The position numbers and the translations under genes are program-made. Source: Pseudomonadales bacterium (GTDB taxonomy: Bacteria > Pseudomonadota > Gammaproteobacteria > Pseudomonadales > JAHRWD01). Taken from it: DNA of 64,000 bases. Positions within the stretch are counted from its first letter, which is position 1. The number at the start of each line of letters is the position of its first letter. Positions 1-64,000 of the stretch are shown here, one piece after another. The stretch covers positions 139,666-203,665 of the forward strand of contig JARGPR010000005.1 of NCBI GenBank assembly GCA_029210125.1, written 5' to 3'. The notes under the pieces are model-generated. The model was given only the letters and a program-made list of their open reading frames with translations, ran no database searches and had not been told where the DNA came from.

Positions 1-324
1 CGCTATATTTTTGGCCGAACTGGTTTCGTTTTTTGCACTTTCTATCGCCATACGTTTCTGTTTGTACTGCTTGAACGCGTCAACCATATCCTCTTCGCTC
101 AATATTGGTTCGATATCGCCAAATGCGTGTTGGACTCCCTGAGAAAAGGCATCAAAATCAAGCGTTTCGAAATCCTGTTTTAGTCGGCTGCCATACTGAA
201 TACCGACAGCGTAAGCTAATTTTTGATCCCGGGTTTCGGGGGCAGAGGCCTCTGTTTCCTTGTTCTGGCAGCCAGCTAAAAAGACAATTGCGATCGCAAC
301 GAAAGCGTACAAAAATTTATTCAT
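1..324 (-). CDS. FKBP-type peptidyl-prolyl isomerase lipoprotein, N-terminal part (cut by window edge)
   Basis: The gene runs off the left edge; 108 codons are visible. The protein begins with a short lipoprotein signal peptide, with the lipobox LAGC at about residues 16-19, so it should be anchored to the cell envelope. Residues 33-95 match the FKBP N-terminal dimerisation domain of FkpA/Mip proteins, seen in the stretch KLAYAVGIQYGSRL followed by a helix with LSEEDMVDAF. This domain normally precedes a C-terminal FKBP isomerase domain, which would lie outside the window. Members assist folding of periplasmic and outer-membrane proteins. It is divergent from hemB, with 238 bp between the two. 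The catalytic half is not visible, so the isomerase call is family inference. Confidence 0.85.
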   Translation of the reverse strand, partial: MNKFLYAFVAIAIVFLAGCQNKETEASAPETRDQKLAYAVGIQYGSRLKQDFETLDFDAFSQGVQHAFGDIEPILSEEDMVDAFKQYKQKRMAIESAKNETSSAKNIA

Positions 325-454
325 AAAAAATTTTCACAAAAAAAGTGTTGGTTTTCAAAATTTCCGTCATATTCGTCCGGATATTCTGGGCTGTTTCACC
401 GTAGCGACGAAGTAAACCCCATTCAACTAGTGCTTTCAACGATTATTGAGATGA

Positions 455-1576
<1,122 letters not shown>

Positions 1577-1649
1577 AGCTTTTAGTTTCAACTAAAAATT
1601 GACGGTGATATGATTCAGTGCCTTATTTTATTATTAATGGAGATTGCAC

Positions 1650-1976
1650 ATGAGCGATTCAATCGTTCACGTAACCGACGATAACTTCGAAGCAGAAGTG
1701 CTTAATAGCAGTACCCCTGTCTTGGTGGATTACTGGGCCGAATGGTGCGGCCCTTGCCGTATGATCGCTCCGGTACTGGATGAGCTGGCGGATGATTTTG
1801 GTGATAAGCTGAAGATCTGTAAAATTGATATCGATGCCAACCCCGGAACACCGGGTAAGTTTGGTGTCCGTGGTATTCCAACATTGATGCTGTTTAAAAA
1901 TGGCAACATTGAAGCCACTAAAGTAGGCGCGGCTTCAAAATCGGAACTATCTGCTTTTGTGGAAACTAATATTTAG
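1650..1976 (+). CDS. trxA: Thioredoxin 1
   Basis: Small cytoplasmic disulfide reductase of 108 residues, the standard length. The redox motif WCGPC is at residues 32-36 and the conserved cis-proline region GIPTLMLF follows near residue 74. ATG at 1650 is preceded by GGAG with seven bases of spacing; an in-frame TTG six bases upstream is less likely. trxA next to rho is a conserved gammaproteobacterial arrangement, but the genes are separated by about 350 bp with a hairpin, so rho probably has its own promoter. Confidence 0.96.
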   Translation: MSDSIVHVTDDNFEAEVLNSSTPVLVDYWAEWCGPCRMIAPVLDELADDFGDKLKICKIDIDANPGTPGKFGVRGIPTLMLFKNGNIEATKVGAASKSELSAFVETNI

Positions 1977-2328
1977 TAAGAACTTGCTAACACAAAATTA
2001 GTTTGCGGCCGTTTGCTTGAATGTCTGGTAAACGGTCGGCTCGTTTTTTCGAAGATCAAATGGTGATGGTCTAATGGAAGTGTTGACGAGTAAGAAGCTA
2101 GTGTAGAAGTAACCTATTCACTTGATTTTATCTGGACTCGTTCTATATTGGATAGTATAGTGATCTGAACGTCGGCATTCAGTCGGCTATTTTTCTATTC
2201 AGTAGTTACCTTAACTCCTTTTATCTCCCGCGTTGCTGTAGTTTTGGCTGTGTCTTCTTCTGGCATGTCTGACGCTTTCTTAGCACGAACGCTAACCAAT
2301 TTTATTTAAACTTCTCCCCTTTCTATCT
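1977..2328 (+). other. Long intergenic leader upstream of rho
   Basis: 352 bp without a convincing gene. After the trxA hairpin there is a candidate sigma-70 promoter, TTGATT (about 2122) and TATATT (about 2144) spaced 16 bases apart. The stretch from about 2200 to 2328 is rich in C and T and poor in G. There is no Shine-Dalgarno sequence before the rho ATG; the last 20 bases are almost all pyrimidine. Long unstructured C-rich leaders are how rho is autoregulated in enterobacteria, where Rho terminates its own message. Such control here is inference. Confidence 0.4.
2006..2049 (+). terminator. Probable terminator after trxA
   Basis: GGCCGTTT (2007-2014) pairs with AAACGGTC (2030-2037) through one G-U pair, with an outer C-G pair. 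A run of six T starts seven bases after the stem. The 15-base loop and the gap before the T-run make it a moderate rather than textbook intrinsic terminator. Confidence 0.5.
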
Positions 2329-3588
2329 ATGAATTTAACTGAACTTAAGACAAAACCTATCCCTGAATTACTCGATATTGCCCGTGGTATGGGGTTAGAT
2401 AATCTAGCACGCTCACGTAAGCAGGATATTATTTTTACCATTTTGAAAAGACACGCTAAAAGCGGTGAAGATATTTATGGTGACGGGGTGCTGGAAATAT
2501 TACAGGATGGTTTTGGTTTTCTTCGTTCTGCTGATAGTTCATACCTTGCAGGACCCGATGATATTTATGTTTCGCCGAGTCAAATAAGACGTTTTAATCT
2601 GCGCACCGGTGACACCATTTCGGGCAAAATCCGCCCTCCTAAAGAAGGGGAACGTTACTTTGCATTGCTTAAAGTAGATCAGGTCAACTTCAACAAACCT
2701 GATAATTCGAAAAACAAAATTCTATTTGAAAACCTGACACCACTGTTCCCACATGACCGGCTGACGCTAGAAGCCGGCACCGGGAGTACCGAAGATATTT
2801 CACCTCGCATTATCGATCTGGTATCGCCTATTGGGAAAGGCCAACGAGGATTAATTGTTTCTCCACCCAAGGCCGGTAAAACCCTGTTACTGCAAAACAT
2901 TGCACACTCCATTGTTCGTAACAATCCTGAAGTGGATATGATCGTTCTATTGATCGATGAAAGGCCCGAAGAGGTCACAGAGATGCGCCGTATGGTGCGT
3001 GGCGAAGTGGTTGCCAGTACCTTTGATGAGCCACCTGCGCGTCATGTTCAAGTTGCCGAAATGGTCATTGAGAAAGCCAAGCGACTGGTTGAACACAAAC
3101 GTGATGTGGTCATCCTGCTAGATTCGATCACCCGTCTGGCCCGCGCTTATAACACCGTAATTCCTTCGTCGGGAAAAGTACTTACCGGTGGTGTAGATGC
3201 TCATGCACTTGAGCGCCCGAAAAGATTTTTTGGTGCAGCACGAAACATTGAAGAAGGCGGAAGTCTTACCATTATCGCGACGGCATTGGTAGATACCGGC
3301 TCCAAGATGGATGAAGTGATCTACGAAGAGTTTAAAGGAACCGGTAACCAAGAGGTGCACCTGGATCGTAAAATTGCTGAGAAACGTGTCTACCCCGCAT
3401 TGAATATTCGCCGTTCCGGTACCCGTCGTGAAGAGCTTTTGACTTCAGAAGAGGAGCTGCAGCACATGTGGATCCTGCGTAAATTGTTGCATTCTATGGA
3501 TGATACCGCTGCTATTGAATTTCTTGTCGACAAGATGAAAGATTCAAAAACTAATGCCGAATTCTTTGCATCGATGCGGCGTAAATAG
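2329..3588 (+). CDS. rho: Transcription termination factor Rho
   Basis: Hexameric RNA-dependent ATPase that ends transcription at C-rich untranslated RNA. It has 419 residues, the standard size. The N-terminal helical domain begins MNLTELK. The cold-shock-like RNA-binding domain carries DGFGFLRS near residue 62. The Walker A motif [10 protein letters not shown] lies near residues 180-189 and Walker B is [16 protein letters not shown]. The Q-loop, R-loop and arginine-finger regions look intact ([20 protein letters not shown]). The start has no visible Shine-Dalgarno but matches the family start exactly. It lies between trxA and ubiD, as in Pseudomonas. Confidence 0.97.
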
Positions 3589-3619
3589 AGACACAAGTAA
3601 ATCAACTGATACCATTCCT

Positions 3620-5104
3620 ATGAGCTACAAGGATCTGCGCGACTTTATTGCTCAGCTAGAAAAAAAGGGTGAGCTGGTTAGAATCACCCGCGAAGTTGAT
3701 CCCTATTTAGAAATTACCGAAATATGTCATCGCACTCTGCTTAAAGAGGGGCCGGCGTTATTGTTCGAAAATCCCAAGGGTTTTGATACACCGATTTTGG
3801 CAAACCTCTTTGGCACCCCTCGCCGTGTCAGCATGGGTATGGGGCAGGATGATCAGGAGCAGCTTCGGGAAATTGGTAAACTTTTGGCCTTCCTAAAGGA
3901 GCCTGATCCACCCAAAGGCCTTAAAGACGCCTGGGCAAAACTGCCGGTTTTCAAACAGGTGCTCAATATGAGCCCTAAGTTGCTTAAACATGCGCCATGC
4001 CAGCAAGTGACCTGGGAGGGAGATGGTGTAGATCTCTCGAAAATTCCCGTTCAAACCTGCTGGCCTGATGACGCAGGACCATTGATCACATGGCCGCTGG
4101 TGGTAACCAAAGGCCCTCACCAGGATCGCCAAAACCTTGGCATCTATCGCCTACAGGTAATTGGTAGAAACAAAGTCATCATGCGTTGGCTTGCTCAACG
4201 GGGCGGTGCACAGGACTTTCGTGAATGGAAAATTGCTCACCCCGGCGAACGTTTCCCTGTTGCTGTGGCGTTGGGGGCTGACCCCGCCACAATGCTCGCC
4301 GCAGTAACACCAATCCCGGATTCACTTTCTGAATACGCGTTTGCAGGCTTGCTGCGGGGTGAAAAAACTGAAGTAGTGAACTGTGAAGGCAGTGATCTAC
4401 AACTACCAGCGTCGGCAGAGTATATCTTTGAAGGTTACATCGACCCTGAAGAGATGGCAGATGAAGGACCCTTTGGTGATCATACCGGTTATTACAATGA
4501 GGTTGATCGCTTCCCGGTGTTTACCATTGAACGCATTAGCCATCGAAAGAATCCGATCTATCACAGCACCTACACCGGCCGGCCCCCCGATGAACCTGCA
4601 ATATTGGGCGTGGCACTAAACGAAGTATTCGTTCCCATTTTGCAGAAGCAATTTCCGGAAATTGTGGATTTTTACCTGCCTCCTGAAGGTTGCTCCTATC
4701 GGCTCGCGGTTGTCACCATCAAAAAGAAATACCCTGGTCATGCCAAGCGCGTGATGATGGGAGTGTGGTCATTCCTCGGACAATTCATGTATACCAAGTT
4801 TGTGATTGTTACCGATGATGATGTTGATGCACGGGACTGGAAGGATGTGATCTGGGCTATGACTACTCGAATGGATCCTGCTCGGGATTCTGTCATCATT
4901 GAAAACACCCCGATCGATTATCTGGATTTTGCTTCACCGGTTTCCGGGCTTGGCTCCAAAATCGGAATGGATGCTACCAATAAATGGCCGGGCGAAACTC
5001 AGCGAGAATGGGGGGTTCCGATCGAGATGGATGAAAACGTCAAACAACATGTTGATGGGATATGGGAGGAGCTGGGTATTTTTTCTGAACCTTCTAGGGA
5101 CTAA
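3620..5104 (+). CDS. ubiD: 4-hydroxy-3-polyprenylbenzoate decarboxylase
   Basis: Prenylated-FMN-dependent decarboxylase of ubiquinone synthesis, 494 residues, close to the 497 of E. coli UbiD. Seen directly: the N-terminal [19 protein letters not shown], the arginine-rich cofactor region [16 protein letters not shown], and the family block [15 protein letters not shown] followed by [16 protein letters not shown]. The ATG at 3620 begins 31 bases after the rho stop. The frame is open further upstream into the rho end, but that part is unlike UbiD. The cofactor enzyme ubiX is not in the window. Confidence 0.95.
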
Positions 5105-5152
5105 TTTTCAGTTATAGTCGGCTACAGCTTTTCTGCACATTTATCCACCGGT

Positions 5153-6127
5153 CTAGAAAATCTCATCAGGGTTGAGGTTAAAGCGTTGATCCAGATCATC
5201 AAAGGCCGCTCGATCCTCTGCTTTTAATACTTCCAGTTTTTGAGTGATGTTTTTACCCATACCCTGATGAATCACAATTTCGACACGTCGGTTTTTAGAT
5301 CTATTCTCTGGGGTATCATTATTAACTAGTGGCTTGTTTGAAGAAAAACCACTTACCGTAAAGCGATTTTGGTCCAGTCTCGGTTCTTCAAACAAGTAAT
5401 GCGCGACGGTTGATGCACGTGCCGAAGAAAGACTCCAGTTTGACTGAAAACGAGCGGTAGATATCGGTCGATCATCCGTGTGTCCTTCAATGGTGATATT
5501 GCCTTTCTTGTTCAGCAAGGTGCCGCTAATACGAGTGACGATCGGGATAAAGGCATAGTTGAGCTCATCAGATCCGGACGCGAAGGAACCCTGCTCTTTG
5601 ATTCTAATGATGATGTCACGGCCTCTGGTTTCTACCTCAATCGCGCCGCCGGCAATCTGGTCAGCTAATGACATAGCAATAGACATCGCATCTTCCTGAG
5701 TTTCTCGAATTAACTCTTCAATTTGATCCGTCAAATCCGCCAGGGCTGCTTCTTTTGAAAGTTTGCCTTCCGCGTCATCCTGGAAATCCTCCGAGCATTC
5801 CACCGCCAGGGTATTTAAAGAGTCCTGCATAGTGCTCTGCCGGATTTCGTTAATGGGTGTAGGCTCGGGCTTTCCGGGGCTAAATTCCTGAGCGATGATG
5901 CTGGTGCCCTTGGGGATATTGTCCGCTTTGACTTCGGCCTGAACGCCAAAAGCCTCCGCCATAGAGCCGGCCAGTCGTTTGAATTTAAGCGCATCCATTT
6001 CGGAAAATGACAGCAACAGCACAAAGAAACACATCAGAAGCGACATCAGGTCGGCAAAGGTCATTACCCATGCAGGGATGCCCGCTTCCGGTTCGGGGCA
6101 GCTGCACTCTTCGGCGGTATCGCTCAT
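5153..6127 (-). CDS. pomB: Sodium-driven flagellar motor stator protein PomB
   Basis: Stator B subunit of 324 residues. After a short cytoplasmic tail with two cysteines (C8, C10), one transmembrane helix at about residues 19-40 contains the ion-binding aspartate D26 in MTFADLMSLLMCFFVLLLSF, matching D24 of Vibrio PomB. The plug/linker region KGTSIIAQEFSPGKPEPTP is nearly the same as in Vibrio PomB. The C-terminal OmpA-like peptidoglycan-binding domain covers about residues 165-300, with GHTDDRPI and NRRVEIVIHQ. It lies just downstream of pomA. The resemblance to PomB rather than MotB suggests Na+ coupling, which is inference. Confidence 0.93.
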   Translation of the reverse strand: MSDTAEECSCPEPEAGIPAWVMTFADLMSLLMCFFVLLLSFSEMDALKFKRLAGSMAEAFGVQAEVKADNIPKGTSIIAQEFSPGKPEPTPINEIRQSTMQDSLNTLAVECSEDFQDDAEGKLSKEAALADLTDQIEELIRETQEDAMSIAMSLADQIAGGAIEVETRGRDIIIRIKEQGSFASGSDELNYAFIPIVTRISGTLLNKKGNITIEGHTDDRPISTARFQSNWSLSSARASTVAHYLFEEPRLDQNRFTVSGFSSNKPLVNNDTPENRSKNRRVEIVIHQGMGKNITQKLEVLKAEDRAAFDDLDQRFNLNPDEIF

Positions 6128-6165
6128 AAGGAGTCGCTAACGTAGTTAAACAGCAGGCTGCTCAG

Positions 6166-6924
6166 CTACTCTTCCTCGGTTGGACGTTTTGATGGCGGCA
6201 GATAGGTTTGTAGCATGGCTTCGATGACTTTAGGGTTTTGGCCACCCTGAATCGCGAGCAGGGCATCGAGTATGATGTTGTTATTACGACTTTCTTCAGT
6301 CATTCGTAATTTCAGTTTATCCGCAAGAGGTAGTGTTAGCATGGTGGCAAACATCGCGCCGTAAAGAGTTGTAAGAAGAGCAACGGCCATTGCTGGGCCA
6401 ATTGATTTTGGGTCCGACATGTTGGATAACATCTGTACCAGCCCGACTAGTGTGCCGATCATACCCATGGCAGGCCCGACGTCCCCCATTGCCATAAATA
6501 TTTTGCTACCCCAGTCATGACGTTCTTCGCTTTGAGCAATGTCGTTTGAAAGCAATTTTTTTACTGTGTCCGGCTCATGTCCATCTACCAATAACTGGAT
6601 GCCGCTAAATAGAAATTTATTTTCAGATTCCACGCCCTCTAGAGCAAGTAGTCCACCTTTTCTGGCTTTATCCGCTAACCCTACGACCTCTTCGATCAGC
6701 TCTTCTGGCGCTTCAAGTTTAAATTTGAAGGCCTTTGCGGCCACGCCAATAGCGCCTATGAACTGAGCGAGGCTGAATTTCATTAACACGACGAACAGGC
6801 TTCCAACCAACACAATGAGTAAGGAGGGCGCATTAAAAAATACCCCAGCGGAACCGCCAAGCACCATTGCGATAATCACAATGGCGAATGAGCCGATGAG
6901 ACCAAGTAGGGTGGCGATATCCAA
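6166..6924 (-). CDS. pomA: Sodium-driven flagellar motor stator protein PomA
   Basis: Stator A subunit with four transmembrane helices, 252 residues (Vibrio PomA has 253). TM1-2 are near residues 1-55. A charged cytoplasmic loop with the rotor-facing segment KARKGGLLALEG follows. TM3-4 are in GPAMGMIGTLVGLVQMLSNM and AMAVALLTTLYGAMFATMLT. The proline and threonine residues of the ion path are present. pomB follows after 38 bp, so the two form an operon. No flagellar structural or chemotaxis genes are nearby. Confidence 0.94.
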   Translation of the reverse strand: MDIATLLGLIGSFAIVIIAMVLGGSAGVFFNAPSLLIVLVGSLFVVLMKFSLAQFIGAIGVAAKAFKFKLEAPEELIEEVVGLADKARKGGLLALEGVESENKFLFSGIQLLVDGHEPDTVKKLLSNDIAQSEERHDWGSKIFMAMGDVGPAMGMIGTLVGLVQMLSNMSDPKSIGPAMAVALLTTLYGAMFATMLTLPLADKLKLRMTEESRNNNIILDALLAIQGGQNPKVIEAMLQTYLPPSKRPTEEE

Positions 6925-6987
6925 AACGAGAACTCCTTAAACGTTATCTCGATAACTCAGCATATTGTTGAGTAGAATGTTTATCCC

Positions 6988-7007
6988 AATCTGCTCAGAT
7001 GCAGATT
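6988..7007. promoter_or_regulatory. Inverted repeat between pomA and xseB
   Basis: AATCTGC (6988-6994) and GCAGATT (7001-7007) form a perfect seven-base inverted repeat with six bases between. It sits in the 198-bp divergent spacer, so it could be an operator acting on either promoter. No matching regulator is recognised. Confidence 0.3.
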
Positions 7008-7122
7008 AGGAGTTGTGATAAAAGTTTAGTCTGGAAATTGCTAAAATGTGGCTAAAATAGATCTCCCTAACAGTTTTTTTGGGGGTGTTTATCAAAAATA
7101 CGTCAAATAGAAAGGCGATCTT

Positions 7123-7356
7123 ATGTCTACCAGAAAACCAAAGCTCGATCTCGATCAATCTCTGATAAAACTAGAGGATTTAGTAGCTGAGCTAGAAGAG
7201 GGTTCGATGACCCTGGAAGCTTCATTAAAAACCTTTGAGGAAGGGGTTAAGTTAACCCGTGATTGCCAAAAAATGCTCGATAAGGCGGAGCAAAAGGTTC
7301 GTACATTATTGGTGGACCAAGAGCCGATGAAATCCGGTGATGTTGAGAGTGAGTGA
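7123..7356 (+). CDS. xseB: Exodeoxyribonuclease VII small subunit
   Basis: 77-residue helical protein that binds XseA to form the single-strand exonuclease VII. The family pattern is clear: SLIKLEDLVAELEEGSMTLE, then LKTFEEGVKLTRDCQKMLDKAEQKV. An AAAGG stretch precedes the ATG by seven bases. Its stop (TGA, 7354-7356) lies two bases before the ispA start, so the two are co-transcribed. xseA is not in this window. Confidence 0.93.
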   Translation: MSTRKPKLDLDQSLIKLEDLVAELEEGSMTLEASLKTFEEGVKLTRDCQKMLDKAEQKVRTLLVDQEPMKSGDVESE

Positions 7357-7358
7357 TT

Positions 7359-8246
7359 ATGCAGCACCTTGATAGTTATTTGCTGCAGTGCAAAACCAGA
7401 GTTGAAAGCACGATGGAAAAGTGTCTACGAGAACCTTTCGAATTGGCACCACAACTCCATGAAGCAATCTGCTACTCGGTTTTTGCCGGAGGTAAACGAT
7501 TACGTCCGGTATTAGCCTATGCCGCGGCCCAGGCATGTGGTGCCCATGTAGCGATCGCCGACCGAGCCGCCTGTGCAGTTGAGTTTATGCATGCCTATTC
7601 ATTGATTCATGATGATCTGCCAGCGATGGATGATGACGATCTTCGTCGCGGTAAACCAACCTGTCATAAGGTTTATGGTGAAGATGTGGCTATTCTTGCT
7701 GGGGACGCCCTGCAGACGCTTGCCTTTCAGGTGTTGTCTGAGAGCGACCATCCAAACCCACAACAGCTACTACAGATGGTGCAGGTGTTGAGCCGTTCTT
7801 CAGGCTACCTTGGTATGGTCGGCGGGCAGGCTTATGATTTGGCATCAGAGGGCCAAGAGCGTAATCTCAAGCAACTGCAGGCGATGCACTCTTTAAAAAC
7901 TGGCGCGTTGATTTGTGCTAGCGTACGTTTAGGTGCATTGAGTGTTGATGGTGTGAGCGATCAGCAGCTCAATCAGCTAGATCAATACGCACAGAAAATC
8001 GGTTTGGCTTTTCAAATAAAGGATGACATCCTTGATGTCGAAGCGGATACCGAAACCTTGGGCAAACCACAGGGTGCCGATGTTGCTAAAAAGAAGGCAA
8101 CCTATCCTGCATTGCTGGGGTTGGAAGGCGCAAAACAGAAAATGCTGGTGTGCTACCAGCAAGCGATAAACGCACTGGAACCCTTTGGTGAAGAGGCTCA
8201 ACATTTACGCCTGTTGGCACAATATTTTATTGAGCGAGAGTTTTGA
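7359..8246 (+). CDS. ispA: (2E,6E)-farnesyl diphosphate synthase
   Basis: Cytoplasmic chain-length-controlled prenyltransferase making farnesyl diphosphate from IPP and GPP/DMAPP; 295 residues (E. coli 299). The first aspartate-rich motif is HDDLPAMDDDDLRRG near residues 85-99; the second is FQIKDDILDVEAD near residues 218-230. GGKRLRP, the IPP-binding block, is at about residues 44-50. ATG at 7359 follows the xseB stop directly; a GTG six bases upstream would overlap it. dxs, the usual third gene of this operon, is missing; a convergent gene abuts the stop codon instead. Confidence 0.94.
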   Translation: MQHLDSYLLQCKTRVESTMEKCLREPFELAPQLHEAICYSVFAGGKRLRPVLAYAAAQACGAHVAIADRAACAVEFMHAYSLIHDDLPAMDDDDLRRGKPTCHKVYGEDVAILAGDALQTLAFQVLSESDHPNPQQLLQMVQVLSRSSGYLGMVGGQAYDLASEGQERNLKQLQAMHSLKTGALICASVRLGALSVDGVSDQQLNQLDQYAQKIGLAFQIKDDILDVEADTETLGKPQGADVAKKKATYPALLGLEGAKQKMLVCYQQAINALEPFGEEAQHLRLLAQYFIEREF

Positions 8247-8585
8247 TCAGCGGTAACGTATTCGGGTGCCGTGTTCCATCGACATGCGGATCTCATCAAC
8301 GGATACTTCTTTGGGAAAATAGCAGCCAGAAATTTTGCAGCTAGAGATACTGATCCCTTCGATGTTGGTCTCGCGGAAATCGATACCCCGCAGATCTGCG
8401 CTTCTAAAGTAACTATTACTCAGATCAAGACCAGCCGCATCAATCTCACGTAAATCGAGACCGCGGAAGTCGCAACCTGATAACTCAGCAGTAACCCCCG
8501 CTTTTCTCTGTTCATTAAACTCGGTAATTTTTTCGTCACGCAGTAATTGGTAGAGTGGGTCCTGGGTGATTTGTGGTGCTGCCAT
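8247..8585 (-). CDS. Pentapeptide-repeat protein
   Basis: 112 residues, soluble, without a signal peptide. Residues 38-95 show pentapeptide-repeat spacing with a leucine or phenylalanine every fifth residue (CDFRGLDLREIDAAGLDLS, then YFRSADLRGIDFRETNIEG), which folds as a right-handed beta-helix. The N-terminal 37 residues look like a short helical cap. Function is unknown; the family includes topoisomerase-protecting and scaffold proteins, but nothing here points to either. GGAG lies nine bases before the ATG. Its stop codon touches the ispA stop codon with no gap. Confidence 0.75.
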   Translation of the reverse strand: MAAPQITQDPLYQLLRDEKITEFNEQRKAGVTAELSGCDFRGLDLREIDAAGLDLSNSYFRSADLRGIDFRETNIEGISISSCKISGCYFPKEVSVDEIRMSMEHGTRIRYR

Positions 8586-8690
8586 GGGGTGAAACTCCTC
8601 TTCTGAATGATTATGCCTAAGCTATGGCATAACTATAGTCGAGATTTCAGCTAACCCAGCAGATTGAACTACAGGTTTGTAACCTAACTT

Positions 8691-9683
8691 TTAGCCGCTC
8701 GCTAAAAGTTTCCGGTGGGCTTTTTCAGGTAAGCGCGGGCCAAAATGGGTAACCACTTCAGCTGAAGCTCGAGTAGCTAAACGCCCCGCTTCAGCGTAAT
8801 CATAACCATGGGTCAGTGCATAAATAAAAGCACCGGCATACATATCACCAGCACCGTTGGTATCTACCGCCGTTACCGGTACGCCCTCAAGTTTATGTAA
8901 GGATCTACCATCAAAGACAAGAGAGCCCTTTGCACCGAGGGTGACGGCAAAGGTTTTAGCGATTTTCTTTAATTCAGTGGCGATCTCATCAAGTGATTCT
9001 TTACCACTCCATGTTTGGGCTTCCTCTTCATTGCAAAACAGTAAATCAACGCCGCTGGATACCATCTCCTGCAGACCATCCTTAAAAAACTCCACCATTC
9101 CCGGGTCAGAAAAAGTCAGTGCTGTTTTGATGCCTTCCTGTTCCGCAATTTTTTTTGCAGAAACGGCCGCTTGTCGAGCGCTATCCGATGTGACGAGATA
9201 GCCTTCCAGATATAGATATTCTGACTTTTTTAGCGCTTCAATATCCAGCTCCTGCTCGGATATCGTTTGGGAAATACCCAAAAAACTGTGCATGGTGCGC
9301 TCTGCGTCTGGTGTTACCATCACTACGCAGCGGCCAGTTGTGCCCTCATCGCCGTGATCAGACATATTTGATTTTACGCCGGCGAGGTTGAGGTCATGGA
9401 GATAAAACTCCCCTGATTCATCATTACCGACTTTGCAGGAATAGAAGCAATTACTGCCAAAATAACTTGCTGCAATAATGGTGTTGGCTGCGGAGCCACC
9501 ACTGGCGCGTTTTTTTAAACCGAAGGTGCTTTTGAGTTGGTCAAGGATCTGTTCTTGATAATCCTGTTCAACCAGAGTCATCACGCCTTTATCAATATTT
9601 GATTGCTCTAAAAACTGATCGGTAACTTCAAACTCTTTATCAACCAAAGCATTGCCGATGGCGTAAATATGGTATTCAGACAT
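8691..9683 (-). CDS. Adenosine kinase-like PfkB family sugar/nucleoside kinase
   Basis: 330 residues. The second PfkB signature with the catalytic aspartate is DTNGAGDMYAGAFIYAL near residues 279-295; the first, glycine-rich one is KRASGGSAANTIIAAS near residues 58-73. Sequence style fits the bacterial adenosine kinase branch (purine salvage, adenosine to AMP), but substrate cannot be settled by eye; inosine/guanosine or sugar kinase remain possible. ATG at 9683 has GAGGA five bases upstream; an ATG 18 bases earlier has none. Confidence 0.8.
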   Translation of the reverse strand: MSEYHIYAIGNALVDKEFEVTDQFLEQSNIDKGVMTLVEQDYQEQILDQLKSTFGLKKRASGGSAANTIIAASYFGSNCFYSCKVGNDESGEFYLHDLNLAGVKSNMSDHGDEGTTGRCVVMVTPDAERTMHSFLGISQTISEQELDIEALKKSEYLYLEGYLVTSDSARQAAVSAKKIAEQEGIKTALTFSDPGMVEFFKDGLQEMVSSGVDLLFCNEEEAQTWSGKESLDEIATELKKIAKTFAVTLGAKGSLVFDGRSLHKLEGVPVTAVDTNGAGDMYAGAFIYALTHGYDYAEAGRLATRASAEVVTHFGPRLPEKAHRKLLASG

Positions 9684-9829
9684 AGATTCCTCATGGATCA
9701 AACAGCTGTTTATCTGGATTGCGGAGGGTATAAGATTTTGTTTGCGACTGGAAGAGAGGGGATCAATTCTTCCAGTCGTCAGGGAAGAGGATACAGCGGT
9801 TTTTCGGATACGTTATCAGCAAACAGGCC

Positions 9830-10669
9830 TTAGTCAAACATGGCCATAGCCGCTTCCATCTCAGCGCTGATATCTTCCGCTTCTTGTTCTTCGGCGTCCG
9901 GATCAAGCCCCAGGCGCGAAAATGCCGGGATTGCAGACCAGTCGAGCTTGGTGTATGGATGATCGCTGCCGAGATAGCTTTGCAGGTTTGCGACCATGAC
10001 GATATCGACATAATCGGTTCCATCTGATTCACGAGCAAAATCTGTAAATTTGGATGGAACAGGGATCAGTTCAGCGGGAAAGTCCCAGGTTTCAAGAATC
10101 AACTGGCCGATTTCCCCCTGTAACTGTAGTAACAGAAAGTCCATGGCTTTTTGGTTTTGATTCAGCTTCGGCTGATCTTCGAGGTAGGTTAAAATTGGCA
10201 GTGCACCGATCCGATGTACCAGTCCAGCTAGCGAAGCTTCATCGGGCCGTAGGTTGGTGTAGTGTTTGGCTAGAATATAAGCGATACCCGCAACCTCTGT
10301 GCTGCGGCTCCATATTTCGCGCATCTTCTCATCGACTGATGGCGAGGATGCCTGATACATCTGCTGCATCGCAATACCAGTAGCCAGGTTGCCAGCGTAG
10401 GCAACGCCGATGCGACTAATAGCCATCTGCAGATTTTCAATCGTTTTAGAACCACGCATCAGGGGGCTGTTGGCAACTTTGATGAGTCGCGCGGATAGCC
10501 CAACATCTTGACCGATAACTTTGGTTAATCGTGCTGCTGAAACATCCGGGTTCTTTGCTTCAGTCCGAATTTGAAGAGCAACCTCTGGCAAGGTCGGCAG
10601 CTTAATTTCGTCCTTTTTGATTGCCTGAATCAGGTCGTTTCTTACGGCCTCAACGAGTTTTTCGGACAT
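9830..10669 (-). CDS. HDOD domain signal-transduction protein
   Basis: 279 residues made essentially of one HDOD domain, a catalytically dead relative of HD phosphohydrolases. Visible are KLPTLPEVALQI near residue 25, VIGQDVGLSARLIKVANSPL near residue 53, and LAGLVHRIGALPIL. Such proteins act as regulatory scaffolds in chemotaxis, biofilm and c-di-GMP pathways. The C-terminus is acidic (DAEEQEAEDISAEMEAAM). AAAGGAAAACC precedes the ATG at 10669; the frame is open further upstream to the ygfZ stop but lacks homology. It is downstream of ygfZ on the same strand, 90 bp away, so co-transcription is possible. Confidence 0.85.
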   Translation of the reverse strand: MSEKLVEAVRNDLIQAIKKDEIKLPTLPEVALQIRTEAKNPDVSAARLTKVIGQDVGLSARLIKVANSPLMRGSKTIENLQMAISRIGVAYAGNLATGIAMQQMYQASSPSVDEKMREIWSRSTEVAGIAYILAKHYTNLRPDEASLAGLVHRIGALPILTYLEDQPKLNQNQKAMDFLLLQLQGEIGQLILETWDFPAELIPVPSKFTDFARESDGTDYVDIVMVANLQSYLGSDHPYTKLDWSAIPAFSRLGLDPDAEEQEAEDISAEMEAAMAMFD

Positions 10670-10759
10670 GGTTTTCCTTTCTACTATGTTAGGGACATCT
10701 ATTTCGTTTAATTCATCTACTGAATATCTTGAAATAAGCCAGGTTGGCAGAGAAATCAT

Positions 10760-11812
10760 CTACTCAGTAGGTATAGCATATGGAAGAGAAAGCAGGCGGA
10801 GTTTTTTGCCGTTTTCAGGCTCAAGATATAGGGCTTTAGTCTGTTTTTGAACTTCTTCCTGTGCTTTCACAACGGCTAAAAGTTCGTGGTTTCCTTCGCC
10901 CGTTGTGGCTGCGTTGATTACTTTACCTGCTGGCTGGGCCTTCCCTTCAAAAAAAATCTCCAGCCCAGGGGTTGGAGCGATTCCCGAAGAGCTTTGTAAC
11001 CGAAACAATCGGCGTTTTTGTTTGCCGAGGTAATGGCTGCGGGCGATGATTTCCTGCCCGGTATAGCAGCCTTTTTTAAAGCTGATGGCTCCGATTAGAT
11101 CGAGGTTAAGCATCTGTGGAATAAATTGCTCGCTGGTTTCAATATGGATACTCGGAGTGCCGTTCCGAATATCCATAAGCGCCCACTCTTTTGATGGCAC
11201 TTTGTTGCATTGGCTGGAAAGGGCATTCCATAGCTGGATGCCACTTTGAGTTGAACTCATAAATTCAATACGTGCAGTTGTGTCCGCAATACGAATCGCT
11301 ACGCCAAATTTTGAACAATAGGAGCCATTTTCAGGCATGTCAGGGATAGCCAGTTGAGTATTAAGCAGTTGGTCAGCTTCCTTTCCCCAGCAGCCAATAT
11401 GTACGAACTGGTCGCTTACATCACTCATTTCAGCCTTTGAGAAGGCAATGTACTTTTTCAGGTAGGTGATTACGGTTTCAGTCAAGCTCGCGTGTAGTAT
11501 CAGATAATAGGTATCCTGATCCAATAAAAGGCGGAACGTACAAATGGTTTTCCCCTGGTAGTTACAGAGCGCTCCGAGCACACTGCTTCTTTCATCGATC
11601 TCATCGAGATTGCAGGTGACCTGGCCCTGCAGAAATTTTTTGGCGTGGGGTCCGGTAACCGCAATCACCCCTTTTTGGGTTATGGCTGTCAGTTTGTGGT
11701 CGGTTTCAGGTTCGGCTTTGGCAGATTCAAATCGGCAAATCTCTATATTGGCTGACGTCTCTTCAAAAACCGCGCCCTGTTGTTGTAAAAATTGTCGCCA
11801 TTCTGGGTTCAT
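10760..11812 (-). CDS. ygfZ: tRNA-modifying / Fe-S cluster maintenance protein YgfZ
   Basis: 350-residue folate-binding protein of the aminomethyltransferase (GcvT-like) fold, involved in maintaining some iron-sulfur enzymes such as MiaB. The diagnostic motif KKGCYTGQEIIARSHYLGK is present, with the conserved cysteine near residue 246. AAGGAA lies eight bases before the ATG. It is divergent from sdhE, as in many gammaproteobacteria, where the two sit side by side. Confidence 0.92.
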   Translation of the reverse strand: MNPEWRQFLQQQGAVFEETSANIEICRFESAKAEPETDHKLTAITQKGVIAVTGPHAKKFLQGQVTCNLDEIDERSSVLGALCNYQGKTICTFRLLLDQDTYYLILHASLTETVITYLKKYIAFSKAEMSDVSDQFVHIGCWGKEADQLLNTQLAIPDMPENGSYCSKFGVAIRIADTTARIEFMSSTQSGIQLWNALSSQCNKVPSKEWALMDIRNGTPSIHIETSEQFIPQMLNLDLIGAISFKKGCYTGQEIIARSHYLGKQKRRLFRLQSSSGIAPTPGLEIFFEGKAQPAGKVINAATTGEGNHELLAVVKAQEEVQKQTKALYLEPENGKKLRLLSLPYAIPTE

Positions 11813-11928
11813 AAAAAGAGTTCCTTTTTCGCTGTAATAATCTAAAGTGATTTTTAGGTTGGTTTGCGGTGCGAGCTAGTTTAATCTTCGCCGCAATCTA
11901 ACTACGTCGCCAACAGGTATTCGTAAGC

Positions 11929-12180
11929 ATGACAAATAGTACTGAATACAATCGCTTCTGGTGGCATAGCCGCCGAGGTATGCTAGAGCTTGATCTGGTG
12001 TTATTACCGTTTCTAGAAAACAATTATGCCTCATTTAGCGAGTCAGAAATTGAAAGCTATAGAGCGTTGCTTGAAAGTGAGGATCAGGACCTCTTTTCAT
12101 GGCTGGTGACGGGTAGGCCACCGGAACCTGAGCACGCCAATATGGTGAATACCATTCGGGAATATGTTCACAACCGTTAG
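11929..12180 (+). CDS. sdhE: FAD assembly factor SdhE
   Basis: 83-residue protein that promotes covalent flavinylation of succinate dehydrogenase and fumarate reductase flavoproteins. The flavinylation motif RRGMLELD is at about residues 14-21, and the C-terminal fold shows LFSWLVTGRPPEP. The gene overlaps ygfX by 17 bp, so translation is probably coupled. Confidence 0.94.
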   Translation: MTNSTEYNRFWWHSRRGMLELDLVLLPFLENNYASFSESEIESYRALLESEDQDLFSWLVTGRPPEPEHANMVNTIREYVHNR

Positions 12181-12655
12181 ACTGCCCCTCGGGCGATCCC
12201 GTATCCTGTTGGTATTGCTCTGTTTTATTCATTTGGCTGGGTTGTTGTCTGTACTCATTTTACCCATCAACCACTATCAGCGTGGCTTGTTGATCGTCGG
12301 CATTGCAGTCAGCCTGGTGTATAACTTGAAACAACACTATTTTCGCACTTGCTCCAGAAGTGTACGAGCAGTCATTCTGAAATCTTCCAAACTTCGCATT
12401 CAGTCGGTTGAAACTGTACTCGACGAAGCACCCGAGCAAACCTGGTGGCTGGAATTGAACTCAGCTCAAACCAGCGATGATGGTCAGGTTCCGCAACTTC
12501 GTGCCAGGTTGGTCGGGAACTACCTGGTTACCCCCTGGTTGGTACTGCTCAATTTTAAAATCGAGGGGCGATTACGGTCGTTTCCGGCACTGCTCTTTTC
12601 AGACTCAACCGATGCGGAGCAGTTGCGACGGTTACGGGTCCTGCTTCTTCATTAG
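12164..12655 (+). CDS. ygfX: YgfX-like inner-membrane protein
   Basis: 163 residues with two transmembrane helices in the first 60 residues (ILLVLLCFIHLAGLLSVLIL and RGLLIVGIAVSLVYNL) and a soluble C-terminal part. Position directly after sdhE with overlap, size and topology fit YgfX/CptA, proposed in E. coli to form a toxin-antitoxin pair with YgfY/SdhE, though that role is debated. Sequence conservation in this family is low; the name rests partly on synteny. The stop lies 16 bp from the convergent nadB stop. Confidence 0.72.
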   Translation: MFTTVRLPLGRSRILLVLLCFIHLAGLLSVLILPINHYQRGLLIVGIAVSLVYNLKQHYFRTCSRSVRAVILKSSKLRIQSVETVLDEAPEQTWWLELNSAQTSDDGQVPQLRARLVGNYLVTPWLVLLNFKIEGRLRSFPALLFSDSTDAEQLRRLRVLLLH

Positions 12656-12671
12656 AGACCGGGCAGGTTTG

Positions 12672-14267
12672 TTAGCGGAATGTTGTTGCCGGTGTAAGTA
12701 TTGTGTTTTCCGCTTTTTTAAGGGTGTCTGGATAGTCCAGCGTGTAGTGTAACCCACGACTTTCCTTGCGCTGTAGTGCGCTTTGAATGATTAATTCGGA
12801 TACCACGATCAGATTACGCAGCTCAAGCAGGTCCCCGCTGATTTTGTATCTACCGTAGTGTTCGGCGACCTCTTGACGTATCAGCGCGATACGTTTTTCT
12901 GCGCGTTTCAACTGTTTGTCGGAGCGCACGATGCCAACATAATCCCACATCAGTCGACGAAGTTCCTCCCAATTGTGGGATACCACGACATCTTCGTCAG
13001 AGATGGTCACTCTGGATTCATCCCATTCAAATTCAAATACAGGTTCGGGGATAGATGAAATTTTCTTGAGAATATCCTCGCTTGCGGATTGAGCGTATAC
13101 GAGGCATTCCAGCAATGAATTGCTAGCCATGCGATTAGCGCCGTGCAGACCGGTAAAGCTGCTTTCTCCAATCGCATATAAACCAGTCAAATCGGTTCGA
13201 CCAGCGGAATCTATCATGATACCGCCACAGGTATAGTGTGCAGAAGGCACTACAGGAATGGGTTGTTGAGTAATGTCGATTCCCAGCTCCAGGCACCGAG
13301 CTTTGATATTGGGGAAGTGTTGCTCAATAAACTCAGGGGGTTTGTGGCTGATATCCAGATAAACAAAATCGCTGCCGAGTCGTTTCATCTCATGGTCAAT
13401 GGCTCGTGCTACAACATCGCGCGGTGCCAGTTCTCCTCTTGGATCGTATTCATCCATAAACCGACTACCATCGGGGCGAAGCAATTTACCCCCTTCACCT
13501 CGAATCGCTTCTGTGATCAGAAAGGAGTGGGCGAGGGGGTGGAATAAAATAGTGGGATGAAACTGGTTAAATTCCATGTTGGCGATGCGGCATCCTGCTC
13601 GCCAGGCAATGGCGATGCCGTCACCGCTGGAACCCTGCGGGTTGCTGCTATAAAGGTAGGCTTTGCTTGCGCCTCCGGTTGCAAGGATGGTGCTTTTGGC
13701 CAGGAAAAGATCTACTCGGCTTTTGTCGAGATCCAGAATATACGCACCAATAGTGCGCCGCTCCGGCTTGTTCTCGATCACCAGATCAACTGCGAGATGA
13801 TTCTCAAAAATATCAATATTTGGCTGAGCTTTGACCAGGTCGGTTAACGTGTTTGAAACGGCTTTACCGGTTTCGTCCGCGGCGTGAATAATACGACGCT
13901 GGCTGTGGCCGCCCTCTCGAGTTAAGTGGTAGCCCCAGATACCGTCCTCGTTTTCTTCTCGGGTAAAGGGTACCCCCTGGTCTATTAACCACTGAATACA
14001 ATTTTGGCTATTGGAAACGGTAAAGCGTACCGCCTCTTCGTCGCATAGCCCATCGCCCGCTATCAGCGTGTCCTGAACATGGGAGTCAATGCTATCTTGC
14101 TCATTTAATACCCCTGCGATACCACCCTGCGCAAGGTAAGTCGCCCCCTGGCTTAAAGTGCTCTTGCTGAGTAACGCGACACGCAGATCGGGCGAAAGCT
14201 TTAGTGCAGCAGTAAGGCCTGCAGCACCGCTGCCAACAATGAGTACGTCGTATTTAAAGTCGGTCAT
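12672..14267 (-). CDS. nadB: L-aspartate oxidase
   Basis: Flavoenzyme converting L-aspartate to iminoaspartate, the first step of de novo NAD synthesis; 531 residues (E. coli 540). The FAD dinucleotide-binding motif [15 protein letters not shown] is at residues 8-22. The succinate dehydrogenase/fumarate reductase flavoprotein signature is [10 protein letters not shown], and the second FAD contact is [18 protein letters not shown] at 14267 fits the family start; the open frame further upstream is not homologous. It is divergent from rpoE, the classic arrangement. Confidence 0.95.
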
Positions 14268-14474
14268 AGATATAGCGGAACCGGTTGCGGAAGGTACAAA
14301 AAAGATGAAACACTCGGCCAATTTACATGCAGTCAAGTTGAAGCAGACAATCAGCAAAACCGCCGATGTAGCTTAAACCGTAATGTAAAACGCAGCGCAA
14401 ACCATAGTTGAATGGGGTCGAGGATCGTGAAATGATCAATTCTGATAATTCTACTATGGTACCGCCTTCGCGGC

Positions 14475-14502
14475 GAACTTTCCGACGACAGAGCTGTCTA
14501 GA
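14475..14502 (+). promoter_or_regulatory. Sigma-E (AlgU) type autoregulatory promoter of rpoE
   Basis: GAACTT at 14475-14480 and TCTAG at 14497-14501 are separated by exactly 16 bases, fitting the extracytoplasmic sigma consensus (GAACTT, N16, TCTGA-like). It lies about 50 bp upstream of the rpoE start. E. coli rpoE and Pseudomonas algU are both known to be autoregulated from such promoters. Confidence 0.7.
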
Positions 14503-14552
14503 ATTCGTCGGTGTAATTTGAACTGAAGCAGGTTAACGCAAGGAATTTGATA

Positions 14553-15164
14553 TTGCAGCATGAAGCACCCAGGATCGATGCCGACCAAAAACTGGTAGAG
14601 CGCGTGCAAAACGGCGACAAGCATGCCTTTGATATGCTCGTTGTGAAGTATGAAAGCCGTGTTATGTCGTTGGTGCAGCGCTTAGTTCGTGATCATCATG
14701 AAGCGCAGGATATTGCGCAGGAAGCGTTTATTAAAGCGTATCGTGCTTTGCCCCGCTTTCGTGGTGACAGTGCTTTTTATACCTGGCTTTATCGGATTGC
14801 GGTGAATACCGCGAAAAATCATTTGGTTTCCAAGGGTCGTCGCCCCGCTATTGAAGGCGTCGAGCTAGAAGAAGCTGAGGTGGTGGGTATACCTAAGCTG
14901 CAGGACATCGATTCGCCTGAACGCCAATTACTTCGAGATGAACTAGAGGAGGTGATTTACAGTGCGATCAATCAACTGCCGGATGATTTGAAAACCGCGA
15001 TAACTTTACGGGAGTTTGAAGGTCTCAGTTATGAGGAGATCTCTCAGGTTATGGACTGTCCTGTGGGTACAGTTAGATCACGGATTTTTAGAGCTCGAGA
15101 GGCGATTGATAAACAGATCAGAAAGCTAAATCTTGGTGACAAAACAGATGACCAGTCACCGTAA
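14553..15164 (+). CDS. rpoE: RNA polymerase sigma factor RpoE (AlgU)
   Basis: Extracytoplasmic-function sigma factor for envelope stress, 203 residues. Region 2 shows FDMLVVKYESRV and the core-binding QDIAQEAFIKAYRALPRFRG; DSAFYTWLYRIAVNTAKNHL is the -10 recognition part. Region 4 is LREFEGLSYEEISQVMDCP then VGTVRSRIFRAREAID, nearly the same as Pseudomonas AlgU. There is no ATG; TTG at 14553 follows AAGGAA by seven bases, and a second TTG at 14547 is too close to the site. It heads the rpoE-rseA-rseB-rseC-mucD cluster. Confidence 0.95.
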   Translation: MQHEAPRIDADQKLVERVQNGDKHAFDMLVVKYESRVMSLVQRLVRDHHEAQDIAQEAFIKAYRALPRFRGDSAFYTWLYRIAVNTAKNHLVSKGRRPAIEGVELEEAEVVGIPKLQDIDSPERQLLRDELEEVIYSAINQLPDDLKTAITLREFEGLSYEEISQVMDCPVGTVRSRIFRAREAIDKQIRKLNLGDKTDDQSP

Positions 15165-15203
15165 ATAAAATTTATTATAGAATTGAAAGTAGAGGTACAA
15201 ATC

Positions 15204-15875
15204 ATGTCAGAAACAGCGTATGAATCGCTTTCGGCATTGATGGATAACGAGGCCGAAGATCTAGAGATACGTCGGTTACTGAGGCAATACGCGGACCAGC
15301 CTGAACTACAGGAAAAATGGGCCCGCTATCAGTTGGTTAGTGCTGTGTTAGGTGGGGATGCAAGCACCGAAACGGGTGTAAATTTATCAAGACAGATTGC
15401 TCAACAAATTGAAGAAGAGCCTTGTTATGAAGTAGTAGGTGGGAGGCGTACATTAAAAACCGGCAGGTCGAATTTTTTGAGACCGATGGGCTCTGTTGCA
15501 ATAGCAGCTTCGGTGACTTTTTTGGTGGTTTTTGGCGCTCAACGTCTTTCGGTTTCGGGTACTGATGTCATCCCTCAGGCCTCGTTTGCAAATCAGAGCG
15601 AACTATCCAGCTTTCAAGTTGAGCAGGGCGTGCTGAAAAATGGCGGTACGGCTACCTATAAGAATGGTTATGGCGAGGCTCAGTTAGCCAGTACCGGTAC
15701 TAAAGCTGGCAATTTATCGGCTGCTAACGATCAGCGAGCCAAGGTACGCCCTGCCACTGTAAAACCTGTCAGAGATATTGATCTGTACTTGCAGCAACAT
15801 GCACGTAATTCGGCTTTGTCTGGTGTCGGCGGGACAGCTTTTGCGAAGACCGCTGCCTTTAAAGTTGAACAGTAG
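15204..15875 (+). CDS. rseA: Anti-sigma-E factor RseA (MucA)
   Basis: Inner-membrane anti-sigma factor that sequesters RpoE, 223 residues. The cytoplasmic N-terminal domain has the family pattern ESLSALMDNEAEDLEIRRLL and WARYQLVSAVLGG. A single transmembrane helix at about residues 94-112 (GSVAIAASVTFLVVFGAQ) is followed by a periplasmic tail that would bind RseB and be cut by DegS-type proteases. AGAGG precedes the ATG by eight bases. The periplasmic part is rich in Ala, Gly, Thr and Ser. Confidence 0.92.
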   Translation: MSETAYESLSALMDNEAEDLEIRRLLRQYADQPELQEKWARYQLVSAVLGGDASTETGVNLSRQIAQQIEEEPCYEVVGGRRTLKTGRSNFLRPMGSVAIAASVTFLVVFGAQRLSVSGTDVIPQASFANQSELSSFQVEQGVLKNGGTATYKNGYGEAQLASTGTKAGNLSAANDQRAKVRPATVKPVRDIDLYLQQHARNSALSGVGGTAFAKTAAFKVEQ

Positions 15876-15876
15876 T

Positions 15877-16932
15877 ATGAATGATTTTCGTGGAATAAAG
15901 AGTGCAGCTTTAGTGCGCAGTGGGGCTTATTCGGTGAAGGCACTTCGTTTTATTCTGGTTGCTATTGTCGGGATATTACCCCATTACGCGATGGCTGAAT
16001 CACATGTTGATACCGTTCAAATTTTAGAACGGATGTCGAATGCCTTTAAAAATTCATCCTATGATGGTGTATTTATCTACTCACAGGGTACGGATGTTAA
16101 AACCCTAAGGGTTATCCATAAGGTAAAAAATGGTGTTGAAAAAGAACGTTTGATCCATCTGGATGGTAAGCGTTTTGAGTTAATTCGTGATGGTGAAAAG
16201 CTATCCTGTGTTGTACCAAAAACATCCGAAGGTCCAGTGGAACACAAGGTCCCGCCAAGTTCTTTTGCACAATCATTTGTTAGTAACGTGCCAGAGCTTG
16301 AGAAAAATTATCATATAAGTGAGGATCGTCAGCATCGATTCTTAGACCGTGAAGTGATGCAGGTTTCGATTATCCCTAAAACAAATGATCGATTTAGTTA
16401 TCAACTATGGCTCGATAAAACTAGTGGTATTTTACTTAAGTCAGTTTTGAAAAACACCTCAGGGGATGAGCTTGAGCGGTTTCAATTTTCTTCATTAAAA
16501 ATGGGTGGACCGATTCCTGACTACTTGTTCATGATTGAAAATATGAATCAGGCTCGAGTGGTGAATATTAGTAAAACATCATCGGAAAAAACACGTACAA
16601 CAAATAAAGGTTGGCGAGTGGGTTGGATACCAACTGGGTTTCATTCAATCATGAGCGATGAGGTGGAGGTAGCGCCTACTTTTATGGGTAATCTTGAATA
16701 CATGAAAGCATACTCTGATGGGCTGTTTTCGTTTTCTATTCTTGTTGAAAAGATTGAAAACTTCGAAAACTTTTCCTCAGGAGAGCATTCAAGTACCGTT
16801 GGTGCCACTACCGTAATGAGTCGAAAATTTACCGATCTAAAAAGTAATTACAGTATTACCCTGGTAGGAGAACTGCCGGTTGAGACAGTAAAGCGTATCC
16901 TCGCATCCGTTGTGCAAGAAAGTGGAACCTAG
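15877..16932 (+). CDS. rseB: Sigma-E regulatory protein RseB (MucB)
   Basis: Periplasmic regulator that binds the RseA tail and protects it from cleavage, and senses lipoprotein or LPS signals; 351 residues. A signal peptide at residues 1-40 ends PHYAMA. The LolA-like domain begins at VQILERMSNAFKNSSYDGVFIYSQG and the C-terminal domain includes GWRVGWIPTGF. The ATG at 15877 is one base after the rseA stop, so translation is coupled; the frame is also open upstream inside rseA but that part has no signal peptide. Confidence 0.92.
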   Translation: MNDFRGIKSAALVRSGAYSVKALRFILVAIVGILPHYAMAESHVDTVQILERMSNAFKNSSYDGVFIYSQGTDVKTLRVIHKVKNGVEKERLIHLDGKRFELIRDGEKLSCVVPKTSEGPVEHKVPPSSFAQSFVSNVPELEKNYHISEDRQHRFLDREVMQVSIIPKTNDRFSYQLWLDKTSGILLKSVLKNTSGDELERFQFSSLKMGGPIPDYLFMIENMNQARVVNISKTSSEKTRTTNKGWRVGWIPTGFHSIMSDEVEVAPTFMGNLEYMKAYSDGLFSFSILVEKIENFENFSSGEHSSTVGATTVMSRKFTDLKSNYSITLVGELPVETVKRILASVVQESGT

Positions 16933-16963
16933 CGATGTTGTTTTCGGTTTTTGGTGAGTAGAT

Positions 16964-17458
16964 ATGATTCGGCAGAGTGCAGAAATTGTTAAAGTTGAGT
17001 CCGGTGCAGTTTGGGTTAAAGCGCCTCGAAAAACCGCTTGTGGGAGCTGCGCGGCTCAGTCCAGCTGCGGTCAAAATTTATGGTCCAGATTTTTTGAAGA
17101 TCGGCAACATCCAGTTGAGGTTAGAATTGATTCAGACAGGTTTCCAATCTTGAAATCTGGTGCTCAAGTAATCATTGGTATTCCCGAGTCAGTGGTACTG
17201 CATGGTTCTGTTCGGGTTTATATTATGCCACTGTTGTTTATGTTGGCGGCGGTTGTTTTTGGGGGTGTCATATTTGGGCGGTCGGATTTCGTTACAATCC
17301 TTTGCGCTGGTCTGGGATTATTATTCGGTTTTTTAGTCGTGCGACAGCAGACTAAAAAAAACCAAAACAGTATTGGCCAATTTCCAGTATTGCTAGAACT
17401 TCTCGATCAGAGTTGCCCCTCAGATGACAGTCTACACGCTCATATGGCAGCTGATTAA
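16964..17458 (+). CDS. rseC: SoxR-reducing / sigma-E regulatory protein RseC (MucC)
   Basis: 164 residues. The N-terminal domain holds the cysteine cluster CGSCAAQSSCG near residues 26-36, followed by two transmembrane helices (about residues 87-105 and 110-127). This is the RseC/MucC layout, where a cytoplasmic cysteine domain of uncertain role precedes a membrane hairpin. It follows rseB by 31 bp in the operon. Confidence 0.9.
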   Translation: MIRQSAEIVKVESGAVWVKAPRKTACGSCAAQSSCGQNLWSRFFEDRQHPVEVRIDSDRFPILKSGAQVIIGIPESVVLHGSVRVYIMPLLFMLAAVVFGGVIFGRSDFVTILCAGLGLLFGFLVVRQQTKKNQNSIGQFPVLLELLDQSCPSDDSLHAHMAAD

Positions 17459-17538
17459 TGCATCTATTTTGATCGCGTGATGCCTTCGCTGCAATCTATG
17501 TATCTATCAAACCTGTATCAATAATTCCTGGAGAGACC

Positions 17539-18930
17539 ATGAAGTTAATCGTTGGCAAAAATAATATATCGGTTATGTTATTGCTTGGTATCTTTTTCTT
17601 TTCCCCGGTTAGTTTTGCAAGTGCGCCAGATTTTTCAAAACTTGTTGAGCGACATTCATCGGCGGTAGTTAATATCAGTACCACACGCACGGTTGCGCGG
17701 GGAGTTTCAAGCAATCAACTTCCCGAGCAAATCCCCGAAATATTACGCCATTTTTTTGGTGAGCCGAATGGTCGTCAATATCAACCCGCACCACCTAGGG
17801 AGCAAAGCTCTTTAGGGTCGGGTTTTATTATTTCAAGGGATGGTTATATCGTAACGAACAATCACGTTATTAAGGATGCGGATAAAATTATTGTTCGGTT
17901 GAATGATCGACGCGAGCTGGAAGCAACTCTAGTGGGTGCAGATTCAAGATCAGATTTAGCGGTGCTGAAAATTGAAGGAAAAAATTTGCCCACTGTTAAA
18001 TTGGGTGATTCTGATCGGCTTCGGGTTGGTGAATGGGTGCTTGCGATAGGATCTCCCTTTGGATTCGATTACTCTGCTTCTGCGGGTATTGTCAGTGCTA
18101 AGCGACGCAGCCTGCCGAATGAAAGTAACGAAAATTATGTTCCTTTTATTCAAACCGACGTTGCAATCAATCCGGGTAATTCCGGTGGACCATTGTTTAA
18201 TCTCGATGGTGAAGTGATAGGGATCAACTCCATGATCTACTCGCGCTCCGGTGGTTTTATGGGGCTTTCATTTGCTATTCCCGCTAATGTAGCTAAGGAG
18301 GTGATAAAACAACTGCGTGAAACAGGTCGGGTTGAAAGGGGTTGGTTGGGGGTTATTATCCAGGAGGTCAACAGGGATCTGGCAGAATCTTTTGGCCTTA
18401 AAAAGCCTCAGGGTGCTCTTATTGCACAGGTTTTAGAAGGTAGTCCAGCGGAAAATGCCGGTTTGAAAGCGGGTGATATTATCACTAATTTTGATGGTAA
18501 AGAGGTGGTGCTTTCTTCTGATCTACCCTATCTCGTCGGCAGTATGCCGGTGGGTAAAAAAGTTGAAATTGAGTTAGTCAGGCAGGGTAAGCACAAAACC
18601 ATTGAGTTTGAAATTGGTGCGTTGCCCAGAGCCCCGGGCGAACAGGCTTTAGCCTCAAAGGGGGATTCAAAGCAACGTGATAACAGGCTTGGTGTAGTGG
18701 TTTCAGATACAGCAAATGGTGTTCTGGTTGATGATGTGGCACCAGCAGGTGTTGGTGCGGCCATTGGATTGCGGCCTGGAGCAGTCATCACTATGATAGG
18801 CAATCAGCCTGTTAACTCGGTGAACACTTTTAATCAGATCGTTAAGAACTTGCCGGCGAATCGCCTAATTCCCATGCGAGTGGTATACAAGGGTATGGCT
18901 TCTTTCCTGGCGTTTAAATTGTCGGAGTAG
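17539..18930 (+). CDS. mucD: Periplasmic serine endoprotease DegP/MucD
   Basis: HtrA-family protease and chaperone for misfolded envelope proteins, 463 residues (P. aeruginosa MucD 474). A signal peptide at residues 1-28 ends PVSFA. The catalytic triad is visible: H109 in TNNHVI, D139 in SRSDLAVL and S215 in NPGNSGGPLF. Two PDZ domains follow (about residues 265-355 and 375-460), with RGWLGVIIQ at the first boundary. GGAGAG lies seven bases before the ATG. The position after rseC matches algU-mucABCD of Pseudomonas. Confidence 0.95.
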   Translation: MKLIVGKNNISVMLLLGIFFFSPVSFASAPDFSKLVERHSSAVVNISTTRTVARGVSSNQLPEQIPEILRHFFGEPNGRQYQPAPPREQSSLGSGFIISRDGYIVTNNHVIKDADKIIVRLNDRRELEATLVGADSRSDLAVLKIEGKNLPTVKLGDSDRLRVGEWVLAIGSPFGFDYSASAGIVSAKRRSLPNESNENYVPFIQTDVAINPGNSGGPLFNLDGEVIGINSMIYSRSGGFMGLSFAIPANVAKEVIKQLRETGRVERGWLGVIIQEVNRDLAESFGLKKPQGALIAQVLEGSPAENAGLKAGDIITNFDGKEVVLSSDLPYLVGSMPVGKKVEIELVRQGKHKTIEFEIGALPRAPGEQALASKGDSKQRDNRLGVVVSDTANGVLVDDVAPAGVGAAIGLRPGAVITMIGNQPVNSVNTFNQIVKNLPANRLIPMRVVYKGMASFLAFKLSE

Positions 18931-18934
18931 GTTT

Positions 18935-18976
18935 TACCTGACCAGCGCGCTAAAGCAGCAACCCGCTGGTCAGGTA
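18935..18976. terminator. Strong hairpin between mucD and the convergent MFS gene
   Basis: TACCTGACCAGCG (18935-18947) and its exact complement (18964-18976) form a perfect 13-bp stem with a 16-base loop, just past the mucD stop and between two convergent genes. There is no T-run on the plus strand, so it may act with Rho or stabilise the 3' end. Confidence 0.5.
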
Positions 18977-19024
18977 TCTATTGAATTGGCGTATAGGCCA
19001 GGCCAGTGGATTTCCAACAGGCTG

Positions 19025-20278
19025 CTAGGTTGTTTCAGCTGCTGGTGGTCGAGTTAACGCGATCAATATGACCACTACCATACCCACCGTAACATAACCG
19101 TAAAAAGCAGGTTGGTAACTGCCCAGTTTGTCATAACTCAGCCCCGACAATATCGGCCCTAGTCCTGCACAAAGAGTACCTACCAGCGCACTTACGCCAA
19201 AAAGCGTTGCGTATGCAGTAGGGCCAAAATAGTTTGCGATTACCGTGGTGGCTGCCACAAAGGCAAAACCAAATCCCAGCCCAAATAAAATTGCGAAACT
19301 ATATGCCATAAAATGGTTGGTGGCATTGAGCAGCAGGATAAAGCTGGCAAGTTCAACCGCGAGTCCGGCCATGAGTATTAAGCGGGGTTCGATTTGATCC
19401 CCCAGTATCCCTGCCATTATCCTGCCGACGACCCCGGTAATTCCGGTCATGCCAATCACAGAGCCAATAAACAGAGGTGCAAACCCCGCATCCTTAAGAA
19501 AGAGTACCACCTGACTTGTAACGATGGTTGACCCAAAAAGTGCGGTACAGGTTCCAAGAGTGATGAACCAGAATGCACGGGTTCGCAGAGCGGTCCCTAT
19601 TTGCCACTCGGCATCCGTTTGGTGGACTTTGCGCGGTGCAGCACTGGAGTCCGGCGATGCGAGTTCTTCTAATTCGGAATCGGATAAACCGTCAGGGTTT
19701 TGGTTTTTCTGCTGTGGCGTTTCTACAACAAAGAACAATGTGATGACGGACGCGATGATCGAACCGATCGCCATTGCTAGCCACACCAGGCGCCAGTTGC
19801 CAGAAACTTCAATAAGTTCTACAAAAAGTGGCGACAGCAAAATAGCGGAGACGCCGCCGATTGCCATAAAAATTCCCAGTGATGTAGCTCTTTTCAGAGT
19901 GAACCAATTGGCGATAATCTGACTGCCAGGTAGGACAGTTTGCATGCCAATACCAATACCCATCAATACACCGGCACCCAGATAGAACTCCATAAGGGAT
20001 TGGGCAAAATAGGTGACCATGGCACCACTAGCGGCGACAAACCCACCGATTATCATCACCGGCCGCACCCCAAATTTACCGATCATGCCCGCTACCACCG
20101 GGCCTGCAAGCCCCATGGAAACCATCAATATGGCCATCCCCGCTCCAGCGGAGGTGCGGTTCCAGCCCATCTCTTCCACCATCGAAGGTAACACGACAAC
20201 GAAGCCGTATATTTGTGGCCCCATCGCAAATAGATATATGAAGCAAAGCGCTATCAGTAGTTTCCAGCCATAGAACAT
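19025..20278 (-). CDS. MFS transporter (oxalate/formate antiporter-like or monocarboxylate type)
   Basis: 417 residues with twelve predicted transmembrane helices and a charged central loop at about residues 190-220 (QQKNQNPDGLSDSELEELASPD). The N-terminal pattern FYGWKLLIALCFIYLFAMG, with VVLPSMVEEMGWNRTSAG, is typical of the OFA/monocarboxylate branch of the major facilitator superfamily. Substrate is unknown. AAGGTG precedes the ATG by seven bases. No partner catabolic gene is adjacent. Confidence 0.82.
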   Translation of the reverse strand: MFYGWKLLIALCFIYLFAMGPQIYGFVVVLPSMVEEMGWNRTSAGAGMAILMVSMGLAGPVVAGMIGKFGVRPVMIIGGFVAASGAMVTYFAQSLMEFYLGAGVLMGIGIGMQTVLPGSQIIANWFTLKRATSLGIFMAIGGVSAILLSPLFVELIEVSGNWRLVWLAMAIGSIIASVITLFFVVETPQQKNQNPDGLSDSELEELASPDSSAAPRKVHQTDAEWQIGTALRTRAFWFITLGTCTALFGSTIVTSQVVLFLKDAGFAPLFIGSVIGMTGITGVVGRIMAGILGDQIEPRLILMAGLAVELASFILLLNATNHFMAYSFAILFGLGFGFAFVAATTVIANYFGPTAYATLFGVSALVGTLCAGLGPILSGLSYDKLGSYQPAFYGYVTVGMVVVILIALTRPPAAETT

Positions 20279-20370
20279 ATGGACACCTTATTTTTATAAT
20301 TAGTTTTCAGGTTTAATGTGATCAGAATACTCTAATCAAACAGTTCAGAGTACTAGGGTATAGATCGGTC

Positions 20371-21432
20371 TCAGCGATGATTTTCAACGGTTGGTGGGAT
20401 GACATCACCCCTGGCCTGCATATTCAGGGCCTGCGGGTGATCCAGATAGTGCTGTCGAATGCTATCCGCTAACGCCTGCTTAACCTCGTCGTCTATTGGG
20501 CAGAGCGATATTACGGGCAAAGGTGCTAATATGGCTTCGAGCAGTTGATCCTGTGGTGAGTCCAGGCGCTGTTTCCAGGATGCCAATAAATCCCTGTCGA
20601 TATGGGAGGGTAGCGATCCAAGTATGCCGATATCATTTTGATTGTGTACCAGTAGCCCCGAAGTGGTGCCACGATCAAGGGTCAGTACCTGAAACATATA
20701 CAGAGTGTGATAGGCGAGCTGCTGCTGGAAATCTTCGCTGGTAGGGTTTGGGTGATGCTCAATCGCTTCCTTCATCAGCTGCGAATAACACTGAATGACT
20801 GCTTCGCCAACTGATTTGGCTAGTTCGAAATCCGCCTGTGAATCGTCAGTGCAATAGTTTTCAAGATAGAAATGAGATACACCACGGTGCCGACCTAAAG
20901 CAGGAATATTGAAATAACGATCCCCCTGAGTGGAGCCTTCAGCATAGTGATCTGGCGCAGCATATTTCAAGCATGTACTAAATGCCTGGGCTGCGCTTTC
21001 AAGAGGTATAGAGGGGTTAAGGTCCGCCATTATGCGCCAATATCCAGCGCCACTTTTCATCTCAGTCCAGCTAATATGCATGTGCATGGATGGTGCATGG
21101 GGGTTTTTGGGGTGGATGATGGTCGATAGGGCAGTTGCGGATCCCAGAGCTTTTTCTGGCAAGTCGTCGTAGTGAATCTGCGATACATTTACCGATGCAC
21201 GGTTAAACAGTTTTTGGTCGGCGGCCATAAAACGTATACCGCCACCATGTCGACCATTTTCACGCAGCCATTCAACGGGCAAAAAACCCTTCCCGTCACC
21301 GAGCTGTTGGCTGACCTTCGACAGGGCATCGACCAAGCCTTGCTGTAAACCTTCCACCAGGTTGTATGCACGTTCCGCAGCTACGGAGGTGGTTCTTGTT
21401 CGTTCCCCTGCTTGTTCCGCTGTTTGTTTCAT
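20371..21432 (-). CDS. Divergent oxygen-dependent coproporphyrinogen III oxidase family protein
   Basis: 353 residues, no signal peptide. HemF-like motifs are visible: the N-terminal GGGIRFMAAD, then KNPHAPSMHMHISWTEM matching the HemF pattern NPHxPxxHMN, then GYWRIMADLNPS. The region FNIPALGRHRGVSHFYLENY stands where typical HemF has the substrate-binding block around RGVGGIFFD, so this is a distant branch. Canonical HemF catalyses oxidative decarboxylation of coproporphyrinogen III to protoporphyrinogen IX. With hemB far away and no other haem gene beside it, identity of the reaction is inferred only. Confidence 0.65.
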   Translation of the reverse strand: MKQTAEQAGERTRTTSVAAERAYNLVEGLQQGLVDALSKVSQQLGDGKGFLPVEWLRENGRHGGGIRFMAADQKLFNRASVNVSQIHYDDLPEKALGSATALSTIIHPKNPHAPSMHMHISWTEMKSGAGYWRIMADLNPSIPLESAAQAFSTCLKYAAPDHYAEGSTQGDRYFNIPALGRHRGVSHFYLENYCTDDSQADFELAKSVGEAVIQCYSQLMKEAIEHHPNPTSEDFQQQLAYHTLYMFQVLTLDRGTTSGLLVHNQNDIGILGSLPSHIDRDLLASWKQRLDSPQDQLLEAILAPLPVISLCPIDDEVKQALADSIRQHYLDHPQALNMQARGDVIPPTVENHR

Positions 21433-21551
21433 ACCAAAAGTCTACCAGATCAATAAAACGCTGAATTTAACAAGCGAATCGCGATCTGGCAAACCGCGAT
21501 AGATATGGGCTCTTTTTTCCTAGTTCAGCAAAGGGAGGTTGGTCGAAATAT

Positions 21552-22145
21552 CTATTTTCGAATTTCGCAGTTTCCCCAGTCACATGACACCAGGATCGAG
21601 GTTTTATCAGGGCAGGTAGCCTCAAATATTTCCGCGGGCCAGTTTGCTTTAAGTGTTTGGATTTTTGGATCGCGGCATCGGTTCCTGATCACAAGCCGTT
21701 CGGCTGTAATACTGCTGCGAGAATAAGCTTTTCCGGTTTTTGAACTTACTTCAGCTTGCTGAACATACAGGTCTTTACCCTGGCGACCTTTTTGCTGATC
21801 CAGGGTTAACAGTAATTTGTACAGGTCTCTGTTTTTATTCAGATCCATTTTTCCTTCATTGTACTTCGCAAGCACCGTCTCGCAGGAAAGTGCACGATCA
21901 CTCGCCTGCAGGATTGGTTTAGCAAGTGTTTCCGCCTCAAGGGCAACGTCCATTGCCAATGCCATTGCGTATCGTGAACCCGCTGCCTGCCGATCACCGT
22001 TCAAAGTAATTAAATTGTAGGAGAATCCGAATTCTGCGGCTTCAACAAAAGAACCATTTCGTTTCCACCAGCTTTGATGCGTTTGCCAGGAATGGTTTTC
22101 CAGTGTTGTGCTGATATCACCGCAGTAATCAGCAATTTGACGCAA
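21552..22145 (-). CDS. Main body of a small putative lipoprotein, unknown function (5' end frameshifted)
   Basis: About 197 residues can be read from a TTG at 22145, but this is not a natural start: the same frame continues upstream as CSRQPAPADLLAPPQEQAIF and then hits a stop at 22233-22235. The lipoprotein signal peptide lies in another frame (see 22129-22260). The mature part is helical with several cysteines (CGD, SCE, CPDK, CDWGNC) and I do not recognise a family. It follows the HemF-like gene's promoter side on the same strand, 119 bp away. Confidence 0.55.
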   Translation of the reverse strand: MRQIADYCGDISTTLENHSWQTHQSWWKRNGSFVEAAEFGFSYNLITLNGDRQAAGSRYAMALAMDVALEAETLAKPILQASDRALSCETVLAKYNEGKMDLNKNRDLYKLLLTLDQQKGRQGKDLYVQQAEVSSKTGKAYSRSSITAERLVIRNRCRDPKIQTLKANWPAEIFEATCPDKTSILVSCDWGNCEIRK

Positions 22146-22260
22146 TGTGGCGTCTTGAGCTAATGCGTGAAAAATAGCTTGCTCCTGCGGGGGGGCGAGT
22201 AGGTCCGCTGGAGCAGGCTGACGCGAGCAAAATCACGGATAACAATATAAATTTCTTCAA
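22129..22260 (-). pseudogene. Signal-peptide fragment of the same lipoprotein gene, out of frame by one base
   Basis: From a TTG at 22260, preceded by AGGA nine bases upstream, the frame reads MKKFILLSVILLASACSSG, a good lipoprotein signal peptide. It ends at a stop at 22129 unless one base is removed from the seven-G run at 22189-22195 (plus strand). With six G the frame joins the downstream body as CSSGPTRPPQEQAIFHALAQ, giving one lipoprotein of about 235 residues over 21552-22260. It could be a real frameshift, a phase-variable tract or a sequencing error. Confidence 0.6.
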
Positions 22261-22459
22261 GGTGGTGGTTCCTGTAGACGGATTTGGTTATCCGTAAATT
22301 CTAGATCGGACCTCCAGAAAGTAAAGGCGAAATTCGCTGAGTATAGGCAGTATAAATCTCCTTTTGGCTGTAGATCAGCTCCTCAAAAATGACCAGCCTA
22401 TACTATAATTAAACACTGTCTCGCCCAATTAAAATTACTCAAAATAGGATGCTAATAGT

Positions 22460-25400
22460 TTGGATATTGCCTGGATATTATGTGCGGCCATGCTGGTGTT
22501 TGTTATGCAAGCCGGTTTTTTATGTTTAGAAACTGGTCTGGTAAGAAGCAAGAATAGTATTAATGTGGCTGCAAAAAATATCACCGATTTTACCATTTCC
22601 AGCGTCGTATTCTGGGCCTTTGGTTTCGCGGTTATGTTTGGCGATAGTTTTTCTGGCTGGATTGGTACAACTAACTTCTTGTTCGGCGAAGGTAGTAGCC
22701 CGAAGTTAATCGCTATATTCCTTTTCCAAATGATGTTTTGTGGCACCGCTGCAACCTTAGTATCCGGTGCAATAGCAGAGCGGATGAGCTATTTCGGCTA
22801 CCTCACGGTAACGGTCACCATATCAGCGTTGATATACCCAATAGTAGGCCACTGGGCATGGGCAGGAATTATTTCCGGTAATCCCACGGGATGGTTAGAG
22901 TTGTTGGGTTTTGTAGATTTCGCGGGTTCAACGGTAGTGCATTCTGTTGGTGGTTGGGTTGCCCTCGCAGCGGTGTTGGTCATCGGTCCGAGAATAGGAA
23001 AATACGATATATCGGGTAGACAGATACCGGGCAGCAATATTCCGATGGCCGCATTGGGTGGTATGTTGATCTGGTTTGGTTGGTTTGGGTTTAACGGCGG
23101 CAGCGGTTTGGAATGGAATGATCAGGTTCCCTCCATTTTGCTGAATACCTGCTTAGCGGCATTTTGGGGTGGAATAGTAGCGACCGCGCTGAAGTACAAA
23201 TCAGAGGGCTATATTGACGTACCTGGAATTATTAACGGTGTGTTGGCAGGCTTGGTGGCCATTACTGCGAGTTGTAATGCAGTGGGCGTCGAAGCCGCAG
23301 CTACTATCGGTGCTGTCGCTGGATCCCTCATATTTTTCGGCGATAATTTACTCGAACGTCTGCGCATAGATGACACCGTCGGTGTGATTCCTGTGCATCT
23401 ATTTGCAGGAATTTGGGGGACCATCGCCGTCGCAATATTTGCTGAAACTGGCACCTCGTTTTTAATGCAACTTCAATCCCAACTTGTTGGTATTGGCGCA
23501 GCGGGGCTTTATAGCTTTTTTGTCGCCTATTTCGTATTTCGTGTTGTACATCACTTTTATTCAATGCGAGTTAATGAAAAGGCCGAGCTTATTGGTTTGA
23601 ATGTGTCTGAGCATAGGGTTAGTACGGAGGTCTTCGACTTACTTTCAGCAATGAACGATCAGCACCAACTGGGTGATTTTTCCCAACGTGTTCCGGTAGA
23701 GCCTTTTACAGAGACTGGGCAAATTGCCCTTCAATACAATAGAGTGATCGATAAAGTTAATCAGGAAATTCATCAACGTGATGAAGCTTTTGCGGCGTTT
23801 AAGAAAAGCGAATATCGGAACGGTGCTATCCTGGAGGCGGCGATGGATTGCATTATTACCATTGATAACAAGGGTAAGATTCTCGATTTTAACCCGGCTG
23901 CAGAACAGTGCTTTTCTGTGGGTAAGAAAGCGCTTATAAACTGTGTATTTTTCGATATGTTTATGGAGGCTGACGCAGCCGCATTGGCTAAAAAAAGCCT
24001 GGAAATGGGTTTCACTTTAAATGAAGGTCTCATAGTGAAGAGACAAAATATTACTGAGTTAGTACGTTTTGATGGAGAAAAATTTCCGTCTGAAATTGTG
24101 ATTACCAGAACCACCGATGGCCATAGTTCGGGTGAAGAGTATACGCTTCATATTCGTGATATTACCCAGCAACAAAAACTACAAAAAAGGCTCAAGTTAT
24201 TAGCTTACAATGACCCATTAACTGGCCTCTATAATCGCACCTATTTTATGATGAATCTGGAGGAACGAATTCGATTTCATAGTAAAACACCCGGCGCAGT
24301 TGTGCTGATGTTTTTGGATCTTGATCAATTTAAAAAAGTTAACGATACGTTAGGCCATAAAGTGGGAGACGAGCTTCTTTGCGATACAGCGAAGCGACTG
24401 ACTAGACTCACTAGGGATGTAGATGTGGTTGGACGTTGGGGCGGCGATGAGTTTTTAGTTGTGATGTCCGGTAACATAACGATTGAAGCTGCGGTTAAAA
24501 AAGCTAATGAAATACTTGTAGCAATGCGCCAACCCTTCACATTAGGAGGGAACAAACTTACCGTATTGACTAGTATTGGGATTTCTATTTCAGAAAATGG
24601 CGAAACCGATGCGGATCGTTTGGTGCAGCATGCTGACCTTGCTATGTATAAAGCAAAGCAATCCGGTCGAAATGTCTACCGTATATTCAATTCTGAAATG
24701 GAGCAAGCCGCCCAACAGCAGTTTCGATATGAAATCGCATTGCCAGAGGCAATGGCAAAAAACCAACTGCTTCTTCATTTTCAACCAAAAGTACGTTGTG
24801 ATACAGATCAAGTGGTGGGGTTTGAAGCGCTGCTGAGATGGCAACACCCAGACTATGGTCTAATTTCACCCGGTGAATTTATTCCTATTATCGAAGGATC
24901 AAATTATATTGTTGAAATAGGTGAATGGGTCATTGAAAACGTGGTACACCAGTTGGTTGAATGGCGAAGAAATGGCTATCGGTTACTACCCATTGCGGTC
25001 AACATTTCCGGGCATCATATGCATGATCCATCTCTAGTAGTATTTGTGAATGATATTTTGAAAAAAAATGATATCGCTGGAGAGCTCATTGAAATTGAAA
25101 TTACCGAAGGTGCGTTAACTGGAAATACCGATGAAAGTATTGCGGCGATGGCAGAGCTAAAAACGACCGGTATTAAGCTTTCTATTGATGACTTTGGAAC
25201 GGGTTATTCATCTCTAAGTTACCTCAAAAAATTCCCGGTTGATGTTCTTAAAATTGATCGTGCATTTATTATAGAGTGCGCATCGAATAACGAAGATGGT
25301 GCTATATGTAAAGCGATTATTTCCCTGGCTAGGAATCTTGGTTTAACGATCGTAGCTGAAGGTGTAGAGACGAAAGAACAGTTGGCGTTTCTGAAAAGAT

Positions 25401-25477
25401 ATGATTGCGATATATATCAAGGCTATTATTTTAGTCGGCCGCTCAGTTCGGAACATATTCCAGTTTTGTTGGGATAA
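22460..25477 (+). CDS. Ammonium transporter fused to PAS-GGDEF-EAL (c-di-GMP turnover) domains
   Basis: 1005 residues. Residues 1-370 are an Amt/Mep/Rh channel with eleven or so membrane helices; the twin histidines are present (DFAGSTVVHSVGGW and GVIPVHLFAGIWG), as are the gate region FLFQMMFCGTAATL and FGFNGGSG. A linker of about 80 residues leads to a PAS domain (about 452-570). The GGDEF motif is intact at 661-665 with an RDVD inhibitory site five residues upstream. EAL is intact at 789-791 (FEALLRWQHP), with DDFGTGYSS at 910-918 and AEGVET, so both cyclase and phosphodiesterase look active. TTG start at 22460 with AGGA ten bases upstream. Likely links external ammonium to c-di-GMP; which activity dominates is unknown. 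Confidence 0.9.
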   Translation: MDIAWILCAAMLVFVMQAGFLCLETGLVRSKNSINVAAKNITDFTISSVVFWAFGFAVMFGDSFSGWIGTTNFLFGEGSSPKLIAIFLFQMMFCGTAATLVSGAIAERMSYFGYLTVTVTISALIYPIVGHWAWAGIISGNPTGWLELLGFVDFAGSTVVHSVGGWVALAAVLVIGPRIGKYDISGRQIPGSNIPMAALGGMLIWFGWFGFNGGSGLEWNDQVPSILLNTCLAAFWGGIVATALKYKSEGYIDVPGIINGVLAGLVAITASCNAVGVEAAATIGAVAGSLIFFGDNLLERLRIDDTVGVIPVHLFAGIWGTIAVAIFAETGTSFLMQLQSQLVGIGAAGLYSFFVAYFVFRVVHHFYSMRVNEKAELIGLNVSEHRVSTEVFDLLSAMNDQHQLGDFSQRVPVEPFTETGQIALQYNRVIDKVNQEIHQRDEAFAAFKKSEYRNGAILEAAMDCIITIDNKGKILDFNPAAEQCFSVGKKALINCVFFDMFMEADAAALAKKSLEMGFTLNEGLIVKRQNITELVRFDGEKFPSEIVITRTTDGHSSGEEYTLHIRDITQQQKLQKRLKLLAYNDPLTGLYNRTYFMMNLEERIRFHSKTPGAVVLMFLDLDQFKKVNDTLGHKVGDELLCDTAKRLTRLTRDVDVVGRWGGDEFLVVMSGNITIEAAVKKANEILVAMRQPFTLGGNKLTVLTSIGISISENGETDADRLVQHADLAMYKAKQSGRNVYRIFNSEMEQAAQQQFRYEIALPEAMAKNQLLLHFQPKVRCDTDQVVGFEALLRWQHPDYGLISPGEFIPIIEGSNYIVEIGEWVIENVVHQLVEWRRNGYRLLPIAVNISGHHMHDPSLVVFVNDILKKNDIAGELIEIEITEGALTGNTDESIAAMAELKTTGIKLSIDDFGTGYSSLSYLKKFPVDVLKIDRAFIIECASNNEDGAICKAIISLARNLGLTIVAEGVETKEQLAFLKRYDCDIYQGYYFSRPLSSEHIPVLLG

Positions 25478-25659
25478 ATCTACATTCCACTAAATATCCT
25501 CAAAAGGATACTCATCTTTATTTTACAACGGGTAGTTGGCTTAGGTGCTGTGACACCGTTTTGTAGATGTTTTCTGGGTTAGGGTTTCTGTAGAGACACA
25601 CACTTTCTATCGACGGTTTGTTAGCCCAGAGGCGTTCCGAATCAAATCGAATGTGGTCA

Positions 25660-26790
25660 CTAATTCTTATAATACCAGTGGGTTCGATTAGAACTGTCCT
25701 TTTCAAAAAACATTTCAAGCCGGAGCAGTAGGTAGGGCTCGGGTTTGTAATCATCAAGTCGATCAAACCCAATACCTGGAATAATATCCAGGTACAACCA
25801 GTTGTCGTGCAGTAGTGTTCTGTAATCCAGTTCGATGTAGGCATCGGTTAACACGGTATTGTGTAGGCTCTGCTCCAGAATACCGAAATTGTGTTCGAGT
25901 ATATGATTCTGTGTTATTCGTCGTACCAGTTGGATGATGTGGATGGCTTGCATTTTGTCGATCTCTTCTCGCCATTCGGTACTGTTGGTAAGCCGAAAGA
26001 AATAGTCGGGTGAGATGATTTTTTCGTAGTTGAATGATGCGTTAGCAATGGCTCCCTTATCGAGGAATTGCGAAAAGCGCAGCCGCAGGGGAATAGAGGA
26101 TGTTTCGTTCAGTTCCCAGCGTCGCCAAACAGTTGATCTAATGAAGGGGTCTAGCGGAAAGTTTAATTTAAGGCCCGCCTTTGCCGATGCGCGCCAGGTA
26201 GCCGTTTTCCTGTTTTCGGCTTTGATGGCGGCGGAAATCGAACCATCTTCAGTTGGATTGAATTCAGGGAGGCCTGGTTTATCGACTTCGCGGCTTAGAT
26301 CCTCCTGATCGATATCGCTACCAATCACCAACCGAAGTCGTTTTTTTGTCAGTGGTAGATCGATTCTGAATTTGACGCTGGTATCAAATTGATCGTCGTG
26401 GTTTCTTCGAAAACCTGGCTGCAGACGTATGCGAAGAAAACTATAGTTATGCAATTCTAAGGATTCTTCACCCGCAAAAAAATTGTCAATACTTCGTGCC
26501 GTTACCTCGACCCCATAAGTGACCTTTTTCTGGGAATTGGACAACCACTCGAGGTCGGGTTTAAAAAACTGAAAACTACGTTCCAGCAACGACGGAGGCG
26601 GGGGTGTGTCTTCGAAATCAATGATCGGGATCTTTTCATCAGCCTGAATTGCACTTTTACGATCGACGGCAGCGCTAACATCAACAACCGAAGAACCTTC
26701 GGCAGCCCATATCGTTGCCGTGAATGAGCAGGTTAGTACAAGAAAAAGCAGGTGGGTTTTAGTGGTAGATAAGTTACACGGTATACACAT
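25660..26790 (-). CDS. Putative outer-membrane beta-barrel protein
   Basis: About 376 residues, not recognised as a named family. A signal peptide at the N-terminus ends CSFTATIWAA. After a proline-rich linker with TPPPPSLLERSF the rest alternates polar and hydrophobic residues in short strands with many aromatic ends (YSFLRIRLQPGF, FDTSVKFRIDLPL, YLLLRLEMFF), as in outer-membrane barrels. The C-terminus is THWYYKN, not a classic barrel end. ATG at 26790 was chosen; a TTG at 26826 is possible. It follows the DUF3014 gene by about 60 bp on the same strand and is probably co-transcribed. Confidence 0.6.
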   Translation of the reverse strand: MCIPCNLSTTKTHLLFLVLTCSFTATIWAAEGSSVVDVSAAVDRKSAIQADEKIPIIDFEDTPPPPSLLERSFQFFKPDLEWLSNSQKKVTYGVEVTARSIDNFFAGEESLELHNYSFLRIRLQPGFRRNHDDQFDTSVKFRIDLPLTKKRLRLVIGSDIDQEDLSREVDKPGLPEFNPTEDGSISAAIKAENRKTATWRASAKAGLKLNFPLDPFIRSTVWRRWELNETSSIPLRLRFSQFLDKGAIANASFNYEKIISPDYFFRLTNSTEWREEIDKMQAIHIIQLVRRITQNHILEHNFGILEQSLHNTVLTDAYIELDYRTLLHDNWLYLDIIPGIGFDRLDDYKPEPYLLLRLEMFFEKDSSNRTHWYYKN

Positions 26791-26853
26791 GGTTATAGAT
26801 GATGGTCGGCATAATAGGGCATTCAAGCGATAACCATATGTTTTGGGTAACCT

Positions 26854-27747
26854 TCATCTCAAAGCTGATCGAATTTCTCTGAGCTTTGCTTTGATCTTAC
26901 GGGTGTTTTCAGGGCCCATCCGAATGAGTTGTTTCTGAACTTTTGAAAGTTGTTCCAACTGTTTATCTTCAAACCGGTACGTAACGGATGGACGCACCAG
27001 TTCAATGTCACCTTCGAGATCAGGTGTTGCCATGAGCTCATCAATTGCGTCTATGAACACTTTGTTAAAATCTGTTTGTGGGTTTCCCAGTTCGTGATAG
27101 GCCTTGGTGATGAGTGAGCTGTTTTCCTGATAAAGACGGACAATTTCTCTGCCATCCAGGCTCGTAAAAAAGTCAGTGATAGCGTCATACCGATGGTAGC
27201 TCTCTGGGTCAAGCCGGTAGTGTTTGGGCCGTGTTTCAATCGCGTTGAACTTACCCCTTATCGGTAGGTGTTCAAGTTGTCCTCGTATCAAGTTTGCCTC
27301 GGAGAGGCTATTCACAAAAATTACAAAACGTCGGATAAGATCATTTTCAGGCAGCCATTGATCGATGTTTGATGATGCAAATGCATCGTCAAGCTCGTCG
27401 CGTGCGTAGTCATCGCTATTGTCTAGCGGCGGCAACGGCAGAGTGGTAATAGATGGAACGGATACTGTTGGCTCAGTCGGAGGTTTTGTTGCCGGTATTG
27501 GTTTTGCGGGCTGCGGTTGAAGTGCAGGCAGCGGCAGCGCAACGGTGCCTGCTGGAGGTGGCTCTACAACGGAAGCGGGTTTGTTATCTGTGGCATCGGT
27601 GCTCCCCGTATCAGTGCTCACTTTATCGGAAGCGGGCCACAGTAGATAAACTAGCAGTGCCAGCGCCGCTAGCGCCGCGCCTGTTAACGTAACTAATTTA
27701 GGGCTAAGGGTTTTTTTTTGGGTTTCTGTATTTTTTGGCTTGTTCAC
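26854..27747 (-). CDS. DUF3014 family membrane-anchored protein
   Basis: 297 residues. One transmembrane helix lies at about residues 20-42 (LTGAALAALALLVYLLW), then a proline-rich periplasmic linker (about 60-110). The C-terminal domain of about 185 residues starts at LPPLDNSDDYARDELDDAF and includes LRRFVIFVNSL-type sequence, which I recognise as DUF3014. The biochemical role is unknown. The start is GTG with GGATG upstream. It lies directly upstream of the barrel-like protein gene, suggesting an envelope role. Confidence 0.7.
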   Translation of the reverse strand: MNKPKNTETQKKTLSPKLVTLTGAALAALALLVYLLWPASDKVSTDTGSTDATDNKPASVVEPPPAGTVALPLPALQPQPAKPIPATKPPTEPTVSVPSITTLPLPPLDNSDDYARDELDDAFASSNIDQWLPENDLIRRFVIFVNSLSEANLIRGQLEHLPIRGKFNAIETRPKHYRLDPESYHRYDAITDFFTSLDGREIVRLYQENSSLITKAYHELGNPQTDFNKVFIDAIDELMATPDLEGDIELVRPSVTYRFEDKQLEQLSKVQKQLIRMGPENTRKIKAKLREIRSALR

Positions 27748-27828
27748 AATTCACATCCGGTTACATCTCGTTATTACGATTTTGTTGCTGTGAGAGTGCT
27801 TGATGTGAGTCGGTTTGTCTACAAGAAG

Positions 27829-27867
27829 TTCCCCAAGGTAAAGGAGGGAAGGGTAAACCTTGGGGAA
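27829..27867 (-). terminator. Stem-loop downstream of ilvE
   Basis: TTCCCCAAGG (27829-27838) and CCTTGGGGAA (27858-27867) form a perfect ten-base stem with a 19-base loop, seven bases beyond the ilvE stop. On the minus strand it is followed by CTTCTTGT, a weak U-rich tail. Confidence 0.5.
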
Positions 27868-27874
27868 ATCCAGA

Positions 27875-28810
27875 TTATTGGCCGACGATTGTGTGCCACT
27901 CAGGGTGTTGTGAGCGTTTGCCCGCTACCTGGTCAAAATACATAGCCTGCAGTTTTTGGGTTATGGGGCCTCTATGGCCTTCACCAATATCCCGTTCATC
28001 GAGGTTGCAGATGGGGGTTACTTCCGCTGCGGTGCCGGTAAAAAATGCCTCGTCAGCAAGGTATACCTCATCACGGGTGAGACGTTTTTCATAGATCTCC
28101 ATGCCAAGCTCTTCGGCAAAGCTAAACATGGTGCGGCGGGTGATGCCGTCGAGACATGAGGTTAATTCCGGGGTATAGAGAACGCCATTTTTTACGATAA
28201 AAATATTTTCGCCGGAACCTTCAGCAACATAACCTTCATTGTCAAGAAGCAGAGCCTCTTCAGCGCCGCCTGACATGGCTTCTCGCAGGGCGAGCATCGA
28301 GTTGATGTAATTGCCGTTGGCCTTTGCCTTACACATACTGATATTAACGTGATGGCGGGTGTACGACGAGGTACGTACTTTGATACCTTTTTCCAGGGCT
28401 TCCGGTGACATATAAGCGGGCCATTCCCAGGCCGCAATCATGACGTGAGTCTTCAGGTTGTCAGCGCGTAGCCCCATGCCTTCAGAGCCGTAAAAAACCA
28501 TTGGCCGTAGGTAGGCTTCGGGTAAATTATTGGCACGAATGACCTCAACCTGAGCATCGTTAAGCTGCTGCCGTGTGAAGGGGATATTCATCATCATAAT
28601 ATGGGCGGAACCAAACAAACGGTCCGTATGATCCTGGAGACGGAAAATGCTGGGACCCTTTTCTGTGCGGTAGGCTCGCGTACCCTCAAATACACCCATA
28701 CCGTAGTGCAGGGTATGGGTTAACAGGTGAACCTTGGCATCACGCCATGGGATCATTTCACCATCAAACCAGATTACGCCATCTCGGTCAGCCATTGTTT
28801 GTACAGACAT
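27875..28810 (-). CDS. ilvE: Branched-chain amino acid aminotransferase
   Basis: PLP-dependent fold-type IV transaminase for the last step of Leu, Ile and Val synthesis; 311 residues. Visible: HTLHYGMGVFEGTRAY, the PLP-lysine region CKAKANGNYINSM, and the class-IV signature EGYVAEGSGENIFIVKNG with TGTAAEVTPI. ATG at 28810 has GGAG seven bases upstream; an ATG six bases earlier lies only one base from that site. ilvD lies 6 kb away, not in the same operon. Confidence 0.93.
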   Translation of the reverse strand: MSVQTMADRDGVIWFDGEMIPWRDAKVHLLTHTLHYGMGVFEGTRAYRTEKGPSIFRLQDHTDRLFGSAHIMMMNIPFTRQQLNDAQVEVIRANNLPEAYLRPMVFYGSEGMGLRADNLKTHVMIAAWEWPAYMSPEALEKGIKVRTSSYTRHHVNISMCKAKANGNYINSMLALREAMSGGAEEALLLDNEGYVAEGSGENIFIVKNGVLYTPELTSCLDGITRRTMFSFAEELGMEIYEKRLTRDEVYLADEAFFTGTAAEVTPICNLDERDIGEGHRGPITQKLQAMYFDQVAGKRSQHPEWHTIVGQ

Positions 28811-29010
28811 TTGCATTCTCCTTCGTTGTTCTTTAAGCACCCCGCCGGGTTCAAGTTTTCGCAGCAGGGTCATACGTTATTTGGGCCATTAACAGCCTTA
28901 GTTTGATGCTCCAGCTGTTAAATTTCAAAGCCGGCCAGTTTACCTGTTTATTCGGGGTTTGTACGCAGGAACCTTGGGTTGATGCGTTAAAAATATAGGC
29001 TTGATTGCAT

Positions 29011-30768
29011 CTATATCTGATTCTCCGGTGTTACCCGTAATACTTCATCGATGGTAGTCACACCGGAGCTAACCTTTTGCGCGCCACTCAATCGTAGAGA
29101 TTGCATCCCTTCTTTATTGGCTACCTGTGCAAGCTCTGGCAGATCGACCCCTTCGTGAATATGTTGGCGCAGGTTCGCTGAAAACGGCATAACCTCGTAA
29201 ATGCCTTCACGGCCCAGAAACCCAGTGTCTCGACACTCACTGCAACCAACTGCTTTGTGCACTTTTTCGGGCATCGGGATCCGCCGAGGTCGGGTCAGGC
29301 TATCCCAGCCAGTTGGATCTGGGTTGACCGCTTCTTTACAGTCTGGGCACAGCACCCGTACCAAACGTTGCGCCATGACACCTAACACGGTGGCCTTGAT
29401 TAGATAGGGTGGAACCCCTAACTCCATAAGTCGTGAAATGGCTGAGGGCGCATCATTTGTGTGTAACGTAGAAAGCACCAAATGGCCGGTTAGTGCCGCT
29501 TGAATGGCCATCTCGGCGGTTTCCAGATCTCGAATTTCACCTATCATGATGATGTCAGGGTCTTGTCGTAACAGCGCCCGCACGCCGCTGGCAAAGTTCA
29601 AATCAATATTATGCTGTACTTGCATCTGGTTAAAACTGTCTTCAACCATTTCGATCGGATCTTCAATGGTGCAGACATTCACTTCCGAGGTTGCGAGTTG
29701 CTTCAGTGACGAATAGAGGGTGGTGGTTTTGCCCGAACCGGTAGGGCCCGTCACCAGTACAATGCCATTGGGTTGCTTGATCATCGACTGCCAGCGCTGA
29801 TAGTCGGTATTCTCAAGCCCTAGCTGCTGGAAGCTTCTCAACAGCACATCGGGGTCAAAAATCCGCAGTACCATCTTTTCACCGAACGCCGTGGGTAGGG
29901 TTGAAACCCGAAGTTCCACCTCGCTACCGTTGGGGCGACGGGTTTTGACACGACCATCCTGAGGGCGTCGTTTTTCCGCCAGGTTAAGGCGAGCTAGGGT
30001 TTTGAGACGGCTGGTGATGGCCGCCGCCACCTGTTGTGGGAATTGGTAAACCGTATAGAGTACGCCGTCGATCCGTAGTCGAAGGTTGCCCACATCCCGG
30101 CGTGGTTCAATATGGATATCACTGGCGCGTTGATCAAAGGCGTAGTTCAGCAACCAGTCAACGATATTAACAATGTGCTGGTCATTCGCTTCTGGTGTTT
30201 TGGTTTTTCCGAGTTCCAGTAGCTGTTCAAGATTGCCGAGCTGGCTGGTATGGCCGCTGTCACTTTTTTTAGCGCCGCTGACCGAGGAAGCCAGGCTATA
30301 AAACTCTATCGTGCAGCGGTCGATATCCGCTGGGTTGGCGATCACACGCTTTATCGGTTGTCTTAATACGTGGGCCAGATCCTGCTCCCAACCGCTCGCC
30401 ATCGGTTCTGCGCTGGCAATAAGTACAAACTCAGGTCGCACATCCACCGCCAAAATTCTGTGCCGTTGCGCAAACGCCAGGGACATGACTGAAGTGACGT
30501 TGGAAACATCCACCTTTAAGGAATCAATGCGGTGATAGGCCTGATCAGGGTGTTGTTCTGCCAGCCAAACCGTCAGTGTTTCGAGGTCAAGTTTTTTGCT
30601 ATCGGTTTTGGCATTAGCAAGCCCAAGGCTGGCGATCTCCTCAAGGGGGTGTTTCTTCGCCCGCGGGTCACGGGGCGCTAGTAACGCCTTTTCGTAATCC
30701 TGTTTGCCGAGATAACCCTGCTTGAGTAGCGATTTGAGCAGGCCGGGCCTATCTAAAAAAAGATCCAT
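29011..30768 (-). CDS. GspE/PilB family secretion or pilus ATPase (solitary)
   Basis: 585 residues. An MshEN-like N-terminal region covers about residues 1-150, followed by the ATPase core: HIVNIVDWLLNYAFDQRASD near 200, Walker A GPTGSGKTTTLYS near 340, the Asp box VCTIEDPIEM, Walker B LRQDPDIIMIGEIRD and the His box LSTLHTNDAPSAI. The tetracysteine zinc motif is CPDC followed by CSEC, typical of PilB/GspE. These hexamers power type II secretion or type IV pilus extension, but no other such component is encoded nearby, so partners must be elsewhere. It is divergent from argE. Confidence 0.88.
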   Translation of the reverse strand: MDLFLDRPGLLKSLLKQGYLGKQDYEKALLAPRDPRAKKHPLEEIASLGLANAKTDSKKLDLETLTVWLAEQHPDQAYHRIDSLKVDVSNVTSVMSLAFAQRHRILAVDVRPEFVLIASAEPMASGWEQDLAHVLRQPIKRVIANPADIDRCTIEFYSLASSVSGAKKSDSGHTSQLGNLEQLLELGKTKTPEANDQHIVNIVDWLLNYAFDQRASDIHIEPRRDVGNLRLRIDGVLYTVYQFPQQVAAAITSRLKTLARLNLAEKRRPQDGRVKTRRPNGSEVELRVSTLPTAFGEKMVLRIFDPDVLLRSFQQLGLENTDYQRWQSMIKQPNGIVLVTGPTGSGKTTTLYSSLKQLATSEVNVCTIEDPIEMVEDSFNQMQVQHNIDLNFASGVRALLRQDPDIIMIGEIRDLETAEMAIQAALTGHLVLSTLHTNDAPSAISRLMELGVPPYLIKATVLGVMAQRLVRVLCPDCKEAVNPDPTGWDSLTRPRRIPMPEKVHKAVGCSECRDTGFLGREGIYEVMPFSANLRQHIHEGVDLPELAQVANKEGMQSLRLSGAQKVSSGVTTIDEVLRVTPENQI

Positions 30769-31055
30769 AATGATGTGTACAAAATACCGGATAGAGCTCG
30801 AAACAAGCAGTTGAAAAATAAAGGTTGGTGAACAGACGTAGGGTAATCATATACGACCACTGTGATTATAGACGGCCAATGTCCCGCTAATCTAATTCCT
30901 GTACACGGACATTAAAATAACAGCACGAATCGCAGCGTGGACGAAACCGATAAAAATGGTCAAGATAGCTGTACGGTCAAGATAACAGTCGAACAAAACC
31001 AGCCTGAACTCATCAAACCTATTTACAACTACTCTTCATCTTATAAGTGATACTA

Positions 31056-32222
31056 ATGCCAGCCGAGCCTTCCCAGCCCTCTGTACTATCCATGCTTCAT
31101 CAGTTGATCGAACTGCCGTCGGTTAGCTGTACTCAGCTGTCGATTGACCAGTCTAATCTGCCGGTGATTGAGCGGCTGGCACAATGGTTAGGTGATATGG
31201 GTTTTGAAACCGATATTATCAATGTAGAAACCACACAGGGCAGGCCCGCCAAGGCCAACTTGATCGCAACCCTTGGCTCGGGCCCCGGCGGTTTAGTGCT
31301 ATCCGGCCATACCGACACCGTGCCCTACGATGATCACCTGTGGAATATCGATCCACTCAAACTCACCGAAAAAGATAACCGTTTATATGGTCTTGGCTCA
31401 ACCGACATGAAAGGATTTTTCCCGATTGCGATTGAAGCAGCACGGGCTTTTAAGGATGAAAAATTAGCTGCGCCTTTGATTATTCTTGCCACAGCGGACG
31501 AAGAAAGCTCCATGTCCGGCGCAGCCGATCTGGTGCGCATTGGTCGCCCCAAAGCCCGCTGCGCAGTGATCGGCGAGCCGACGGGCCTGAAGCCCATTCG
31601 TTGCCACAAAGGTATGATGATGGAGTCAATAACCATCACTGGGCAGGCGGGCCACTCCTCTGATCCAGGCCTCGGAAATAACGCAATGGAAGCGATGTTT
31701 ATCGTCGCGGCTGATCTAGCCCAATTTAGATCTGAGCTGCAGGCCCGCTACCAAAATCCACTGTTTACCACGCCGGTTCCGACTATCAATTTTGGTTGTA
31801 TCCACGGCGGTGATAACCCCAACCGAATTTGCGGCAGCTGTGAAATGCAGTTCGATATTCGTCCGCTGCCCGGCATGAATAATGAAGAGGTAAGAGCAGC
31901 CATTCGTAAACGACTGGCACCACTGGCACAACGGTTAGAGATTGGCATTGAATTGAACTCACTGTTCTCCGGCATTCCCGCCTTTGAGACACCGGCTGAT
32001 TCGGCGCTCGTGAAAGCTTGCGAAAAACTCACAGGGCACGCCGCCGCTGCCGTCTCATTTGGGACTGAAGCACCATTTCTGCAACAACTCGGTATGGATA
32101 CCTTAATTATGGGCCCCGGCGATATCGATCAGGCCCACCAGCCGGATGAATATATGAGTCTTAATCAGGTGCAACCCGCCATTGATCTGCTTAAGCAGCT
32201 GATCACGCGGTTTTGCATGTGA
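31056..32222 (+). CDS. argE: Acetylornithine deacetylase
   Basis: M20 metallopeptidase family enzyme releasing ornithine from N-acetylornithine in arginine synthesis; 388 residues. Metal-binding signatures are seen: LSGHTDTVP near residue 82, GLGSTDMKGFF near 113 and ADEESSMSG near 147. The late metal histidine is in DQAHQPDEYM. ATG at 31056 is used; a GTG nine bases upstream is possible and the ribosome-binding site is weak in both cases. argA follows 0.9 kb downstream after a methyltransferase gene. Confidence 0.92.
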   Translation: MPAEPSQPSVLSMLHQLIELPSVSCTQLSIDQSNLPVIERLAQWLGDMGFETDIINVETTQGRPAKANLIATLGSGPGGLVLSGHTDTVPYDDHLWNIDPLKLTEKDNRLYGLGSTDMKGFFPIAIEAARAFKDEKLAAPLIILATADEESSMSGAADLVRIGRPKARCAVIGEPTGLKPIRCHKGMMMESITITGQAGHSSDPGLGNNAMEAMFIVAADLAQFRSELQARYQNPLFTTPVPTINFGCIHGGDNPNRICGSCEMQFDIRPLPGMNNEEVRAAIRKRLAPLAQRLEIGIELNSLFSGIPAFETPADSALVKACEKLTGHAAAAVSFGTEAPFLQQLGMDTLIMGPGDIDQAHQPDEYMSLNQVQPAIDLLKQLITRFCM

Positions 32223-32238
32223 AGGGGCGCTGAGCAAA

Positions 32239-32991
32239 ATGAGCCAGGAATTTAAAAATCACTTTTCCAGCCAGGCAAAAGCATACAGCCGTTACCGCCC
32301 CACCTATCCGGTTGAATTATTTGAGTGGCTAGCCAAGCAAGCGCCAGCCCGCGAGCAAGCCTGGGACTGTGCAACCGGCAATGGGCAGGCCGCGTTGGGC
32401 ATAGCAGAATACTTTGACAGGGTGATCGCTACCGATGGCAGTGAAACCCAGCTTGCCCATGCTAGCCGCCATCCGAAGGTTCATTATCAACAGGGGGTAG
32501 CGGAAACCAGTGGCCTCGATAGCGATAGTTTTGATTTGATCACTGTTGCTCAGGCCCTACACTGGTTTGATCTTCCACAGTTTTTCGCGGAGTGCCAACG
32601 GCTGTTAAAACCACAGGGTATTGTTGCGGTCTGGAGTTACGATATCCTGCGGGTTACCCCCGAGATTGATCAAATTACCGATCATTTCTATTCCAATATC
32701 GTCGGTGACTATTGGCCACCCGGCCGAGAGCGAATAGATCAAGGGTACGGAACGCTGGAATTCCCATTTGATGAAATCGAAACCCCTGAATTTAGGATGT
32801 CGGCAAACTGGTCACTCGAGCATTTTATTCAGTACTTCAGTACCTGGTCTGCGGTTCAACGCTACAAAGAGCAAAATCAGACTGATCCGGTTGAATTGAT
32901 CAAAGAAAAGTTTATCTCTGCATGGGGCAATCCCACCGAAAGCAAAATCATCAATTGGTCGATCACCCTGCGGGTGGGTGTGCATAACTAG
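32239..32991 (+). CDS. Class I SAM-dependent methyltransferase
   Basis: 250 residues. The SAM-binding motif I is WDCATGNGQAALGIAEYFDR near residues 42-61; motif II is VIATDGS and the post-motif region FDLITVAQALHWFDLPQF resembles methyltransferase domain 11 proteins related to trans-aconitate or ubiquinone-type methylases. Substrate unknown. It lies 16 bp after argE, so probably co-transcribed, though it has no obvious part in arginine synthesis. Confidence 0.82.
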   Translation: MSQEFKNHFSSQAKAYSRYRPTYPVELFEWLAKQAPAREQAWDCATGNGQAALGIAEYFDRVIATDGSETQLAHASRHPKVHYQQGVAETSGLDSDSFDLITVAQALHWFDLPQFFAECQRLLKPQGIVAVWSYDILRVTPEIDQITDHFYSNIVGDYWPPGRERIDQGYGTLEFPFDEIETPEFRMSANWSLEHFIQYFSTWSAVQRYKEQNQTDPVELIKEKFISAWGNPTESKIINWSITLRVGVHN

Positions 32992-33099
32992 CTAGCTTCA
33001 TATTTGCTCAAAAAATAGTACGGTAGCGCATTGCCGACGTATAATCGGAACATCTATTACACTTCACTTGATTAAAACCAATTTCCAGGAAAGACCTTC

Positions 33100-34398
33100 G
33101 TGGCCACCGCTGATCAATTTATAAGCTGGTTCAGGCAATCATCGCCCTATATTCATTCCCACAGGGGTAAAACCTTTGTGTTGATGATTCCCGGTGATGG
33201 CGTTGCGCACCCGAATTTTTCAAATATCATTCATGACATTGCACTGCTAAACAGCCTCGGTGTACGTCTGGTACTGGTACACGGTATGCGGCCGCAAATT
33301 GATGCAGAGTTGATAGTTCGAGGTGTTGAGCCGGTTTTTCATGGCAACGTACGTGTCACCAACGATGCGGCGTTGCCTGCTGTGATCAGCGCAGCGGGCC
33401 AGTTGCGTATTGCTATTGAAGCCGAGCTTTCTATGGGGCTGGCCAACTCGCCGATGCATGGTGCCCGTATTCGGGTCTCCAGCGGTAACTTTGTGGTCGC
33501 TAAACCGATTGGTGTTCACGACGGCGTGGACTTTTGTCACACAGGTGAGATCCGCAGGCTTGATATCGATACTATCCAGCGTCAGCTTGATAACGGCGAT
33601 ATTGTGCTGCTTTCACCCCTGGGCTATTCGCCGTCAGGGGAGGTATTTAACCTTTTGATGGAGGAGGTCGCCACGACGATTGCCATCGGTCTGAGTGCAG
33701 AGAAAATCATAGCCCTTGGTAGCCATAAAGGTGCACTGGATGCAGACGGTCAATTAATCCGAGAGCTCACCAACCAGCACCGCATCGGTGAAGCGATTGA
33801 TTCTGATGAATCCCTGTTAAAGGCCTGTTTGAGCGCCTGTAATGCGGGTGTACGTCGCGGCCATTTGATCAGTTATCAGGAAGATGGTGCGTTGCTGCAG
33901 GAGTTATTCACCCGAGATGGTGCCGGCACCCTGATTAATCAGGGCGACTATGATCAGGTACGTTCTGCGACGATCGAAGATATTGGCGGCATATTAGAGT
34001 TGATTCAGCCGTTGGAGAGGGATGGTACTTTGGTGCGTCGCTCCCGTGAACTGCTGGAAACGGAGCTGGATCGGTTCACGCTTATTGAACGCGATGGCAT
34101 GATTACCGCTTGCGCAGCGCTCTATCCATTTGCCGACCAACCCATTGCAGAGGTCGCGTGTGTGGTGGTGCATCCCCAGTACCGTAAAAGCCAGCGCGGT
34201 GAACTGCTGCTTAGCCACCTTGAAAAACAGGCCCGGGGGCAGGGAATCAAACAACTGTTTGTACTCACGACCCGCACTGCGCACTGGTTTAGAGAAAAAG
34301 GATTCGAGACCGCAACTCTTGATGATCTACCTGAGCAAAAAAAGATGCTGTATAACTATCAACGAAGCTCCCAGGTTTTTATTAAAGATATTGATTGA
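33100..34398 (+). CDS. argA: Amino-acid N-acetyltransferase (N-acetylglutamate synthase)
   Basis: First step of arginine synthesis; 432 residues. An amino-acid kinase fold (about residues 1-290), where arginine usually binds for feedback inhibition, shows FVLMIPGDGVAHPNFSN and LVHGMRPQID. A GNAT acetyltransferase domain (about 295-432) has VACVVVHPQYRKSQRGELLL, the acetyl-CoA loop. The start is GTG with AGGAAAG six bases upstream. Confidence 0.94.
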   Translation: MATADQFISWFRQSSPYIHSHRGKTFVLMIPGDGVAHPNFSNIIHDIALLNSLGVRLVLVHGMRPQIDAELIVRGVEPVFHGNVRVTNDAALPAVISAAGQLRIAIEAELSMGLANSPMHGARIRVSSGNFVVAKPIGVHDGVDFCHTGEIRRLDIDTIQRQLDNGDIVLLSPLGYSPSGEVFNLLMEEVATTIAIGLSAEKIIALGSHKGALDADGQLIRELTNQHRIGEAIDSDESLLKACLSACNAGVRRGHLISYQEDGALLQELFTRDGAGTLINQGDYDQVRSATIEDIGGILELIQPLERDGTLVRRSRELLETELDRFTLIERDGMITACAALYPFADQPIAEVACVVVHPQYRKSQRGELLLSHLEKQARGQGIKQLFVLTTRTAHWFREKGFETATLDDLPEQKKMLYNYQRSSQVFIKDID

Positions 34399-34537
34399 GG
34401 CATCTGCGCACGAGCCATTAGGTTTTTCGCTACCATTAAGATCACCTGCCGTGTATTGGCTTCAATTGATATAAAATAACGAAAATATGTTTGCTTTCAC
34501 GCAAGCCCATTAGACAACAGAGATCAGGAAACAAATC

Positions 34538-36376
34538 ATGCCACATTATCGCTCTCGTACATCCACCCATGGCCGCAACATGGCAGGTGCCCGCGCACTT
34601 TGGCGTGCCACCGGCGTAAAAGATAATGATTTCGGCAAACCGATTGTTGCGGTGGTCAACTCCTTCACACAATTTGTGCCGGGTCACGTTCACTTAAAGG
34701 ATATGGGTCAGCTGGTCGCCGGTGAAATCGAAAAACATGGCGGTATTGCCAAAGAGTTTAATACCATCGCCATTGATGACGGTATTGCCATGGGTCATAG
34801 CGGCATGCTTTACAGCCTGCCATCCCGTGAGCTGATTGCCGACTCCGTCGAATATATGATTAACGCCCATTGCGCCGATGCGATGGTGTGTATCTCTAAC
34901 TGCGACAAGATCACCCCGGGCATGTTGATGGCGGCATTGCGGCTTAACATTCCGGTAGTGTTTGTTTCCGGCGGGCCGATGGAAGCGGGCAAAACTAAAC
35001 TCGCGGACAAAGTAGTTAAGCTTGATCTGATCGATGCGATGATCGCGGCGCCGGATCCTTCGGTTAGCGATGAAGATATCGAAAAAATAGAGCGCTCTGC
35101 CTGCCCAACCTGCGGTTCCTGTTCCGGCATGTTTACTGCAAATTCCATGAACTGCCTTGCGGAAGCGCTGGGCCTGGCGCTGCCTGGTAACGGAAGTTTG
35201 CTGGCTACCCACGCGGACCGACGTGAGCTGTTTTTGAGTGCAGCCCGTCTATCCGTCGAGCTTTGTAAACGCTACTACGAGCAGGATGACACAAGTGCAT
35301 TGCCACGCTCTATCGCAACCTTTGAAGCTTTTGAAAACGCCATGACGTTGGATATTGCCATGGGTGGTTCCACCAACACCGTGCTGCACTTGTTGGCAGC
35401 AGCGCAGGAAGGTGAGGTTGAATTCACCATGGCGGATATTGATCGACTATCCCGTAAAGTACCCAATATTTGTAAAGTCGCACCCTCGACCAATAAATAC
35501 CATATGGAAGATGTGCACCGAGCCGGTGGAGTCATGGGGTTATTGGGTGAACTGGATCGCGGTCATCTGTTGCATACCGGTATCCCCACGGTGCATAGCA
35601 AAACGATGGGTGAGGCGCTCGATAAGTGGGACATCATGCGCACCAAAGACAGTGCTGTAATTGATTTTTACCGAGCGGGCCCTGCCGGTATTCCAACCCA
35701 AACAGCATTCAGTCAGGACACCCGTTACGACAGCGTCGATAACGATCGCGAAAACGGTTGTATCCACAGTTATGAAAATGCCTTCAGCAAAGAGGGTGGT
35801 CTCGCCGTTCTTTTTGGCAATATTGCCGAAAACGGCTGCATCGTAAAAACCGCCGGAGTGGATGAAAGTATTCTGACTTTCAGCGGCCCCGCCAAAGTCT
35901 ACGAAAGTCAGGATGATGCAGTAGAAGCTATTCTGGCCGACCAGGTAGTAGCCGGTGATGTCGTGATCGTCCGATACGAAGGCCCCAAAGGTGGCCCCGG
36001 TATGCAGGAGATGTTGTACCCTACCAGCTACATCAAAACCAAAGGACTCGGCAAAGCCTGCGCACTACTCACCGATGGGCGCTTCTCTGGCGGCACCTCT
36101 GGTTTGTCGATTGGCCATGCCTCCCCCGAAGCAGCAGAAGGCGGAGCCATTGGATTGGTCGAAACAGGTGACCTGATTAAAATAGATATTCCAAACCGAA
36201 CCATCAACCTCGATCTGTCGGAGCAGGAACTGGCGGCGCGCAGAAAAAATATGGAAGCCAGAGGGGCCAACGCCTGGAAACCAGAAAATCGAGATCGATA
36301 TGTTTCGACCGCGCTAAAAGCCTACGCAAGTATGACTACTAGTGCGGATAAAGGTGCGGTGCGGAAGATAGATTAA
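34538..36376 (+). CDS. ilvD: Dihydroxy-acid dehydratase
   Basis: Iron-sulfur dehydratase in branched-chain amino acid synthesis; 612 residues. Cluster and Mg ligands are visible: [15 protein letters not shown] near residue 120 and [18 protein letters not shown] near 193. The C-terminal region [22 protein letters not shown] contains the catalytic serine. GGAA lies nine bases before the ATG. It stands alone, not beside ilvE or ilvC. Confidence 0.96.
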
Positions 36377-36742
36377 AAGCACGCGGGCCTGACCCATGGC
36401 GCAAACTTAGGCTGGCTATAGTGATACGTCATGGCGAAAGAAATTCAAGTATGCAAGGATTCATGCTGTTGATTTATAAATAAATCATGAAGGTGCCTTT
36501 TGTAAGATACTTCTAGCCGTTCTTTATTCATTCACTGCGTAAGGTTTCTAGTCTTTGGTCGGCCATTTCTGTAATGGCATCAGTTTTTGGCTTGTGGGTA
36601 ACGCGGGTATACTTTGTGTTGGTATAACCGTGATTATGCTTGTTGTGTATATGACTACTTTAAATTTATCTATATTTTTTTAAGCGAAGCGCCGGAAAAT
36701 CAGTCCAGTGGAAGTCGTGTGTTTGTGCGGCTGTACTGGCGG
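36377..36742. other. Non-coding region after ilvD
   Basis: 366 bp without a gene I can support. The only structure is a weak AT-rich inverted repeat, TGATTTA...TAAATCA, near 36469-36488. The stretch 36640-36690 is AT-rich. No strong terminator with a T-run was found. Confidence 0.4.
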
Positions 36743-37084
36743 TTATAATTTTTCATCGGGCTTAGTTTCAATAACTGCTATGTTTCTTGCTGATTCTAGA
36801 ATTTTTGATGCATCATCAGCCGAATAGCCATCTAACCAAACCACCTTATTATCTTTTGTAGTGATACTAATTTTTCGACTTTTCTTAACGCTTGCCCATG
36901 CCAAGCAGGCAACCGCCAACAAACCCCAGCCACCTGTAAGAACTATTTCAACCGCAATACCTGCGGCCATTGGGCTTTCAGATAACTGAATGATTCTACT
37001 GTTTGGTATCTCATATTGGTCCAGGATTTCTCTAAATGAGGCATCGCTATCCTTGAACGTTGTAACTTTAAATTTATGTGTCAT
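36743..37084 (-). CDS. Small single-span membrane protein, unknown
   Basis: 113 residues. A soluble N-terminal part of about 40 residues (SFREILDQYEIPNSRIIQLS) is followed by one hydrophobic segment at about 45-65 (AVEIVLTGGWGLLAVACLAW). A basic stretch KKSRKISITTKDNKVVWLDGYS and a helix with SADDASKILESARN come next. This order resembles the EACC1 components described bioinformatically in bacterial conflict systems, but the likeness is of layout, not sequence, and may be chance. AGGT lies six bases before the ATG. Confidence 0.65.
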   Translation of the reverse strand: MTHKFKVTTFKDSDASFREILDQYEIPNSRIIQLSESPMAAGIAVEIVLTGGWGLLAVACLAWASVKKSRKISITTKDNKVVWLDGYSADDASKILESARNIAVIETKPDEKL

Positions 37085-37234
37085 CGATATACCTCTGAGA
37101 CATAACAGCAGTCGGTAATTGCCGGCTGCCCAATACGTCGAAGTGTATCCGAGTATTGGGATACTAACAGCTGAAATATGGAAAGTCTGGCACCAAATAA
37201 TTTCATCACCTGAGAGCTAAAAGCCAGTGTTTGG

Positions 37235-38023
37235 TTAATCTCCGTCAAGTAAGCGTCCAAGCCCGCCTAATACTGATCCCTCCCCCTGGGAGTTGCCACC
37301 GGCTGCGGGTGCGTGCTCCAATATTCGATCTGCCAGGCGCGAAAAGGGCAGGCTTTGTATCCAGACGGTACCGGTTCCTTTAAGCGTTGCCAGGAATAGC
37401 CCTTCGCCGCCAAAGAACATACTTTTAAGTCCCTTTACCATTTCAATATCGTAGTCGATTCCCTGGGTAAACCCGACGACGCAACCGGTATCGATACGTA
37501 GGGTTTCGTTTTTGAGTTCTTTTTGAATTACGGTGCCGCCAGCATGCATAAAGGCCATGCCATCACCCTGTAATCGTTGTAGGATAAAACCTTCTCCACC
37601 AAAAAACCCTGCGCCTAATTTTTGATTAAAGGCGATATCGATTTGGGTGCCCAACGCGGCACAGAGAAAGGAATCTTTCTGGCAGATAATTTGTTCGCCA
37701 TGTTTAGCCATGTCCATGGGAATGATTTTTCCGGGAAAGGGTGCAGCGAAGGATACGCGTTGTTTACCGTGCCCCTGGTTGCAGAAGTGGGTCATAAACA
37801 AGGATTCGCCGGTGATCATGCGTTTGCCAGCGCTGAATACTTTGGATATAAAACCAGCTTCGGGATTCGAACCATCACCCATTTTGGCCTCGTAGGTAAT
37901 ACCCTCTTCCATGTAATTCATTGCGCCGGCTTCTGCTACGATGGTCTCGCCAGGATCAAGTTCAATCTCAACCATTTGCATGTCGTCGCCAATCAATTCG
38001 TAGTCAATCTCGTGGCATTTCAT
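37235..38023 (-). CDS. AIM24 / TIGR00266 family protein
   Basis: 262 residues, soluble, beta-rich. The start [38 protein letters not shown] and the glycine-rich repeats [17 protein letters not shown] and [17 protein letters not shown] are characteristic of this family, related to yeast mitochondrial AIM24 and to the tryptophan-rag/AIM24 fold. Function in bacteria is not known. AGGAAA lies seven bases before the ATG. Confidence 0.88.
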
Positions 38024-38112
38024 AATCTACTTTCCTGGTATAAGTGATACTGGCGAAGGGAAAACCCGCGTGAGATGTTATTTATCGCATGAGTGGTTTG
38101 AGCCGCTTCTCA

Positions 38113-40536
38113 TTAACGATTCTGGTATCTGTTCAGATCAAATAGACCTGAGGTAACGGGATTTTGTTGCGCGTAATAATTCTGAAACCAGTCGGATATT
38201 TGCCAGAAATCAGTGTGGGTGCGCCGTATCCCAAATCGATCTACAAATATTTCATAGTCTTTACGGTTTTTGATTTTGGCGTAGCGATCCGCAAATTCAT
38301 CCGCTTGAGCCAGCTCAATGTCGAAGAAAAAGTTTGGGTAGGAGCCCTGCAAACCTTTCATTATGGTTAACGTATCGGATTGGGTGTCACGCCTGTCATC
38401 ATCATTGCTATCGTGTAAAGAGCTAATGGTTTTGTAGGCTTTGTTGCGTATCAGCGTATAGGCAAACCCTTGTTTGCTGTCTTCGTTTCTAATTCTTACG
38501 AAGGCCAGATCCGGGAAGACCTGAAGAATGGAGCCTTTAATTTCACCAACTTTCAACATAGCTGAATCAGCAGTTTGTTCAGCATTTGATTCTGAAGTGG
38601 GCTCACAGGGTTTGGTGTTGCAGCGTTTTAACAGCCCGCTGGATGCGGCCATAGGCCCAAGGTGAGCTTCTAATTGCTGATAAAGCTCCCGTTGGGGATC
38701 ATCGGTTTGGTAGCCGGTTACTAGTTCTTGCTGCAGCCAGCGGCCATTTTTGTCGACAGCTTTTTCTAGTTTTTCCAGAACCCCAACGTACCAGGAGTCT
38801 CGAATAATTTTTCGTTTGTTGGCAGGTAAAAATGCCAGAAAGCTATCTTCGCCGTCAGTTCTGAGAAAATCCATATAGAGTCTCGTATTCAGTTGATGGC
38901 CAACGTTTCCGTATACGTTAAAACCCGCTACCAATAGATAGTGGATACGCTCTAACAGGGGGTAGTCGATAACCCAGGCGGTTTCTGGGTAGTCGCCGGC
39001 TAGTCCAAAATTGACTGAGGCGCTGTCAAAGTGCCTGAATATGGTCAATGCAGCATTTGGGTTGTTACCGTCGCCGTTCCAGAGCAGTTCCATCGATTGA
39101 GATAGATCCTTTTGACGAGTGAGGTTGGCAAAATTTTCACGTTTGGCTTTTTCATACTGCTGTAATTTGCCTTTATATTCTGTCCATGCGGCGGTCAAAT
39201 TCAGCGTATCACCTAACTCCGAGGGTATCTTCAAATCGTTGGAAAACGATCTTAGAAAGTCGGCGTCGTCGGTTTTAAGGTAGTGGTCAGGATTAAAAAA
39301 GAATACCCAGAATTGGTTTTCAATCACACTCAGTGCGATTTGACCTCGGCATACAGGACCTTTAATAAAACCTTCAATAAAGAATTTGGCATTGTCCAGC
39401 AAAAAGCGATAGCGCATGTTGGGGGGGATGGCTTCATACACTTTGAATGGGTTTGCGGCGATGCGAGCATCGTAAGAGGGTAGCTCGCTGACTTCATAGT
39501 CGGGCGTGTAAAATAGCTCCTTATAGCGGGACATCTTTTGTGGCGATAGCTCATAAACGACATGGTCTTTTGCTACGATAGATGCGGGGTAGTTGCGCAA
39601 TCGATAATAAAAGGGTGATGCGCCGGGGTCATCGTAGGGGCGTAGACTTGGGATTTCCGCAATCGGTTGTCCGGGTGGTGTGGTCGAACGAACCAGCCGG
39701 TAAAACTCACGGACAGGGGTATCGGCGAAATGGATGTGGGCTTGAAACAGGTGCTCGTAAAGGTAGCGGCTGACCAGCTTTTGTTTATTGCTGCCGCCGT
39801 TAAAAAAAGATTCCCATTGGTGTATTTGTTCCTGCGAATGCTTGTGTGACGCGACAGGCGGTGAAGCGGGAGAGCCTTGGGCAAGCCACTGCACCAGGGT
39901 TTTATATTCCTGGTCGCTTAGGTTGGGCATGGCATAGGGCATACCCCAGCTGGGATGATCTTCGGCATATTGTTGGAATTCATCCACCGTTGGGCAAACC
40001 TGAGCTCGATTCAAGCCAAGATCAAATTCTTCGGATAACATGCCCACCCGTGCTTGTGGGTGTAGTTGTTTTTGTCGCAGCAATTTATAGAGTACAGATT
40101 GCTCCAGGTTTTGAGCGGGTGTGTTTTCGCCTTGATTACTTTCATTAAGCACTGGGTGAAATTTCTTGGCGCGCCATTGTTCGGTGGTAGTGGCATCGAT
40201 ATTCAGGCGTGTGGGTTCTGTGCCAAAGATACGAGCGCCGTCGTAAACAAGTTGTTTGCTGGCACCACGTGTGATGCCGTCTATAGATGACAGCTTTAAC
40301 TGGCAGGGGGCGTCATAACAGCCATGGCATACCGTGCAACGTTGTTCGAGTATCGGTTTGACCTGGTCGATGTATGAAATGGGTTCGACAGGCAGGGATA
40401 ACAGCAGGTTATAGTCCAACGTTGTTTGAGCGTTTATTTTGCTAACTCCGCGCACCGCGCAGCCCGTTAGAAATAGGGTAACGACTAGTAGTTTTGCCAA
40501 TGCTTGCATTGTGGCTGGGGACGCTAATCTGTACAT
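38113..40536 (-). CDS. cti: Fatty acid cis/trans isomerase (cytochrome-type lipoprotein)
   Basis: Converts cis unsaturated membrane fatty acids to trans forms under solvent, heat or salt stress; 807 residues. A lipoprotein-like signal (LFLTGC) at about residues 20-26 indicates periplasmic anchoring. The haem c attachment motif CTVCHGC occurs near residue 68, as required in Pseudomonas Cti. Family blocks DYPLLERIHYLLVAGFNVYGN and GHQLNTRLYMDFLR are visible. The start at 40536 has AGGA eleven bases upstream; an in-frame ATG at 40509 has none. Confidence 0.92.
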   Translation of the reverse strand: MYRLASPATMQALAKLLVVTLFLTGCAVRGVSKINAQTTLDYNLLLSLPVEPISYIDQVKPILEQRCTVCHGCYDAPCQLKLSSIDGITRGASKQLVYDGARIFGTEPTRLNIDATTTEQWRAKKFHPVLNESNQGENTPAQNLEQSVLYKLLRQKQLHPQARVGMLSEEFDLGLNRAQVCPTVDEFQQYAEDHPSWGMPYAMPNLSDQEYKTLVQWLAQGSPASPPVASHKHSQEQIHQWESFFNGGSNKQKLVSRYLYEHLFQAHIHFADTPVREFYRLVRSTTPPGQPIAEIPSLRPYDDPGASPFYYRLRNYPASIVAKDHVVYELSPQKMSRYKELFYTPDYEVSELPSYDARIAANPFKVYEAIPPNMRYRFLLDNAKFFIEGFIKGPVCRGQIALSVIENQFWVFFFNPDHYLKTDDADFLRSFSNDLKIPSELGDTLNLTAAWTEYKGKLQQYEKAKRENFANLTRQKDLSQSMELLWNGDGNNPNAALTIFRHFDSASVNFGLAGDYPETAWVIDYPLLERIHYLLVAGFNVYGNVGHQLNTRLYMDFLRTDGEDSFLAFLPANKRKIIRDSWYVGVLEKLEKAVDKNGRWLQQELVTGYQTDDPQRELYQQLEAHLGPMAASSGLLKRCNTKPCEPTSESNAEQTADSAMLKVGEIKGSILQVFPDLAFVRIRNEDSKQGFAYTLIRNKAYKTISSLHDSNDDDRRDTQSDTLTIMKGLQGSYPNFFFDIELAQADEFADRYAKIKNRKDYEIFVDRFGIRRTHTDFWQISDWFQNYYAQQNPVTSGLFDLNRYQNR

Positions 40537-40592
40537 ATGCTCAATCTTCCTGGATGCGGTTTGAGGGCAAGGGTTTAAGGGCAGATGTTTTG

Positions 40593-41096
40593 TTACGGGA
40601 TTTTATCCAGCACTATAAACGAATAGCCCGGTGTATCTTGTGTTGGTTTTATCTCTTCACGGCTTTGTTCATGCCATTGTTGGCTATCGTAACTGGGAAA
40701 AAAGGCATCACCCTCGAAGTTGGCGTGAACCTGGGTCAGGTACATACGATCTACTTTTGGTAGTAATTGCTGGTAGATGTTTGCACCGCCAATCACCATA
40801 AATTCATCCAGCCCCATCGATTCGGCGGTGGTTTTTGCAAGATCAAGACCCTCTTCAAGGCTGTGTCTGACCTCAACTTCCGGGAACTGAAAATTTTTAT
40901 CCCGGCTGATCACAATATGGGGGCGGCCGGGCAGGGGCTTGCCCAGTGAATCAAAGGTTTTGCGCCCCATCAGTAGCGGTTTGCCCATCGTGATTTTTTT
41001 AAAGTATTTAAGATCCGCAGGAATATACCAGGGCATTTGGTTGTTGATCCCGATGACCCTGTTCTCGGCAACCGCAACAATGAGTGCGCAACGCAT
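40593..41096 (-). CDS. folA: Dihydrofolate reductase
   Basis: NADPH-dependent enzyme making tetrahydrofolate; 167 residues. Family motifs: NRVIGINNQMPWYIPADLKYFK (with the PW active-site region at the N-terminus), MGRKTFDSLGKPLPGR and VIGGANIYQQLLP. A cytosolic housekeeping gene and the usual target of trimethoprim. It is upstream of cti on the same strand and divergent from the DUF1538 unit, with 207 bp between. Confidence 0.95.
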   Translation of the reverse strand: MRCALIVAVAENRVIGINNQMPWYIPADLKYFKKITMGKPLLMGRKTFDSLGKPLPGRPHIVISRDKNFQFPEVEVRHSLEEGLDLAKTTAESMGLDEFMVIGGANIYQQLLPKVDRMYLTQVHANFEGDAFFPSYDSQQWHEQSREEIKPTQDTPGYSFIVLDKIP

Positions 41097-41303
41097 CTTG
41101 AATTCATCCTGTTCAAAAAAGGCAATAGTATACAGTCGTAGAGGTCCATCATACTTGGTTTTTAGGTTGGGCAGTTAGGCTGATTTCATGCAATTTTTGT
41201 GGATATAAGATTGCGGGTTTGCAGTTTTTTAGGCATTGTGAGGAGGTTCATACCTCCCTGAATGTGTATGTATTTATAAGGCTCGCGGTTCTTGAAAAGC
41301 ACA

Positions 41304-42026
41304 ATGTTAAAACTGATGTGGTCGATGCTAAGTAGCGTGCGCGACCTATTGCCTATTGTGCTGGTAATCCTTTTTTTTCAGTTCTTTGTACTGCAGCAGC
41401 CGCTCCCGAATATCGGCCAGTTATTGCTGGGCGTACTGTTTGTAATTATTGGTTTGACCTTCTTTATTCACGGTCTGGAGCAAGGGTTGTTTCCAATTGG
41501 CGAATCGATGGCAAATGCATTTGCCCGTAAGGGCAGCGTATTTTGGCTGGTCACTTTTGCCTTCTGCCTTGGGTTTGGTACCACGGTAGCGGAACCCGCT
41601 CTTATTGCCGTGGCTGCAGAGGCCGCTAGTGTTGCCGCGAATGGTCATATGATCGAATCTACTGATGCCGCGAGATTACAGTATGCAACCGGGTTGCGGC
41701 TTACCGTGGCATTTTCTGTGGGCGTGGCGATTGTGATTGGTGTGGTTCGCATCCTCAAAGGGTGGCCGATTCACTGGATTATTATCGGCGGATATTTGCT
41801 GGTAGTAGTGATGACCATGTTTGCCCCGAAAGAGATTATAGGAATTGCTTATGACTCCGGTGGCGTCACTACATCCACCATTACGGTCCCGCTGGTGACG
41901 GCGCTTGGGGTAGGGTTGGCATCCTCTATTCGTGGCCGAAACCCGATGATTGACGGCTTTGGTCTTATCGCATTTGCCTCCTTAACGCCGATCATATTTG
42001 TGATGGCTTACGGCATGATGATTTGA
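41304..42026 (+). CDS. DUF1538 family membrane protein, first subunit
   Basis: About 240 residues with six to seven hydrophobic helices. Characteristic blocks: [18 protein letters not shown]-like start, [18 protein letters not shown], and [19 protein letters not shown] followed by [20 protein letters not shown]. The same blocks recur in the next gene, so the pair is a duplication that probably assembles as a heteromer. The AEP and DSGGVTT motifs inside helices look like ion- or substrate-binding breaks in a transporter, but no substrate is known. ATG at 41304; a TTG at 41292 is possible. The stop overlaps the next start in TGATG. Confidence 0.82.
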
Positions 42027-42850
42027 TGGATATTTTTGCACAATTACTAGATACCACCCTGGGCACTCTTAAGGATGTATTTCCTATTGCGGTCATTATC
42101 TTCGGCTTTCAGTTTTTCGTAATTCGCAAAAAACCCGCCAATCTTGCCGAGATTTTAATGGGTTTTGTCTGGGTGGTAGTTGGGCTCTCCTTCTTCCTGC
42201 TGGGCCTTGAGTGGTGCCTGTTTCCCCTTGGGAGGTTAATGGCGGAACAATTAACAGACCCAATGTTTATCCACGGTGTTGAATCCGGCCAACAACTAGC
42301 AACCGCAGTTAACACAATTGACTGGCTCGACTACTACTGGGTTTACCTGTTTGCATTTTTGATTGGTTTTAGTACCACCATTGCTGAACCATCATTGATG
42401 GCGGTTGCCATAAAAGCCCATGAGGTTTCCGGTGGTGCTATCGGCGTTTGGGGTTTGCGGATAGCGGTTGCGAATGGTGTTGCAGTCGGTATTTCATTGG
42501 GTTGTTACCGTATTGTGGTGGGTGACCCCATCCACTGGTACATTATCGCCGGCTACATTGTGGTGGTGATTCAGACTACCTTTGCGCCCAAAATGATTAT
42601 CCCGCTGGCATATGATTCTGGCGGTGTTACCACTTCCACTGTGACCGTACCACTGGTTGCAGCCCTGGGTTTGGGGTTGTCGGAAACCGTACCCGGAAGG
42701 AACCCACTTATTGATGGTTTCGGTCTGATCGCGTTTGCCAGTCTGTTTCCTGTTATATCCGTTATGGCCTATGCACAGCTATCTGAAATACGTGCACGTG
42801 GCGCGAGAAAAATGGCTGAAAAGCGATATGAAGAAAAAAATGTAATGTAA
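42026..42850 (+). CDS. DUF1538 family membrane protein, second subunit
   Basis: 274 residues, a diverged copy of the preceding protein. It repeats the blocks DVFPIAVIIFGFQFFVIRKKP, FSTTIAEPSLMAVAIKAH and [19 protein letters not shown] then [17 protein letters not shown]. It has a longer loop near residues 75-100 and a charged C-terminal tail (ARGARKMAEKRYEEKN) on one side of the membrane. The start overlaps the first subunit's stop by one base, so the two are translationally coupled and likely made in equal amounts. A 78-bp gap leads to the PII-like gene. Confidence 0.82.
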   Translation: MDIFAQLLDTTLGTLKDVFPIAVIIFGFQFFVIRKKPANLAEILMGFVWVVVGLSFFLLGLEWCLFPLGRLMAEQLTDPMFIHGVESGQQLATAVNTIDWLDYYWVYLFAFLIGFSTTIAEPSLMAVAIKAHEVSGGAIGVWGLRIAVANGVAVGISLGCYRIVVGDPIHWYIIAGYIVVVIQTTFAPKMIIPLAYDSGGVTTSTVTVPLVAALGLGLSETVPGRNPLIDGFGLIAFASLFPVISVMAYAQLSEIRARGARKMAEKRYEEKNVM

Positions 42851-42928
42851 TGTTAGCGATAGAAGGGTACGTAAACGTGCTCACAACAACGAAATTAGAA
42901 CGGGGCAGCGCGGCTGAGGGGCGATTTT

Positions 42929-43282
42929 ATGCACTTTAAAATGATAATGGTTTTTGTTGAAGATGATAAAACCGACGCAGTAATGGATGCAGCACGTGAT
43001 GCGGGTGCGACCGGAGCTACGGTGATCAGTAATGCGCGGGGAGAGGGTCTTAAAAAAAGTAAAACTTTTTTTGGGCTTTCGCTGGAAACCCAAAGGGACG
43101 TTGTGTTGTTTCTTGTTGAGGAGCACCGCAGCCGCCGTATCCTGGAAGAGATTGGTCGAGTGGGTATGTTTGATGCCAAGCCAGGAACCGGTATCGCTTT
43201 TCAGATTGATGTCGAAGATGCGCTGGGTGTAGCACATCAGGCTCAAAAAATAGTAGAGGATGTTACGGAGATTTCAAAATGA
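42929..43282 (+). CDS. PII-like signalling protein
   Basis: 117 residues with the ferredoxin-like order of PII proteins: an N-terminal strand FKMIMVFVEDDKTDAVMDAA, an ATGATVISNARGEG segment, a short T-loop region and VVLFLVEEHRSRRILEEIGR. The T-loop lacks the tyrosine that GlnD uridylylates in GlnB/GlnK, and the PII signature around it is not conserved, so this is a PII-like protein, not a standard nitrogen regulator. It probably binds a nucleotide and controls the neighbouring membrane proteins (inference). GAGGGG lies eight bases before the ATG and its stop overlaps the CBS gene start by four bases (ATGA). Confidence 0.8.
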   Translation: MHFKMIMVFVEDDKTDAVMDAARDAGATGATVISNARGEGLKKSKTFFGLSLETQRDVVLFLVEEHRSRRILEEIGRVGMFDAKPGTGIAFQIDVEDALGVAHQAQKIVEDVTEISK

Positions 43283-43674
43283 GCAGGAAGGTAATCAAGG
43301 TTAAAGATGTGATGGTGGAGCGCCACCTGGAGCTGGATGGCCTGGCCACCGTTAAAGAAGCGCTAGATCTAATGAAGGAAAATAATGCGGAAATTGTGAT
43401 CGTAAAAAAACGTACTGAACACGATGCATTCGGTATTGTTTTACTGTCGGATATTGTTAAAAAAGTGTTGGCGAAAGACAAGGCGCCGGACCGGGTTAAT
43501 GTCTATGAAATAATGTCTAAGCCCGTGGTTCCTGTCGATGCTGACCTCGATGTACGCTACTGCGCACGACTTTTTGATCGCTTTGGTTTCTCCAATGCGC
43601 CGGTTATTACAAATGGCGAGGTGGTGGGTATTGTCAGCTACAGTGAATTGATCTTCCATGGGTTGGTAGATTAG
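43279..43674 (+). CDS. CBS-domain pair protein
   Basis: 131 residues made of two CBS motifs and nothing else. CBS1 is about residues 8-65 (VKDVMVERHLELDGLATVKEALDLM then FGIVLLSDIVKKVL); CBS2 about 72-131 (VYEIMSKPVVPVDADLDV then GEVVGIVSYSELI). CBS pairs bind adenine nucleotides and regulate channels and enzymes. The ATGA overlap with the PII-like gene means coupled translation, so both sensors likely serve the same DUF1538 complex. Confidence 0.88.
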   Translation: MSRKVIKVKDVMVERHLELDGLATVKEALDLMKENNAEIVIVKKRTEHDAFGIVLLSDIVKKVLAKDKAPDRVNVYEIMSKPVVPVDADLDVRYCARLFDRFGFSNAPVITNGEVVGIVSYSELIFHGLVD

Positions 43675-43721
43675 GTTGACAAAGGCACCGCAACCACAAA
43701 GACCTTTATTCACAAAACCTT

Positions 43722-44594
43722 ATGTGGATTAGCTTTACCCTCCTGGCCGCGTTCATGCAGTCCTGGAGAAATACCTTTCAAAACCAGCTCAGTAAACAGG
43801 TCAGTGTAACCGGCGTTACCCTGTCTCGGTTTTTGTTCGCAACACCTATCGCTGGTGGCTATCTGGTTGCGCTGTACTGGTGGAACCCCGGTACTGAACT
43901 TATCCACATTAATCATGAGTTCGCTGGCTACGTTATCGGCGCATCTCTGATGCAAATATTGGCCACTGTGATGATGGTCAAACTGTTCAAGCAAAAAAAT
44001 TTCTCTACCGGCGTTGGTCTAGCCAAAAGCGAAGCGTTAATCGCAGCGGTACTGGGGATTTTATTCTTCGGCACCAGCTTATCTATGCTGGGATGGGTTG
44101 GCGTATTAGTTGGCAGCGTAGCGGTATTTATATTAAGTACCCAGTCGGGTTTACGTGGTGTTTCTCCGGGAACCTTCTTTATTGGTTTAGCCAGCGGTGG
44201 ATCATTTGCGTTGACCTCGCTGTGGGTAAGAGAAGCCAGTATCACCTCTGATCTGCCCGTGCTTTTTCGGGCAGCCTGGGTTTTGTTGTTTGTGCTATCG
44301 ATACAGACGGTTCTTCTTCTTGCTTACATTGTGATTAAGGAGAGCGGTACGCTGGCTGACCTTTTTGCGCGACCGAAACTGCTCTTTCTCACTGGGTTTG
44401 CGGGTTGTGCAGGCTCGCTGGGCTGGTTTACTGCCATGTCTATACAGGCGGTACCCTATGTGAAAACACTGGGTCAGATCGAAATTTTCTTCACTATTTT
44501 TCTGTCAATATTCTGGCTGAAAGAACCAGCAAAAATAAAAGATATTAGTGGGTTGATACTGATCGGGATTTCAGCGGCATTGGTTATTTGGTAG
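43722..44594 (+). CDS. EamA/DMT superfamily transporter
   Basis: 290 residues, ten hydrophobic helices in two EamA repeats (about residues 1-140 and 150-290). Examples are FATPIAGGYLVALYWWNP, GLAKSEALIAAVLGILFFG and the C-terminal GLILIGISAALVIW. Members export metabolites or amino acids; substrate unknown. It follows the CBS gene by 47 bp on the same strand and may belong to the same transcript. Convergent with the YkgJ gene. Confidence 0.82.
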   Translation: MWISFTLLAAFMQSWRNTFQNQLSKQVSVTGVTLSRFLFATPIAGGYLVALYWWNPGTELIHINHEFAGYVIGASLMQILATVMMVKLFKQKNFSTGVGLAKSEALIAAVLGILFFGTSLSMLGWVGVLVGSVAVFILSTQSGLRGVSPGTFFIGLASGGSFALTSLWVREASITSDLPVLFRAAWVLLFVLSIQTVLLLAYIVIKESGTLADLFARPKLLFLTGFAGCAGSLGWFTAMSIQAVPYVKTLGQIEIFFTIFLSIFWLKEPAKIKDISGLILIGISAALVIW

Positions 44595-44648
44595 CTTGAC
44601 CTGTCTGGTTTTGTTTGGCTTTATTTAATTGATGAGCTTAAGAAAAAA

Positions 44649-44963
44649 CTAACAATCAGACAAAGTCATTTTGTGATAGTCAGCACGAATAGTTTTACAT
44701 TCGCCCCCACCCATCTCAAGCTCCCGGCATATATCCGGTCGCACGTTATAAATAGTACAGGCCATGGTGTTTCGGTTCAGCGCCGAACACCAGCCATCAT
44801 CAAGCCGTGCCATCGTCCTGCCACCCCATTGATCTTCTTCTATATGCCTTTCGGGTACCCCTGTTTCTGTCAGTATAAAAACCTCGAGTCGACAACAGCA
44901 AGCTTCACACTTGGAGCAGGTTGGTTGGGTATTTGTTTTAAATGCGGTGTTGGTATTGGTCAA
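44649..44963 (-). CDS. YkgJ family cysteine-cluster protein
   Basis: 104 residues. The metal-binding cysteine pattern of the family is visible: CSKCEACCCRLEVF near the N-terminus, then DDGWCSALNRNTMACTIYNVRPDICRELEMG. Eleven cysteines in total suggest a zinc or iron-sulfur site; function unknown. The start is TTG inside the crotonase stop (TTGA overlap), so it is translated together with the upstream gene. Confidence 0.85.
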   Translation of the reverse strand: MTNTNTAFKTNTQPTCSKCEACCCRLEVFILTETGVPERHIEEDQWGGRTMARLDDGWCSALNRNTMACTIYNVRPDICRELEMGGGECKTIRADYHKMTLSDC

Positions 44964-45655
44964 TAGTTGATCGCCTGTACATCTTTAAGGTGCGACAAGA
45001 CTGCTTCAGAAAGCGTATTCCGGTCCCATTTTTTCGTAATAGCGTAACACTTGCTATCAAGCTCCCTGAGGTCATCAACTTTAGCATCGACTGCGGCTTT
45101 TAGTTGATTTTTGTCCTCATATAGTTCGTGAATAAATTCGAGCTTATAGGCCTCTTCTGGTGAGTATGCGCGCGCATGAAGTATGAACTCGGTCATCCGA
45201 TGTGAGGGGATGGCGTGACCGGCGATCATGCTCATCCATTTAGGAACCGCCATGTTATTTCTAATCTCATTCATCTGAATTCGATAGTCACCGTTTTGCA
45301 TAATTCGATAATCGCAGGCCATCGCCATAATGCAGCCACCGGCAATTGCATGGCCTGAGACCACAGCAACGGTTGGTATAGGGAAGGTAAACAGCCTCAA
45401 CATAGTACGGGCAAACATCTGGGTGAATCTGCTGTTTTCCTGGGCATCGATCGTAGCCAGGTATTTGAGGTCTAAACCGGCGCAAAAGATGTTTTCCCTG
45501 CCGCTTAAGACCAGCACTTTTACACGATGCTTTTCCATGTGATCAAGGGCTGAATGAAGCTCGTTGAAAAAAATAGGGTTCATGGCATTGGCTTTGGCAT
45601 CGTCAAAGTTGATGCGGCCAATGTTGTTGCTGATTCTAAAATGTACCTTTTCCAT
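44960..45655 (-). CDS. Crotonase/enoyl-CoA hydratase family protein
   Basis: 231 residues. The oxyanion-hole pieces are FCAGLDLKYL and SGHAIAGGCIMAMACDYRIM. The first hydratase glutamate (GGGCE position) is isoleucine here, while a glutamate occurs further on in QMNEIRNNMAVP. A single catalytic acid is the pattern of enoyl-CoA isomerases rather than hydratases, so the reaction may be isomerisation. AAGGA lies eight bases before the ATG at 45655; the frame is open nine codons upstream without support. Confidence 0.82.
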   Translation of the reverse strand: MEKVHFRISNNIGRINFDDAKANAMNPIFFNELHSALDHMEKHRVKVLVLSGRENIFCAGLDLKYLATIDAQENSRFTQMFARTMLRLFTFPIPTVAVVSGHAIAGGCIMAMACDYRIMQNGDYRIQMNEIRNNMAVPKWMSMIAGHAIPSHRMTEFILHARAYSPEEAYKLEFIHELYEDKNQLKAAVDAKVDDLRELDSKCYAITKKWDRNTLSEAVLSHLKDVQAINY

Positions 45656-46020
45656 ATCTAGTTCCTTATTATTTTTTCCCACTTTACTTTTTAAAAGGTT
45701 CGTTCTGCAACTCTAACGTAACTCTGCTGACAACGCAGATAATTATTCCTCCCTGTGGTTATAAAAAAAAGGGGAATTCTGGCAAGATGTTTTACACTGG
45801 CAGGGTTGACCTACGAAGCTCGCTGGTAATTTAGGTCAACGACGGTAATTGGATTCCGAGGGGAACCAATGCGTTCGGCGAGTGACGCGCTCTGATTCAC
45901 GATGGTGAATCTAAGAGTTATAGAGTAAATATTTAGCTGAACGCAGGCGTAACATAATTGTGAACATGTAGAGATATTGTCTGGTTGGGTAATCATTGGA
46001 CAATTTTTTCAGGGATAAGA
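45656..46020. other. Non-coding region with two hairpins, before the fdsG-like gene
   Basis: 365 bp without a supportable gene. Two stem-loops stand side by side: ATTGG-A-TTCC / GGAA-CCAAT at 45848-45870 (one bulged A), and GATTCAC / GTGAATC with a GATG loop at 45894-45911. They may be an RNA leader or operator repeats for the damaged formate dehydrogenase operon. No riboswitch class is recognised. Confidence 0.35.
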
Positions 46021-46605
46021 ATGAATAGCGCAACAATCGATTCAAAGATCGACGATATATTGGCGCAGACCATGCGTCTGCCGGGCGCATTGCTGCCGGT
46101 TCTGCACCGCTTGCAGGCGCTATCTGGCTACGTACCGGCGCAATCAATACCGGTAATTGCCGCAAAACTGAACCTATCCCGTGCTGAAGTCCACGGCGTA
46201 ATCTGTTTCTACCATCACTTCCATAGCGAGCCAGCGGGTATACACACTGTAAAAATATGTAGGGGTGAAGCTTGTCAGGCGGTGGGCGGCCGTGGGCTTG
46301 AACGTCACGTTAAGAATCGATTAAAGGTAGAGTTCGGTGATACCAGTAAAGGTGGCCAAATCACGCTGGAGCCAGTTTACTGCCTGGGTAATTGTGCTTG
46401 CGGACCTGTTTATGTAGCGGATGTTGCTGAGCTGTTTGACGCAGGTTTTTGTGATGGTCACCAAAGCTGCGAATTGAGTTTGGGCCTGACCTACCAAATC
46501 CCCTACCTAAAAAACCAGCAGTGGCTTATTTTTTCGTGCCAGACTAGCGTGTCCCTCTACGTTGGCTCGCAGCGTGCGTTAGATACGAATGAGCAGGCAA
46601 TATGA
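46021..46605 (+). CDS. NAD-dependent formate dehydrogenase gamma subunit-like protein (FdsG/NuoE type), altered C-terminus
   Basis: 194 residues. Residues 1-145 are a clear NuoE/FdsG domain: LPGALLPVLHRLQALSGYVP, LNLSRAEVHGVICFYHHF, and the [2Fe-2S] cysteines in CRGEACQAVGG and VYCLGNCACGP. In FdsG this carries electrons from formate dehydrogenase to the NADH-binding beta subunit. After CACGP the sequence no longer looks like the family (FDAGFCDGHQSCELSLGLTY onward). The beta and alpha subunits expected downstream are absent; only an FdsB-like vestige remains. The gene is likely decaying. Confidence 0.7.
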   Translation: MNSATIDSKIDDILAQTMRLPGALLPVLHRLQALSGYVPAQSIPVIAAKLNLSRAEVHGVICFYHHFHSEPAGIHTVKICRGEACQAVGGRGLERHVKNRLKVEFGDTSKGGQITLEPVYCLGNCACGPVYVADVAELFDAGFCDGHQSCELSLGLTYQIPYLKNQQWLIFSCQTSVSLYVGSQRALDTNEQAI

Positions 46606-46650
46606 CATTGGCCAGATTTACTCGTGATGGACGACACATAATCTATACTT
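46521..46650 (+). pseudogene. Vestige of an FdsB-like N-terminus
   Basis: In a frame different from the fdsG-like gene, GTG at 46521 opens VAYFFVPD and stops at 46547. The fdsG frame then gives CQTSVSLYVGSQRALD. Together they resemble the start of formate dehydrogenase beta subunits (xYFVPCDTSALSLGSE), interrupted by a small deletion. No flavin or 4Fe-4S motifs follow. The match is from memory of the family and needs alignment. Confidence 0.4.
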
Positions 46651-46766
46651 ACCCAAAAAGAGTTTTGAGCCAATTCGTGTTCAACCGTCTTTTTTCCGGT
46701 GATGTTATTCCAACCGATGTTCCCAAAAGAAGAGATCAAAAAATAAAAATGAACTGGAGGAATCAA

Positions 46767-47555
46767 GTGAAACGTATTCCAAAAACAGATTCAAAAAACC
46801 TCAATATTATAAATGCCGGGTTAGTACCGCGATTTATAATAATTTGTCTGTTCGGCGCACTACCTTCTGTACTGTTTTCTAAACCCATATTGGTTCTATC
46901 TGCGCCAGACATTATTTCAAATTATCTTCATAGGGATGGTCACCAGGGTCTGGTGGATGAAATAGTAAAAGAAGCGTTGGATCGGATCGGTTACGACCTT
47001 AAGGTGACCGTTTTTCCTGCTGAAAGAAGTTTGATAATGGCGAATCTAGGGTATGTAGATGGTGAACTAGCGAGGACACTGGCCATTGAACAGCAATATA
47101 AAAACCTTATTCGTATACCATCGGTTATTTATCATGCGGAATTTGTGATTTTTTCCTCGGAAAATGTAGAGCCTATTAACGATTGGCATGAACTTTCGAG
47201 TAAATCAGTTGGCCTTGTCATTGGCATGAAGATGATCGAACAGAACGTACCGAAAAACGCGTCGATTTCGAGAGTTAAAAATGGGTACCAGTTGTTTAAT
47301 ATGCTAAAAGCAGGAAAAATAAAGTACGCTGTATTCGTTAAAGATATGGGCGAATACATTCTGCGTGAAAAAAATATCAGTGGAGTTTCGTCTGGGAAAT
47401 CAATCCTTGGGTCGGTTCCGTCGTATATCTATCTGCACAAAAAACATATGCATTTATCCAAAAAATTAACAGAATCTTTGAGTGATATGAGAAAAACTGG
47501 AAGAGTAGGGGAACTTACCAAGCGGCATAGTAGGATTTTTAAAAGGGATTTATAA
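46767..47555 (+). CDS. Periplasmic substrate-binding-like sensor protein
   Basis: 262 residues with a signal sequence or anchor at about residues 17-37 (GLVPRFIIICLFGALPSVLF) and then a domain like the extracellular solute-binding family 3: PILVLSAPDIISNYLH, VKEALDRIGYDLKVTVFPAERSLIMANLGYVDGEL, and NYQLFNMLKAGKIKYAVF-type sequence. GTG at 46767 is strongly supported by GGAGG six bases upstream; the frame is open back to 46602 but that part covers the fds vestige. No transporter genes accompany it. The histidine kinase starts 63 bp later, so it probably supplies the ligand signal. Confidence 0.75.
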   Translation: MKRIPKTDSKNLNIINAGLVPRFIIICLFGALPSVLFSKPILVLSAPDIISNYLHRDGHQGLVDEIVKEALDRIGYDLKVTVFPAERSLIMANLGYVDGELARTLAIEQQYKNLIRIPSVIYHAEFVIFSSENVEPINDWHELSSKSVGLVIGMKMIEQNVPKNASISRVKNGYQLFNMLKAGKIKYAVFVKDMGEYILREKNISGVSSGKSILGSVPSYIYLHKKHMHLSKKLTESLSDMRKTGRVGELTKRHSRIFKRDL

Positions 47556-47618
47556 GAGCAAAAAATAACAAATAAGATATTCTGATATTAGAATACAGGA
47601 AACTACACAGGATAAAAT

Positions 47619-50600
47619 ATGGGATATTTTAGAGGGGTTTTTCTAGGTACTCTAGCAAAAAAAATAGGCTGGACCATACTGTTGGTCAGTATCCTGATCA
47701 TAGTTTTAAGTTCTTGGGTATTTCTGTCTATACGCTTGCAGGCCCAACTTTCTGAAATGAATGACAAGGTAGATGAACTCGGCAGAAGTCATCTGTCCAG
47801 TATACGTGAGCGAGTATGGGTTTCAGACATCGACTCATTGGAGCTTGATTTAGAAGGCATTTTAAAATATGACCCTATTAAGTACGTATCGGTAACTGAA
47901 AATGGCGAGGATCTGGTAATAGTAGGCGTATTACCAACCGAAAATATCATCCGGCACGAATACCCTATTACCTATTCGCATGAAGGCAAAACATTTCCTA
48001 TTGGTTTGTTAACTGTGGTGGCATCCAGCACTGATATCTACGATCGTTTTGTTACTGGTGCGGTAACCCTTGTCTCCTTTTTTTCTTTCCAAATATTTCT
48101 TGTCGCTGGGCTTGCTTTTTTAGTTTTCAATCGAAATATAACCCGCCATTTGAGTGCGATCGCAGCCTTCGCAAGGAAGATAGAACTATCTAATATTGAC
48201 CAAACAATGGAGCTTGATCGTAAGAAAAAAGATACTCCTGATGAACTAGATATTTTACTTGATGCATTAACGAGTATGCAGCACCAATTGAATAGCTCGG
48301 TCCAATCACTGAAAGAGAGTGAAGAAAATCTTTCGTTGACGTTGGATTGCATCGGTGACGCGGTAATTGCAACCGACTATGAAGGTTCAGTCGCTCGCAT
48401 GAACCCCATTGCGGAACAATTGACAGCTTGGTCATTACAGGATGCGTTAGGTAGGGATATCAAGGAAATATTTCCAATAATCGATGCGATCACCGGGTTG
48501 CCTGTTGAAAACCCGGTCGATCAAGCTTTGACAACAGGGAAAATTGTTACTCTCAGTAATAGCACCACGTTAATTGCAAAAGATGGTGAGCAATATCAAA
48601 TTGCGGATAGTGCTGCACCTATTCGAAACAGTGTTGATGAGATTATTGGTGGAATACTGGTTTTTCACGATGTTACAGCTGCGTATCAAATGCGGAAAAA
48701 TCTCCGAGAAACCCAGAAGCGTCTCAAGCTGCATATCGATCAAACACCCCTCGGAGTGATCGAGTGGGACTCTGAATTCAGGGTTGTGGATTGGAACCCG
48801 GCAGCGGAGAAGATATTTGGGTACTCGAAAAAAGAGGTGCTGGGGAAGCGGCATAAAGATTTGCTTGTTCCATCGTCTGCAGTTGATGGCGTTGAAGGGC
48901 GTTGGAATTCATTTATCGATCACCTAACCGCCGACAAGTTCGTATCGGAAAATATCACAAAGAATGGGGACCCGCTGCGCTGCGAGTGGTACAGCACACC
49001 CTTGTTGGATGAGGATGGCGATATGATCGGTGTTGCTTCGTTAGTTCTTGATGTGACCAAGCGTATTGAGACTGAGCAGGCATTAGCCCAGAACCGTTCT
49101 GAGCAGGAAATGCTGCTCAGCTATATGCTGGATGCAATTATATCCACCGACTCTCAGGGGGTCATTGAGAGTTTTAATGCTAGTGCTGAAAAAATGTTTG
49201 GTTATAAAGCATCTGATGCTATTGGCGAAGAATTGCGAATTATTTTGCCTGAAGAAACACTACCGCTATACAACAACCTAATCAGGCAACCGTTAAGCAG
49301 ACAAACGGACGGGACCTTGGCAAGGGTTTATGAAGTGCTGGCGGTCAAAAAAAATGGACAAAAATTTCCGATGCGATTTTCTATCGGAGTGCCACCCAGA
49401 CAAGGTAATAGTCAACAGAAATTTATTTTCTCGATTCATGATTTAACGATTGAAGCTCAAAAAGAAGAACAACTTCGTCATAGTCAAAAAATGGACGCTC
49501 TGGGGAAGCTCACCGGTGGTATTGCGCATGATTACAACAATATGTTGGGCATCATATTAGGCTATACAGAATTGTTAAATATGACCCTACCTCCAGATTC
49601 GACAGCAAGAGAGTATATCGACAAAATTGAGCAAGCCGGGGAGCGAGGCGTGGCACTAACAAAAAAAATGCTCTCTATTTCAAGGCGTCAGCCTATCGAA
49701 GCCAGCGCTGTAAATATCAATCTCGTTTTGAAACAGCAACAGCAAATGTTGCAAAAAACACTTACAGCCCGTGTAACCGTTAATATGAAATTGGCTTCTG
49801 ATCTTTGGTATGTCTGGATCGATGAGGGCGATTTTTCAGATGTAATTATTAACTTATCTATTAATGCGATGCACGCAATTGATTCTGTCGGTACGCTGAT
49901 TTTTGAAACTATGAATCATGGATTCAGTAGCGGTGAAGGGTTGCCCGCTAACCTTGCCGCAGGGGATTACGTATTGCTACGTGTAATTGATACCGGTAAA
50001 GGGATGGATAAAGAAACGATCGAGAAGATTTTTGATCCTTTTTTTACCACAAAAGGAGACAAGGGTAGCGGTTTAGGCTTGAGCCAGGTGTATGGGTTTA
50101 TGGAGCGAAGTAAAGGCGCAGTTAGAGTAGAGTCAGAGGTCACCAAAGGTACCTGCTTTACATTATATTTTCCCCGTTACCTCCAGGAGGTGAAGAAAGC
50201 TAAGCCTGAATTGAGTAAGTCGAATACCGCACTGAAAGGAGAAGGTGAGGCCATTTTGGTGATTGATGATGAGATCGAATTACTGAGTATAGCTTCTGAA
50301 ATTTTGAGTGGGAATGGGTATTCGGTCTATACCGCGCAATCGGGTGCTAGTGCTCTTGAAGCCCTCGCTAAACATCACGTCGACCTTATTGTATCGGATG
50401 TGGTTATGCCGGAAATGGATGGGTATGAATTGGCAAGTCATATAAAAAACAAATACCCAGCTATTCCTGTTCAACTTGTGAGTGGTTATAACGAAGCTGT
50501 GGATGCGGATTATTTTGATGAAAGTTTACATGATCAGTTGATTCGAAAACCTTACAGTAGTGATATATTGCTCGAACGCATTCGAGAAATACTGGATTAG
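47619..50600 (+). CDS. Hybrid sensor histidine kinase with three PAS domains and a receiver
   Basis: 993 residues. TM1 is about 13-36 and TM2 about 146-168, enclosing a periplasmic region of about 110 residues, followed by a HAMP-like stretch. PAS domains are near 235, 365 and 495 (for example DCIGDAVIATDYEG, WDSEFRVVDWNPAAEKIFGY, LDAIISTDSQGVIE). The HisKA motif has H637 in GGIAHDYNNML. The ATPase domain includes NLSINAMHAI, DTGKGM, FDPFFTTK and GSGLGLSQVYG. The receiver ends the protein, with D927 in IVSDVVMPEMDG and the conserved lysine in IRKPYSS. No response regulator with an output domain is adjacent. Confidence 0.92.
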   Translation: MGYFRGVFLGTLAKKIGWTILLVSILIIVLSSWVFLSIRLQAQLSEMNDKVDELGRSHLSSIRERVWVSDIDSLELDLEGILKYDPIKYVSVTENGEDLVIVGVLPTENIIRHEYPITYSHEGKTFPIGLLTVVASSTDIYDRFVTGAVTLVSFFSFQIFLVAGLAFLVFNRNITRHLSAIAAFARKIELSNIDQTMELDRKKKDTPDELDILLDALTSMQHQLNSSVQSLKESEENLSLTLDCIGDAVIATDYEGSVARMNPIAEQLTAWSLQDALGRDIKEIFPIIDAITGLPVENPVDQALTTGKIVTLSNSTTLIAKDGEQYQIADSAAPIRNSVDEIIGGILVFHDVTAAYQMRKNLRETQKRLKLHIDQTPLGVIEWDSEFRVVDWNPAAEKIFGYSKKEVLGKRHKDLLVPSSAVDGVEGRWNSFIDHLTADKFVSENITKNGDPLRCEWYSTPLLDEDGDMIGVASLVLDVTKRIETEQALAQNRSEQEMLLSYMLDAIISTDSQGVIESFNASAEKMFGYKASDAIGEELRIILPEETLPLYNNLIRQPLSRQTDGTLARVYEVLAVKKNGQKFPMRFSIGVPPRQGNSQQKFIFSIHDLTIEAQKEEQLRHSQKMDALGKLTGGIAHDYNNMLGIILGYTELLNMTLPPDSTAREYIDKIEQAGERGVALTKKMLSISRRQPIEASAVNINLVLKQQQQMLQKTLTARVTVNMKLASDLWYVWIDEGDFSDVIINLSINAMHAIDSVGTLIFETMNHGFSSGEGLPANLAAGDYVLLRVIDTGKGMDKETIEKIFDPFFTTKGDKGSGLGLSQVYGFMERSKGAVRVESEVTKGTCFTLYFPRYLQEVKKAKPELSKSNTALKGEGEAILVIDDEIELLSIASEILSGNGYSVYTAQSGASALEALAKHHVDLIVSDVVMPEMDGYELASHIKNKYPAIPVQLVSGYNEAVDADYFDESLHDQLIRKPYSSDILLERIREILD

Positions 50601-50626
50601 AAATAGTATCAAAGCGTGTTTTAGAA

Positions 50627-51517
50627 CTAACTGCTTTTGCATAGTGATATCCATTTGTGAATACCCGCGCTTTGGAATTTTTGATTGTGAATTATAAAAT
50701 AAAATGACCGCTTAAAGTTTCGTTGTGGTACGGGTAATCGAACCAAAGTGCCCCGTTCAAATTCTTCTTTTAGTGTGATTTCCGACAAGCATCCAATCCC
50801 AAGGTTGGCTTCTACTGCGCGTTTAATCGCTTCGGTATGTTGCAATTCGTGAACGATTTTCAAATTCGGTAAAATACCGTGCATAGCGCGCTCAAATGTT
50901 TGTTGGGTCCCGGATCCTGCTTCTCGCAGTATCCAGTTAACGGCTAACAGATCTTTATCAGTAATCCTTCTGTTTGCTAAAACTTTTTTTACCAGCGGAT
51001 GTTCAGGGCTACAAAACACCGCAAGTTCATCATCGCGCCAGGGTGTGACCTCTAAGTCAGTGTTTTGCAATTCACCCTCGATCAACCCAATATCCAAATC
51101 GTAGTTCAACACCTTTTGGCTGATAGTGGAGGTATTGGCGACTTCTAGATTGATGTGGGCATCGGGCTGCTGGCGCATCATTTCAGCCATGATGTTTACC
51201 GCTAGGTAATTGCCAATGGTGAGCGTTGCACCCACCCTCAGATTGCTCGTATCCGCTTGCTCTGACAGAGCTTGTTCCAGTTCCACGGCCTCCGCCAATA
51301 ATCTTTCCGCCTTCGGGCGAATTAATCGTCCCTGCTCATTGAGCTGCAGGCGTTTACCGATGCGATCAAATAACTGTAGATCAAACTGCTGCTCCAGCTC
51401 CTTGAGTGCGGAACTGGCGGCACTCTGGGATAGATTGAGTTGTACCGCTGCCTTGCTGACATTCTGCTGGTGAGCAATGGCGAGAAAGACCTGAAGCTGA
51501 CGAAGGGTGTAGCGCAT
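50627..51517 (-). CDS. finR: LysR-type regulator, FinR-like
   Basis: 296 residues. The winged helix DNA-binding domain occupies residues 1-60 (LRQLQVFLAIAHQQNVSKAA then LNLSQSAASSALKELEQQF), and the effector domain follows with DIGLIEGELQ. It is divergent from fpr; in Pseudomonas putida FinR controls fpr and responds to redox stress and sulfite, so the same pair is very likely here. The symbol rests mainly on this arrangement. Confidence 0.82.
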   Translation of the reverse strand: MRYTLRQLQVFLAIAHQQNVSKAAVQLNLSQSAASSALKELEQQFDLQLFDRIGKRLQLNEQGRLIRPKAERLLAEAVELEQALSEQADTSNLRVGATLTIGNYLAVNIMAEMMRQQPDAHINLEVANTSTISQKVLNYDLDIGLIEGELQNTDLEVTPWRDDELAVFCSPEHPLVKKVLANRRITDKDLLAVNWILREAGSGTQQTFERAMHGILPNLKIVHELQHTEAIKRAVEANLGIGCLSEITLKEEFERGTLVRLPVPQRNFKRSFYFIIHNQKFQSAGIHKWISLCKSS

Positions 51518-51568
51518 AAATTCTCTTATATGAGGTTACTACTGTTTTACATATTAATAAAATCGATA

Positions 51569-51580
51569 ATTGATATCAAT
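51569..51580. promoter_or_regulatory. Palindrome in the finR-fpr spacer, candidate LysR operator
   Basis: ATTGATATCAAT is a perfect 12-bp palindrome, midway in the 139-bp divergent spacer, in an AT-rich setting. LysR regulators bind interrupted dyads with a T-N11-A core, which fits T and A at the ends here. Confidence 0.45.
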
Positions 51581-51656
51581 ATAATCTGATTTTACGATTT
51601 AGGTAGGTTGCGTATTCTGTCGACTATTCACTGATAAAGACAATCGAGGTAGAGTT

Positions 51657-52430
51657 GTGAGTAAGTTAATACGTGAGACAGTAACCCGGGTGCATCATTG
51701 GAACGATACCTTGTTCAGTTTTAATACCACACGGGATCAGGGTTTGCGATTCAAAAGTGGCCAATTTACGATGATTGGGCTTGAGCTAGATGATAAGCCA
51801 CTGTTACGTGCGTACAGTATCGCGAGCGCAAACTATGAAGATGAAATGGAGTTTTTCAGTATCAAAGTAGAAGATGGGCCTCTGACTCAGCACCTGCAAA
51901 AACTCCAGGTAGGTGACGAAATATTAGTGGGTACCAAGCCGGTTGGCACATTACTTACCGATAATTTGTTGCCGGGAAAGAACCTCTATCTACTCAGTAC
52001 CGGCACCGGCCTGGCACCCTTTATTGGCGTGATTAAAGAGCCTGATATCTATGAGCAATTTGATAACGTAATTCTGATCCACGGCGTGCGGGAAGTATCG
52101 GAACTGGCGTATCAAAAGTTCATTGAAGAAGAACTGCCAAACAATGAGTACTTTGGTGAACTGGTGCAGGAGAAGTTACATTATTATCCAACAGTTACCC
52201 GTGAAAAATTCCGTAATCAAGGCCGCTTAACCGACCTGATAAAAACCGGAAAGTTATTTAATGACCTGGGGTTACCGCTCCCCAACCTTGAAGATGATCG
52301 TTTTATGTTGTGTGGCAGTCCCGCTATGTTGAAGGATCTGTGTAAGATTCTTGATGTGCAGGGTTTTGAAGAAGCGCGTCACGGCAATTGTGGGCATTAT
52401 GTAATCGAGCGGGCCTTTGTTGAGCAGTAA
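51657..52430 (+). CDS. fpr: Ferredoxin/flavodoxin-NADP+ reductase
   Basis: FAD enzyme exchanging electrons between NADPH and ferredoxin or flavodoxin, used in oxidative-stress defence; 257 residues. FAD-binding motif RAYSIASANY near residue 50 and the NADP region LSTGTGLAPFIGVI near 115. The C-terminus GHYVIERAFVEQ fits the bacterial subclass I. GTG start with GAGGT six bases upstream. Confidence 0.94.
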   Translation: MSKLIRETVTRVHHWNDTLFSFNTTRDQGLRFKSGQFTMIGLELDDKPLLRAYSIASANYEDEMEFFSIKVEDGPLTQHLQKLQVGDEILVGTKPVGTLLTDNLLPGKNLYLLSTGTGLAPFIGVIKEPDIYEQFDNVILIHGVREVSELAYQKFIEEELPNNEYFGELVQEKLHYYPTVTREKFRNQGRLTDLIKTGKLFNDLGLPLPNLEDDRFMLCGSPAMLKDLCKILDVQGFEEARHGNCGHYVIERAFVEQ

Positions 52431-52463
52431 CGTAGAGTAGCGAAATTGATCAACGCTGCGTGA

Positions 52464-52495
52464 AATCAATCGGGCAATTAATTGCCCGATTGATT
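52464..52495. repeat. 32-bp perfect palindrome downstream of fpr
   Basis: AATCAATCGGGCAATT joined to its exact reverse complement, centred between 52479 and 52480, 34 bp after the fpr stop. As RNA it forms a long stem with a tiny AAUU loop; no T-run follows, so it may be a Rho-helped terminator or a binding site. Confidence 0.6.
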
Positions 52496-52598
52496 GTCGG
52501 AGTATTTTATAGGAAAGTGTTTTGTAAGAAGGTGGAAGCAATGATTGTCTAGCTCTTTCGCCAATTCAAAAATGTAAAAACATTCCAGGAGCCCGATC

Positions 52599-53471
52599 AT
52601 GACCAATAAATCCCCTTATATTCCGCCGAAGGTTTGGCGTTGGGAGTCTGAGAACGGCGGAAAATTTGCCAAGATCAATCGACCAATAGCGGGTGCCACC
52701 CATGAAAAACCGTTGCCTGTTGGTGAACATCCTCTGCAGTTGCATTCACTGGCGACGCCAAATGGCGTCAAAGTCACGGTAATGTTGGAGGAGCTACTTG
52801 AGCTTGGTATCCAGGGAGCACAGTACGATGCCTATCTTATAAATATTCAAGATGGCGATCAATTTGGCAGTGGTTTTGTAGAGTTGAATCCCAATTCCAA
52901 AATACCCGCGTTGCAGGATCGAAGTACATCACCGCCCACCCGCGTATTTGAATCCGGGGCAATCCTAGTCTATCTGGCGGAAAAGTTTGACGCCTTTCTA
53001 CCCAAAGAGCCATCGGCCCGTGCGGAATGTATGTCATGGCTGTTTTGGCAGATGGGTAGTGCACCCTATCTTGGTGGCGGTTTTGGTCATTTTTATGCCT
53101 ATGCGCCGGAACCGATTGAGTACTGTATCGATAGATTTGCAATGGAGGTAAAACGTCAATTAGACGTATTGGATAGGAATCTTGCTGAACGTCGGTATCT
53201 CTGTGGCGATGAATACAACATTTCCGATATAGCCAACTACGCCTGGTACGGTACCCTGGTAATTGGAACTATTTACGAAGCTCAGGAGTTCCTCGACGTC
53301 GCATCGTATAAAAATGTAGCGCGTTGGGCTAACGAGATACATCAGCGCCCCGCAGTTCAACGCGGTCTGCGAGTCAATAAAACCTGGGGACCAGAAGAAC
53401 AGCAGTTGCCAGAGCGGCATAACGCCACTGATTTTGTCTCAGGTACGGGAGGCGAGCCCGCTAAAAGCTAG
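52599..53471 (+). CDS. yghU: YghU-type glutathione transferase / disulfide-bond oxidoreductase
   Basis: 290 residues, larger than ordinary GSTs as in YghU. The N-terminal extension YIPPKVWRWESENGGKFAKINRPIAGATHEKPLP is characteristic of this group. A thioredoxin-like domain follows with TPNGVKVTVMLEELLELG, NPNSKIPAL and ESGAILVYLAEKF. The helical domain has YNISDIANYAWYGTL. YghU binds two glutathiones and acts as an organic-peroxide or disulfide-bond reductase. AGGA lies seven bases before the ATG. Confidence 0.92.
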   Translation: MTNKSPYIPPKVWRWESENGGKFAKINRPIAGATHEKPLPVGEHPLQLHSLATPNGVKVTVMLEELLELGIQGAQYDAYLINIQDGDQFGSGFVELNPNSKIPALQDRSTSPPTRVFESGAILVYLAEKFDAFLPKEPSARAECMSWLFWQMGSAPYLGGGFGHFYAYAPEPIEYCIDRFAMEVKRQLDVLDRNLAERRYLCGDEYNISDIANYAWYGTLVIGTIYEAQEFLDVASYKNVARWANEIHQRPAVQRGLRVNKTWGPEEQQLPERHNATDFVSGTGGEPAKS

Positions 53472-53616
53472 CATTATCGCGTGACAAAAAGGTTGCCCGA
53501 GCAGCGCGCTATTCGTTGCTTGATGCCCGAAAGACGTAATGGTACGATTTATTAGTCTTAAAAAAAGGGTTAGGTGTCAATAATCCGTTGGTATTACATC
53601 AACAAGGAGTGTTTTT

Positions 53617-53952
53617 ATGGGAGTAAAAAATTCGATACTGATAACCCTGACGGTACTGATTGCGCAGGGAATGGTGAGTAACGTTGTATTAGCGGGTGCA
53701 AAAGAAGATGCAATGTCTGAAATGCAGAAGCAACTTAATGCAGAGACGATGTCGCGCCCCTTTGATCCAGGCGTAGCGAGCGAGATTGACGCGGAGCTAA
53801 ACAAGTTGATAAAAAAAGGTGGTAAGCCACCGGTAATGAAGGCGCCTCCTTACTGGCGTCCCGGTTACACATGTCGGAACTCGTGGCGATATTCAAGGCA
53901 AGCTTATTATAACTGCCGGTATTACTACAGATACTATGGCCGCTACTGGTAA
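53617..53952 (+). CDS. Small secreted protein with a Tyr/Arg-rich tail, unknown
   Basis: 111 residues. A signal peptide at about 1-26 ends NVVLAGA. The mature part is short and helical, then a basic, aromatic tail: PPYWRPGYTCRNSWRYSRQ and YYNCRYYYRYYGRYW, with ten tyrosines and two cysteines. Such tails occur in cell-surface or polysaccharide-binding peptides but no family is recognised. AAGGAG lies seven bases before the ATG, in the same context (CAACAAGGAG) as the following traT gene, 88 bp away. Confidence 0.7.
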   Translation: MGVKNSILITLTVLIAQGMVSNVVLAGAKEDAMSEMQKQLNAETMSRPFDPGVASEIDAELNKLIKKGGKPPVMKAPPYWRPGYTCRNSWRYSRQAYYNCRYYYRYYGRYW

Positions 53953-54040
53953 AGTAACTCAAAGGGATGGATTATCCTTTTTCGATAAGTCAGAGTAGTC
54001 GCTGGAATTTTTAAATTTACATAGCAACAAGGAGAGCTCA

Positions 54041-54805
54041 ATGAGCAAGTTAGTTAGACCTATTTATTATGGTCGCACGATATTGGTACTGGCATGTGTG
54101 TTTGTACTTTCAGGATGTGCCGCGACGCAAGTAGCTTTGGGAAAAAAAGATTTGCTGGTCAACACAAAAATGAGTGATGCCATATTTGTCCGTGAAGTCC
54201 CAAAAAATCAACGCTCTATCTATGTCAAAGTCCGCAGTGCGGTGGCAGATTTTCCCAAGCGAGAGTTTCGGGATGTTGTTAAAGCGGCGGTAAGAGACCC
54301 TGACGAAGGTTATACGATAACGGATAATCCTGAAACCGCGACTTACGTACTCAATATTTTTGTGACCAATATGGAGCAGGCCTCTCCGACCGCGGCAGAA
54401 GCAGCGCTTGGTGCTGGGTACACCAGGCATGGTGGAGCTGTTGCGGGCGCAGCTGCTGGTATCGCGCTGGGCGGTAACGGTAGAGACGCGGTTGCTGGCG
54501 GCCTGTTGGGCGCCATCGGGTCGACCGTAGCTAACAGTTTAGTTAAAGATGTTACCTTTATGCTGGTAACCGATATTCTAATTACTCACAAATTCCGTGA
54601 AGGTGTGTACGGAAGAAAGGATACCCAGGCGTCGCGTAAACAAGGTTCTGGCGGCAGCTCAAAGCAGTCTGTTTCTGAGGTGACTGATGGACTTGAGCAG
54701 ACTACACGGGTGGTCACTACTGCCAACAAGGCTAACCTCACGTTGGAAGAGGCAAAAGAAGAGATGTTTCGTAAGCATTCCTACGCTATTTCTGGCTTCT
54801 TTTAA
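54041..54805 (+). CDS. TraT-family outer-membrane lipoprotein (chromosomal)
   Basis: 254 residues. Lipobox LSGCAAT near residues 24-30 after a hydrophobic segment. The core matches TraT of F-like plasmids: DLLVNTKMSDAIFVREVPKNQRSIYVKVR, and the glycine-rich hydrophobic stretch GAAAGIALGG followed by AVAGGLLGAIGSTVANSLV. Plasmid TraT blocks entry of DNA from like plasmids and gives serum resistance; free-living chromosomal copies are of unknown use. There are no conjugation genes nearby. AAGGAG precedes the ATG. Confidence 0.9.
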   Translation: MSKLVRPIYYGRTILVLACVFVLSGCAATQVALGKKDLLVNTKMSDAIFVREVPKNQRSIYVKVRSAVADFPKREFRDVVKAAVRDPDEGYTITDNPETATYVLNIFVTNMEQASPTAAEAALGAGYTRHGGAVAGAAAGIALGGNGRDAVAGGLLGAIGSTVANSLVKDVTFMLVTDILITHKFREGVYGRKDTQASRKQGSGGSSKQSVSEVTDGLEQTTRVVTTANKANLTLEEAKEEMFRKHSYAISGFF

Positions 54806-55244
54806 GTAAATTTAAAATGCCCGCTGATTTCCTCCTTTGGTGCAAAGCGAGGGAGTCAGCGGGCTAACAATAGGTATTTTGGAAAGATGATGAGATGTGG
54901 GAGTAAAAGCACTACATTGATTCGATTGTGAATTTTGCATTACGAAATGTATGCTGCCTAACCCTGCATTCTGCAGGAGTCGGCTCAAATCTAAACTATT
55001 GCTGGTGTTTGGAATCTCAAGGCAACAAAACCAATTACCTCTTTCTGCCAAAAGCTCTCCAGGTGCCTGATTCAAGGAATCTGTTTGCTGCACACAAGTA
55101 ATTTTCGGCATCAGTAGCAAAATAACCGATTTTTTGTACCCCTGCAGAGTGAAGATGCGGTCAAATTAGCCGCCTTCGAATTTCTGTTTGTGTTTTGTTG
55201 TTGAGCTTCACTCAATTGTATTTGTAATGCCCCAGGATCAGTTT
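54806..55244. other. Non-coding region between traT and the nitroreductase gene
   Basis: 439 bp. Besides the traT hairpin it holds a short CCTGCA/TGCAGG stem-loop (54963-54977). A minus-strand frame across 54812-55120 runs through the terminator hairpin and has no ribosome-binding site or family resemblance. Nothing else is seen. Confidence 0.4.
54819..54864. terminator. Hairpin after traT
   Basis: GCCCGCTGA (54819-54827) pairs exactly with TCAGCGGGC (54856-54864), with an inner CCTC/GAGG pairing. It begins 13 bases after the traT stop and has no clear T-run; it probably marks the transcript end. Confidence 0.5.
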
Positions 55245-55862
55245 ATGTCAGACAGTATTAAAACCCTCATTGAGTCCCGCGTATCGACCGGCCTTTACGA
55301 TAGCAGCCACACCCTGTCCGATGATGTGGTTAACGAATTGGTGCGATTGGCAACACGAGCCCCTTCTGCGTATAACCTGCAAAACTGGCGTTTTATTGCA
55401 GTACGTTCGGCGCAAGCGAAAGCTCGTTTAAAATCTGCAGCCTATGATCAACCCCAGATTATGGATGCTCAGGTCACGTTTATCGTTTGTGGTCGATTGG
55501 CAGCGCACGAAGGGCTAGCTGAAGCGCTTCAACCTTCAGTGGACGCCGGTATATTCGACCAGGCGATGCTAGAGGGCTGGGTCGCAGCAGCCGCTGCAGG
55601 GCATGAAAATAATCCCAATAAACAACGTGATGAAGCGTTTCGCTCAGCATCTTTAGCGGCAATGACACTGATGTTGGCAGCTGAAGGTATGGGCTTGTCT
55701 ACCGGGCCGATGAGTGGTTTTGATCCGCTTGCTGTATCGGAAGCGTTTGGGCTCGATGAAAAAGATCTGCCGGTGATGCTCATTACCGCAGGATATGCGG
55801 CGGACGAAAACTGGCCTCAAAAACCACGCAAACCGGTAGAGCAAGTGTTGGAAATTGTTTGA
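55245..55862 (+). CDS. Nitroreductase family protein
   Basis: 205 residues, FMN-dependent fold. Visible are ATRAPSAYNLQNWRFIAVRS near residue 33 (the FMN-binding start) and SLAAMTLMLAAEGMGLSTGPMSGFDPLAVSEAFGL near residue 128. Substrates for the family range from nitroaromatics to quinones and flavins; the true substrate is unknown. AGGAT lies five bases before the ATG at 55245; two earlier in-frame ATGs lack a site. The stop overlaps the next gene start by four bases (TTGA), so the pair is coupled. Confidence 0.88.
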   Translation: MSDSIKTLIESRVSTGLYDSSHTLSDDVVNELVRLATRAPSAYNLQNWRFIAVRSAQAKARLKSAAYDQPQIMDAQVTFIVCGRLAAHEGLAEALQPSVDAGIFDQAMLEGWVAAAAAGHENNPNKQRDEAFRSASLAAMTLMLAAEGMGLSTGPMSGFDPLAVSEAFGLDEKDLPVMLITAGYAADENWPQKPRKPVEQVLEIV

Positions 55863-56749
55863 CTAATAAACCTGCCATACCCAGAGCCCTGTTAAAGCGT
55901 TGCCTGGCTTTTGTGATCTTTATCGGCCTGTTTAGCAGTGCCGCCTGCTCGCACCAGGTTAAGCCCCAAAGCATTTCATATGGAAAGGACAAGCTTCACA
56001 CCTTTGATCTGTACTCACCAAAAAAACCGCAGAGCGCGCCAATAATTATTATGGTCCATGGGGGTGCCTGGCGCTTTGGGGATAAATCATCGGTTGGAGT
56101 GGTGAAAAACAAAGTCGCTCGTTGGCTACCTAACGGTTTTATTTTTATCTCAGTTAATTATCGACTGTTGCCCGATAGCGATCCCCTCGAACAGGCAGAA
56201 GATATTGCCGCCGCGTTGGCATACATACAAAAAAACGGTGATCGCTGGGGCGCTGATCCAAATAAAATTGTATTGATGGGGCATTCAGCCGGTGCGCATC
56301 TAGTGACCATGTTAGCGACCTCTGCAGCTATCGTAGCCGATCACGATATAAAACCCTGGCTGGGGACCATCTCAATTGATACCGCTGCATTTGATATCGT
56401 CGCGCTTATGGAAAGAGATCACTACCGTTTTTATGATCGTGTATTTGGCGATGATAAAGATTATTGGAAGTCAGTATCGCCTCAGCATATTTTGGAAAAA
56501 CCTCAGCAGCCTTTACTTGCAATTTGTTCTACTCAACGAAAAGATAACCCATGTGAGGCGGCGGAGGTTTTTGCGCATAAAGCATTGATGACCGATATGC
56601 GGGTGGAGGTCTTGAAAGTTGACCTGTCACACAAGCAAGCAAATACCGAGCTGGGTCGAGATACCGCCTATACCGAAAAGGTAGAGTCTTTTATGAAAGA
56701 CTTGGATAATGCGGTTGCTCAGTTGTTAAGAAATGGAAAGGCCCAGTAG
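55859..56749 (+). CDS. Alpha/beta hydrolase (esterase/lipase), lipoprotein-like
   Basis: 296 residues. A hydrophobic N-terminus ending FSSAACSHQ looks like a lipoprotein signal, placing the enzyme in the envelope. The HGGAW oxyanion motif and the nucleophile elbow GHSAGAH are clear; an acidic residue and a histidine follow in the C-terminal part (HKQANTELG). The layout fits feruloyl esterase-like or carboxylesterase subfamilies. The start is TTG at 55859 within the nitroreductase stop, so the two are translated together. Confidence 0.82.
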   Translation: MTNKPAIPRALLKRCLAFVIFIGLFSSAACSHQVKPQSISYGKDKLHTFDLYSPKKPQSAPIIIMVHGGAWRFGDKSSVGVVKNKVARWLPNGFIFISVNYRLLPDSDPLEQAEDIAAALAYIQKNGDRWGADPNKIVLMGHSAGAHLVTMLATSAAIVADHDIKPWLGTISIDTAAFDIVALMERDHYRFYDRVFGDDKDYWKSVSPQHILEKPQQPLLAICSTQRKDNPCEAAEVFAHKALMTDMRVEVLKVDLSHKQANTELGRDTAYTEKVESFMKDLDNAVAQLLRNGKAQ

Positions 56750-56806
56750 CACCAGAACCATCTCTATAGGTGCTGTCTAAGTTTGGTATAAGCCGTGCAA
56801 AAAAAT

Positions 56807-57679
56807 TTATGGGACTTTTTCTCCATCTTGATATTGGATGACTTTAATTACGCTGCCGCTTTTTCCGTAGCGCTGGACCGGACCATGGAGCTTGTCATCT
56901 TTATAGGTTTCCACTAGCCATAGCTTTCCAGATTCAGAATATTTTTTCCGTTTGCCATTTTTGCGGCCATTTTTATACGTTGTATTCATACGAAGTTGAC
57001 CGCCTTCATAAAACTTTCGAACAGTTCCTTCCAACACCCCATTCTGGTACTCCGATTTTTCCTTCAGGCCACCATCCCAATAGTATTCGATATTTAGACC
57101 CTGGAATTTTCCGTCCCGGTACTGTTGTTCTGATTTGGTATTGCCGTTGCGGTAATAGGTTATAGCCTGACCCTGAAGTTTGCCGGCGGCATAATGCAGT
57201 TGCTGTTTAGGTTTTCCGTTTTCAAAATAGGTTTTTTTATTTTGGATTTGCCCATTTATGTAGTCAGCTGATTCTCGTATCTTACCGCTACACTTGTAAT
57301 AGATTTCGGTTTTTCCATTTCGCTTGCCAAGACTGAAATGGGTTTTTTCTCTAATTTCACCGCCACTACAATAGGTGGTGGATTCGCCGTGCAAAGAACC
57401 CTTGATATAGGTTTCATCTTTGTAGAGGCCACCATTTTCAAAGTAAGCTTTATAGCTACCATCAAGCTGATTATCTAAGTAGGCACTTTGTACCTTCAAT
57501 TTCCCGCTTGGGTAGTAGCTGGAGTGTGGCCCCATAGCAATATCATCAACGTAACGGGTTTGCTCTCTGAGTACGGTTGTGTCTCCCCAATAGACTTTCT
57601 TGACTTCTATCTGAGCCCCGCATGCAATCAAAAAACTCAAGAAAGTCGAGTAAATTGCGAGTAGCCATATTTTTTTCAT
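56807..57679 (-). CDS. MORN-repeat lipoprotein (YwqK-like)
   Basis: 290 residues. A lipoprotein signal with lipobox LIAC is at residues 1-20. The rest consists of about ten repeats of roughly 22 residues with the MORN_2 pattern Y-x-N/D-G-x-x-x-G (for example YFENGKPKQQLHYAAGKLQG and YYRNGNTKSEQQYRDGKFQG). MORN_2 repeats occur in YwqK-type proteins, sometimes called antitoxins, and in surface adhesins; the job here is unknown. It is the last gene of the VWA-ExbB-ExbD cluster, 37 bp after the TPR gene. Confidence 0.85.
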   Translation of the reverse strand: MKKIWLLAIYSTFLSFLIACGAQIEVKKVYWGDTTVLREQTRYVDDIAMGPHSSYYPSGKLKVQSAYLDNQLDGSYKAYFENGGLYKDETYIKGSLHGESTTYCSGGEIREKTHFSLGKRNGKTEIYYKCSGKIRESADYINGQIQNKKTYFENGKPKQQLHYAAGKLQGQAITYYRNGNTKSEQQYRDGKFQGLNIEYYWDGGLKEKSEYQNGVLEGTVRKFYEGGQLRMNTTYKNGRKNGKRKKYSESGKLWLVETYKDDKLHGPVQRYGKSGSVIKVIQYQDGEKVP

Positions 57680-57716
57680 AAGCTGGTTTTTCCGTTATAA
57701 GTTGCCGCCATCGGTT

Positions 57717-60398
57717 TTATTTGGCGGGTTCACAGCTTTGTGTTTCAAGCGCTGAAAACTGCGGCGCAAATTCAGAGCTTTCCAGATCTGGGTGTAGTAT
57801 TCGTGTCATTTTTGCGATGCTACAGGCCTTGTCCCCACGATTCAATTTTCGCATTGATAATGCAGTTTGGTATCGCGCCTCAAACCAGTGGGGTGAACCT
57901 GCATCTAATCCATCGGATAGTTGCCGCCATGTTTCCAACGCATTGTGCCACTGCTCCATTTCCCGATAGGTATGGCCAAGCGCATATAAGGTGTCCGCTG
58001 AGTCCGGGTTCTGGTTTATCAGCTCACGATATATTTTAACTGCCTGCGGCAATTGTTGATTACTACGGTACAGTCCAGCAAGCCGAAATTTGACCGCAGC
58101 CAGGTGTTTTTTATATGAGGTTTTATTACTAGAGATGACGGCGAGCTGTTGGTAAATAAACTGGGCCGCGTTCACAGCTTGAGTTTGAATAGGGGTTGAT
58201 TTGGTCGAATCCCGATTGACGGGCAGGATCGCGGCCTCATGATAAAACCGATTACCCAGCCGTTGTAACGCCTGATAGCTGGATGGTGCAGAGCTGCTTG
58301 CTTCGGAGGCTTTGTCAGCGAGTCGTTTGATAGTATCTTCAAATTTATTGTGCTGCTCCAGACGTTGGTGCGCGATGGCACGAACCGTAGCAGCTTGTAT
58401 GCGTAATGGGTCGCCGATGCTGTCTTTTGGTAGTAATGCATCGAAACCTTTTAGCTGAGTGATGGCCGCAGCATAATCGGGCGCTATCGGGAGCAAATTA
58501 AAACGTGCCTGCAGCAATACCCAGTTGGGCCGCAGGGGGGCTGCTGCTTTGTCGTTTACGCCTGTGTTGCGGTAACGTGCCAGAATTTGTTTGGCCGTGT
58601 TATGACGTATTGCGGCTTCTGTACTCGTCTCGGTATTCTGCTCGGAACTTTGCAGTTTGCCTGTGCGATCCATTGATTCCAGTGCCGATATCTGTGCTTC
58701 GGCAACATGAAAGCTGGCTATAAAATAGTGTGTAGAACCAGGTCGGACTTTAGCGAAGGCAGAAAGAGCAGGGGTACGTTTCTGTTGCCTAATGTAGTGG
58801 CGACCCAGTTCATATTGCGCATCATCAATACGGGGGCATGACTGACAGTGCTTGGCATAATTGAGGGTTGCCTGAATATAGGTCTGATGGTTCGAGCGAT
58901 TTTTTGCACTACGTTGTAGTGATATAGCAGCTGAATAATAAAGTTCAGCAACCTGTTCCAAATAACGCGAATCAGGAAACTGCGTGCTAAAACCCGTAAG
59001 TAACTCGGTAGCCATTGACCATTTTTTTTGGTGGTTATAAATATAAGCACTGCGAAGCCATACTCCATCGGCATGGGGTTGTATAACTTTTGGTTTGTTT
59101 TTCAATAATGGTTGATATAGAGCGAGAGCAGCGGCGAAATTTTTTGATTTAAAATAACTATCGGCTATTGCCAGCGCACCAATCGGAGTAAGCTCCTCAT
59201 AGGATAAAGAGGTGAGTTCGGAGAAATGCTGTTTGCTGTATTGATAGAATTGATCGAATAGCTCCGAGTCGTCGTACGCCATTGATTTTAGAAGTTGGAA
59301 TCTAGAATTAATTTCAGTTTTTGAAAGCGATTTAGTAGCTTCTGTGCTAGATCTATCCGGTATCAGCTTAGTTGTTTGATCGCTAGTTTGAGTGCTGGTT
59401 TCTGCGATCATTTTGGGGGTTTTAGATGCTTCTCCATTGGGGCTGATAATAAACTGGGCTTCAAGTTTTTTGATGCCCAGGCGAACAGGCTCAGGAATAT
59501 CTTCCTGTAAATAATTGCTGCGAATACTGTTGAGTATTGCCACGGCAACCTTAATGTTGCCTTTTTCGTAGCTGATCAGGGCTTCCTGATAGAGGCAACT
59601 CAAATAAAGCGGGTGCTCAGGGCCAACCCGTTGCTTGACCGACTTAAAGTCGTATGCAGCACGACCAAAAATTTCGAGTTGTTTATAGACTGACCCACGG
59701 CCATATAAGCTTTTGGTGGTGATCTCATCCTCTGCAAAATCGATAAATGAGCGCGAAAACATCTCAATCGATTCGTTTAAAATAGTTTTGCGCAGGGCTA
59801 GCTCAGGCTCCATTAGCAGACTAGCGTAGTAGCCGTTCCAGCCTGACCAGTAGCTGGCGAGGGAGATTAATTTCTGCGGCATTTGCCACTGCTCCGACTC
59901 GAAAAACTTTACCGGATCTGCCATTTTATCCAGCTCCTGTTCCTGGTAATGACGCACAATCGCTTCGTTGTGTTTGAGCAGATGCTGTAGCAGTTCCCGA
60001 TTTTCTAACAGTAAGGTTTCCGCATGTTTTCGGCGGCTGCCGGATTGTTTGTTGGGCTGGGTAGTTGGTTTTTGCGGCGATTGATACAGTGAAAATATTT
60101 TACTTGCCGTAGCACCAGCAGCGATGACCAACGCCTCCTGTAGTTTGAAATTGGCCTGTGTCTCTGTAGTTGTGTATTTGGAGGCATCCACCATGCGACT
60201 GAGGGAGCTTTCTATTTCATTCAGTGAGTTGGCTTCGGCGATATTTAGCTGCTCAATGTCGGTTACGCTACGTAATGGTTTTGTAGCGGCGACCGTAGCG
60301 CTTGTATTCAAAACAAGCAGTAACAGAATCGAAACACCAGTGATGAACTTTTGGGGTTTTCGGAAAAAGGAAAGCCGCTGTCGGCATATTGTTTTCAT
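57717..60398 (-). CDS. Large periplasmic TPR-repeat protein
   Basis: 893 residues. A signal peptide lies at about residues 15-38 (FITGVSILLLLVLNTSATVAA). Helical pairs follow with TPR character, for example GALAIADSYFKSKNFAAALALYQPLLKN near 410 and NPDSADTLYALGHTYREMEQWHNALETW near 815. A low-complexity Thr/Ser/Gln linker sits around residues 325-360. It starts directly after the ExbD stop (TAGATG), so it is coupled to the energising complex and probably acts as a periplasmic scaffold. Confidence 0.8.
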   Translation of the reverse strand: MKTICRQRLSFFRKPQKFITGVSILLLLVLNTSATVAATKPLRSVTDIEQLNIAEANSLNEIESSLSRMVDASKYTTTETQANFKLQEALVIAAGATASKIFSLYQSPQKPTTQPNKQSGSRRKHAETLLLENRELLQHLLKHNEAIVRHYQEQELDKMADPVKFFESEQWQMPQKLISLASYWSGWNGYYASLLMEPELALRKTILNESIEMFSRSFIDFAEDEITTKSLYGRGSVYKQLEIFGRAAYDFKSVKQRVGPEHPLYLSCLYQEALISYEKGNIKVAVAILNSIRSNYLQEDIPEPVRLGIKKLEAQFIISPNGEASKTPKMIAETSTQTSDQTTKLIPDRSSTEATKSLSKTEINSRFQLLKSMAYDDSELFDQFYQYSKQHFSELTSLSYEELTPIGALAIADSYFKSKNFAAALALYQPLLKNKPKVIQPHADGVWLRSAYIYNHQKKWSMATELLTGFSTQFPDSRYLEQVAELYYSAAISLQRSAKNRSNHQTYIQATLNYAKHCQSCPRIDDAQYELGRHYIRQQKRTPALSAFAKVRPGSTHYFIASFHVAEAQISALESMDRTGKLQSSEQNTETSTEAAIRHNTAKQILARYRNTGVNDKAAAPLRPNWVLLQARFNLLPIAPDYAAAITQLKGFDALLPKDSIGDPLRIQAATVRAIAHQRLEQHNKFEDTIKRLADKASEASSSAPSSYQALQRLGNRFYHEAAILPVNRDSTKSTPIQTQAVNAAQFIYQQLAVISSNKTSYKKHLAAVKFRLAGLYRSNQQLPQAVKIYRELINQNPDSADTLYALGHTYREMEQWHNALETWRQLSDGLDAGSPHWFEARYQTALSMRKLNRGDKACSIAKMTRILHPDLESSEFAPQFSALETQSCEPAK

Positions 60399-60848
60399 CT
60401 AGTTTATGGCTGACTGAGCCGGAGCTGCGAAGCTAAATACAATATCGGTTTTATTTGCTTTCAGGCAACTATTGTAGACCCCGATAATATGTTTGTAGGG
60501 TACGTCGTTGGCAGCATCTATGATGATTGCGATATCTTCGGGAAGCTCGGTTAAATAGCCATTTAGATCTTCATAGCTGGTTAGGGTACGTTCCTGAAGC
60601 TGTAGTTGTAGTTGGCCATCTTCTCTGGCAATTGTGAGTTTAAGCTCAACTTTCTCCCAGTCTTTGCTGGGGTCTTCGCTGGCCTCATTACCGAGTTGTG
60701 GGAGTTGGTGAGCCAGTACTTCCTCGGGTTTTTCAAAATTAATTGTCATTAGAAAAAATACCATCAGCAAAAACACAACGTCTATTAGTGGCGTCATGCT
60801 AACCGCCATTTCGCGTTCCGATGCGTGCCTGAGAAACTTAAGTTTCAT
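60399..60848 (-). CDS. ExbD/TolR family protein, second copy
   Basis: 149 residues. One transmembrane helix at about 14-35 carries the ion-binding aspartate in MTPLIDVVFLLMVFFLMTI. A periplasmic domain with an ExbD-like fold follows (YEDLNGYLTELPEDIAIIIDAANDVPY). The ATG at 60848 overlaps the end of the first ExbD gene by 11 bp; a TTG at 60863 is possible. Confidence 0.88.
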   Translation of the reverse strand: MKLKFLRHASEREMAVSMTPLIDVVFLLMVFFLMTINFEKPEEVLAHQLPQLGNEASEDPSKDWEKVELKLTIAREDGQLQLQLQERTLTSYEDLNGYLTELPEDIAIIIDAANDVPYKHIIGVYNSCLKANKTDIVFSFAAPAQSAIN

Positions 60849-61287
60849 TTGAGGGTATCTCAATCAATGGGTCGGGAGTACCTTCCCATGTTGCAAATTC
60901 AACCTTATCGATATTCAATGCGGCCAGTTTTGTCAGGACCAGTTTGATCAATTCGTAGGGTATCTCTTCATCGGCTCGGATGAGTGCGGTGACCTCACTG
61001 CCAGCGGGGTATCGACGTTTTATTTTGTCCGAAAGTGTAGCCAGCGAAATGCGATCTTTGCCAAGGAATATCTCATCTTTGGCGCGTAGGGTGATAGGAA
61101 CAAGCTGTCGATTCGGATTAGATGAAACGTAGGACTGGTCAGCATTGGGCAGCACTACGTTACGTACGTGAACCTGTGAAAAATTGATCAGCACTACAAA
61201 GAAGATAATGATCAGAAAAATCACATCGATCAGCGGGGTAAGATCCGCAATCATCCTTGCCCAGGTACGTTTTCGATAGGCACGCAT
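60838..61287 (-). CDS. ExbD/TolR family protein, first copy
   Basis: 149 residues. The transmembrane helix at about 12-37 holds the conserved aspartate in LTPLIDVIFLIIIFFVVLIN. The periplasmic part includes ATLSDKIKRRYPAGSEVTALIRADEEIPYELIKLVLTKL. With an ExbB-type partner it should form an inner-membrane motor using proton- or sodium-motive force. It begins five bases after the ExbB gene stop. Confidence 0.9.
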   Translation of the reverse strand: MRAYRKRTWARMIADLTPLIDVIFLIIIFFVVLINFSQVHVRNVVLPNADQSYVSSNPNRQLVPITLRAKDEIFLGKDRISLATLSDKIKRRYPAGSEVTALIRADEEIPYELIKLVLTKLAALNIDKVEFATWEGTPDPLIEIPSNET

Positions 61288-61292
61288 CGATT

Positions 61293-62093
61293 TTAGTCTT
61301 TAGTTGGTTTGAACGATGAGATCAATTGTTCCGCTGCAAGTGCCGCTTCACCGGTTAATTCATCGACCCGGTTGCGGAAAATAGCGTAGCCATAAAGCGC
61401 TGGAATCGCGACGGTCAACCCCAGGCAGGTGGTAACCAGAGCCTGGAAGATCCCCTCCGCCAGCTGGCGTGGTTCAATCGCACCGGGAGTAATCGCTATC
61501 TCGTTGAAAACCTGCAACATTCCAATCACCGTACCCAGTAGCCCCAGCATTGGCGAAATGCTGCCAATTACGTTTAGATGTTCGGTGCGGCGCGCGATGC
61601 TGCTGGCCAGTGCTTCTGCGGTGTCTTCCATGGTTTTGATCATGCTCTCGTATCCCATGTGAGCCTCTTTGATACCCGCCACGGTTACGCGCAATAAATA
61701 GGAGCCATTCTTGTCATCTAGCAGGGTTACCTTATCGAGCTCGCCGTTATCGATAAGTTTTTTGAGCTGATTAATATCAGCCTCGGGCATGATACGTGTG
61801 CGGCGGATAGAGGCGAAGTTATCGATCGCCAGACCCAGTGCCAGGATCGAAATGACGATGATTAGATAACCAACAACACCACCCTTGTTGATCAGGCCTA
61901 ACAAACTCAATTCCTGCGGGCCTTGCTCTGCATCTCCAGGGGCAATGCTTTCAATTGGGCTGCTTTCTGGGGTACCTACGGATGAGTTGGTAGCGGTGGG
62001 ATTTTCATCCGCTGCAAACGCGACGGGTGTAGTCGTCATAAGTATTAACAAAATGGCGAACATTGCGGTAAGGGTTTGGGTTGGATGTAGCAT
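61293..62093 (-). CDS. MotA/TolQ/ExbB family proton-channel protein
   Basis: 266 residues. An N-terminal signal peptide (about 1-27, ending TTTPVAFA) precedes a low-complexity Ser/Pro/Glu spacer (about 28-60), unusual compared with classic ExbB. Then come three transmembrane helices: VVGYLIIVISILALGLAIDN, INVIGSISPMLGLLGTVIGML-type TM2 near 170 and GIFQALVTTCLGLTVAIPALYGYAIFRN near 220. The TM2/TM3 polar residues of the ion path are present. ATG at 62093; the frame extends upstream without support. Confidence 0.88.
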   Translation of the reverse strand: MLHPTQTLTAMFAILLILMTTTPVAFAADENPTATNSSVGTPESSPIESIAPGDAEQGPQELSLLGLINKGGVVGYLIIVISILALGLAIDNFASIRRTRIMPEADINQLKKLIDNGELDKVTLLDDKNGSYLLRVTVAGIKEAHMGYESMIKTMEDTAEALASSIARRTEHLNVIGSISPMLGLLGTVIGMLQVFNEIAITPGAIEPRQLAEGIFQALVTTCLGLTVAIPALYGYAIFRNRVDELTGEAALAAEQLISSFKPTKD

Positions 62094-62146
62094 GGTTTGC
62101 ACTCTTGTGGGTATCTGTTTAATAATTTCGATTGGATGCTGTGTCT

Positions 62147-63325
62147 TTATAAAGTCCGCATAAACTCGCCAAGGTAGTTTTCCCACTGGGAGCCAAAGAT
62201 CAGTAGCAGCATATCCTGTATCACTTTTTCATCATCCTGTAGTCGCGCTGCTTCCCCGCCACCGGCCTGGGCAATGGTGAGAAACTCATCCAGTACGTCA
62301 TGGCTGCTGGCGGAATAACTTTGCTCCTCAGAGCTGAAGTCACGGGATGATTCCGGCATGTAACGTTCCATAGCGAGGCGATTGGTTCGAGCCGGCGGTC
62401 GAGTATCAATGACCGCAATCTTACCGCCTTTTTCAGTTCTGAATTGTTCGATCAACTCTATCAGTGCATCCATATCTTCCGCGTGGGGCGGCGCATCACC
62501 AATCAGTAAAATCAGTTTTTTTGATTTCTCCTGCCAGGGCATATCGTTGATAGCTTTATCCAACCCTACGTCTACGGCCTCTTCATAATCTGAACCACCC
62601 CAGGCTTCGATATCGACCAGAAAACCCTGCAACGATACGGTGCCGTAGGAGAGTGGTTGCATGCGTGTGATAAAACGGGAGTCGGCATCATCATCCTGAT
62701 AGGCCACCAAACCGATACGGCTGGTGGGTACAATTTTCTTGATAGAGAGGGCGAGATTTTCAATTTTTTGTTTAACCTCAAGGATAAAGCTGCCCATGCT
62801 GTGGGTGGCATCGAAAACGAACACGACATCTAACCCACCCTCCCGCAGTACTTTGATATGCCTTGAAAAGGAACCTACCAGTTTTTCATATCCGGTATTG
62901 AGCGGCTGGCGACCAGTGGTGGGATTGCTCCATTCCTGATCCATGGTGGCGGCCTGAATGCTGATAATGTCGAGCTTTTCCTGAACCTGAGCGTCAGGAA
63001 AATATTCAACGTCTGGGGCAATGGGCTGATAGTCGATATCCGGCATGGGGTAGGCCATCATGTCATCGGCCCGGAAGGAATCGAGGGAGTCTTCGCCCTG
63101 GAACTTCAGTTTGTTGTCTGCCTTACCGTCGCGTATATCGACTTTTGCTGCATCGGGCAGCTCTTCTTCAAGGTTTGAGTTGCCGATGCTCCAAACCACT
63201 TTATCAGCAACATATAAACCGGTGCCGTGTAGCAAAATGGATATCAATACGGGTATCAAAGCCAAACCAGCCCAATGCATGAGGTTGATTCGTTTTAATA
63301 GCGAAGTGCTGCCGGGCTGAGACAT
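62147..63325 (-). CDS. VWA-domain membrane protein
   Basis: 392 residues. One transmembrane helix at about 19-40 (LALIPVLISILLHGTGLYV), so most of the protein is periplasmic. The von Willebrand A domain covers about 163-340: the metal-dependent adhesion site starts VVFVFDATHSMGS (D-x-T-x-S in place of D-x-S-x-S), with GLVAYQDDDADSRF and GGSDYEEAVDVGLDKA following. Such proteins bind partners through a Mg2+ or Mn2+ ion. It heads the cluster and probably recruits or assembles substrates of the ExbB-ExbD motor. Confidence 0.88.
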   Translation of the reverse strand: MSQPGSTSLLKRINLMHWAGLALIPVLISILLHGTGLYVADKVVWSIGNSNLEEELPDAAKVDIRDGKADNKLKFQGEDSLDSFRADDMMAYPMPDIDYQPIAPDVEYFPDAQVQEKLDIISIQAATMDQEWSNPTTGRQPLNTGYEKLVGSFSRHIKVLREGGLDVVFVFDATHSMGSFILEVKQKIENLALSIKKIVPTSRIGLVAYQDDDADSRFITRMQPLSYGTVSLQGFLVDIEAWGGSDYEEAVDVGLDKAINDMPWQEKSKKLILLIGDAPPHAEDMDALIELIEQFRTEKGGKIAVIDTRPPARTNRLAMERYMPESSRDFSSEEQSYSASSHDVLDEFLTIAQAGGGEAARLQDDEKVIQDMLLLIFGSQWENYLGEFMRTL

Positions 63326-63575
63326 CAGTTACAAGATAACGAAGAGACTGGAACTTTGCATGTGATCAGGAATTAAAGGCAAGGAAGGGAGTATATTCAT
63401 TACATCTGTTTATAGTTATTGGTTTTATGTAAATTGGCTATTAATCCTACTTGATTGTTGAGCTGTTTTGTATCCCAAGCCAGTCACAGTTACATCTTGT
63501 TACATATAGGAGTAGTTATGAATAGCACCAAGAGCAGTTGAGCTATGGAAAAGAGCGGAGCGGTATTTCAGGCAT

Positions 63576-63615
63576 AAAAAAGCCCCGTTCACATTGTTGC
63601 GAACGGGGCTTTTTT
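63576..63615. terminator. Bidirectional intrinsic terminator
   Basis: AAAAAAGCCCCGTTC (63576-63590) and its exact complement (63601-63615) form a 15-bp inverted repeat with GC-rich stem, A-run on one side and T-run on the other, 20 bases after the fusA stop. A textbook Rho-independent terminator usable from either strand. Confidence 0.95.
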
Positions 63616-63635
63616 AACAGCGTCTAAACGGCTAA

Positions 63636-64000
63636 TTATTTAGCGGCATTACGTGCTTTGGTTTCTTCGATCACCTCTTCCGATACATTTTTCGGACACG
63701 GCATGTAGTGCGAAAATTCCATGGAGAACTGGCCACGGCCAGATGTCATAGTACGCAATGTGCCGATGTAACCAAACATTTCAGCCAGCGGGACGTCTGC
63801 TTTAACACGTACACCCGATACACCTTTTTCCTGGTCTTTAATCATGCCGCGACGACGGTTCAAATCACCAATGACATCACCAACGTGGTCGTCCGGAGTG
63901 AATACGTCTACTTTCATGATCGGTTCGATCAGCTGGGGGCCAGCCTTGCTCATGGATTGCCGATAAGCACCACGGGCTGCCAGTTCAAAAGCAACTGCAG
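63636..64000 (-). CDS. fusA: Elongation factor G, C-terminal part (cut by window edge)
   Basis: The last 121 codons are visible. Domain IV end and domain V are clear: [34 protein letters not shown], and [20 protein letters not shown]. The tail [19 protein letters not shown] is typical. The protein moves tRNA and mRNA during translation; whether this is the main EF-G or a second copy cannot be told from this part. The N-terminal GTPase lies beyond the window. Confidence 0.93.

Follow-up and report, generated by a model that had tools for sequence, protein, structure and literature searches.

Conserved linkage of PII-like and CBS genes to DUF1538 genes suggests a PII-gated UmpAB-type cation/proton antiporter

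Results

Organization of the DUF1538–PII–CBS Locus

The window analyzed here (the whole stretch of 64,000 nucleotides from a Pseudomonadales bacterium) contains four consecutive genes that encode two homologous DUF1538 membrane proteins, a PII-like protein and a stand-alone CBS protein (table 1). The open frames and the order of the four genes, which had been proposed in an initial sequence-only reading, were confirmed, and both overlaps described there are present in the sequence: the umpB ATG at 42026, which is the start of the gene, sits on the TGA stop of umpA (one base), and the PII-like and CBS genes share an ATGA (43279–43282). A spacing of 78 bases separates umpB from the PII-like gene. 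The DUF1538 domain (PF07556) is present in both adjacent ump genes (41304–42026, E = 3.3e-72; 42023–42850, E = 3e-67), the PII-like protein matches PF00543 (E = 1.4e-10, 41.8 bits with a Pfam cut-off of 25) and the CBS protein matches PF00571 (E = 9.4e-17, 61.5 bits). For umpA, the TTG codon is more likely to be the start than the downstream ATG because homologues begin MKxxx. Immediately upstream of umpA, the opposite strand carries a dihydrofolate-reductase-like gene (40593–41096, named by eye); a tblastn search with this gene gave no match in the DNA examined for the 80 related loci described below.

Table 1. Coordinates of the genes of the DUF1538–PII–CBS locus and its downstream neighbor within the window
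Feature	Position	Strand	Description
umpA	41292..42026	+	DUF1538, putative antiporter subunit A; 244 aa if started at TTG, 240 aa if started at ATG 41304
umpB	42026..42850	+	DUF1538, putative antiporter subunit B; 274 aa; C-terminal tail hydrophilic and positively charged
PII-like gene	42929..43282	+	117 aa; member of a distinct subfamily that lacks Tyr51, Lys90, Arg101 and Arg103
CBS pair gene	43279..43674	+	131 aa; stand-alone Bateman module, ATGA-coupled to the PII-like gene
EamA gene	43722-44594		EamA Pfam domain

Conservation of the Four-Gene Unit

A scan with an UmpA alignment confirmed at least 583 relatives, of which the best 80 were kept as named loci and searched with models built from relatives of the window. 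Among the 80 (the best of at least 583), umpA, umpB and the PII-like gene are found on the same strand in 76 loci and are joined by the CBS gene in 75; the five gaps are contig ends (no PII in L074, L083, L088, and L105, no CBS in L107). The PII-like and CBS genes are thus anything but rare beside DUF1538, and the unit suspected from the window alone is real and strongly conserved. With starts chosen automatically, the two genes overlap by four bases in 57 of the 75 loci and by a single base in 10. The flanking genes vary, the largest cluster of similar downstream genes comprising 9 of 70. An EamA gene does follow 47 bp downstream of the CBS gene, as the sequence-only reading had pointed out, but it did not hold up as a notable neighbor: tblastn (E = 1e-5) found no match in the DNA examined for the 80 related loci, which places EamA outside the conserved unit and rules it out as a fifth member.

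The 80 loci, whose carriers include Vibrio, Colwellia, and Photobacterium, are the closest relatives and by title mostly Gammaproteobacteria, so that breadth is not shown by these 80 alone. In a set of 56 genomes that included the genome of the window, DUF1538 was found in 13 and a PII-like gene adjoins it in all 13. A phylum sample of 397 genomes contained DUF1538 in 88 and a match to the PII-like model in 104, and a comparison of the two lists by eye placed all 88 DUF1538 genomes among the 104. The 16 PII-like genomes free of DUF1538 comprise 13 with scores under 40 bits, interpreted here as canonical PII, and three stronger ones (G076, G156, and G160) with 87–119 bits. Of 100 PII places scoring about 50 bits or higher, 74 have a DUF1538 domain among the matches listed no more than 1.5 kb away. 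Such a PII is found within this distance of 73 of the 76 listed DUF1538 clusters, which do not include lower-scoring DUF1538 places. A hand tally that included the fetched loci gave a linked DUF1538 and PII pair in 85 of the 88 genomes. The PII–CBS pair and DUF1538 are on separate contigs in G135 and G167, G187 has a 3.3-kb PII–CBS contig without DUF1538, and G140 carries two DUF1538 pairs, one without and one with an adjoining PII (L165, L237). PII and CBS are found beside DUF1538 in the longer loci of G022 and G040 (L169, L168), and G005 has no CBS next to its UmpAB.

A further 20 loci from the order were picked by hand (eleven from among the twelve best UmpA matches plus nine more, of which three are fused), including the locus nearest to the UmpA model (428 bits). 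PII was present in all 20 (19 on the same strand) and CBS in 19; in L219, the PII is divergent and CBS was not found in the DNA examined. Judged by gene content and order, the four genes form a real and widely conserved unit.

Alternative Architectures and Mobile Elements

The loci fall into four types: (i) the split umpA-umpB-PII-CBS organization of the window; (ii) fused UmpAB proteins roughly 500 aa in length, accompanied by a more distant PII and CBS (L168, L170, L171, L176, L177, and L222–L224), with the order PII-CBS-UmpAB in L171; (iii) longer fusions, roughly 570–670 aa in size, accompanied by a single PII gene, by two, or by one multi-PII protein of 417–420 aa, beside which CBS was not found; and (iv) plasmid cassettes in which a DUF1538 gene or pair is followed by a P-II gene. 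A total of nine out of 72,556 plasmid records matched. The P-II gene directly follows the DUF1538 gene or pair in seven annotated records, and two unannotated records show the same arrangement by model search only. The annotated records belong to the Alphaproteobacteria (three) and the Clostridia (four, as two record pairs with one species each). In a model search, the PII protein had two PII domains in four of the five Clostridia records and one clear PII domain, at the same protein length, in the fifth (L187). CBS is missing in the plasmid cassettes. The retention of PII across fusions, plasmids, and Clostridia, together with the less constant presence of CBS, points to PII as the core partner and to CBS as an addition.

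A shared operon is no proof of contact, and the four genes might be joined by co-transcription only, as a halo-alkaline stress operon whose two small proteins act elsewhere and never touch UmpAB. We consider this highly improbable, since the linkage survives the fusion of UmpA with UmpB, a doubled PII domain, reordering (L171), transfer to plasmids, and a change of phylum, whereas the flanking genes vary.

Several loci display more elaborate arrangements. The 417–420 aa proteins encoded beside long fused DUF1538 genes (L012:161-1414, L013:167-1429) contain three PII-like domains, of which one is clear and two are weak, and are possibly pseudo-trimers within a single chain. Tandem cassettes were found in L206 and L208 (PII-umpA-umpB-PII-CBS-fused UmpAB-PII-CBS) and in L176 (fused UmpAB-PII-CBS-PII, then a split pair). 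Two mobilizable plasmids of Methylocystis rosea (L185, L192) carry a DUF1538 pair and PII near IS66 elements, and a conjugative Chelativorans plasmid (L184) has a shortened first DUF1538 gene followed by a full second one and PII. Six phage records match UmpB, and the five listed carry no annotation.

Family, Fold, and Topology of UmpA and UmpB

The best NCBIfam models are NF041627 for UmpA (E = 3e-114) and NF041628 for UmpB (E = 7.3e-101), although the equivalog cut-offs were missed by both (380.3 vs. 490 bits for UmpA and 336.8 vs. 500 bits for UmpB); the UmpA cut-off is narrow and was reached by none of 341 genomes of the order. The AlphaFold2 model of UmpA (240-aa form; pLDDT 90.2, pTM 0.83) gave no Foldseek match in the PDB at E ≤ 0.001 (best E = 0.78), and the top hit in a further structural comparison had a Z of 5.2 (4u9l, which we take to be an MgtE entry; 97 residues, rmsd 3.6). 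On the basis of the model, the structure searches point neither to a new fold nor against a known one.

The sequence-only reading had regarded DUF1538 as a family without an assigned function. This is incorrect: UmpAB of Halomonas zhaodongensis was reported in 2017 to work as a heterodimer and to be a Na+(Li+,K+)/H+ antiporter that depends on pH (PMC5484666), with activity assayed in everted vesicles going by a section title, so that DUF1538 is ruled out as a functionless family. The suggestion of a two-subunit transporter, on the other hand, fits the UmpA/UmpB family; the gene observations and the unit stand together with this part of the interpretation, and the lack of a function and the role of EamA do not. 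The Halomonas pair was functional in E. coli from a 4.2-kb clone with four ORFs, of which umpA and umpB are ORF3 and ORF4 and none is described as PII or CBS in those portions (PMC5484666); the main text contains none of the terms PII, P-II, or CBS. This clone indicates that the transporter's own regulators are not required for activity, and genes farther downstream of ORF4 could have escaped notice.

Membrane topology was assessed by setting helix cores by hand from the UmpA model and counting lysine and arginine residues on each side of the membrane. UmpA has an excess of K+R on its N-terminal side in 81 out of 81 sequences (mean 8.2 vs. 2.1) and UmpB on its C-terminal side in 77 out of 77 (mean 9.2 vs. 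4.4). The bias of UmpB is due mostly to its basic tail, which counts against the topology reading: after removal of the tail UmpB is neutral, 29 of the 77 sequences having more K+R on the C side and 24 having more on the N side. No transmembrane-like stretch was detected in the linkers of the 13 natural UmpAB fusions examined (highest mean hydropathy 1.39 over 19 residues). Seven helices per subunit were published for UmpA and UmpB (PMC5484666), and seven are also seen in our own reading of the UmpA model. The charge bias, the linkers of the fusions, and the odd number of helices together suggest an antiparallel arrangement of UmpA and UmpB in the membrane.

A PII-Like Protein with an Altered Ligand Pocket

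The AlphaFold2 model of the PII-like protein (pLDDT 79.9, low in the T-loop) has a PII fold (Z 12.6 with 1ufl, 94 residues aligned at rmsd 2.5), and solved PII chains match the protein by sequence only at E = 0.03 or worse. Residues were compared between 44 aligned homologues and the genome's own two canonical PII proteins; the alignment places a gap of five residues just after the T-loop, at a position that is uncertain in detail. G27, T29, G35, G37, G87, and G89 are kept in 44 out of 44 homologues. Lys90, Arg101, and Arg103, which we take to be ATP phosphate ligands in canonical GlnB/GlnK, are lost in all or nearly all homologues: Lys90 is replaced by Ile (43/44) or Val (1/44), Arg101 by Gly (44/44), and position 103 is Arg in one, Lys in two, and other residues in the rest of the homologues. 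The plain reading of these sequences is a pocket in which the glycine frame is kept and the ligand has changed; since positions 90, 101, and nearly always 103 are altered, the ligand may be other than ATP.

The protein of the window contains no tyrosine at all, in agreement with the earlier claim that the residue modified by GlnD is lacking, and therefore no uridylylated Tyr51 (presumably the uridylylation site of canonical GlnB/GlnK); none of the 44 homologues has a tyrosine at the aligned position or within residues 41–57. The T-loop carries the motif KTFFGL in the window, conserved in 38 (K), 39 (T), 42 (F), 35 (F), 44 (G), and 43 (L) of the 44 sequences. A misplaced canonical nitrogen PII was ruled out by this different residue pattern and by the two canonical PII genes elsewhere in the genome (contig C16), which flank an Amt-like membrane-protein gene (Amt by eye).

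The same genome encodes two more small P-II-type proteins (L181 on C23 and L183 on C26), one of which adjoins a metal P-type-ATPase-like gene and the other an RND-like efflux gene (names by eye). Thirteen PII-like places lack DUF1538 in the fetched DNA (L142–L154, with L152 cut by a contig edge), and one lies 3.6 kb from DUF1538 on the other strand (L162). Among the nine of the thirteen whose neighbors were viewed, several are near acetylglutamate-kinase-like or Dus-like genes (by eye).

The PII-like places without DUF1538 imply that the subfamily may have further targets. Together with the unlinked PII–CBS pairs they allow roles beyond the UmpAB encoded in cis, and control might accordingly run in the opposite direction: the antiporter would act as a receptor that sequesters or controls the PII-like and CBS sensors and relays cation or pH status to other targets. 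Sequestration of GlnK by AmtB is the title of a reference cited in PMC10710835 and offers a precedent. We regard this reading as unlikely, because the pairing of the genes, their conserved order, and the plasmid cassettes of DUF1538 and PII without CBS favor the transporter as the main partner.

The CBS Protein

The nearest solved sequence to the CBS protein is CBS-CP12 (5nmu; E = 1.5e-31 over 123 residues), which belongs to a cyanobacterial family. One Pfam CBS stretch is listed (residues 75–125), and two CBS repeats are supported by the profile, whose alignment with the CBS module of 5nmu covers 123 residues. Nucleotide binding by the CBS protein is predicted.

The resemblance to a cyanobacterial family raises the question of whether UmpAB moves a different substrate in vivo, such as bicarbonate or an organic ion with Na+. 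Exchange of Na+ for H+ would then be a secondary activity, and the two small proteins would follow carbon or energy status in the manner of SbtB–SbtA. The carriers of the unit speak against this, as Vibrio, Colwellia, and Photobacterium are heterotrophs. Although the PII-regulated transporters in PMC10710835 are uptake systems, exchange of Na+, Li+, and K+ for H+ was measured with the Halomonas pair itself (PMC5484666), and we judge another main substrate to be quite improbable.

Discussion

A Proposed Mechanism

The observations are probably best explained by a PII-gated cation/proton antiporter of the UmpAB type with dedicated PII-like and CBS regulators, in which direct docking, the ligands, and the direction of control are inferred. 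The protein families, gene order, coupling, breadth of association, and residue losses come from sequence, and the antiport activity comes from the literature on Halomonas. In this mechanism, the homologous seven-helix subunits UmpA and UmpB, probably antiparallel, would together form the transport unit and move Na+, Li+, and K+ out and H+ in. The PII-like protein, presumably a trimer as other PII proteins are, would dock on the cytoplasmic face at loops 2, 4, and 6 of UmpA and at loop 1 and the basic tail of UmpB, where its conserved KTFFGL T-loop would lock or plug the antiporter. A small-molecule ligand in the altered nucleotide pocket would set the docking affinity, and control would most likely be inhibitory by analogy to GlnK–AmtB and SbtB–SbtA. 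The CBS pair would respond to a further signal, which is probably an adenine nucleotide, and tune either the PII-like protein or the antiporter. The arrangement suggests that metabolic signals directly control the exchanger.

Precedents for such gating are described in a 2023 review (PMC10710835): PII proteins block transporters, AMP-bound SbtB inhibits SbtA, the PII-regulated transporters are uptake systems (Amt, Nrt, Urt, and SbtA), and PII control seems confined to transporters that are able to work as trimers. The last point would predict a trimer of UmpAB heterodimers. A more far-reaching model can be put forward only tentatively: DUF1538/UmpAB proteins could be widespread PII-gated cation/proton antiporters of antiparallel, inverted topology, in which three heterodimers assemble beneath a PII-like trimer that represents a new subfamily, with a non-canonical signal in the pocket and CBS as a second, clade-specific sensor.

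Whereas the transporter family is known, its partnership with PII-like (and CBS) regulators looks new: the literature searched, judged mostly by titles and the beginnings of abstracts and with subscription papers and preprints largely outside the search, gave no paper that points to a link between UmpAB/DUF1538 and PII or CBS. If the proposed reading is true, this would to our knowledge be the first known case in which PII controls an ion/proton antiporter. As carriers of signals PII proteins are widespread, and through a dedicated PII partner the metabolic or energy state of many bacteria would then be coupled to their cytoplasmic pH and salt balance. The UmpAB family, whose 2017 study did not include these regulators, would gain a control mechanism that is directly testable.

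Comparison with Known Systems

The closest characterized relative, UmpAB of Halomonas zhaodongensis, shares with the window two homologous overlapping DUF1538 genes of similar length (254 and 271 aa compared with 240–244 and 274 aa here) and a hydrophilic UmpB tail (PMC5484666). It differs in that both scores of the window's proteins lie under the NCBIfam equivalog cut-offs and in the linked PII-like and CBS genes, which are absent from the 2017 main text. CBS-CP12 (5nmu) provides the nearest solved CBS module, but the CBS protein of the window has no CP12 part and stands alone, coupled by an ATGA to the PII-like gene. In SbtB–SbtA a PII-like protein is likewise paired with a transporter, one that depends on Na+, although SbtB chains match the profile of the PII-like protein only at E of about 0.6. 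The GlnK–AmtB system shares the PII fold and a PII gene that adjoins the gene of its membrane partner. In contrast to GlnK–AmtB, the partner here belongs to an antiporter family rather than being an ammonium channel, the PII-like protein is without Tyr51, Lys90, and Arg101, and the genome has separate canonical PII genes on either side of its Amt-like gene.
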